64,000 nucleotides of DNA, from assembly GCF_040958095.1 (NCBI RefSeq), contig NC_091227.1, positions 18,853,210-18,917,209 on the forward strand, in the 5' to 3' direction. Origin of the DNA: Procambarus clarkii. Its lineage: Eukaryota; Arthropoda; Malacostraca; Decapoda; Cambaridae. A program made the position numbers and the translations under genes. The notes under the pieces are model-generated. The model did not search any database and was not told where the DNA came from. It worked only from the letters and a program-made list of their open reading frames with translations. Shown here in pieces: positions 1 through 64,000 of this stretch. The stretch's first letter is position 1, and each line of letters begins with the position of its first letter.

Positions 1-229
1 TATACTATTAAAACTTAATTTTTTTAACTAGTAACCCCACTGAATTACAGAAATTTTTTATATAAAACCGATTGAAGCCAGACGTTAAGAGCTAACCTCT
101 CGCATGATCCAGGTGAGCGCGTCAGGAGCCAGGATGAGTCTGCTATAGTGCCACACGCACCATTATCCGCACTTCCCCCGATTCGTTAAGACAAATCTGA
201 AATATTTGTTTTCCCCCAGAAAAAGGAAG
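1..229. other. Non-coding, no feature seen
   Basis: AT-rich start of the window. I see no exon, repeat or RNA gene here. It leads into the polypurine minisatellite. Confidence 0.5.
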
Positions 230-560
230 CGGGGGACGCAGCAAAGAGCAGGGGGGATGGGGAGGGCGGGATGCACAAGTGGGAAAGGGAAGGGGGTGGG
301 GGCCGCAGCAAACGGCAAGGAAGGAGGAGGGAGGGGACGCAGCGAAAGGAGGGAGGGGCCGCAGCAAAGGGCAGGGGAGGAGGGGGGACGGAGCAAAAGG
401 CAGGGGAGGAGGAGGGGGGGGGGAGACGCAGCAAAGGGCAAGGGGAGGGAGGGGGGCGCAGCAAAGGGCAAGGGGAGGGAGGGGGGGCGCAGCAAAGGGC
501 AAGGGGAGGGAGGGGGGCGCAGCAAAGGGAAGGGGGGAGGAGGGGGGACGCAACATGCGG
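230..560. repeat. Polypurine G-rich minisatellite, about 30 bp unit
   Basis: Degenerate tandem units of about 30 bp, each with a GCAGCAAAGGGCA core followed by G-runs. The cleanest copies start near 428, 458, 489 and 519. The plus strand is almost purely A and G for over 300 bases. Open frames on both strands across this block come from the repeat and are not taken as genes. G-runs this dense could form quadruplex or triplex DNA; that is inference. Confidence 0.85.
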
Positions 561-1484
561 GAAAGGGAGGTTGGTCCCCCCCCACATACAGCTCAACTTC
601 AAGAGACGAAGCTGAACTGTATACCAAAAGTGAGGTAAAACAACACTGAAGTGTTGTGTGTCTCATCGTCACTTTTATACCCAGCAGCCAACCAAACCCG
701 GCCGCTGATTGGTCGACATTCACCCTAAACCTCACTCCCATTGGTTAACATTTTGCGAGTGTGAAGTGTCAGTTAACAATGGTCAACAGCCACCCCTGCA
801 CTTCCACAAATACGAACGTGTCTCTAATAAACCAATAATGATGCCCAGCTTGAATGTTTGAAGTTGTTAATTTCAAAATCTAGTTCACAAACCAAATACA
901 ACAATCTATTGTAAATGTTGCAACAGAACAACAGGTACAACAGAGCAACATTTGGGATTTGGTCGGCAGTGAAGTAGTAATCGTCCGTCAGTCAAGAACT
1001 GTTAATGACCGCTCCACAACTACAATATACAATATATGCAATAACAAAATAACAAACCCAACAACCCAAAGTTCCTGACACAACATTGGATGATGTTAAA
1101 TATTTGCTTTCAACTGACTTAAGATATTGCTCGTTAATGACAAACTAAGTGATTTTAACTTATTGAAGTGTGAACATTTATGCTTCATAATAACTATTAA
1201 CGTCCAAGATAACATTGTCCAGAATATCTTTCTACACAAGTGTCGTCCTCGACGATCACCAAGTGATGCCGGACGGGTCCTCGGTGCTCCTCGAGCGTCT
1301 GGAGTATAAGTCTCAAGACGAGTCTTACAGGACATCAGGCGGGTCCCAGCTCCTTCTTACACGCCCTCTACAGCTCCAGCCTCTTCAGTTCTGCCTGTTA
1401 GAGCTGTATGTTTACCTTGAGATTTATAAGCTTATAACTGTCTTATCATAACCTCCACCTCAGACGCCCAGAGCCAGACAGTAA
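561..1484. other. Non-coding tract with one exon-like GC patch
   Basis: No gene can be assembled. An AATAAA lies near 825. A GC-rich patch at about 1235-1345 stands out from AT-rich surroundings and could be an exon relic (see findings). Confidence 0.4.
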
Positions 1485-1665
1485 ACCCCTGACGTGGTTT
1501 ACAAGGACAGGCCCCCGACGTGGGTTACAAGGACAGGCCCCCGACGTGGGTTACAAGGGATGCCCCGGACCTTGTTCACAAGGACAGGCCTCCGACGTGT
1601 GTTACAAGAGCAGGCCACTGACGTGGTTTACACGGACAGGCCCCTGACGTGGGTTAAGAATGGAA
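1485..1665. repeat. 26 bp minisatellite, about 7 copies
   Basis: GACGTGG-bearing units recur every 26 bp (starts near 1491, 1517, 1543, 1569, 1594, 1620, 1646), each with a shared ACAAGGACAGGCC segment. It lies upstream of gene 1. No coding role is supported. Confidence 0.85.
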
Positions 1666-2138
1666 GGCTTTCGACACAAGCTTAAAAGGGAGGAGCTAAA
1701 TGCACTCTGCCTTTACCTAGTCTTACTCGATCCACCAATTGAAGCATGTTATTTGGTCATGCGAGTGTATAACCTTCAGTGATAGCGCCTCTCCGGGCCG
1801 CATTCGTCCTCACAGCGAGGGCCAGATGTACGAGGGCTCTTATCAGTGGGTTGGCAAGTGTAGTTAATTACTAAACCTGGTTTTGATGAAATGCTGGGAT
1901 ATCGTGGTCATGTATCCACTCCTCACTCGGCCTCCGTCGCCATCAGGCTGCCTGTCACAGCCTCCCATCAGAACAGGGAATACAAATTACCACTTATGGT
2001 TATCAGGAGTCCTAAGTATATATTTTATCATCACTAGATGCGAACAAGTTTCCTACTATTGTGAAATTTTGCTGATAAAAAGTCACTATTTGCTGAATCA
2101 GAAACGTGTTGGGGTAACGTATATGAATTGACGTTCAC
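1666..2138. other. Upstream tract of the methyltransferase gene
   Basis: No exon recognised. It probably contains promoter or 5' leader of the gene whose start codon is at 2319, but I see no convincing core promoter. Confidence 0.35.
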
Positions 2139-2270
2139 CACTTCTTTATGAGAAGTGTGTGAACAAGGGAGAACAAGAACTTCTTTATGAGAAGTGTGTG
2201 AACAAGGGAGAACAAGAACTTCTTTATGAGAAGTGTGTGAACAAGGGAGAACAAGAACTTCTTTACTTGT
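2139..2270. repeat. 39 bp minisatellite in the 5' leader region
   Basis: The phrase CTTCTTTATGAGAAGTGTGT recurs with an exact 39 bp period (starts near 2141, 2180, 2219, with a partial copy at 2258). It ends about 50 bp before the proposed start codon at 2319, so it is probably in the promoter or 5' untranslated leader. Each unit holds a short self-complementary stretch (CTTCTTTATGAGAAG). Confidence 0.85.
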
Positions 2271-2318
2271 GTGTGTGTGGAGCACCAGCAGAGTGTTGAT
2301 CTTCGGTCACTACATATC

Positions 2319-5300
2319 ATGGGTAAGATGTCTTCCTATTTCCATCTGAATCCTTCACGACAACTGTTTTGTTTTAATAAGAATTAACGCCGTTGACTAA
2401 AAAAGCAGACGGTATGTTCACTATATATTATATCAACATTAAATACCACCACATGCAATCACAGCTGGGATATGAGGACACGGAACTAACACAGTAGAAA
2501 CAGTGGGATATGAGGACACGGAACTAACACAGTAGAAACAGTGGGATATGAGGCCACGGAACTAACACAATAGAAACAGTGGGATATGAGGACACGGAAC
2601 TAACACAGTAGAAACAGTGGGATATGAGGCCACGGAACTAACACAATAGAAACAGTGGGATATGAGGCCACGGAACTGACACAGTAGAAACAGTGGGATA
2701 TGAGGCCACGGAACTAACACAGTAGAAACAGTGGGATATGAGGACACGGAACTAACACAGTAGAAACAGTGGGATATGAGGACACGGAACTAACACAGTA
2801 GAAACAGTGGGATATGAGGACACGGAACTAACACAGTAGAAACAGTGGGATATGAGGACACGGAACTAACACAGTAGAAACAGTGGGATATGAGGACACG
2901 GAACTAACACAGTAGAAACAGTGGGATATGAGGACACGGAACTGACACAGTAGAAACAGTGGGATATGAGGACACGGAACTGACACAGTAGAAACAGTGG
3001 GATATGAGGCCACGGAACTAACACAATCGGAGACAGTGACCTCTGACCCTCAGTATCTGACACACTGTTACATATTTGTCTTGGTGTCCAGCACAATTGG
3101 TCAGCAAGAAGGGAGACGAGGAGGAGGAGGAGGAGTTCCTGCGGCAGAAGATGACGTGCTACTGGCAGGCGTACAACCCGACCCTAGAGTCCATGATGCT
3201 CTCCCAAGACGCTAAGTACCTCGCCCAGAACGAACAGAACGAGGTCCTCTCCTACCTTCCTGACTATCACGGCAAGAACGTCCTCGAACTGGGAGCAGGT
3301 ATTGGGTAAGTCGGTCTAGCCTCGTTCTCGTACTGCGAGCAGGTATTGGGTAAGTCGGCCTAGCCTCGTTCTCGAACTGGGAGCAGGTATTGGGTAAGTC
3401 GGCCTAGCCTCGTCTTCGAACTGGGAGCAGGTATTGGGTAAGTCGGTCTAGCCTCGTCCTCGTACTGGGAGCAGGTATTGGGGAAGTCGGCCTAGCCTCG
3501 TCCTCGTACTGGGAGCAGGTATTGGGGAAGTCGGTCTAGCCAGAGTAGGATTCTATATATACTGAGTAGGCCCTCACTGACAGGTCTAGGGCACGTACTA
3601 ACGGTCTCTAATCTTCCAATAAACAGTAACAACCGTTGCTACCATCAACAGGAGGTTCACGGCCAGCCTGGCAACGGTAGCAGGTCACGTGACCGCGGTG
3701 GACTTCATGGAACAATATATCGCTGAGAACCGAAAGCAGAACCAACACCTGGATAATGTTACCTTCAGGTGTGATGACGTCACTAAGTGAGTATATACAC
3801 TCATTCATGCCTGAGTAAAGAATTGTGAGATTCACATTCTCAACTAAATGTACACACACACACCTCTGAAAATAATAGAAGTACGGACGTTTCGGTCCAT
3901 CGTGGACCATTATCTCACGGATAATGGTCCAGGTAGGGACCGAAACGTGGCCACCTCCTTGGTCTTCAGATGAATAGGTTGGCTGTCTTATTTTCAGCCC
4001 CGGTATTGTGACTTTCTGTCTACATACGCGCTCTTTCTGACCTCCATACAATGAACGACTCCTCAAAATTCATCAAAAACTATTTAATCAAAAGTTAAGC
4101 AAACTGTATAGTTGCCACAACAACTGTATCTCCATAGAAATTACAATCCAGGGGTTACTACCACAGGAAGTGGTCGCCATAGTTAAAATATCTACAGTAT
4201 GGGATCTACCTACACAAAGAGGGTTAAAATATTTTGACTTTCCTATCTATTCATTTGGATAGATGAGTTTATCGATGGTTCATCGACGGCATCGCATCTT
4301 GCAGGTCTATGTTCGATTCCCGATGTTCCAAGTGGTTGGGCACAGGTCCTTTATTCTGTGCTGGGACCACACAGCTCTCAGTCCGTCCTCACATCTCAGC
4401 TCTCAGTCTGTCCTCGTATCCCAGCTCTTACATCGCTTCCAAATGGCACATTAGCAATATTGTCTTAGCGGTTTTTCCCTGATGATTATCTTAATCTTGC
4501 AACTCATGTGTAAGGCGCTCATACTCCCTCCACAGGCTGGACTTCCCTGCCGGGTCGTTCGACTTAGTCTTCAGCAACTGGCTCTTCATGTACCTGAGTG
4601 ACGTAGAGAGCTCTCGGGTGTTCAGGAAAATCCTCTCCTGGCTCACCCCTGGAGGACACTTCTTCCTCAGAGAGTCCTGCTACCACCAATCAGGTCAGAG
4701 GAGATGGATTAAGAGATAAATGCGCAGATAAACAGAGCAATATCTATATATAAATGATGATAACATGCGACTCCTTCAACAGGTAATATAAAGCGCAAGG
4801 AGAACCCCACACTCTACCGCACGCCGCTTCAGTACTTCAGTATGCTGCAGGATGTCTCCAGTGACAACATAGGCTACAAGATCATTAGAGGCAAGAATAT
4901 CCTCGCGTATGTCCAAGTGAGTGACAGATTGGTAGCACGCTCGCTACCCCAACCAGCAATTTCTGTTTAGGTTCGAGACCTGCATACGCAGAGTCAACTT
5001 GTGTATCAATCCACAATTCAAGTCAGAGTGAGAGAGTACAAGCCTGGAAAAATAATTCAAATGAATATAGGTAATGACCGAGTTCTCGTTTACAATACAA
5101 TGATCCACTAATATTTTGCCAACAGTATCACGGAAACCCCAATCAGCTGTGCTTCCTGGTCAGGCGGGTGGAGAACAAGGGCCTCGACCCCCAGACGCAG
5201 TACCTCGAATCTCACTTTGCTGTCGAAAGTATCAAATCCAGGGAGAGAATATATGGATACAACTGGTTCTCAACCGGAGGAGAATACACCACCAGGGTAC

Positions 5301-7636
5301 GTATTATAGCTGTATGAACTACGATGTAATCTATTTCCAAGGTCCTCTCATTGAGTTTGATAAATTTCCAAGTAGAGGAATTAACACGTCTCAAATTATG
5401 TTTACTGGGACTTTTTGTGTTCAATTGAGCTTTTATTCTTACAATAAGCTTTGTGGTGAGCAGGACTTGTGCGCTGGTCTTGGACTGAGGCCAGGATGGA
5501 GGGTGCTGGACGTGGGGTGTGGGACGGGCGGGTCGGCCTTCTTCATGGCTAGACACTATGGCGTCCACGTCCACGGCGTCGACCTATCCTCCAACATGAT
5601 TCATCTGGGCATTGAGAGACAAGGCAAACTCGAACCGGAGGTCAGGAAAAAGGTCAGCATCAGGCAGACTGAGGGATTAGCTCAGTAGAATTAATTTACT
5701 GTGGAAATATAATATAAATATAAACAGTGAACAGATATAATTTTATATATAAATATAAAATATATAAATATATTTTATATCTAATTTTTTTATACAGTTT
5801 TTCAATTCTTGTTATTTTCCCACACCAAGCCTAGCTAGGCTAGACCTTCCACATCTGAAACTTGCTTGAGAAATCTGACTTCTGGTTCAATTCATTACCA
5901 TGAACATATAAAGTTGAAAAGTGTGACCTAATTCAAACATTTTTTTTATGTTCAAAATTTAGTAAAATTTACATTTTGTTTATGATTACTGTTTACAGAT
6001 TCAGTTTGAGATCAGCGATATTCTCCAGGTAGAGTATGAAGCTGACTCCTATGACCTGGTATACAGCAGAGACAGTATACTCTACATCGCCGACAAGCTG
6101 GCACTCTTTAAAAAGCTTTACGTAAGTTGTTTATTTAAATAACTAGTTATAATATTCCAGAAGGCACGGGCGAGATTCGGAAAACAATTACGCGTTTCCT
6201 TACTAGATCTATACTACTTATCTCTTGTCATACAGTCCTTAGTCTTGTATTTACGATTGAGTTTACGATCTCCGGAGGGCTTCGAAGTCGTCATCAACTC
6301 ACCCCCCCCCCCCAAATGGTTATGGACGACCTCGCAAGTTCCAGAGCTCATAAACTATTTAGTAAATACGTACTAAGTCACCATGATCGAGATAAGAGAC
6401 GGAGATCTCGTAATTGATTTGTGAATGCAATATATTTTTATTTTAAAGACGCAAAAATATTTCCCACTAAAAAATAACCGAATAAGTTGAAGATATTCTT
6501 AATGGTGGTGACGGAAAAATATTCTGAAGTGTGTTGATATGGCAGCGATGGTTGAAGCCGGGAGGGACCCTCTTCATCACTGACTTCTACACGGCCAGCT
6601 CACACCCTCCCTACACCTTCCTCCACCATGTCAACAATGTCAAGTGTGAGTATACCCTATTGACACGAAGTGTATCTTTACCCCTCATGCCACTGAGCCC
6701 GAGTATATCCTCATGACACTAAATATAACCATACCTCTGACACTAAGGAGTATGCACGCCTATAATAAGTGTGAGTATACCCAAATAACACTAAGTGAAT
6801 TGAATTTCATAACAAAGGTGAGGCTATTCCCACACTATGTGAGTTTACCTTCAAGAAATCGAGTGTAACTATAACCTCATGATATTAAGTGTAAGTATTC
6901 CCAGTAATGAAGACGTCATGTACAGATTACTCCCTCTTGACGGGCAAGTCATACGGCGAGACGCTCGGAGAGGCAGGCTTCGTGGACGTGAGGTTTCAGG
7001 ACCTGGGGCACGAATTGATCAAGATTCTCGGGACAGAACTGGACGCCTTTACCGCCACGCGCGAGGCTTTCGTCAAGGACTTCTCCCAAGAGGTGTTCGA
7101 TGATATCTCTGCAAGTTGGAGAGACAAGGTAAACATCTCTTCCACTATTTCCTTTCTTCTCTCATCTCTATCCTCAATTCTGCATTATTTACTTCCCCTG
7201 AGAGGAACACCGTAGTAATTTTCCATTGGCGGAGATAGATTGATTGTTTGGCTTATCGAGATCCAAGTCAACGACTAACTTAGCGAACGACTGACTTAGC
7301 CAACGACAGTCTTAGCCAACGACAGTCTTAGCCAACGACTGACTTAGCCAACGACTGACTTAGCCAACGACAGTCTTAGCCAACGACTGTGAGAAATCGG
7401 TTTTTAACGTCTGACTTGGTTTGGTATATTGCAGTGCGCCTGTACTGCCTCAAAGCAACAGAAGAGTCATCCTAACCTTATCGTCTTAAATTTAGTTAGA
7501 CACAAGCTTTTAAGTCCATTAAACATTCGTTTCCTTCTTTCTTCAGATCCACTGGGCCCGCGAGGGTCAGCTATCGTGGGGCGCCTTCAAGGCCCGCAAG
7601 GTGGCCCCGGGCCACGACCAATCACCTACCAGCTAG
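2319..7636 (+). CDS. Phosphoethanolamine N-methyltransferase, two-domain, second domain apparently inactive
   Basis: SAM-dependent enzyme making phosphocholine from phosphoethanolamine in the cytosol. Coding exons: 2319-2322, 3092-3305, 3652-3786, 4536-4693, 4783-4916, 5126-5296, 5464-5652, 5999-6121, 6546-6645, 6926-7128, 7547-7636; 1,521 nt, 506 aa, every junction GT-AG and in phase. The start exon holds only ATG G (donor GTAAGA at 2323) and is chosen because its phase fits the acceptor at 3091; it is the least certain part. Domain 1 (about residues 20-215) has the SAM motif VLELGAGIGRF (65-75), SNWLFMYLSD and RESC, as in plant first domains. Domain 2 (about 235-500) has VLDVGCGTGG and GVDLSSNM. 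However, Phe246 and Tyr364 (in ILYI) sit where active second domains have Tyr and His. The DYCRG-like segment is also lost. The likely retained reaction is the first methylation. Confidence 0.88.
2467..3028. repeat. 38 bp minisatellite filling intron 1, about 15 copies
   Basis: Units beginning GGGATATGAGG with ACACGGAACTAACACAG recur every 38 bp from 2467 to about 3028. They differ at a few sites (ACACGG or CCACGG; ACTAAC or ACTGAC). The array occupies most of intron 1 of the methyltransferase gene and stops about 60 bp before exon 2. Minus-strand open frames through it are repeat artefacts. Confidence 0.93.
3283..3540 (+). repeat. 44 bp tandem array of an exon end plus its splice donor, 6 copies
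   Basis: The last ~20 bases of exon 2 and the first ~24 of the intron repeat six times with an exact 44 bp period: AGGTATTGGG starts at 3297, 3341, 3385, 3429, 3473 and 3517. Copies 1-4 keep the donor GTAAGT; copies 5-6 read GGAAGT and have lost the GT. Only the first donor, at 3306, fits the reading frame. Retaining the intron meets TAA at once, and each extra unit would shift frame because 44 is not a multiple of 3. Confidence 0.93.
3875..3975. repeat. Short fold-back repeat (family with GACGTTTCGGTCC)
   Basis: Inverted arms around ACGTTTCGGTCC and GGACCGAAACGT with ATAATGGTCCA near the centre. Related copies lie at 13155-13390, 29540-29700, 39700-39810 and 58313-58480. This one is in the intron after coding exon 3 of the methyltransferase gene. 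Probably a non-autonomous mobile repeat. Confidence 0.7.
4264..4460 (+). repeat. tRNA-derived SINE fragment
   Basis: Contains a box-B-like GGTCTATGTTCGATTCCC followed by CCAAGTGGTTGGGCACAGGTCC, the same tail seen at 46400-46590. It sits in the intron before coding exon 4 of the methyltransferase gene. There is no complete cloverleaf, so it is not called as a tRNA. Confidence 0.55.
6642..6910 (+). repeat. Decayed tandem array built on a splice donor
   Basis: The intron after coding exon 9 opens AAGT/GTGAGTATACCC at 6642-6657. Exactly the same 16 bases recur at 6767-6782, and a near copy with GTAAGTATTCCC is at 6887-6902. In between are degenerate pieces of about 25-30 bp ending in forms of ATGACACT. 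The intron seems to have grown by tandem copying of its own 5' splice site and then drifted. Confidence 0.6.
7265..7388. repeat. 16 bp minisatellite
   Basis: Units alternating CGACTGACTTAGCCAA and CGACAGTCTTAGCCAA repeat about seven times in the last intron of the methyltransferase gene. No coding meaning. Confidence 0.9.
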
Positions 7637-7930
7637 TTTAGCAGCGAACACCCGACGCCTCCTCAACGTTGCTTTCATCATTGTTTGAGGCATGGATAAG
7701 CCTAATACGCCTCCTGTCCCCGACAACGGATTCATACACCAAGAATATACTTTTCGGTGTATGTATGTATGTATGTATGTATGTATGTATGTATGTATGT
7801 ATGTATGTATGTATGTATGTATGTATGTATGCATGCATGTATATATGTATGCATGTGAGTTACGTAAATGAGTCAAGCCTCATATATTAATTTGTTACCT
7901 TTCACATGAAATAAAATCGAATTATTAATA
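7637..7930 (+). promoter_or_regulatory. 3' untranslated region with (GTAT)n and polyadenylation signal
   Basis: Follows the TAG stop at 7634-7636. It contains a GTAT tetranucleotide tract at about 7757-7830 and an AATAAA at 7910-7915, a plausible poly(A) signal. The assignment as transcript end rests only on position. Confidence 0.5.
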
Positions 7931-8555
7931 AATTCTTTGTTGATTATCTCCCCCTCGTAAACATTTTCTATATATGACAAATGAAATGCTATACAAACTC
8001 CATCAAAACTGGTCAAAACACTTCCCATTTCAAATTTAGCTCCGTGATGTGAACACACACAATGCTGTTAGCTCCTGGGCGAAGCTATTAAGTGTTCCCT
8101 GAGCAAGCACCAGGATACAACACAAAACTCTAACATAATGTATTCCTACTACGGATAAATAAGGAATTTAATAACAAAGAGTGTGTGTTTGGGTCAGTCA
8201 ATCTCCCCATCTCTGGCTCAGTCTATCAACCTCTTCGTCAAATATTTTCATCGCATTTCCTTGATCATATCAACAAAAGACTGCAGTTGCCTGCAGTGAA
8301 TCTTGAACACAAATGTACACTTGTGTTCAAATGTACGTCGTGAACACTTAGTAGATAGGGGACACTAAGAATCAAAGACAGTCCAGCTAACCCGGCTCTA
8401 CTAAATGGTTCTTGCGATGGACTGCCTCTACAATACTTCTAGAGGAACTACAATGCTCTAATTCAATAAGAAGCGTCATTTTATGTTATACTGTAGCTTA
8501 TGTATAAAAACCTTTAACTTTTATGACTGCCACAGGAACATTTATACGCTTAGCC
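7931..8555. other. Intergenic, no feature recognised
   Basis: AT-rich spacer between gene 1 and the 20 bp minisatellite. Only short frames are present and none has exon-like signals. Confidence 0.5.
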
Positions 8556-8926
8556 ACCTGTAGAGGTGGTTCTCCACCTGTGGAGGTGGTTCTCCACCTG
8601 TGGAGGTGGTTCTCCACCTGCGGAGGTGGTTCTCCACCTGTGGAGGTGGTTCTCCACCTGCGGAGGTGGTTCTCCACCTGTGGAGGTGGTTCTCCACCTG
8701 TGGAGGTGGTTCTCCACCTGTGGAGGTGGTTCTCCACCTGCGGAGGTGGTTCTCCACCTGTGGAGGTGGTTCTCCACCTGCGGAGGTGGTTCTACACCTG
8801 TGGAGGTGGTTCTCCACCTGTGGAGGTGGTTCTCCACCTGTGGAGGTGGTTCTCCACCTGTGGAGGCGGTTCTCCACCTGTGGAGGTGGTTCTCCACCTG
8901 TGGAGGCGGTTCTCCACCTGTGGAGA
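8556..8926. repeat. 20 bp minisatellite, about 18 copies, self-complementary unit
   Basis: Very regular array of ACCTGTGGAGGTGGTTCTCC with single-base variants (TGTGG/TGCGG, GGTGG/GGCGG, TCTAC). Within each unit CCACCT pairs with AGGTGG, so each can form a small hairpin, and each holds a CACCTG E-box core. A 20 bp stop-free unit leaves several frames open on both strands; those frames are not genes. Confidence 0.95.
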
Positions 8927-9547
8927 GTCATTATTATGAGGCTACGCTACTTGCCATAAGGCTAGGCTGAGAAACCTGTCTGGCGAAGCCGGCTGCATGA
9001 ACTCTGTCTAAACAACCTTGAGACTTGCTAAGCCGTTTTATAATTAAGACCCTCGCATTTTAACCAGAAATATCTTGTATAAAGATCAGAGGTACACAGT
9101 CCGTTCCGAAAGTTAATCTAAATTAAAATAATTTCCTTCTCACCTGAACCTGTCTTGTAAGGAGACTTTAGCACGCCCTGATGTAATACCTTGATGGATG
9201 TCACCATTAACGTGAGTCATTATACGATAGTGCTATCGTTATCGACACCAGACATCTTCCTGTCTGGTCAAGCACAGATGCCTAACATCATCATGCATAA
9301 CTTCTGCAAGTCATGTGTACACTGACTCAAGCATGGAGTCTGCAACAAAAGTTTTAAACTAAAAAACTAACTAACCTGTACACAGGCACGACACAGCTGA
9401 TCTGACAACAAAACAGTCAAGCGAGCATCCAAACGAAACAGTCAAGTGAGCATCCATCCGGGTATTACAATAATATAATAACACTTTTACTACAAAGGGT
9501 GAAACTCCTTTTCTGTGCGTAGTCTGGTTCAGGCAAGTACAAGCTTT
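8927..9547. other. Intergenic, no feature recognised
   Basis: No gene, RNA or clear repeat seen. Confidence 0.45.
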
Positions 9548-9675
9548 TATCATTCGAATTGAAGTAAGTTTATTGAGGTATATATACACACAAAGGGATG
9601 AGGTAGCTCAAGCTATTTTCACCCCGTTCAGTACAACGTGCTTATATATATATATATACATATACATATACATAC
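9548..9675 (-). repeat. LINE-tail-like repeat with TA/CATA microsatellite
   Basis: AAGTTTATTGAGGTATAT followed by AAAGGGATGAGGTAGCTCAAGCTATTTTCACCCC. It resembles, in reverse, the tail of the element ending near 44520 and the copy at 53765-53870. It looks like the 3' end of a dispersed retroelement. A TATA/CATA microsatellite follows at about 9642-9672. Confidence 0.55.
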
Positions 9676-9935
9676 CACAAACAATAATCATATACCGATC
9701 ATTCTCAGTGATACACACATACATTTCTTCCTTTACACATACAGTATGGTACCAGTGCTTTATCACTAAGTGTTCCCTCACCCAGTTATATATCTCTCAC
9801 ACTTGAAGATATCATCTCGACCCTTGATCTCTCATGCTATAGTTTCTCCCGTGTTTCTTCCACTCAACTATAGAGGTCCGCGTAATCACAGAACTAGGCT
9901 TTATCGACATGCTCATCCATCCAGTTGCTGGGCCG

Positions 9936-10892
9936 ATATAAAGGTGCTTACCTTGGCTGATCACCATAGACAATGCCCGTGACGGCGGAAGCCATCTCTT
10001 ATCCACAACTTAAAACCAGATTCAACAAAGAATTGGAGCGTCAGAATAATTGTAAGGCAACAGGTACAACAAGGCCAGTAGGCTGGGTATGCAGAGCTGG
10101 ATCTCACATTTTCCGTAGTCACTGATACTTAAGTACTCCCCTCCACCATCGCCCACTGGATGGGGTAGTAAACTAGTTCACCACAAATGTGAATTACTTA
10201 GATTCAAGAACACTGAGATTTTTTACCAACTCGAGTGTTTCTTAAACTTCAAGTTTATCTTCTACATTTTGTTTAGCAGAAAACGTCAATTAAATACTAC
10301 ATATATACTATACACTGTCCACCAGCTGATTCTGCCAGCACATGTCATGCGTGACAGCGGTTGAAGGTCAAGTACCCAGAGTGGAACCACCTTCAGCAGA
10401 CAGCTGGCGCTTACAGCATATAAAGGTGCTTACCTTGGCTGATCACCATAGACAATGCCCGTGACGGCGGAAGCCATCTCTTATCCACAACTTAAAACCA
10501 GATTCAACAAAGAATTGGAGCGTCAGAATAATTGTAAGGCAACAGGTACAACAAGGCCAGTAGGCTGGGTATGCAGAGCTGGATCTCACATTTTCCGTAG
10601 TCACTGATACTTAAGTACTCCCCTCCACCATCGCCCACTGGATGGGGTAGTAAACTAGTTCACCACAAATGTGAATTACTTAGATTCAAGAACACTGAGA
10701 TTTTTTACCAACTCGAGTGTTTCTTAAACTTCAAGTTTATCTTCTACATTTTGTTTAGCAGAAAACGTCAATTAAATACTACATATATACTATACACTGT
10801 CCACCAGCTGATTCTGCCAGCACATGTCATGCGTGACAGCGGTTGAAGGTCAAGTACCCAGAGTGGAACCACCTTCAGCAGACAGCTGGCGC
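9936..10892. repeat. 475 bp direct tandem duplication, copies apparently identical
   Basis: Copy 1 at 9936-10410 and copy 2 at 10418-10892, offset 482 bp, from ATATAAAGGTGCTTACC to GACAGCTGGCGC. I see no difference between them by eye. A diverged relative (GAGCTGGACCTCAC followed by CACTGATAGTCAAGTACT) is at about 11660-11760. Either a very recent duplication or an assembly artefact. No gene is recognised inside. Confidence 0.9.
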
Positions 10893-11007
10893 CAAGACAT
10901 GGCACTTGAACAGGTGATGGTGTCACCGTCTGGCCCTAAGAGACTAAGATCCATATTTTTGTCTTTCGTTTTCTTAAAAATGCTTCCTCAGTCAACACTA
11001 GCTATTG

Positions 11008-11165
11008 GTAGTGGTGGAAGGAGCATTTGTTATCATGGTAGTACCAGAAACAATAGTGGTGGCAGGAGCATTTGTTATCATGATAGTACCATAAGCTATA
11101 GTGGTGGAAGGAGCATTTGTTATCATGGTAATACCATAAACAATAGTGGTGGAAGTAAGAATTGT
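11008..11165 (+). repeat. 45 bp tandem repeat kept open as a 15-codon unit
   Basis: AGTGGTGGAAGGAGCATTTG recurs at 45 bp (units from about 11011, 11056, 11101, 11146). One frame, 10824-11201, stays open across it with a repeated GGRSICYHG peptide motif. No homology is recognised and the frame begins inside the duplicated 475 bp unit, so I do not call a gene. Confidence 0.75.
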
Positions 11166-12205
11166 TTGTGGTCATTGCAGTACCAGAAACAGGTTACGTG
11201 ATGTGGACAGACTGAAGGTCAGCAGATCCTAATCATCAGCAGATATCGTTTCAAATGGAGCAGTGGAATTGCGTAGTTCGCAGATCTTCAACTACACATC
11301 CAAACTGTATTTTTTCACTAATCTGATCAATGCTCGATCGTGTCTGGGAATGATAACGATCACATAATTAGCTATGTTGACTTATTTGTGTCTATATTTG
11401 TTTATTTACAGAAAATACAATTGATTTTGTGTAACAATTTTGCTGTGCAAATGGTAGTCACTAGGATGCACAGCGTGTTAGGCTAGTCTTAAAGCTAAAA
11501 AAATAGTTGTAGAATTTGTGAATTTGTAGTGATTTATGAGTTAACAGAAGTGCAGTAAATTTAAAATATGTATAATATCATTACTTATGCATTAAGCAAG
11601 CTGTGAAAGCCACCTCCATTCATAATTAGTTTCGAAAAAAAATGTATTCCAGACTAGTTAAATTATAACGCAATGGGAGCAACGAGGGTCGTAGGCGGGG
11701 CATAAGAGCTGGACCTCACTCCTCGGTCGACACTGATAGTCAAGTACTGATAGGAAAGTATGAATCAGACCCTATGGTTATAAACGTAATGAAGTCGACC
11801 AACTGTGCGGTAGTAGCTACTGTACTTCGCTGCCAGGCGCACGAGGCTCCGGCAGCATTTGTCATACCGCAGCCTGTAAGTCAAGAGACAAAAGTTTGGT
11901 CTTGTGCTAAGATATACATCGTCTGGACAAGCAGCTGCTGCTGATATTATTTCGAAAACACCAAAAATTTCTGGTATGTTAGACTATTTAAGTAACGTTA
12001 ATAACTGTTACTGCAAAGTCTTTCTTTCTATATTATATGGTTCATTAATACTGCGACAGATAAATTGATCATGTCTGAGTATGTCTGTTTCCAAAACATA
12101 AGAATTATTACTCCTTGCATTGCTGCTATTCTTAGTTTTGTCATTTGTACGTTATCAAAAAGGTGTGATACAAACTAGAGAATTTAGAATTTAAAAAACA
12201 GTTAG
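11166..12205. other. Spacer upstream of the second methyltransferase gene
   Basis: Holds a diverged copy of part of the 475 bp duplication (about 11660-11760) and a possible donor CAGCCT/GTAAGT near 11876. A first exon or promoter of gene 2 may lie here, but I cannot identify the equivalent of the first methyltransferase domain. Confidence 0.4.
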
Positions 12206-12238
12206 TTGTGTGGAGTTGACTTGACCACCAATTACATC

Positions 12239-12290
12239 ATGGATAGTCTTCCTGTCCATGACGGGATGAACCCATTCCTAAGGAAGAAAT
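12239..12290 (+). CDS. Candidate first coding exon of methyltransferase gene 2
   Basis: ATG at 12239 opens a frame (MDSLPVHDGMNPFLRKK) ending at a GT donor (12291). A pyrimidine-rich acceptor follows at 12339. The phase (one base) fits the exon starting at 12340. The intron would be only 49 nt, very short. The frame is also open upstream to 12206. If real, gene 2 encodes 319 aa with a short N-terminal extension lacking any SAM motif. Confidence 0.3.
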
Positions 12291-12339
12291 GTAATCAATT
12301 ACCTGTCTCTTTTTGTTTCTGCCTCGTACCAACGTTCAG

Positions 12340-14666
12340 ATTCTCCCGTGGGAGTCTGGTACGCCCTCCAGAGTGCACCAAGGATCAACATATCGGTTAT
12401 CACAGGTCAGCGTAGGGTCAGCAAGTGCTGGTCAACTCACTCCGTCATGGACCAGAAGAGTGTAGGCCCCACCCAAGAGTTCCTGGACAGCAACCAGTAT
12501 TCCCGCCAGCAAATACTACGCTACGAGAGAATCTTCGGCTACACCTGGGTATCTACGGGCGGCGAATCTACCACCAAGGTGCGTGAGTATACCACCAAGG
12601 TGCGTGAGTATACCACCAAGGTGCGTGAGTATACCACCAAGGTGCGTGTGTAATATTATCATCACATTTATTCTCCCCTGATATGTAATACCCTAAGTAT
12701 TACATATGGATATCAATCCATTAATGTAACATCACTTGTATGTATGTACCTTACCTGAATAAACATATTTATTTATTTATTTTATTTATTTTAAGTGTAG
12801 GTGTCTTTAACGATCAAAGTGCTTCCTTCTTGGCTTCCCTGGTACCTTAATAATAGAATCTAAATCAGTCTCTCATTGACATGCACAATAACAATATTTT
12901 AAATCATATTCACTTGATCCTCCTCCCCTTCTTCTCTCTGTCTTGATTAGGACTTTGTGATGAAGCTTGGGTTACGTCCGGGTCAGCGGGTGCTGGACGT
13001 GGGCTGCGGGTCGGGCGGGTCGGCCTTCTTCATGGCCAGACACTATGGCGTCCGCGTCCACGGCGTCGACCTCTCCTCCAACATGATCAACTTGGCACAG
13101 GAACGCTGGGCTCGGGAGGACGCCAAACTGCGCGAGATGGTAAGGGGCGTTGACCAAACCACACACTAGAAAGTGAAGGGACGACGACGTTTCGGTCCGT
13201 CCTGGACCATTCTCAAGTTGATTGCCAAGTCAATTACTTTCTAGTGTTAAAATAGTTTTCGGTCCGTCCTGCATCATTCTCAAGTCGATTGCAACTCAAT
13301 TACTTTCTAGTGTGTTAATATAGTTTTCGGTCCGTCCTGGACCATTCTCAAGTCGATTGCCAACTCAATTACTTTCGAGTGTGTTAATATAGTTAAGTCA
13401 ATATTCCACAGTTAATACTGAAGTGAAGCATAAATAGTAAGAACCTGGTGAGGCATTAATTCAGTCCATTAACCAAGTTAGTCAGACACTAACAACAGCA
13501 TCAGTGATATTCTGCTTTTGTATCCAGGTGAATTAATCCCGAACGAGGCTACATATACAGGTGAAAACTAGTGTTTAAGCCAAAGTAACGTGACTATGAA
13601 TCTTGTTGACACAGGTGAAGTTCGAGGTAGCAGACATCACTAAGGTGCAGTTCGACAACGCCAGTTACGACGTCATCTATTCTCGGGACACTATCCTCCA
13701 CATTCCTGACAAGGAGAGACTCTTCAAAACCCTTCATGTAAGTCTTTGGGGCAGACTTACCCACTGGGAAGCAGGCTAATTGTTGGCAGGACTGCCTCCA
13801 AGGCTTGAGATAATGTTAACATCAGTAGTAAAATTATCAGTGAATTGTAAATATTCTAAATATGCTAAGAATTGCAAGACAACCTTAATAGTAAAGATTC
13901 CAGAGATAACTAACCGCTGTCCAACTGGAATTTGTATACTTTTCCCTCGGGATGCTACTAAGTACAGAAGAATTGGGGATCCATGCCCATGCCTTCTAAA
14001 TTCTCAACCACACTACCGTGTAAATCATTATTTCATTATTTCATTAACCTGGGCACTAGGAGACTCGAACTAGAGTGGATAGAGCATTGGCCTCACGCTC
14101 GTGGGGTCGACGGTTCATACACTAGAAGCATACCCACCTGTCTCTCCCATCTCCTTCGCCTCTTTCCCATCTAGTCTGCAATCACGAACAGACATTTACA
14201 TTTATAAATATACAAGAAATCTAGGGACTTGGCCAGCCACATGTCACTATTTTTTTTCGGGGGTGGGGGGTGTTGTCATTACTATGCCCCCTCTAATAGG
14301 ACCGACCGAGAGTAGCATATGCCCGTAGCGCTCCAGACTATTTAACCTGTAAAATTGGGTGAAGCTAGCCCCAAGTACTTAATTACATGTGTGTGTATAA
14401 GTCGTCAAATTCCCTCCACAGACATACCTACACTATGGAACCCCCATTCAAGCCCTGTTACACTACAGTGAAAGTTAAAAAATAAAAAAAATTAATTAAT
14501 TAATCAATCCTATAGGCATGGCTTAAACCCGGAGGAACCCTCTTCATTACCGACTACTGCCGGGGTGACCGCCAGCACTCACAGGAGTTTCTTGACTACG
14601 TCAAACAAAGAGATACATCAACTTGACTAACACTGATGATATCACATACAAAGAAGAATGAATATC

Positions 14667-14720
<54 letters not shown>

Positions 14721-15366
14721 GTGGGCAAGCATAACAAATGGGGAAGCTAATACACATAATAAACATTAAGATATTCTGCAACACCACATCCACATTGCTG
14801 TACAATAACGGAAGTTCCTATTGTGTAGGTTATGACCTCCGGACAGTGCGAGAGTACGGCCAGGTGCTGCGAGAGGCTGGCTTCATCCATGTACAGGCTG
14901 AAGACCTCACCCAGACCTTCATCTCCATCCTTACTACTGAGCTCAAGTATTTTGAGCCTACTAGGGAGGCCTTTATCCAGGTTAGTTGAACAGCTTAACT
15001 TACATCTAAATCATACCATAACTACATATACCAATATATTGCCCCAAACACCACCAAGGAACACTGACCAGCATACCCAAAAGCATTATATGTCACACTT
15101 TCCAAACACATACTGAATAGATTTACTAAATATTATGTGGAAACAGTATACCAACCGAATATTCTAAAAAAAATAGTAATAAACCAAAAGCTGTTATAGT
15201 TTTCCTTCTGTTAAATATGTCCCACTCTGCTGTGTAATAACACCGATGTATCTTGTAGGACTTTAACGAAGACGACTACAACGACATTGTCAGTGGCTGG
15301 AAGAGAAAGCTGGTTCGTTGCAATGCCGGAGACCAAGCCTGGGGCATGTTCCTGGCCAAGAAGTAA
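12340..15366 (+). CDS. Phosphoethanolamine N-methyltransferase paralogue, second-domain-only (PMT-2-like)
   Basis: Exons 12340-12578, 12951-13139, 13615-13737, 14516-14612, 14829-14980, 15259-15366 (TAA). From the ATG at 12447 the product is 266 aa, about the size of the single-domain Plasmodium enzyme; the exon's good acceptor at 12339 suggests extra N-terminal residues. Numbering from that ATG: SNQYS with Tyr18, [30 protein letters not shown] with His136, WLKPGG, DYCRG, then [11 protein letters not shown], ending in a CNAGDQAWG segment typical of the family. Tyr18 and His136 match the catalytic pair, so it should methylate phosphomono- and phosphodimethylethanolamine. Oddities: the donor at 12578/12579 is followed by three in-frame copies of itself, and the intron after 14612 begins ATACAT instead of GT. 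Its last intron position differs from gene 1. Enzyme identity is strong; whether the gene is fully functional is open. Confidence 0.8.
12569..12652 (+). repeat. 21 bp in-frame tandem array of a splice donor, 4 copies
   Basis: ACCACCAAGGTGCGTGAGT recurs at exactly 21 bp (ACCACCAAGG starts at 12570, 12591, 12612, 12633). Each copy has the exon end AAG and the donor GTGCGTGAG. Unlike the 44 bp array in gene 1, 21 bp is seven codons and the frame stays open, so use of donors 2-4 would insert one to three copies of VREYTTK. Confidence 0.92.
12700..12795 (+). repeat. Retroelement 3' tail
   Basis: GTACCTTACCTGAATAAACA followed by (TTTA)n, the kind of 3' end left by a non-LTR retroelement. It lies in intron 1 of gene 2. 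Confidence 0.55.
13155..13390. repeat. Fold-back repeat relic with about 65 bp tandem copies
   Basis: Begins like the element at 58313 (CACACACTAGAAAGTGAAGG, then GACGACGACGTTTCGGTCCG). It continues as three imperfect tandem copies of a segment with TTTCGGTCCGTCCTG and CAATTACTTTC. It lies in the intron after the SAM-motif exon of gene 2. Confidence 0.75.
14050..14130 (+). repeat. tRNA-like SINE fragment
   Basis: GTGGATAGAGCATTGGCCTC resembles a box A and GGGGTCGACGGTTCATAC a degraded box B. It is intronic in gene 2. The relaxed box B and missing stems argue against a working tRNA. Confidence 0.45.
14651..14717. repeat. (TA)n microsatellite
   Basis: Uninterrupted TA run inside the intron of gene 2 that begins with the non-GT donor. 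Confidence 0.95.
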
Positions 15367-18300
15367 ACTCTGGGCACCTCTCATTACAACGACTACGACC
15401 ACATGATCTACGCTTGCGATCCCACAATGATATGCTTACAACTCATTCCTACTGCTCCTACGATCAATACTTGAACTCTTAAACTTAGCAACTCTGCTCT
15501 CATGTCCTTGTGAATCTCTGAGATACCACTGCCAGGACACTTCATACCCTACAAGCATGTTTCGGTAGTGGGAGCAAGATGTCATTGGTGAAGTTATGAT
15601 TCAACTTATTCCGCATGTGACTTAGGCCAAGACGTTGGATAATTAACCTGTCTTCTAAGAGTTGTCACAGCATTATAAAAATGATGTGCTAAATAGCCTG
15701 AACCTAACCTACCGAGAACAGACGGAAAAAAAAATTGACAGTGTCAATTTTCCGAGCCACTCTAATTTTTGGTACATATTTTAGCCATTGGGAATTTAAG
15801 ACATCAAACTGCGATGTACCATACTATTCGAGAGGACAGGTTGACGACCAACGATGATATATTAACATGGAACTGGGTGCACAGAGTGGGTGGATATTAA
15901 AAGTACTTATGTCATTGTTACAAGTAAGAAGATAACACCATGCTCCCCCAGTGCGGAAAGATGGGGTGGAGCAAAAGGTGCAATTGTAACGACCGAAGTT
16001 GGAGTCACAACAGGCGACAAGGTAGTTACCTGTGGGGACTTCGGGGTGGGGAAGTGGGTTGACCCCAAGGAAATGGCTGGGAAATGGGGAGAATCAGCAG
16101 GGTTAAAAAAAAGATCAAGTTGGGTCTGGACCCACCAAAGTGGGAGCAACAGAGCCTGATGTTCCATCCAAGTCCTACTCAAGAGGTCCGATTGCCTGCC
16201 CCTACGAGCCTGAGGAAAAAGTTTGTTTACCATATGCATTCTGTTGATTAAGATTAGGACACTGGAGTAAAGGATACCACCTACCAGGGCAGCGAGGGAG
16301 GGCGCGCTCTGGCTGGTCCAAGAAAGGGTACATCATCCCAAGCAGTGCTCCCCTTCTCCACCAGGAGAGTCCTACTGTATTGAACATTCTCCAACACTGG
16401 TCCACAGACCTTTCTTCCTCTTGTCCCAGCCTGGACACTCAAACCTACTCGAGAACGGCCCCTTCGGTGGGTTGTGTGATGATTTGAATGTGCACCCTAC
16501 GTGGTTTCTTTACACAAAGCTGGGAAGACTCGTGAACCTTATGTAGTGAAATTCCTGTATCAGGTGCTTGTTGAGATGGGACATGGGAAATAATTTTAAG
16601 ATTATACAGAAAGATAACTGGAGAGACAAATCAGGATACTTTGCCTAAAGTACAAAATACCTGTGGTTACAGAGAAATTAGGAACCTTTACTAGTTTATT
16701 TTTTCAAGAATGTTCTCATAGAAAAATTAATAAACATTTCCAAACAAGGATACAAACACATCCAATGATTTACTGATATACAGTTTCTCATATATTTCTT
16801 ATGCCTTTTTTATATACAGTACATTTACATCATTTGTTAAATTTTATGCTACAAGAATATGCTTTACACTTCATATATATATTTGTTCATCATAGAATGT
16901 TAATTTTGTTATTTACATTTGAGCATAAATTGGAATTTTTTAAAAGAATGGTCCACTTTATATATAAATAATGCATACAGTACCTTCAAACCTGCAGCTT
17001 CAATATTCCATTTCAATTTCATCTTTGAAACCTTGAGATTCCCATCACATACAAAAGGAAATGTGTCAAATCCTACACGCTTCTTCTACTAGAAGAAATG
17101 TTAGCTTTAGAAAGCTTACATCTTTGAATCTTAACAATTATTTTAAATTGCCGCATCCTAGAATACATTGACAAATTTTTTACATCGGCTTTTTCAGTGC
17201 AGCTTTGCTAACTTCTCAATACAGTACTGTTTATAAATAAAATAACTTGCTAATAAAATATACCTTACATGGGGAAATAGCGATGTTGACATGTTTAAAT
17301 GATACTATGATGGTTCATTACAGCACATAACTTCCTCTCAATATATATTCTAATATTAGGCAATTGGCAGATAATGGAAGCATCTATTGTTACAAAAATA
17401 AAATGCAAACAGGTTGAAGGTAAGAAATGATCCCTTCTAGGTGACAGTGGTCTCTTAGGCCACATTACTAAGGTTGTCACAGTGTCGTTCTGGAGTTCTA
17501 TCTACAAATAGATTACAGTATAGTAATTATAAACTATTTAAACACCAACTCAAGTTAATACAAATTATGAATTGTTTCATGAACCCTACCCATCTCCAAA
17601 TTGTACATAAAAAAATCCCTAGTGCTTTAAACTGCACAAAAGGAACTTTGTAATCTATGTTACATTGTTAAATACTGTATATTACAGTATATACAAACTT
17701 AAAGCATTTGCCTTAACAATATGGAACATTTTGTCAAGTTTAACAAGTAAAATTATCATCCACATTTCCGTGGAAAGATACATTCCTTTATTCCTAACTC
17801 AAGGTAACTCAAGTTAATACAAAGTAGCTCGGTTGATAGAGCTTCAGCCTCATGTGTGAGGTCCTCGGTTTGAGTTTCCTTGAGCCCAGGTGAATGGAAT
17901 TTAACGATTAATTTCATATTTACAAAACAGTGTAAAATAACATCTTTGTTTAAACTACCATTATGCTGAACACAAAACCACAATCCAGTAAACAAAGTTG
18001 ACAGAAGATAAGTCTACTAGAGCAAAACTTTTCTGATGACTGGATTACCTGAATACAATACTGTGGCATTACTGCAACTATTAAACCTGTGCTATAATGT
18101 CAATTAGCTTCTATGGTTACATCACTAGCCACTAAAAGCATACAGTGAATTCATGCTTGAATAGAATGAGTGTTTCAAGGTCTTTCTGATGCACCATATT
18201 TTTCATCACTTAATTCTCTCTATTTTTCCATTTTTTTTTTAAAAACTTCCCAATCAACTGTTGTTATTGTTATAAATAGCCTCCTGGTGCTTCGGAGCTC

Positions 18301-21300
18301 ATTAACTGTTTAATAATTGTAAACAAAGCCCCCAAAGATTGAGAAAAGGTGTACAGGTATGTAAGTGCTTGCGTAACTGCTTTGTGAATCTGGTCCCTGG
18401 TCTCCAACAGTACTAGCTGCAGGAAGCTTTTGGGTGCTTTCTTGCAAGGTTCACTTTTCCTTAGCAACTCTCTTCTTGCTCAATTCTCAAAATGTTCTAC
18501 TGTACTTCCTTATGCAAGGTTCTACTTCCATATAGTTTTCCTTATGGAAGGAAGACAATACCTTGGGGAGACAACTCAAGAAATAACTGATGGGGCCTTG
18601 TTAAAAAAATAGGGCATCAATTAATATGCAACACTATTGTGGCCACACGGTTGCCCCCCAATTTGCATCCTTGTTATTGTTACACCTAGACTTTAAGTGT
18701 TGGTTTAATGCTCCTTTGACTTTTGTTGTGGAGTTTGGTGTTATCACCAATCAGTATACAGTAGTTGGTAGTTAACATACAGAAAATTGGCTATCTTACT
18801 ATTCAAAATTAATTCAATTAAGTAGTTATCAAAAGACTATCTTACTATTCCAAATTAATTCAATTAAGTAGTTATCAAAAGAAGTCACCAAGTCAGAAAT
18901 ACTATGTAGCACCATCAAAGGTGCTAAATATCACTAAGGATGCCAATACGAGAACAAAAGTGTACAAAGCAAATGATATTGTAGGGATCCGATTCACCAA
19001 GGTTTCTATCGAGAGACAAGTGACGGCGAGGAACAGTCGGGAAGCAAGACACACGCATGTCCTGGAAGTCAGGGCACCCAACAGCGATATGCATGACCGT
19101 TAGAGGGACGATGCAGTTCGGACATGAAGGAAGCGATGGCCCTATTTAGAAATATCAGAATTGCTCATAGAATGCTATACAGTATTTATGTTTTTATATA
19201 ACTCATTTACATAATTCAACAAAATACATTTAACAATTATGTTTTCACCTGGCATTTGCTAGCAAATAACCAGGGTTTGTCAAAATATTTGGCTTTCATA
19301 AAACAACCATATTTTGGCAGCAAGTGGAACTTTGCTAATGACCTTTGATAAAGTTACTCAATATGTTGATGCCCAAAGTCTGCAAATGGCTAAGGATATT
19401 TTTACAATTATTATCTAGTTATAATCGTTACTGCTGTTTCCTTAATAAAATTAAGGCTTAAGATCAGACCATAATTATGGTTGATTATATAGTTTGAGGC
19501 AATTTTTAAAATTTACAATTTTAACCTTAGGGTTAAAAGATTCACCCACAACTTATTTAGATGCATAATTATTTTGTTTGGGGGGGGGGGGGGGATGGGC
19601 CAAGAAACAAAAATTGTGGCGGCAACGTAGCCATAAAATCATTAAATCAAACCAAACGTCTAATTTAAAATTTAACCTAAACCTAACCAAAAGGAGTTTA
19701 CAAGCCCAAAACAAAACAAAATGCTTTCGAATACATTCTTGGTATGATATATAAATTTACATTTTTATGTTTCTATTTCAGTAGTCATCTATGCCCCGAA
19801 TTACTGTTGTTTTCAAACAGTTCCACACAGTACAGGATAATAATGCATCATGCCTTGCATTTTCAAAGGACTGAAAAATACAACTTTAAAAAATTACAAA
19901 TTTCCAGGTTCTGGAAAAATCTCTTCAAATGATGGTTTAATAATCGACTAATTTCTGCAGATTTAACTTCTTAAATATGTCAAACTTTCCATAATTCAGA
20001 TAACAGAACACCACCATGATAGAGAGATTTACGACATTTTACAAGGTACACTCTTTCCTTATGCAAAGCACAAAACTGAAACTTGCCTATTATTTGTGGA
20101 TGCAACAAGTGCACATTTTTCCAAGAAAGTGTTAAAGAAATGACATACTTTGGCTTATCCCAAGTTCAAACATGAAGTGAAGTGCAACTTCACTTGAATG
20201 AACTGTAATGGAATGAATCTCTGGTTTGTCTGAACAAATTTCGTCCTGTTCTAGACCCATTTAACAACAATTATCAAAAAGAAGGCACCAAGCCCGAAGG
20301 CTATGGAATTTAACAACAAATGTATCCATTTCAGGGATGGGGTTTGTTTATCCGAATGTGGGATGCTTCACAAGTTTAGCTCCCTTGACTTACAACTGAT
20401 TGATCCTGGATTTCCCTACTAGGCAGGAAAATGTGTTTGATACATTTTTTTTTGTGCACAATGCCTCTGTTCACCTTACAGTAATGGGTACAATGCATGG
20501 AAATCTGCCAACTGTTCACTGTCACAACCTTGAGGAATAATTAATTAGCGAGGCAGACCTTGATAATAAACAGGTTTCCTGTCTCCAACAATAAGAAACT
20601 AACTTTTTTTTTTTGCCGTTGATGCTTTAATTTATATGACAATTCCTTATCAAAGTGCATCTAAGTAAGAATTTAATACAGCATCATAATATTTTAAATT
20701 TTTTAAATAAAATAAAATGTCTTGTGTATTGCATCTATTGCACAAATACAAAAATGCAAAATACCATTTTTGAATCAAAGGAAGTGCCCTCTTCAAAATT
20801 GTTGATTGACAGTTGAGAGGCAAGCCGAAAGAGCAGAGCTCAACCCCCGCAAGCATAACTAGGTGAATATAATTAGGTGAATACACTGAGGCAACTCTTA
20901 TGTTAAGCTGCTCATAGTACCTACTTTTGATTAACATGTTAAAATAAAACAAATCTGTTCAGTGCAGTCTAAAAAAAAAAGTAATCAGGAGATTACGAAT
21001 ATTACAATTTACTAAACATGGTAATACTCGGTGCACCTAGTCCAGAGCGATTACCATAAACTAACATGCAACATCTACGCATACATCTTCTAGTAACAAT
21101 GACGAAAAGAAAAAAACGACTAGAAAACATTTGGCCAAACCGTTTATATTAACATACCTGTATAACATTGCAGCTTAGCTGCTACTAAGACTCAACAGTA
21201 ACAAATTTGAAAATACAGTACAAATATTTTCCTTATTACATTCACTTGCTTACAAACCATTCACAATGTTCTAAACAACTGTGCATTATGTCAACAAATA

Positions 21301-21965
21301 ACTTCTTGATGTCATGTATTTTAGTCAATACCCACATTATATTTGTTCAGTTCAAGTAAAATAAAGAGTATGTACCATGCCCAACATTTTGTGTCAAATA
21401 CCACACAAGCAACAATCGCACAACTCCTAAAATTAAATATACATGAAAAAATAAATCATATTTGACAAAAATATACAAGATGCTCTAAATTAATGAAAAG
21501 AGAAACATACAAATTGGGAAGCACCACAACAGACCTGTTGGCACATACAATAACAAACAGATGAAAGTACAAACCACAACTGAAAACATACTGTTAAGCA
21601 AAGAATGAAATCTGAGAATACAAAGTATACCCAATTTTATGGTTGATCAGGGTACTGTGAAAGAGCACCAGTTGCTATTTTCACGAGGCGGAAATAACAG
21701 TCGAGCCGAGCCGACCCTGATCTAACCTAACCTAGCCAAACTGAACACAATCTCAAGTGTTTGTGATCAACAAAACACTTACAATACATGTTTACATCTA
21801 TCATACTGAATACTAGAGAACATTTTTGTTATTTACCCCCGTGACAAAAGTAGTGACAATTTTATTTAAATTTTGAATTGCGAAGAGATTCCATTATTGT
21901 TACATCTCTGTAGACGCTGTATGTGCATCATTTGTCACATTACATTTACATCGTGGTTATTACCT
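15367..21965. other. AT-rich region between convergent genes, probably including the branching-enzyme 3' UTR
   Basis: Gene 2 ends at 15366 on the plus strand and the branching enzyme ends at 21966 on the minus strand, so both transcripts end here. No exon is recognised. It holds a 47 bp direct duplication at about 18795-18885 and a poly-G run near 19579-19593. There are several possible minus-strand poly(A) signals, but I cannot choose one. Confidence 0.5.
17818..17895 (+). repeat. tRNA-like SINE head
   Basis: TAGCTCGGTTGATAGAGCTT resembles a box A and GGTCCTCGGTTTGAGTTTCC a box B, with CCCAGGTGAATGG after it. It lacks paired tRNA stems. Probably a SINE head. Confidence 0.5.
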
Positions 21966-41981
<20,016 letters not shown>

Positions 41982-42240
41982 GTTGTTGTGGTCGCTTCTA
42001 GTCCCTCTACCACCGGTCGTCCTGGTCGCTTCTAGTCACACTACTACTGGTTTATCCTGCCCTTTAGCGCCGCTGTCTGCGTGTCACTCACTCGGGAACC
42101 TGTTCCGACCTGCAGAGAGCCGAGGGGCAGGGTTGGGATGGGGTGACACAGCCGGGTGGTGCTCCTCGGAAGGGTAAAAATAAGAGAGGAGGAGATGAGG
42201 CGTTTGTCGAGCTCGGTTATACGTCGCTGCCACCGCAGGG
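41982..42240 (-). promoter_or_regulatory. Likely 5' UTR and promoter region of the branching enzyme
   Basis: Comparatively GC-rich stretch directly upstream of the ATG at 41981. No exact TATA box; a TTATTTTTACC on the minus strand near 42170-42180 is the nearest AT element. Assignment is by position only. Confidence 0.35.
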
Positions 42241-42422
42241 TTGCCAGATCTCAAATGCTGAAAGTAGCGAGCTGACTGTCTAAAAGTAGCGAATTTGTCA
42301 TAAGAGTAGCCCAATGTTTTTTTTTTTTTTTTTAGTGAATGATATATGGGTTTCAAAGTAATATATTTTGATATATAGAGTACACTACACGATGTTAATT
42401 GTTTTATTATTATTATTTCTGC

Positions 42423-42452
42423 ACAAGCACACACACACACACACACACACAT

Positions 42453-42549
<97 letters not shown>

Positions 42550-42554
42550 TATAT
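42423..42554. repeat. (CA)n followed by (TA)n microsatellite
   Basis: A CA run (about 42425-42456) grades into a TA run that ends at the left tip of the inverted-repeat element at 42555. Confidence 0.95.
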
Positions 42555-42937
42555 GTCGTACCTAGTAGCCAGAACGCACTTCTCGGCCTACTATGCAAGG
42601 CCCGATTTGAATAATAAGCCAAGTTTTCCAGAATTAATATATTTTCACACATTTTTTTCTGTTGAAATGATAAAGCTATCCATTTCATTATGTATGAGGT
42701 CAATTTTTTTTATTGGCGTTAAAATTAACGTAGATATATGACCGAACCTAACCAACCCTACCTAACCTAACCTATCTTTATAGGTTAGGTTAGGTTAGCT
42801 AGCCGAAAAAGTTAGGTTAGGTTAGGTTAGGTAGGTTAGGTAGTCGAAAAACAATTAATTCATGAAAACTTGGCTTATTAGGCAAATCGGGCCTTGCATA
42901 GTAGGCTGAGAAGTGTGTTCTGGCTATTAGGTACGAC
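42555..42937. mobile_element. MITE-like element with internal TTAGG runs, copy A
   Basis: 383 bp from GTCGTACC to its complement GGTACGAC. The terminal inverted repeats are long (about 75 bp in the best copy) and include CCTAGTAGCCAGAACGCACT and CTATGCAAGGCCCGATTTG. The middle has AACCTAACCTA facing TAGGTTAGGTT, short runs of the arthropod telomere pentamer in inverted orientation. It is flanked on both sides by TA dinucleotides. It has no coding capacity, so it is a non-autonomous element. Confidence 0.88.
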
Positions 42938-43539
42938 ATATATATATATATACTTTTTCAGCGCCTTAGTGTGGCAATCCAGAGAGGAAATGCTCACTGC
43001 ATCCATGGTTCCTGCCCGCCATCTGAGGAGCTGGAGGAGCTGTTCAACTTGTGACAAGCAGCCTTGTACCCTGCATGTAATCAATATTGTAACTTTTTTT
43101 TGTGTAATGACATTTTCAAATAAAGTTAGATAAATATACACACATACCAAAAGAATAGGGGTGGTAGGAGAAGAAAATATCAAAGTGTTCAGTGAGGACC
43201 CACAAGGTCTTCTCTGAGTACTCTTTATTTTCTTCTCCGAGGCTATGGGTCCCTACAATTGCACCGGAGGTGGTACCCCTTCTAGGTTAAAAAAAAGTAT
43301 ATATTGATTATTTTATTATAGTATATATATTGATTATTGATATAGTATATATATATTGATTTTTTGCGCCAGAGGTGGATAGTTCATTAAGCATCCCCTA
43401 TTCAACCAGTGAGTGGTAGTTTGTTGTGCACCCCGAACCCCGACCAAAATCGAGGCAACAGAAGTTGATAATAAGTTAAGAATATGAATAAACAGATGGC
43501 ACATTATCATATAATTAGCACATGAATTCAAATAATATT
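42938..43539. other. Non-coding tract, unassigned
   Basis: Includes a GC-richer block at 42955-43090 with no gene recognised, an AATAAA-type motif near 43120, and TATATT repeats at about 43300-43365. Confidence 0.4.
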
Positions 43540-44110
43540 TAATAATAATAATAATAATAATTAATTTTATTTACAAGTTACAATGGGTTGGTGATATTAC
43601 ATTAATGATATTTTTACATTCTTGTAAAGTCACTAACACGTATAGCGTTTCGGGCAGGTCCTTATCTAACATATATGGTAATGTGAAAAAGTACATTGTG
43701 GTAAGGTTTATATCAACAATATAAATTGAAAGGGGTGATTATACTGGTAAAGATTAAGTACTTAATTAGTCTTTACTAATATTGGGGAAGTACAAGATAG
43801 TGTGAGTTTGAAGCACAAGGTAGGAAACTATGAGGATGAAATTAGGTACCTTTTGGTTTTACTTTTGAACAAGGCAGAGGTTGGACAATTTTTTAATTCA
43901 TCAGGGAGTGAGTTTCAAAGACTGGGCCCCTTTAATTTGCATGGAGTGTTTACACAGATTTTGCCTGACTCTGGGGATATCAAATAGATATTTATTTCTG
44001 GTGTGGTACTCATGAGTTCTATTACACCTATCAAGGAAAAGTTTCAGATCAAGATAAGCATTTAGGAACAAGGGTTTTGTACATGTAGATAGCACACGAG
44101 AATGTGTAGA
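43540..44110 (-). mobile_element. LINE (non-LTR retrotransposon) 3' relic
   Basis: On the minus strand, 43901-44095 encodes a stretch with YHTRNKYLFDIPRVRQ and later KGAQSLKLTP. This is recognisable as the C-terminal end of a LINE reverse transcriptase, where intact copies have a WNxLP motif that is lost here. Stops follow. Downstream is the shared tail (GGACCTGCCCGAAACGCTA on the minus strand) ending in a (TTA)n-type tract at about 43540-43562. A decayed, inactive copy. Confidence 0.65.
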
Positions 44111-44299
44111 GTGAGTATATGTTTAGCATGTTGAGGGACTAGAACAGAGGGGCTGTGAGTTAGGTTCTTTTAATTGCCTTATACAATTTAACGAATAAAA
44201 AGGTTTTCGTGCCTTAACATCTTTATAATATGATAATAACGACATATCTGCATTAAAATCAGTGTGCAATTCCGGTTTTGGCCTCCACCGCCTTCTCAC

Positions 44300-44520
44300 T
44301 TGTTCCCTTGTAACTTGTAACTCACTTGTAACACTTATATGCTGTACTTCCTATTTTAACCTGCTATGTTAAATGGGATTCTTGTAATGTGATTTGTGTA
44401 TTTGTACTCACTGAATTTGTGCGCCCCTTGAGGGACTTGAAGTAGAGGGGGTAGAAATAGCCTAAGCTACTCTATCCCTTTGAGATGTATTTTTTTATTG
44501 TCTCAATAAACATACGTGAA
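44300..44520 (+). repeat. Retroelement 3' tail
   Basis: Contains GTAGAAATAGCCTAAGCTAC and CTATCCCTTTGAGATGTATT and ends TCAATAAACATACGTGAACT. The same block occurs in reverse at 53765-53870. A LINE-type 3' end. Confidence 0.6.
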
Positions 44521-44887
<367 letters not shown>

Positions 44888-44905
44888 TATATATAAATAT
44901 ATATA

Positions 44906-46015
44906 ATGATATATATATCATTAAAGTTTAGTATTTACAGAAAACCTACGAACAATTTATCTTATGTTCATTATTTTTCAGGGCATAAATACAATGTAAA
45001 AAAGTCAATTTTTTCTTCAATGTATCTAAGAGCTCTTCGAGTTGTGAGTCCAGAATTCTTAGACGAAGAATTTAAGAATATTGATTCGATTGGTCTTAAG
45101 CTTTGTTACCCACTGAATTTTTTGGAAGTTTGTCGTAACAAAGCTCGTCGTACATATTATAATAATGTATGCAGTGAAAGGATTCGCCCAAAGAATGTGT
45201 TATGTTTACCATATTTCTCTGGGTTTGAGAATATTGTCAAGGCCTTGAAACTTTTGAATATAGATGTATTGTTTAGTTACGAAAACACTATTGGTAAGCT
45301 ATTAGTTAGGAACAGCCCTCGTAGTGATAATTGCGTCATAAATAAATACCTTGTAAGGAATGTAATAAGTTCTATGTCGGGCAAACATCTAAAGATTTAA
45401 AATGTAGAATATCGCAACATAAATACTCTGTAAGACATGGCCAATTGTCTAATGCTTTGTTTGTGCATTTGTCAGAAAAAGCTCACCAAATTGATTGGGA
45501 GAGTGCTTCTTCTATAACAAATTGTAAAAGCACCTATAACAGAAACATAATTGAATCTGCTTTGATACAGATCACCAAAGAAAGTAATTTGAATATTAGC
45601 AGTGGTCTATATAACTTAGATCCATTTCTAATAGATCAGCTAAAGGGCGATTTAAGTAGGATCAAGGAAAAACATTTGTCTCACTAATTTATTGTATATA
45701 TTTACCTCTTTATGTTATAAATTACCTATGTATTATGCTTGTATGTCTGCTGAATCAGATGGGCCATTGGGCTACATCGGATGGGCCAATTGGGTGCATC
45801 TGATGGGCCAATGGGCCGTCTGCGTTGTCCAAGTATTGTACCTCACCTTACTTCACCACTCTCTCCTGCCTATTTATACCCATCACTCGATCTGTAAAAT
45901 GACCTGAAGATGTATTTAATATACGAAAGTACTTAAGGAAATTCCTGTTTCATTTTTCCTCCGTGGTCTGACATTGTCACATTCTTAATCACGTGTTTAT
46001 TTTCGTGATATACAC
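44906..46015 (+). mobile_element. Penelope-like retroelement, 3' part, frameshifted
   Basis: Two open stretches in different frames, 44906-45400 and a second ending at 45687. They encode the end of a reverse transcriptase (a YRKPTNN segment) followed by a GIY-YIG-type endonuclease segment with a CKEC cysteine pair and YVGQT. The frame changes by one base near 45345, so this copy is broken. The reverse transcriptase core is missing: the element is cut at its 5' side at a (TA)n tract. The shared 3' tail runs to a CA/TA microsatellite near 46010. Confidence 0.75.
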
Positions 46016-46019
46016 ACAC

Positions 46020-47560
<1,541 letters not shown>

Positions 47561-47579
47561 GCTAAAGGCTCCATCCACT

Positions 47580-48333
47580 TAATAAATCATCTTTATTCAG
47601 CACACCATCCTTGCTTATGACATTCTGCTTCAACTTTAATCTAACTAAAAAGTCAAATGTTAAGTATTTAAAAGTATTAATATAGTGATAATTAAATATT
47701 GCAGGATATAACAGATGTTATATAAAAATGGGCTGGCTACCGAACTTGTGACGTTATTATTGGGGTTTGCCTTGACTCAAATAATGATACGCTGCTCTGC
47801 CCTCTTATTCGAGTAAATTATTCAGTTACATGGAGATTTCTGTCAAGTGCAAAACAGAAATTGTTGTTCTTTTTCATAAGAACCTTGTTGTTGTGCACAA
47901 GGACCTATTTCTTAGTTTAAATTTTATTCATAAAAGAGTGTTGGTATTCCCCGCAACAGCCAATCACAGGAAGGTATTTCTGGAAGCTCGGCCTCCTTAT
48001 GGACTCAGCACATCGCTCTAGCTCATGGCTCTCTGTTTCATCTCTTGTATATACAAACTATGACTTTTTTCGATTATTGTCATAATTAATAATATGAGAT
48101 ATAAATTTTTTTTACACAAAATGGCTAAATTCTGACATTGGACTTTGTCTGGTATACTTACAAACATACACCAATTTATTATCATTCATCCATTATTAAT
48201 TTCAAATGTAATGTATACTGTCTAGTTTTTTTCCTCTCGCCATTACTTGGTGCAATATTTGAAAGTTGTCTATTTATTTATCGACCTATCTATTATCTTG
48301 TATTTATATTTACAAGTTTCTGTGCTTGGAAGA
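47580..48333 (+). repeat. Dispersed repeat of about 750 bp, direct copy at 52001-52746
   Basis: Starts AATAAATCATCTTTATTCAG and CACACCATCCTTGCTTATGA, ends at TACAAGTTTCTGTGCT. The copy at 52001-52746 is in the same orientation with scattered differences. A shorter relative lies at 47151-47560 within the palindrome arm. Family unknown. Confidence 0.85.
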
Positions 48334-48378
48334 AAACTCTGCATTGAATTAGAGATCTTCTAATTCAATGCAGAGTTT
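48334..48378. repeat. Perfect hairpin, 20 bp arms, 5 base loop
   Basis: AAACTCTGCATTGAATTAGA, loop GATCT, then the exact complement. It sits at the end of the 750 bp repeat copy, and pieces of the arm recur just downstream. Confidence 0.85.
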
Positions 48379-49206
48379 GCAGAGATCTTCTAATTGAATA
48401 AAATGCACAGTTACAAACCCGTTAAGATTTCAACTTAGATTCAACAGAGCAGAGGAAGTTGTTAAACACATATGGCAAAATCTTACTGAAGCGACCATAC
48501 GAGTCATACATACTCATCCTCCGCCCAAGTAAAACAGAAACAAGCAACACTTAGTGGGCCAGCCAGAGGCTTAGGGCCCGCGCAGGATTATCCCTGCAAA
48601 AAAGAAAGAAAAAAAAAAAGTTAATAGTGTTCTCTTCTGCCGACAGAAGAGATGTAATAATGTAAGCTGATGTAATAATACATCAGCTGTATTATTATTA
48701 TTTTAATAATATTATTACATTAATAATAATGTATTATTATTACTTTAAACACTGATTTATACGTCTGGTAGCTTATAATAAGGTTTTATACCATGCTGGT
48801 ATTAGGTAACTAGAATTCTGCAATCACTTTTTTTTATCTACTGTTGAGGATATGTAAGACAAATATAAGGTTTTGAGGCTAAGTAACGAAGATAGTTACA
48901 AGATATGAGCCCGATGGTGTTGAGATTGCAAAAGGGATTATAATTAGAACTTAAGCCAAAAAATCAATGCATAAATGTTCGCAAATATGAGGCTGGGATT
49001 TATTTCTCGAAAAGTTAGCAATAAAATGCGCTTTCTAGTTCTTTATTTTTAAGATTAAGACCAGGGATTCTGTCTAACGAGGCTGCAAGCTAAAACACTG
49101 TTATCCTATAATGTTCATCTATAGCTTGACCCTAAATACTCGTTTATTAAACGAATTTATTGTTAGCGTTCATTAGGAATCAACTTTGTTGAAGACAGAG
49201 CTTCCA
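48379..49206. other. Palindrome loop, no gene seen
   Basis: AT-rich, with an AATAAT-rich patch at 48670-48745. A short piece with GTTAATAGTGTTCTCTTCTGCCGACAG is also found in both palindrome arms. No coding frame is supported. Confidence 0.5.
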
Positions 49207-50645
49207 GCAAATACTTTCCTGTGATTGGCTGTTGCGGGGAATGCCAACGCTTATATGAATAAAATGTAAAATAAGAAATACGTCCTTTTAATCAATAACC
49301 TTGGTGTTGTTGTACAAAAGAACAACAATTTCTATTTTATACAAAACAGAAATTTCCATCTAACTGAATAATGTAGACCAATAAGAGGGCGGATCAGGCA
49401 TTGTATCGCCGATATTATTTGTGTGAGGCAACTCCCACTGATGACGTCACAAGTCAGGTAGCCAGCCCATGTTTCTGTAACACTCGTTACGTCCTGCAGT
49501 ATTTTTAATTATCACTATATTAATACTTTTAAATAATTAACATTTCACTTTTTAGGTAGATTAAAGTTGAAGCAAAATGTCATAAGCAAGGATGGTGTGC
49601 TGAATAAAGATGATTTATTAAGTGGATGGAGCCTTTAGCTGATCCCTTCCTGTGATTGGCTGTTGTGTGAATGTCAACATTATGCACCTCATACCATCTG
49701 TGGGCGGAGCTTGGAACCTCCTACCCGAGCACAACAACCCGCCTTATGGGTTGCTGTTTGGCTATTTATAGTGCGTTGGAAAAAAAAGAGATGGCGCTAG
49801 TTGTATTTTGTGGGGTAATTTGTTATAAGTGCAATTTGATGTCAACAGATGGCGTAAGCTGTATCTTATGGCTACTATTGACCAGCCAGTTAATAGTGTT
49901 CTCTTCTGCCGACAGATGGCATCAGCTGTATTATTATTACTTCCGAATTCCCTTTTAAACACTGATCTACAAATCCCTTGGCTTATGATAAGGTTTTATA
50001 CCATTTATGATAAGTATTAGATAACTGGAGTTCCGCAATTGCTTGTATTTATCAACTGTTCAGGATATCATCATATAACGTCTGGTTAGGACGTACTGCT
50101 CTCGATTGATGAAGATTAAGCCACCCAAGAGGTGGCACGGGCATGAATAGCCCGTAAATACTGCTCTCGTAATATTATCCAGGGGGGTGGGGGAACTATC
50201 AAGTGAAAGTGCAAAGCCATTACGACTATATAGCACTCGGAAGGGATCAGGATACGGATTTGGGATGGAACGGGGGAAAGGAATAGTGCCCAACCTCTTG
50301 GGCGGTCGGGGATTGAACGCGGACGTGTAGGAAACGAGACCGTCGCTCTACCGTCCAGCCCAAGTGGTTAAGCGTAATATTATTAAAACAACAATTTATG
50401 CATATAATAACAGCATTTCACACTAAAAATACTTGGATATATCGAAATTTGGTAGTGAATTCCAATCTAGGAATCTCCTATGACTAAACTGTACTTTTTA
50501 ATCATTTTTATGTACTTACTACTTATTATTAAATTATTAATTAATTACTATAATAATTAAATAAAATATTTTATTTATTATTTAAATTAAATGATAAAAT
50601 AATAGGTAATAATAAATCATTGTGTAGGGGGACAGGCAGCCAGTG
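49207..50645. repeat. Inner right arm of the palindrome
   Basis: Inverted partner of 46125-47560 with small differences. Its inner end (CCCCGCAACAGCC on the minus strand) matches the 750 bp repeat family better than the left arm does, which suggests gene conversion or a composite origin. Confidence 0.92.
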
Positions 50646-50664
50646 TATATATATATATATATAT

Positions 50665-51053
50665 GTCGTACCTAGTAGCCAGAACGCACTTCTCAGCCTA
50701 CTATGCAAGGCCCGATTTGCCTAATAAGCCAAGTTTTCATGAATTAATTGTTTTTCGACTACCTAACCTACCTAACCTAACCTAACCTAACTTTTTCGGC
50801 TACCTAATCTAACCTAACCTATAAAGATAGGTTAGGTTAGGTTAGGTAGGGTTGGTTAGGTTCGGTCATATATCTACGTTACTTTTAACTCCAATAACAA
50901 AAAATTTAACTCATACATAATGAAATGGGTAGCTTTATCATTTCATAAGAAAAAAATTAGAGAAAATATATTAATTCAGGAAAACTTGGCCTATTAGGCA
51001 AATTGGGCCTTGCATAGTAGGCCAAAATGTGCGTTCTGGCTACTAGGTACGAC
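50665..51053. mobile_element. MITE-like TTAGG element, copy B
   Basis: 389 bp, opposite orientation to copy A, flanked by TA runs. It lies between the inner and outer right arms of the palindrome. Confidence 0.88.
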
Positions 51054-51069
51054 ATATATATATATATAT

Positions 51070-51455
51070 GTCGTACCTAGTAGCCAGAACGCACTTCTCA
51101 GCCTACTATGCAAGGCCCGATTTGCCTAATAAGCCAAGTTTTCCTGTATTAATATATTTTCTCTAATTTTTTTCTGATGAAATGATAAAGCTACCCATTT
51201 CATTATGTATGAGGTCAATTTTTTTTAATTGGAGTTAAAATTAACGTAGATATATGACCGAACCTAACCAACCCTACCTAACCTAACCTAACCTATCTTT
51301 ATAGGTTAGGTTAGGTTAGGTAGCCGAAAAAGTTGGGTTAGGTTAGGTTAGGTAGGTTAGGTAGTCGAAAAACAATTAATTCATGAAAACTTGGCTTATT
51401 AGGCAAATCGGGCCTTGCATAGTAGGCTGAGAAGTGCGTTCTGGCTACTAGGTAC

Positions 51456-51458
<3 letters not shown>
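51070..51458. mobile_element. MITE-like TTAGG element, copy C
   Basis: 389 bp, same orientation as copy A, with near-perfect terminal inverted repeats of about 75 bp. It is separated from copy B by only a short TA run. Confidence 0.9.
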
Positions 51459-51491
<33 letters not shown>

Positions 51492-51630
51492 GTCGTACCT
51501 AGTAGCCAGAACGCACTTCTCAGCCTACTATGCAAGGCCCGATTTGCCTAATAAGCCAAGTTTTCATGAATTAATTGTTTTTCGACTACCTAACCTACCT
51601 AACCTAACCTAACCCAACTTTTTCGGCTGG
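51492..51630. mobile_element. MITE-like TTAGG element, truncated copy D
   Basis: Left terminal repeat and part of the TTAGG region in the orientation of copy B. It breaks off after CTTTTTCGGCTG into a (TA)n tract (about 51638-51730). Confidence 0.85.
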
Positions 51631-51635
51631 GTTTT

Positions 51636-51728
<93 letters not shown>

Positions 51729-51733
<5 letters not shown>

Positions 51734-51994
51734 AGGCTTATACCAAGGTCTCACAAAGGTGCCACAAAGGTGCCAAATTAAAGACTGGGAGCTGCCGGCG
51801 CGGGCCCAAGGGCTGCTGGCGGCCCTGGCCTGGCTGAACTTCCGCGCCCTTATAATCACCATTGTTTAATAATCTTCACAGGGAGAAACAACTGGTAATA
51901 TAGGAATAGTTTATTACAACATACACGGTAAAGAAAACAGCTCGGAAACTAAGGAAATAAAGCTGCCGAAAAAAACATTAAAGCCCATTTCAAG
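51729..51994. repeat. Outer right arm of the palindrome
   Basis: Inverted partner of 44521-44784, including the GC-rich block and the ACCATTGTTTAATAATCTTC segment. Confidence 0.9.
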
Positions 51995-52000
51995 TATGTT

Positions 52001-52746
52001 AATAAATCATCTTTATTCAGCACACCATCCTTGCTTATGACTTTCTGCCTCAACTGTAATCTAACTAAAAAGTGAAATGTTAAGTATTTAAAAGTATTAA
52101 TATAGTGTAATTAAATAATGCAGGATGTAACGGGTGTTACAGAAACATGGGCTGGCTACCTAACTTGTGACGTTATTATTGGGGTTTGCCTTGACACAAA
52201 TAATGATACGCTGCTCTGCCCTCTTATGCGAGTAAATTATTCAGTTAGATGGAGATTTCTGTCAGGTGCAAAACAGAAATTGTTATTCTTTTTCACAAGA
52301 ACCTTGTTGTTGTGCACAAGGACCTATTTCTTAGTTTAAATTTTATTCATAAAAGAGTGTTGGTATTCCCCGCAACAGCCAATCACAGGAAGGTATTTCT
52401 GGAAGCTCGGCCTCCTTATGGACTCAGCACATCGCTCTAGCTCATGGCTCTCTGTTTCATCTCTTGTATATACAAACTATGACTTTTTTCGATTACTGTT
52501 ATAATTAATAATATGAGATATAAAAGATTTTACACGAAATAGCTAAATTCTGCCATTAAATAGACTGTCTGGTATACATACAAACATACACCAATTTATT
52601 ACCATTCATCCATTATTAAACTAAAATGTAATGTCTAGTTTTTTTCCTCTCGCCATTACTTGGTGCAATATTTGAAAGTTGTCTATTTATTTATCGATCT
52701 ATCTATTATCTTGTATTTATATTTACAAGTTTCTGTGCTCGGAAGA
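52001..52746 (+). repeat. Second copy of the 750 bp dispersed repeat
   Basis: Direct copy of 47580-48333, directly following the outer right arm. It includes GTATTCCCCGCAACAGCCAA and CACATCGCTCTAGCTCATGG. Confidence 0.85.
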
Positions 52747-53764
52747 ATAGATGAGGAGTATGATCGTATGGTTGGCAGGGAGGTGGCGGGCGCATTGCAT
52801 TGAATTGGGACTAATTTATTAAATAATATTATTTAGTATTAATTAATATTTACAGTTATTATTAATTACAATTATTTATAGCTTAGTTACTTTCATGTAA
52901 CTCGCAATTGTACATTCTTAACATTAATAGCCCAAATTAGCACATCTTGCTTTTAAATTAGCCCAAAAAGTTGCAAGTAGCGAAATTAAATATTTGGGAG
53001 CGCGGGGCTCTCAAAAGTAGCCCAATTCGCTACTTGTAGCCCAATCTGGCAACACTGGCTGCCGGCGCCCGCCACCTCCCTGCCAACCATACGATCATAC
53101 TCCTCATATAACTAATCAAACCACTACCATGATGTTCATAAAATATCTACGATTTTCTAGGAAAACTATTGTGGTAACTTTAAGAGGTAGATATACTCAG
53201 AAGAGGCTGTGAAGGATGTATTGCAGGAGGGTTGTTCTTGGGAGCAGGATGACGTCACGTGTGGCAGATCATGGCACCATAGAGGCATCACAGTGTCACG
53301 TGCTTCAAGGTCAATATAGCTACACACTCTCTTAGTAACTACCTACCTAAATTTAGATTGTCAAAACAAAATTAATTAGATGCTTCATCGTATTTGAAAG
53401 TTATCGCTTTGTACAAATCAACGAGGCATCTATACACGACTTTATTTCCACGCACAGACACTTATAGAAGATCGTACGAAACATGGTGCCAAAAACCCCA
53501 TGTAACTGTGCCATCAATGGAGCAAATATAAAATATTTTGACCAAGGTTGCCATCGTCTCTGTCTGACTTGGGCAGATACAGCCAACATGCAAACGGCTC
53601 TCCATTTTGCAATGATTTTGTTTTCAAAAAACGTATTTCGCTTAAAAAGGAAAAATATAGTAAACTGCTTTCCCCCCCTCTACATGTCCTATACGCGGCC
53701 CTGGGTCCAAGTCCTTGCTTACCCTCAAAGTTCAAGATCAGAGGGTTGGGAGGTTGCTAATTGT
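52747..53764. other. Non-coding tract with a 40 bp inverted repeat
   Basis: ATGAGGAGTATGATCGTATG (from 52751, through GGTGGCGGGCGC) has its complement ending at about 53107. The enclosed sequence has GTAGCCCAATTCGCTACTTG, related to 42265-42315. No gene is supported; the short frame at 53483 has no family resemblance. Confidence 0.55.
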
Positions 53765-54035
53765 GGTACAGTGGTTCAAGTTCAAGTACGTTTATTGAGA
53801 CAAGAAAGAAATACATCTCAAAGGGATAGAGTAGCTTAGGCTATTTGTACCCCCTACAAATACAGTGGTCTACGTTCTCGGCTCAGGATCCTGCCGGGTT
53901 CAATCCCCCCCTGGCTGGGACAGATACGTTTGAGAACGTTTCCTTTCATCTAATGCTTCTTTCACTTAGCCGTATATGTACACGGGAGTTAGGCAGCTGT
54001 TAAGGAATTGCATCGTGGAGAAAGGTCAGTAAGGT
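53765..54035. repeat. LINE tail (minus strand) followed by a SINE copy
   Basis: 53765-53870 is the complement of the tail at 44440-44520. From about 53860, a box-B-like GGGTTCAATCCCCCCCTGGC and CACGGGAGTTAGGCAGCTGT match the SINE near 60110-60290. Confidence 0.6.
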
Positions 54036-54520
54036 CAGACATTTAGGTTTATTAAATAAACATGTTATGTTTATTTCTATAACGTATATCTATAAAATTA
54101 TGTATACCAATGTATATCTATCACGTATAATGGAATAAAATGCTATATCAGTTTTGGTTTCTTCTTCTCTTTGAGGTCACGGGGATATTAGCTTGATAAA
54201 CTATGAAACTGTTAATTGATTTATATTAAAAGTTCTGTAACCGGTTCATAAATGCTGTAACTTTCTTGGCTAAACTAATTTTGGAGTTTATTTCCTGGAC
54301 AAATTCTGCGCCTGTGTTGTCTATAACTTTTTTTCACTGCCGCTCGCAGGATCGACATTGAGGTACATAATCTATAATCTATAATATATAATCTAATATA
54401 TAATCTATAATACATAATCTAATATGTAATATATAATCTAAATATATGTATAGCTAAAAATTTGGAAGTAAATAAAAATATAATTTGTTTTTTCTTACAA
54501 TGTATTTTCTCAAAGAAAAA

Positions 54521-54610
<90 letters not shown>

Positions 54611-55376
54611 GCCCCTTCTATCAATTTCTCTATCATGACCCGACCTGTCCTAAAGTAATTCAATAGACCTTCTCTGTGATTTTATCAATTTTAAAGCCTC
54701 ATATGAAGCTAATGTTTAATTTTCAAATGTTCTAAATTTGCTTACAATAATTGTCCATATAATCAAAAGTTGTTTTGATCTACTAGGCTTAAAAGAATGG
54801 AAGGTAGCAACACAGTAAACAGAGAATTATTTAATTAACACTTTATATCAAACTATGTATAAGTGATTGATGACATTCATAGCTGGCAACGTGGAGAGTT
54901 CAGTCAGTTCTCTTAAAAATTATATTTTATGCTTAACCGGATAAGTCCACTGCGGGCAGGCCAGATGTCAGGCCAAAAGCCTGACATCTGGCCACACAGT
55001 CACCACCTTGTTGCAGACAGCCACTTCGTAACCCAGTGTCTAAAAAATGTAAGTTTGTTGTAAATCTTCTGTACACCTCTTCAGTCAAGCTAGAATTGAA
55101 ACCATAGTTGTTATGAGAGCTTCTGATAGCTACAAAGTCAGCTAGATAGGTACAAAGTCAGCCAGCTAAGCATGCAGTCACTCCTGCTGATAACCAGTCA
55201 CCTGTACCCATGCAGCTAGACACCACATTATCAACACAATCATTGATGAGATGGTCACAGTACTGTGCACGTTTTGGGGTAATCCTGAACGCCATGGGTT
55301 TGAATCCTGGTCGGGTCATTTAGTGATCTATGGCTTGTGCATTAATGCAACCTTTATTGTGTGTGTACCCACCTAG
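54036..55376. other. Non-coding tract with (TA)n and a tRNA-like fragment
   Basis: (TA)n at about 54530-54608; an ATAATCTATAATC-type repeat at 54365-54440; a short inverted repeat around CAGATGTCAGGC near 54963-54995; a box-B-like GGTTTGAATCCTGGTCG near 55295. TTTATT at about 55352 could be a minus-strand AATAAA for the DH-PH gene. Confidence 0.5.
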
Positions 55377-55387
55377 TTGTACTCACC

Positions 55388-55398
55388 TAGGTGTGTGT

Positions 55399-55439
<41 letters not shown>

Positions 55440-55440
55440 C
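55388..55440. repeat. (TG)n microsatellite
   Basis: TG run directly downstream of the DH-PH gene, possibly inside its 3' untranslated region. Confidence 0.9.
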
Positions 55441-55650
55441 ATAAAAGCCTTAATTACTGTACACTTGTCACTTACTATGCAAGTTGCCAATACGAAACAT
55501 ATACAGTTATATTATTACATAATTATTTACATTTTATAAAATATTTGCACAAAGTTGCGTTTGCGAGTCTCACTTTACACACAGTACTCGAGCTAGTTCC
55601 GTTAAACACTTTGGTCTGTGGAGCGTGCGTGAGGCTGCGACACCCAGCAC

Positions 55651-58600
55651 TCACAAGTCAGTTTCCATGAGAGTCCTACTTCGCGGGGACACCTTGTACA
55701 GCTCGCAGTCCCCACCAGTCTCCAGGGTCTTCATCCTCAACGTCTCGTTCCCTAATCTCCTCATTTGTTTTTCCTTCAATTTCTCTGCCTGCAAATTGAG
55801 TATAGCTATAATTTCATTCATCCATTGTTTCTTCATATCTTTGTTGCTTGTTCGGAAATGATACGTGAGGGTTTTGGTGGCCGCTGTGCGCACCTCCAGC
55901 TGGAAAGAATAGTCGTCCGAAGTGGGTCCAAGACCCACAGTGTCCATGCGGATGGCTTCTACGTAGTTATAGAAGGGGGGATGGGGCTCCAGTAAAAGAA
56001 TCATGGTGTTCAGGAGGACTATATGGAACTCTTGTTTAATCATGTGACCTGTCCATCGCACTCTCGCCTTCCCTTCCAACTGGACGGGACCACACTCGTG
56101 CAGATCGAAGGGCTCTCCTTCTATGACCTCCGTCACGAGAATGGTGTTGGCGTTGCCTATGCAGTCTCGCAAAACGGACAACGCCGCATTTACTAAAGGG
56201 TTTTCTGGTTCACCTGCGATGTGGAGTCTCGAAAGATACTTCATGTACAGCTCAAAATGAAGCACTGGACTCACATAACGACTATGTAAGTCCATAGTCT
56301 TCATCAGTCCTTCAAAGCGGGCGCGATCTGCTAAGTAGTTAGAGTACAACTCTTTTAGCTTTTCGGAACAATCAATGAAACACTGAGCGATTTCTTCAGT
56401 TGTCTTGGAACTTACAGCCTTTTTTAATAGAGGATGAAAGATACTGGAGTGGAATTCATAGATGTGACGCAAGTGTGAGACCAAACACGCCGGTGGCTTC
56501 AGTAACTTGTCATCCAAGAAAGAAGCAAGTTGCTCAAGTATGCTCGAGACATATTTGTTTTCCTCGTCCAATAAAGCAGTTAACACAACATGCTGGTTGT
56601 CCTTCGTCCCATTTGCGCGAATCTTACTTTTGTAAAGGTCTTCTAATTGTGGGAAGACCGTCCATACAGCCAATGGAGGCAAGTAGTTGCCGCCCTTGAT
56701 GTAGTTACTCTCACTGTCGGACGCGTACCCGCTCTGCTGCCTTACCACTGGCCGAGTCTTGCCTGATAAACTAGAGTTCTTCTTTATAGCTGCACGACGA
56801 TTATTCCAAGATACGTTGGTCTCGCTCCTTCCGTCTCGCACGCTAACGTCATCCAGGATATCAGAGTCGCTGTGAGACGCCTTCTCTAAAGACTGTCCTC
56901 GTCGCATCTTGCTACGCTTGCCGGGTTGTCTAGAGTCTGATTCACCTTCGATATAGCTGTTCCTCTGAGTAGTAGACTGAGGTTTTTCATTAAGAATACA
57001 TTTCAAATCATTAATCCATTGCTGTTGCATGTTAATATTTTTTGCTTTGAATGTGTAGTGGATTACTTGTCCTCTTGGACCGTTTCTGACATCGAGATTG
57101 AATAAGACTCCCCGCTCTTGCTTCCCCAACCCGACTTGGTCCATTCGGAAACTTGTAAAATAGCGGTAGTACCTTCCTTCGGGTATGGTGAGCAATATGA
57201 GAGTCTTCAAGACGAGGACATGGTACACCCGACGAGGCAGGTCTCCCCCTTGACGCAGTGTGAGGTCACTGTGGCGAATCAAATTACCAAAGTTGGTCAA
57301 GTCAAAAGGTGATCCAGTAACGGCGCCAAGAAATAGCTTCGAATCAGCTTTCTTCAGAGGAACTTTGAGGACATCTATAGCTTTCTGGAGCGCCGCCTTT
57401 TCTTCAGAGGAGGAACACTTTTTGTGAAGAGTCTCGAGAGTGAGGACGTAGTAGTGAAGACGCATTCTGGGTTTCCTTAGCTTCTCTGGCAGCTCGGGCA
57501 TGTGAGTTATAAAGTAGTCCCTGTGGAGGAGGAGAATGCGATCCACGGTCGGAATGTTTTCCATAAAGTAGACATAATTCTCATATTCGTTTTGATGGCG
57601 CACAATGGCATCACTCAGACACTGCAGGTTACTGTTGCTCTTCTCAAACTCAGCGTGCAGCTCCGTGTGCAGCTGCGTCAGAGCCTTCACTTGCACGAAC
57701 AGAAGAATCAAGTTTTCGCGAATAAACTGTGGTGTTTCCGCGTCTGCCAAACGTTCCCTGTCGTCTTCAAGGCTCCGAATGGCCTTGACAAATTCCTCAT
57801 CCGTTTCTAGAAAGTACTTGAGTTCCGCTTCTATGATGGCGGCGTTAGACTCGAGGGAGGAGTCACTGGATCTGGATATGGTGTCGGCCGCTCCGTCATC
57901 GTACAGTCGCTCCTGTACGTTAGCGTCGAAGCCCATGTCCTCGTAATACGCCTGTGCGGACTTGCTGTCCGTATCGTCGCTAACCTGGTCGTCTTCGTCT
58001 TCAGAGTCCGTGCTGGGTTCTAAAGAGTCATTAAGAATCGGAGTAGAGACGAGTCTATCGTTTGAACAAACGGTGGTAGTTTCTGTGGTAGTGATGGCGG
58101 CGATGGCAGTGGTGGTAGTAGTGGTGGTTGTGGTGGTGGTGGTGGTGGTAGCGGTGCCGGGGGTTCCAGCTAGCGACGCCAACATGGCCGTGAACTTCTT
58201 GCCCATGCCACGACTCCACGACGCCTTGGGTTCCTTGGTGCATACTGTCTGAAGCTCGTTACTGCAAATATAATGCGCTGGATTACATTAACGTTATACA
58301 CGCTATATATTGACCAGACCACACACTAGAAGGTGAAGGGACGACGACGTTTCGGTCCGTTCTGGACCATTCTCAAGTCGAGAATGGTCCAGGACGGACC
58401 GAAACGTCATCGTCCCTTCACTTTCTAGTGTGTGGTCTGGTTAACATACTTCAGCCACGTTATTGTGACTCATCGCCCACGTTAAATATTTGCTAAGAAG
58501 TAATGAGTTTTAAATGTACAAGTACAACATCAGAATTATATATATCTATCAGTCCCATGTACACTGTGTTCGAAAACTACAACATAGTACGGAAGAAGGA

Positions 58601-59349
58601 AATGTTTATGTACAAATGTACGACGTGTTTCCCGTAGCCAGAAAATCATTAAGAGCCATGAGAAAGATTCGTACCTATATGCTCTGGGTGCTCCCAATTA
58701 CAGGTTCGAATCCTCCTCACGGTTCCTACTGATGTTCTCATAGATACGGTACGTTAATGCGATTTCTTTAGGCGTGAAATGAGTGACATTTCACGGTATT
58801 ATTGACACAGTGGTGTAGAGAGGCTATGTATCACCGTATGTAGCCAACTGTGTGAGGTCTATGCGACACACAGTATTACCTGTGTTGTGGTGATGCTGTG
58901 GGGAGTTTGCATGGCAGAATGCCAGGGAAAAATGCCATTAACTGGTTGACCTCTCTGGTCGTCCTCATTTGCAGGACGACGGCCGCCCGTCCGAAGCTGT
59001 CGCTGCGGCTGATGTAGACGACCCTCAGGGGGCTCTCCTCGACGGGCGTGGCGATGATGACATCGCTGGTGCGGTGCTTGAGGACGACCTCAGCGCCCTG
59101 CAGCACCTGGCACTCCCCGTCCTCCACCTTCACCACCACCTCCCGGAGCGCGTAGAAGTTGTCCACCTCGCCGATGCATTTTCTCCGCTGTATCAGCAGT
59201 TCTGAGGTGTCGTCGTCGTCAGTGTGGCCGCTGTGCAAGACGGCCCAGTGGGAGACGTTGGCGATGTGTACACGGACCTCATGGGGGAGGCGCCGGAGTG
59301 GCAGCTTCACCTCGGCCACCCCCATCAGTACACACGTCACGCTGGCCAT
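55651..59349 (-). CDS. RhoGEF-like protein with two DH-PH modules
   Basis: DH-PH modules catalyse GDP/GTP exchange on Rho-family GTPases at membranes. Exons on the minus strand: 58880-59349 and 55651-58261, joined in phase (AG/T), giving 1,026 aa. Residues 1-156 are an unrecognised N-terminal domain. A Thr-rich tract of about 15 Thr and an acidic Ser/Asp segment follow. DH1 is at about 299-470 (EAELKYFLETDEEFV; LRKPRMRLHYYVLTLETLHK), PH1 about 480-582 ending in MQQQWINDL, a basic Ser-rich linker follows, then DH2 about 715-870 (LDEENKYVSSILEQL) with a weak third conserved region, PH2 about 875-980 with MKKQWMNEI, and a charged helix. The C-terminus ETDL fits a class I PDZ ligand. An acceptor lies just before the ATG (GTTACAG/GT), so 5' exons probably exist upstream. 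Family identity is good by motif; orthologue unknown. Confidence 0.82.
58313..58480. repeat. Fold-back repeat, most complete copy
   Basis: Near-perfect palindrome 58313-58441: ACCAGACCACACACTAGAAG on the left, its complement on the right, with GACGTTTCGGTCCG arms and a loop of about 7 bases. It is followed by TTCAGCCACGTTATTGTGAC, shared with other copies. It lies in the intron between the two DH-PH exons. Confidence 0.88.
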
Positions 59350-59459
59350 ACCTGTAACAAGTCAGTCATCACGTGTGAAGTAAAATAAACAGTAGAGCAT
59401 CAAATATTGTGCTATGTTCCGTCTGTGTGTCTCTCTAATTCTCTCTCTGTTAACCTTTC

Positions 59460-59845
59460 CCAGGCCTACTGTAAAGGCCATTATTAAGTCTATTTTTCCC
59501 AGGCTTACTAGGTCTACTGTAAAGGCCATTATTAAGTCTATTTTTCCCAGGCTTACTAGGTCTACTGTAAAGGCCATTATTAAGTCTATTTTTCCCAGGC
59601 TTACTAGGTCTACTGTAAAGGCCATTATTAAGTCTATTTTTCCCAGGCTTACTAGGTCTACTGTAAAGGCCATTATTAAGTCTATTTTTCCCAGGCTTAC
59701 TAGGTCTACTGTAAAGGCCATTATTAAGTCTATTTTTCCCAGGCTTACTAGGTCTACTGTAAAGGCCATTATTAAGTCTATTTTTCCCAGGCTTACTAGG
59801 TCTACTGTAAAGGCCATTATTAAGTCTATCTTTTCCAGGCTTATT
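59460..59845. repeat. 48 bp minisatellite, about 8 copies
   Basis: TACTGTAAAGGCCATTATTA recurs exactly every 48 bp. As 48 is 16 codons and the unit lacks stops, frames stay open on both strands with a 16-residue repeat. It lies upstream of the first seen DH-PH exon, probably in an intron, and is not called as coding. Confidence 0.95.
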
Positions 59846-59999
59846 GCACACGGAAATACTACATCAGCTCCACAATACAACGTAATACATTCACATAATA
59901 CAGTGCTCCAATTGTAAAATAAATGACACAAATATTCCGCCAGAGATGACGTTATAGGATATACAGGATAGAACCTAAGACCTGAGAAAAGTATGCCCA

Positions 60000-60295
60000 A
60001 CCACTTGGACTGGACGGTAGAGCGACGGTCTCGCTACATGCAGGGGGTTTGGAGGCTGGATTAACGAGCTTGGGTCTTAGTATACGAGGACGGGCTGCAC
60101 AACCGAATAGTCCCGGGTTCGATTCCTGGCATTGGTGTGACGTCTCGTTTGGGTATATTTCCTTACACCTGATGCCTCTCTTCACCTAGCATTAAATAGG
60201 TACACGGGAGTTAGGCAACTGTTGTGGCATGCATCATGGGGAGGAGCTCGATGAGACTAAGTACAGGCTTCCTGTCACCCGACAACGGAAATTAT
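60000..60295 (+). repeat. Composite SINE
   Basis: Head ACTGGACGGTAGAGCGACGG as at 46400, then a second unit with box-B-like GGGTTCGATTCCTGGCATTG, CACGGGAGTTAGGCAACTGT and ACAGGCTTCCTGTCACCCGA. Related copies are near 53860 and, reversed, 37100-37320. Confidence 0.7.
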
Positions 60296-60487
60296 ATAGC
60301 GGGATATTGAGCAATTAACTATGAACTATCAAAGTCGCCGTTAAAACGTAGTTACTTTACCCGTCAGTCTGACCGAATGCAAATAATAATCATAAATAAT
60401 ATCCTATTTCTAAGATAAGAATCATACAGTGGTTACCTATAATAGGCACAAAACTCTGTTTAATAAAGTCACTAATGACGCCGGGCG

Positions 60488-60606
60488 TGACGTCACAACG
60501 AACGCTAACCGTACCTACTGGTCTAGGCGGATGTCGGAGACGTTACGCAATTGGGCGTATAACTGATGACGTCAGTAGTGACGTCACTCGAGGGAAAAGG
60601 CGGGAA
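60488..60606 (-). promoter_or_regulatory. Cluster of three perfect CREs plus C/EBP-like and E2F-like sites
   Basis: TGACGTCA occurs at 60488-60495, 60567-60574 and 60579-60586. TTACGCAA is at 60543-60550 and GGCGGGAA at 60599-60606. The block is GC-rich in an AT-rich setting and lies about 1.1 kb upstream of the first seen DH-PH exon. Likely a promoter or enhancer for that gene; the site matches are direct, the role is inferred. Confidence 0.5.
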
Positions 60607-60796
60607 CGCTGCCAGGCGCCGCCATAGCTCCTCGAGACTGTTGTAAAAATAGACAAGAATGCCATTAATAGGTCGCAAAGGTCACGAGGTCTGGTCACCC
60701 GGCAGCTGGGTGTTGGGCTTGAGGTCTATGGACCTCGGGAGGGTTCAGGGCTTGTGTGTACTTGCTGGTTGATCAGGAAACTGGTGGTGGCGTCCC

Positions 60797-60885
60797 TAAG
60801 GTCACCACTAGGGCCCAAGGTCACCACTAGGGCCCAAGGTCACCACTAGGGCCCAAGGTCACCACTAGGGCCCAAGGTCACCAAC
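60797..60885. repeat. 19 bp minisatellite
   Basis: AAGGTCACCACTAGGGCCC repeated about four to five times. Confidence 0.9.
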
Positions 60886-62131
60886 TGTGTGTGTGTGTAC
60901 TAACCTAGATTTACTCACATAGATCACCCATATGGGGGTCGAGCGTCTGCTGTTTATCTCTGTCATTCGACCATTGACAGTTCAATACAATGACTCCTTT
61001 TCACTCATTTTTTCTTGTCATATTTTCTTTCGTAACTCTGTATTGAATTGTACTACCTGATTGTCCTATTTGAAATGGTCTCACTGTGAGTTTAAATGGA
61101 GGTTGCCGGGCTGCATCAATGCATGCTGGGAGCCTAGTCAATCGCAGGCGTAGTTTCAATTAATTATCCATTTATTAAGTTGTGCGTGAGGCTATGGTTA
61201 ATGTTTCCTTTCAACAAAGCAAATCTTTTCAAATATAATTGCAAAAAGCTATTGAAATGTATTATATGATACAAAGAATGTCCTTATAATCAAACATGTA
61301 GTAAATCGAGTCATTTACATTGATGAGTCGTTGGCGCCTTGCTGACTGGCTCAAGTCTGACACATTGTTTCTTAATCACTGGCGAATTGTCTCCTTTTGC
61401 TATAACAGAATAACAGAATAATTTGCATACGCAGTGAGAAGCAGGAAGTGCTGCCTCTTCAACAGCTGTAGTGGCTATAGAGGCATCAGGGGGTGGTAGA
61501 GTTATCGGGTGCTAGTCCTTGTTCTTGCACCAAGCTTTACTGTTGACAGATCTGAGCGCCTTGTACTGTTTCCCAGGTCCTCGCGACACAGATCTACCAA
61601 CAGCTAATTGGTGCACACCTCTCAATATTCTTTTTTTCTGGGACCGCTGAAGTTCTTTTGAGGTGTGAAAGGTTTTCAACCTTTGTGGAAGCATCATTTA
61701 ATGTCCTTGACCTTGTAGCCAGGTGGTGCTACGGGATCAAGGTGCTACTGTTTGAGATAGCTAATCTTAGTGTACACTACGGTACTTAATATTGTAGGAA
61801 CCAGTAAAGTACATAGGACGACATGTAACGACGTATATAACCAGGTCTGTGTTCATGGGAGGAACGATGACTCTGAGAGCTAGATAGGAACATTTACTTG
61901 GTGCGGTGGACCGATATCCGTCGAAGACTTGTACCGATACCCGTGCCACACGGGGTTCGTTCCTGTCTTCCACAAGTGGGAAGTGCTGAAATTGTATTTT
62001 GTATAGAGTTGCTGATCAAGACACTCACTCAGACAAAACACTGGATCACGCACTGCCACAGAGGCTGATACCATACTGTAACGCACTCAAAGGGCAACAG
62101 CTTCAGGTTCAACAAGCCATAATGTAGGACA
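60886..62131. other. Non-coding tract, no gene recognised
   Basis: Short frames only (for example 61512-61697 on the minus strand), none with family resemblance or a convincing exon structure. Confidence 0.45.
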
Positions 62132-62275
62132 GAAAACAAGAAATGGTTTTTCACCCATAGGGTAATATACCTTTCGAATCGCCTACCTGCCGAAGCTAAA
62201 AATTCCAAGACAATACCTCAGTTTAAAAGTAAGCTGGACAAAATCCTCAGACATTATAAGGGGACCTGTAACTAA
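62132..62275 (+). mobile_element. LINE reverse transcriptase C-terminal relic
   Basis: Open stretch coding for FFTHRV, NRLPAEA, FKSKLDKIL and ending in TAA. This is the typical end of a non-LTR reverse transcriptase, where a WNxLP motif precedes FKxxLD; the Trp is lost here. A decayed relative of the same tail, with CGCATC and GCCACTACAGAGATGGTGGC, is at about 40870-41065 in intron 1 of the branching enzyme. Confidence 0.6.
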
Positions 62276-62344
62276 CCACCGACCTCTTGTCCCCGTCGAG
62301 GCCACTAGAGATGGTGGCCCTCAGATAAATATGACTGATTTGTG

Positions 62345-62610
62345 AGCCGTCGTCCATCTTCTTGTGGTTATCTTGTGATGATTTCGGGGCTTAGCGTCCC
62401 CGAGGCTCGGTCCCCGATCAGGCCTCCTTTTTGTTACACATCCCCAGGAAGCAGCCTGTAGCAGCTATCTAACTCCCAGGTACCTATTTTACTGCTAGGT
62501 AACAGGCGCATTAGGGTGAAAGAAACTCTGCCCATTTGTTTCCGCCTCCACCGGGGATAAAGACCCGGAACCTCAGGATTACGAATTCGAAGCGCTGTTC
62601 ACTCAGCTGT
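62345..62610 (+). repeat. SINE-like dispersed repeat
   Basis: Blocks GATGATTTCGGGGCTTAGCG, CCCAGGTACCTATTTTACTG, TAACAGGCGCATTAGGGTGA and a degraded box B near GACCCGGAACCTCAGG. From memory this layout is common in decapod genomes; that is recollection, not a search. Confidence 0.6.
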
Positions 62611-62872
62611 CAGGCCAGAGACGAGAGAAACCCTAATTATCTTGGAAACGCTTGAGGAACGTAGACAGCAACTGCTAAACACCTTTTCTGTACTATACAG
62701 CGATAACCAGTGATTCACCTCACGTTACTTGGGACTTGAGCCATCCAGGAAAATCTGGACTGCTGCCACTTTGTAAACATTGTTATATATTATGTTCCGT
62801 GTGTGAAGGAGGTCTTCTATGTTTGTTCAGAACCCCCATATGTCAGCAGGGTGTTCCAAACAACACCCTGTT

Positions 62873-62874
<2 letters not shown>

Positions 62875-62955
<81 letters not shown>
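62875..62955. repeat. (TA)n microsatellite
   Basis: Long uninterrupted TA run. Immediately before it is a hairpin: CAGCAGGGTGTTCC and CAACACCCTGTTG. Confidence 0.95.
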
Positions 62956-62958
<3 letters not shown>

Positions 62959-64000
62959 ATCCACGATCATTCACTAAATTAATATCGAGGACTAACCAGA
63001 TGAAAACTAAAAAGACATTTACCTTATATGTGTTGCCCGATTGCATCGTAGTTCACTATTATATTGTTTCACAACGTTATACATATATATGTATATAGCA
63101 AGTTATCCGGTTATACACTATTTCACGGGACGTGGGTTTTACATCAACAAAAAACTTGCAATTAGTGAAGAACACAGTAAGTGGGTCACTCACAAAGACA
63201 CCTTCACTCGCAAGCAGATAGATATGTCGATGACAGAGGGTTTATGAGGGGTTTAAATATACAATAACCTCACTGTACAAACTTACCAAACGCTCCAATG
63301 ATTCAGTCTGTGACCATTATCCTCTAGACGGTGTATTTGACACTAGTAATTAGCACTTTACAAAGCCAGGAGCGTAGAGCAACATGGCCGCCACTTGCTC
63401 GACCAAAGGACTGCCTTATCCTCCGTAATCACAATTATGGCGGCCATAAATTCTCGTCGCGGAAGTTTCCTAACGTTTCGTCCCTTATCACTGTGCAATA
63501 TCCACATGGCGAGTGTTGAGGCTGGCGAGAGCTCTCACAAAGATGGTTTCAGACCCGAATATCGCGTACAATTTCGCCGCAAATTGTTTTATTTTAGTAT
63601 TATATGATTTGCCTGAATTGTTATCAAAACTTTAGCCCATAATTTGGAAAGCCAAGACTCGGTGAACATAAGCGGCATTAAGTGACGGTGTAAAGTTTGT
63701 AAATGAAGTACATAAATCAACGATTAGATAAGGAAAAAGATATGGACAAACGCGCCTTAATTCTTATAAGTGTACAGCAGTGTTAGCACCATACAGAGCG
63801 TACAATAATACAAAAGAAAATTCGTGAACTATGTATCTATCAACACAATAAAGCCTAGTACAGTATACAATTTACCTGACCTTCAGTAGAATGACAACTG
63901 GCTTGTCTATGTACGGCCCTTACTCAATGGACGTGACACCAAAGCTTCCATTATATTATTTTTCAAGACTAATGTGCTGCAGGAGATGTTATATATAAAC
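62956..64000. other. Possible promoter-like GC island, otherwise no gene
   Basis: 63370-63560 is GC-richer with ATGGCCGCC and ATGGCGGCC motifs (YY1-like). A short plus-strand frame from ATG 63507 reads MASVEAGESS and stops after 33 codons. It could be the 5' end of an unseen gene or a distal first exon region of the DH-PH gene. Nothing firm. Confidence 0.25.

Follow-up and report, generated by a model that had tools for sequence, protein, structure and literature searches.

Two adjoining phosphoethanolamine methyltransferase (PMT) genes in the crayfish Procambarus clarkii probably reflect complementary domain loss after duplication of a two-domain PMT, as in nematode PMT-1/PMT-2, with both products jointly making phosphocholine; we put the probability of this reading at roughly 55%. 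The genes lie in a window of 64,000 nt (GCF_040958095.1, NC_091227.1, 18,853,210-18,917,209 of the forward strand); all positions below refer to this window and all features are on its + strand. As the initial annotation had claimed, the second methyltransferase domain (MT2) of gene 1 is degraded and gene 2 is without a detectable first domain (MT1). The elements of the split that were directly observed comprise the anatomy of both genes, the residue losses, an asymmetric evolutionary rate, shared introns and the finding of no other copies. The view that the DNA stems from an arthropod-like genome was also supported, the genome being of an animal, crayfish type.

Gene 1 (2319..7636) encodes a two-domain PMT of 506 aa in one joined, uninterrupted frame of 11 exons (2319-2322, 3092-3305, 3652-3786, 4536-4693, 4783-4916, 5126-5296, 5464-5652, 5999-6121, 6546-6645, 6926-7128 and 7547-7636), and all ten introns are GT-AG. 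Its best PDB match was 5wp5 (E 5e-119), which, like 5wp4, we take to be a plant PMT; the alignment covers residues 22-495 of 506 and both methyltransferase domains. Gene 2 also matched 5wp5 (E 2.8e-97), and the single-domain Plasmodium enzyme 3uj6 was matched by gene 1 at E 1.4e-43 and by gene 2 at E 1.7e-56. Judged by sequence comparison, the similarity of both genes to 3uj6 is not due to chance, and their full-domain homology to solved PMTs places both in the family.

The MT1 of gene 1 is encoded at 3092..4916 (residues ~22-215), with its last strand in the next exon, and looks catalytically intact from its residues. Of the 58 columns that never vary among four solved MT1s (the 4krg row being partial) it matches 52, and the HcPMT1 pocket residues W14/M26/M27/W123 are all kept, as W26/M36/M37/W133. 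Activity of this domain is nevertheless uncertain, because Leu stands where all four solved MT1s have the His of the NPTHYR motif. Identity was 37-41% to nematode MT1 compared with 48% to plant MT1.

In the MT2-coding exons of gene 1 (5126..7636), the SAM site is retained and the phosphobase site is degraded. Re-reading of the codons upheld the proposed loss of the Tyr/His pair: F246 (codon 5216-5218) takes the place of Plasmodium Tyr19 and gene 2 Tyr18 in the alignment, and Y364 (6083-6085) that of Plasmodium His132 and gene 2 His136, positions held by Tyr and His, respectively, in active enzymes. PDB 3ujd also has Phe at position 19, matching gene 1 F246. Altogether, six of nine checked phosphobase-site positions were changed (Y19F, Y27R, H132Y, Y160F, Y175H and R179K, the calls of Y175H and R179K resting on a one-residue alignment gap), and D128, Y181 and K247 were retained. 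The DYCRG and KQRGYD-type segments are likewise missing, as had been noted, with DFYTA in place of gene 2 DYCRG and NVKYYS in place of gene 2 KQRGYD. For the enzymes of P. vivax and P. knowlesi, the available portion of one report proposes Y16/H129 as the catalytic dyad and assigns phosphate binding to Y24, Y157, Y178 and R176 (PMC4357015), a numbering that would equal P. falciparum positions minus three. Gene 1 MT2 retains 58 of the 86 columns that do not vary among two plant and two Plasmodium MT2s, and we infer that it is probably inactive.

Gene 2 (12340..15366) is an MT2-only PMT in six blocks (12340-12578, 12951-13139, 13615-13737, 14516-14612, 14829-14980 and 15259-15366), with a possible start ATG at 12447 (MDQKS), from which its residues are counted; what remains of MT1 is apparently the last strand only. 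All nine checked active-site residues are kept, including the predicted Tyr/His pair at Tyr18 (codon 12498-12500) and His136 (13699-13701). It retains 71 of the 86 invariant MT2 columns, none of the 15 departures falling among the nine checked residues. Read from MDQKS, gene 2 encodes a protein of Plasmodium-like size with all nine residues present, and it might carry out all three methylations alone, as the Plasmodium enzyme does, with gene 1 in a supporting role that accelerates the first step. Precedents exist, since the accessible part of one study describes MT2-only enzymes with a broader range: the P. falciparum enzyme performs all three steps and the 268-aa PMT2 orthologue of Toxocara canis (TcPMT) methylates phosphoethanolamine, whereas HcPMT2 has no activity on this substrate (PMC10269165). 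We nonetheless consider a three-step gene 2 improbable: its MT2 shares 56-57% identity with plant MT2, against 38-39% with the Plasmodium enzymes, and plant MT2 is known for the later methylation steps only; in addition, the conserved MT1 of gene 1 suggests that MT1 is needed.

The donor of gene 2 intron 4 bears on whether the split works. At 14613..14618 it reads GAG/ATACAT, with AT instead of GT, and scores -4.96; the 14 other donors of both genes, all GT, score between 6.3 and 9.4. The equivalents of Tyr175 and Arg179 sit just before it, and the G of KQRGYD needs the splice at this site, so that the segment exists only with a non-canonical splice; the earlier statement that gene 2 keeps both motifs thus stands for DYCRG, and for KQRGYD it depends on a non-GT donor. 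Translation into the unspliced intron ends, after VKQRDTST, at a stop codon at 14624, and use of a weak in-phase cryptic donor in exon 4 (14564..14567, GGG/GTGACC, score 3.8) would remove 16 codons, among them those of the Tyr175 and Arg179 equivalents. Because of the AT donor, gene 2 as assembled may yield no complete MT2: the gene may be failing, or the assembly may be wrong at this site. If intron 4 is not correctly spliced, gene 2 would be dying or dead, the phosphocholine route incomplete or recently lost, and no working split would exist, a reading also in line with the missing first exon (see below). We regard it as rather unlikely, given that the frame and the remaining splice sites of gene 2 are intact, that it has 71 retained columns, a complete set of active-site residues and a short branch, and that the same picture would arise from an allele, a rare AT donor or a base error in the assembly. 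Under the split reading, gene 2 would be expressed and active despite the AT donor, with labour divided between the two genes.

An upstream first exon and promoter of gene 2 were not found in a screen of 7637-12320, which gave 22 candidates running from an ATG to a phase-1 donor (exons of at most 300 nt, donor score >5). The most attractive of these, 9973-10051, has a second copy at 10455-10533 through an exact tandem duplication of 475 bp; it was rejected because from ~9987 it lies within a dispersed repeat, for which the best 40 scored of 1123 first-look candidates gave 41 matches. The missing exon is one of the points compatible with a single gene having two alternative 3' halves, in which the MT1 exons of gene 1 would be spliced to either the degraded or the intact MT2 and a bifunctional enzyme would persist. 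Exon 5 of gene 1 ends in phase 0 and an in-phase CAG acceptor occurs within the gene 2 exon at 12411; moreover, gene 1 exon 1 ends in phase 1, which is compatible with the gene 2 acceptor at 12340. However, the acceptor at 12411, whose pyrimidine tract scores a modest 0.5, is internal to a longer exon; the acceptor of that exon, at 12340, scores better (0.7) and is itself incompatible in phase with gene 1 exon 5. The six gene 1 exons 6-11, together with the gene 1 stop, would have to be skipped. The low score at 12411 is weak evidence, as 6 of 16 accepted acceptors also score <=0.5, but on the whole we find this arrangement very unlikely.

Searches for an MT1 belonging to gene 2, or for further PMT copies, were in line with the proposal that gene 2 has no first methyltransferase domain. 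By tblastn (E <=10), no convincing MT1 match was obtained outside the two genes, either in the interval 7637-12340 or in the remaining window sequence (four stretches; best match E 0.15, from an MT2 query), and none in the 10 kb preceding the window (best E 0.39). No other PMT or MT1 was detected in the 4.03-Gb assembly with gene 1, gene 2 MT2 and plant MT1 as queries: among the best candidates scored, all 13 matches of the gene 1 query and all nine of the gene 2 query fell at this locus, and the plant MT1 query gave three matches, two in gene 1 and one, 30% identical, on C88. The C88 match was rejected as a second MT1, being a 275-aa open frame of a different methyltransferase, presumably a protein N-terminal methyltransferase. 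The sensitivity was such that an old PMT copy could be missed: of the six gene 2 blocks the gene 1 query recovered three, and with plant MT1 as query two of the gene 1 MT1 exons were recovered. The initial annotation had placed the split beside a bifunctional ancestor, a part of the claim that was not supported, as no bifunctional copy was found.

In a six-sequence MT2 tree, which contains no nematode MT2 rows, the MT2s of gene 1 and gene 2 pair with a support of 95 (86 when a tract of high identity is left out); a search for bacterial relatives as an outgroup gave one weak locus among the 100 pattern matches listed, and it was left out of the tree. Four of five intron positions are common to both MT2s in the same phase. 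Branch lengths were 0.88/1.17 for gene 1 MT2 compared with 0.15/0.16 for gene 2 MT2, and relative-rate counts were 54 versus 8 (chi-square 34), so that, the high-identity tract excepted, gene 1 MT2 has evolved six- to sevenfold faster. The case for complementary domain loss is strengthened by the six changed residues, this 54:8 imbalance and the finding of no other PMT. The excepted tract spans ~100 nt encoding SAM-binding motifs (5500..5601 in gene 1, residues 285-318; 12987..13088 in gene 2) and is 94% identical between the genes, which is best read as putative gene conversion. The pairing of the two MT2s, in a tree without nematode MT2, favours a split independent of that in nematodes. A more elaborate version, in which an independent crustacean split was accompanied by gene conversion that keeps the SAM exon, and the dead MT2 acts as a SAM/SAH-binding pseudoenzyme tail regulating or stabilising MT1, appears distinctly unlikely as a whole.

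Under the preferred reading of complementary loss, the ancestral two-domain PMT would have methylated phosphoethanolamine once through MT1 and twice more through MT2, and would have been duplicated into a tandem pair within the crustacean lineage. Gene 1 would then have retained MT1, its MT2 losing the phosphobase-binding and catalytic residues and remaining as a folded, SAM-site-bearing tail; gene 2 would have lost its MT1 exons and retained a complete MT2; and the two proteins together would convert phosphoethanolamine to phosphocholine. A working split would be a non-nematode case of a bifunctional lipid-precursor enzyme divided by complementary loss, i.e. subfunctionalisation at the level of domains, and would suggest that this crustacean can make phosphocholine from phosphoethanolamine. 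Conversion confined to a cofactor-binding exon, next to a catalytic site that changes fast, would offer a model for the origin of pseudoenzyme domains. If gene 2 is dead, the locus catches the phosphocholine route during its loss.

PMT has already been annotated in decapods, in mitten crab (PMC9171014) and white shrimp (PMC10706788, PMC4686024), and the available portions of these reports name the enzyme without discussing domain loss or tandem copies. In the nematodes C. elegans and Haemonchus contortus, one protein has a working MT1 and the other a working MT2, according to the accessible part of PMC10269165. Gene 1 MT1 resembles nematode PMT-1 in its four HcPMT1 pocket residues. Unlike the nematode pair, the crayfish genes adjoin, gene 2 apparently has the last MT1 strand, and gene 1 MT2 retains the SAM motifs, which nematode PMT-1 is not known to keep. 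The plant two-domain PMTs (5wp4, 5wp5) are matched by the alignment of gene 1 over residues 22-495 and the 56-57% identity of gene 2 MT2, but in the plant enzyme a single chain combines MT1 with the catalytic pair of MT2, and gene 1 is without this pair. With the single-domain Plasmodium PMTs (3uj6, 4iv0), gene 2 shares the nine checked residues and a possible start at the same point; it differs from them in being only 38-39% identical and in seeming to derive from a two-domain gene.

Joining the 11 exons of gene 1 (2319-7636, plus strand) across 10 GT-AG introns yielded a stop-free frame of 506 residues, in which a Pfam profile search detected two methyltransferase stretches and whose best PDB matches were the two-domain phosphoethanolamine methyltransferases (PMTs) 5wp5 (E 5e-119) and 5wp4, which we take to be plant enzymes. 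The six blocks of gene 2 (12340-15366, plus strand), once joined, encode one second methyltransferase domain (MT2; 5wp5 match, E 2.8e-97). The initial observation is correct and not due to chance. The first block of gene 2 still holds CWSTHSV, resembling in a by-eye fit the last strand of the plant first domain (MT1), CWIWQKV, and gene 2 therefore seems to descend from a two-domain gene. Were MT1 spliced onto gene 2, the product would be a normal bifunctional enzyme; a first exon of gene 2 was looked for, and none was established.

The assembly (4.03 Gb, 2308 contigs, with the window on the plus strand of contig C78, 18853210-18917209) was searched exon by exon, only the best candidates being scored. 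All genome matches to gene 1 (13/13) and gene 2 (9/9) fell at this locus, as did two of three to a plant MT1, the third being a different methyltransferase. The bifunctional ancestor placed alongside the pair by the initial annotation was not found with these three queries across the assembly.

Active-site positions of MT2 were carried over by alignment from 3uj6, which we take to be the P. falciparum enzyme and whose chain numbering gives Tyr 19 and His 132; Tyr175, D128 and K247 presumably also have active-site roles there. Six of nine checked positions are substituted in gene 1 (F246 at Y19, R254 at Y27, Y364 at H132, F390 at Y160, H404 at Y175 and K409 at R179, the H404 and K409 assignments depending on a one-residue gap in the alignment), and the equivalents of D128, Y181 and K247 are retained. 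The proposed loss of the catalytic Tyr/His pair in gene 1 is thus borne out. PDB entry 3ujd carries Phe at position 19, and its measured activity is reportedly reduced. For the enzymes of P. vivax and P. knowlesi, a passage of PMC4357015 describes a putative catalytic dyad Y16/H129 and phosphate ligands Y24, Y157, Y178 and R176, numbers that by our reckoning equal the P. falciparum positions minus three. Gene 2 retains all nine residues, and Tyr18 and His136 are correctly numbered provided that translation starts at MDQKS (12447). Five further positions, acids and glycines of the SAM site (61, 63, 83, 85 and 110), are retained in both genes.

MT1 of gene 1 retains 52 of the 58 columns invariant among four solved MT1s, the 4krg row covering the domain partly. 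Its W26, M36, M37 and W133 are equivalent to Trp14, Met26, Met27 and Trp123, described in part of PMC10269165 as constraining the HcPMT1 pocket (chain 4krg, with a six-residue offset inferred from the match). Replacement of the invariant His of NPTHYR by Leu (residue 181) and of an invariant Tyr by His (residue 159) speaks against a fully normal MT1. Gene 1 most likely makes phosphomonomethylethanolamine, which gene 2 most likely converts to phosphocholine. If it works as the P. falciparum enzyme does, gene 2 could instead perform all three steps; passages of PMC10269165 describe that capacity for P. falciparum and suggest it for T. canis.

Fourteen donors across both genes are GT (scores 6.3 to 9.4); that of gene 2 intron 4, GAG/ATACAT, scores -4.96. 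KQRGYD, said to be retained in gene 2, is coded across this junction, and its presence is therefore conditional on the AT donor. Read-through would give VKQRDTST followed by a stop at 14624, while use of a weak in-phase donor at 14564 would delete 16 codons. If gene 2 were unspliced, the phosphocholine route would end after the first methylation. No second copy of the AT-donor exon for comparison was found in the search of the 4.03-Gb assembly.

Several repeats accompany the genes. At 3279-3541, the 3' end of exon 2 of gene 1, together with its splice donor, recurs in a six-copy, 44-bp minisatellite, with GTAAGT in four copies and GGAAGT in two, giving tandem alternative donors. In gene 2, a 21-bp, seven-codon minisatellite (12569-12652, four copies) repeats an exon end and donor, so that donor choice may create seven-residue in-frame repeats. 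Further minisatellites comprise 38-bp units in gene 1 intron 1 (2461-3025, about 15 copies) and 20-bp units between the genes (8554-8925, about 19 copies); an exact 475-bp tandem duplication (9936-10892, offset 482) includes a dispersed repeat of about 150 bp present on many contigs. An open 878-aa frame (55651-58287, minus strand) encodes RhoGEF and SOS1/NGEF-type PH domains, in two stretches each. Crustacean neurohormone genes (PF01147) gave nine genome matches, five of them clustered outside the window on C37 (10181571-10237901, L039-L043) as crustacean hyperglycemic hormone-type exons spaced about 13.1-14.6 kb apart, four with equal scores. The decoded PF01147-type peptide agrees with cambarid crayfish hyperglycemic hormone, which makes this a decapod genome, probably that of a cambarid crayfish.

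Nucleotide comparison revealed a high-identity tract (gene 1 residues 285-318, 5500-5601; gene 2, 12987-13088; plus strand), within which a 100-nt segment is 94% identical between the genes, against 53% for the other 668 aligned nucleotides; its score was reached by 0 of 2000 codon-column shuffles. Identical residues (without Met and Trp) share codons at 24/30 sites inside and 39/96 outside (Fisher p 0.0003, an optimistic value since the tract was picked by its identity). Gene conversion is the simplest reading.

The two MT2s are 52% identical; gene 1 is 38-39% identical to plant MT2, and gene 2 56-57% to plant and 38-39% to Plasmodium. Of the 86 columns that do not vary among four MT2s (two from plants, two from Plasmodium), 58 are retained in gene 1 and 71 in gene 2, and a relative-rate count with plant 5wp5 as outgroup assigned 54 changed sites to gene 1 alone and 8 to gene 2 alone. 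A six-sequence tree (LG+G4, 1000 ultrafast bootstraps) paired the genes with support of 95 (86 without the conversion tract), with branch lengths of 0.88 for gene 1 (1.17 without the tract) against 0.15 (0.16). From STGG onward, four of five introns match in position and phase, the fourth of these being the intron whose gene 2 copy has the AT donor, and the fifth differs. The pairing, common introns and divergence together indicate that, in this small sample, the copies are sisters, though not very recent ones, and that constraint was altered during evolution of the gene 1 MT2.

The main line of the initial annotation holds, while the integrity of gene 2, given its AT donor, and the surviving ancestor were overstated. 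Within the titles and abstract openings of the open-licence literature, a split or tandem crustacean PMT did not appear as a topic; passages of PMC9171014, PMC10706788 and PMC4686024 show PMT already annotated in decapods. The importance of the locus is moderate until transcripts settle gene 2, and it is a variant of an already known arrangement.
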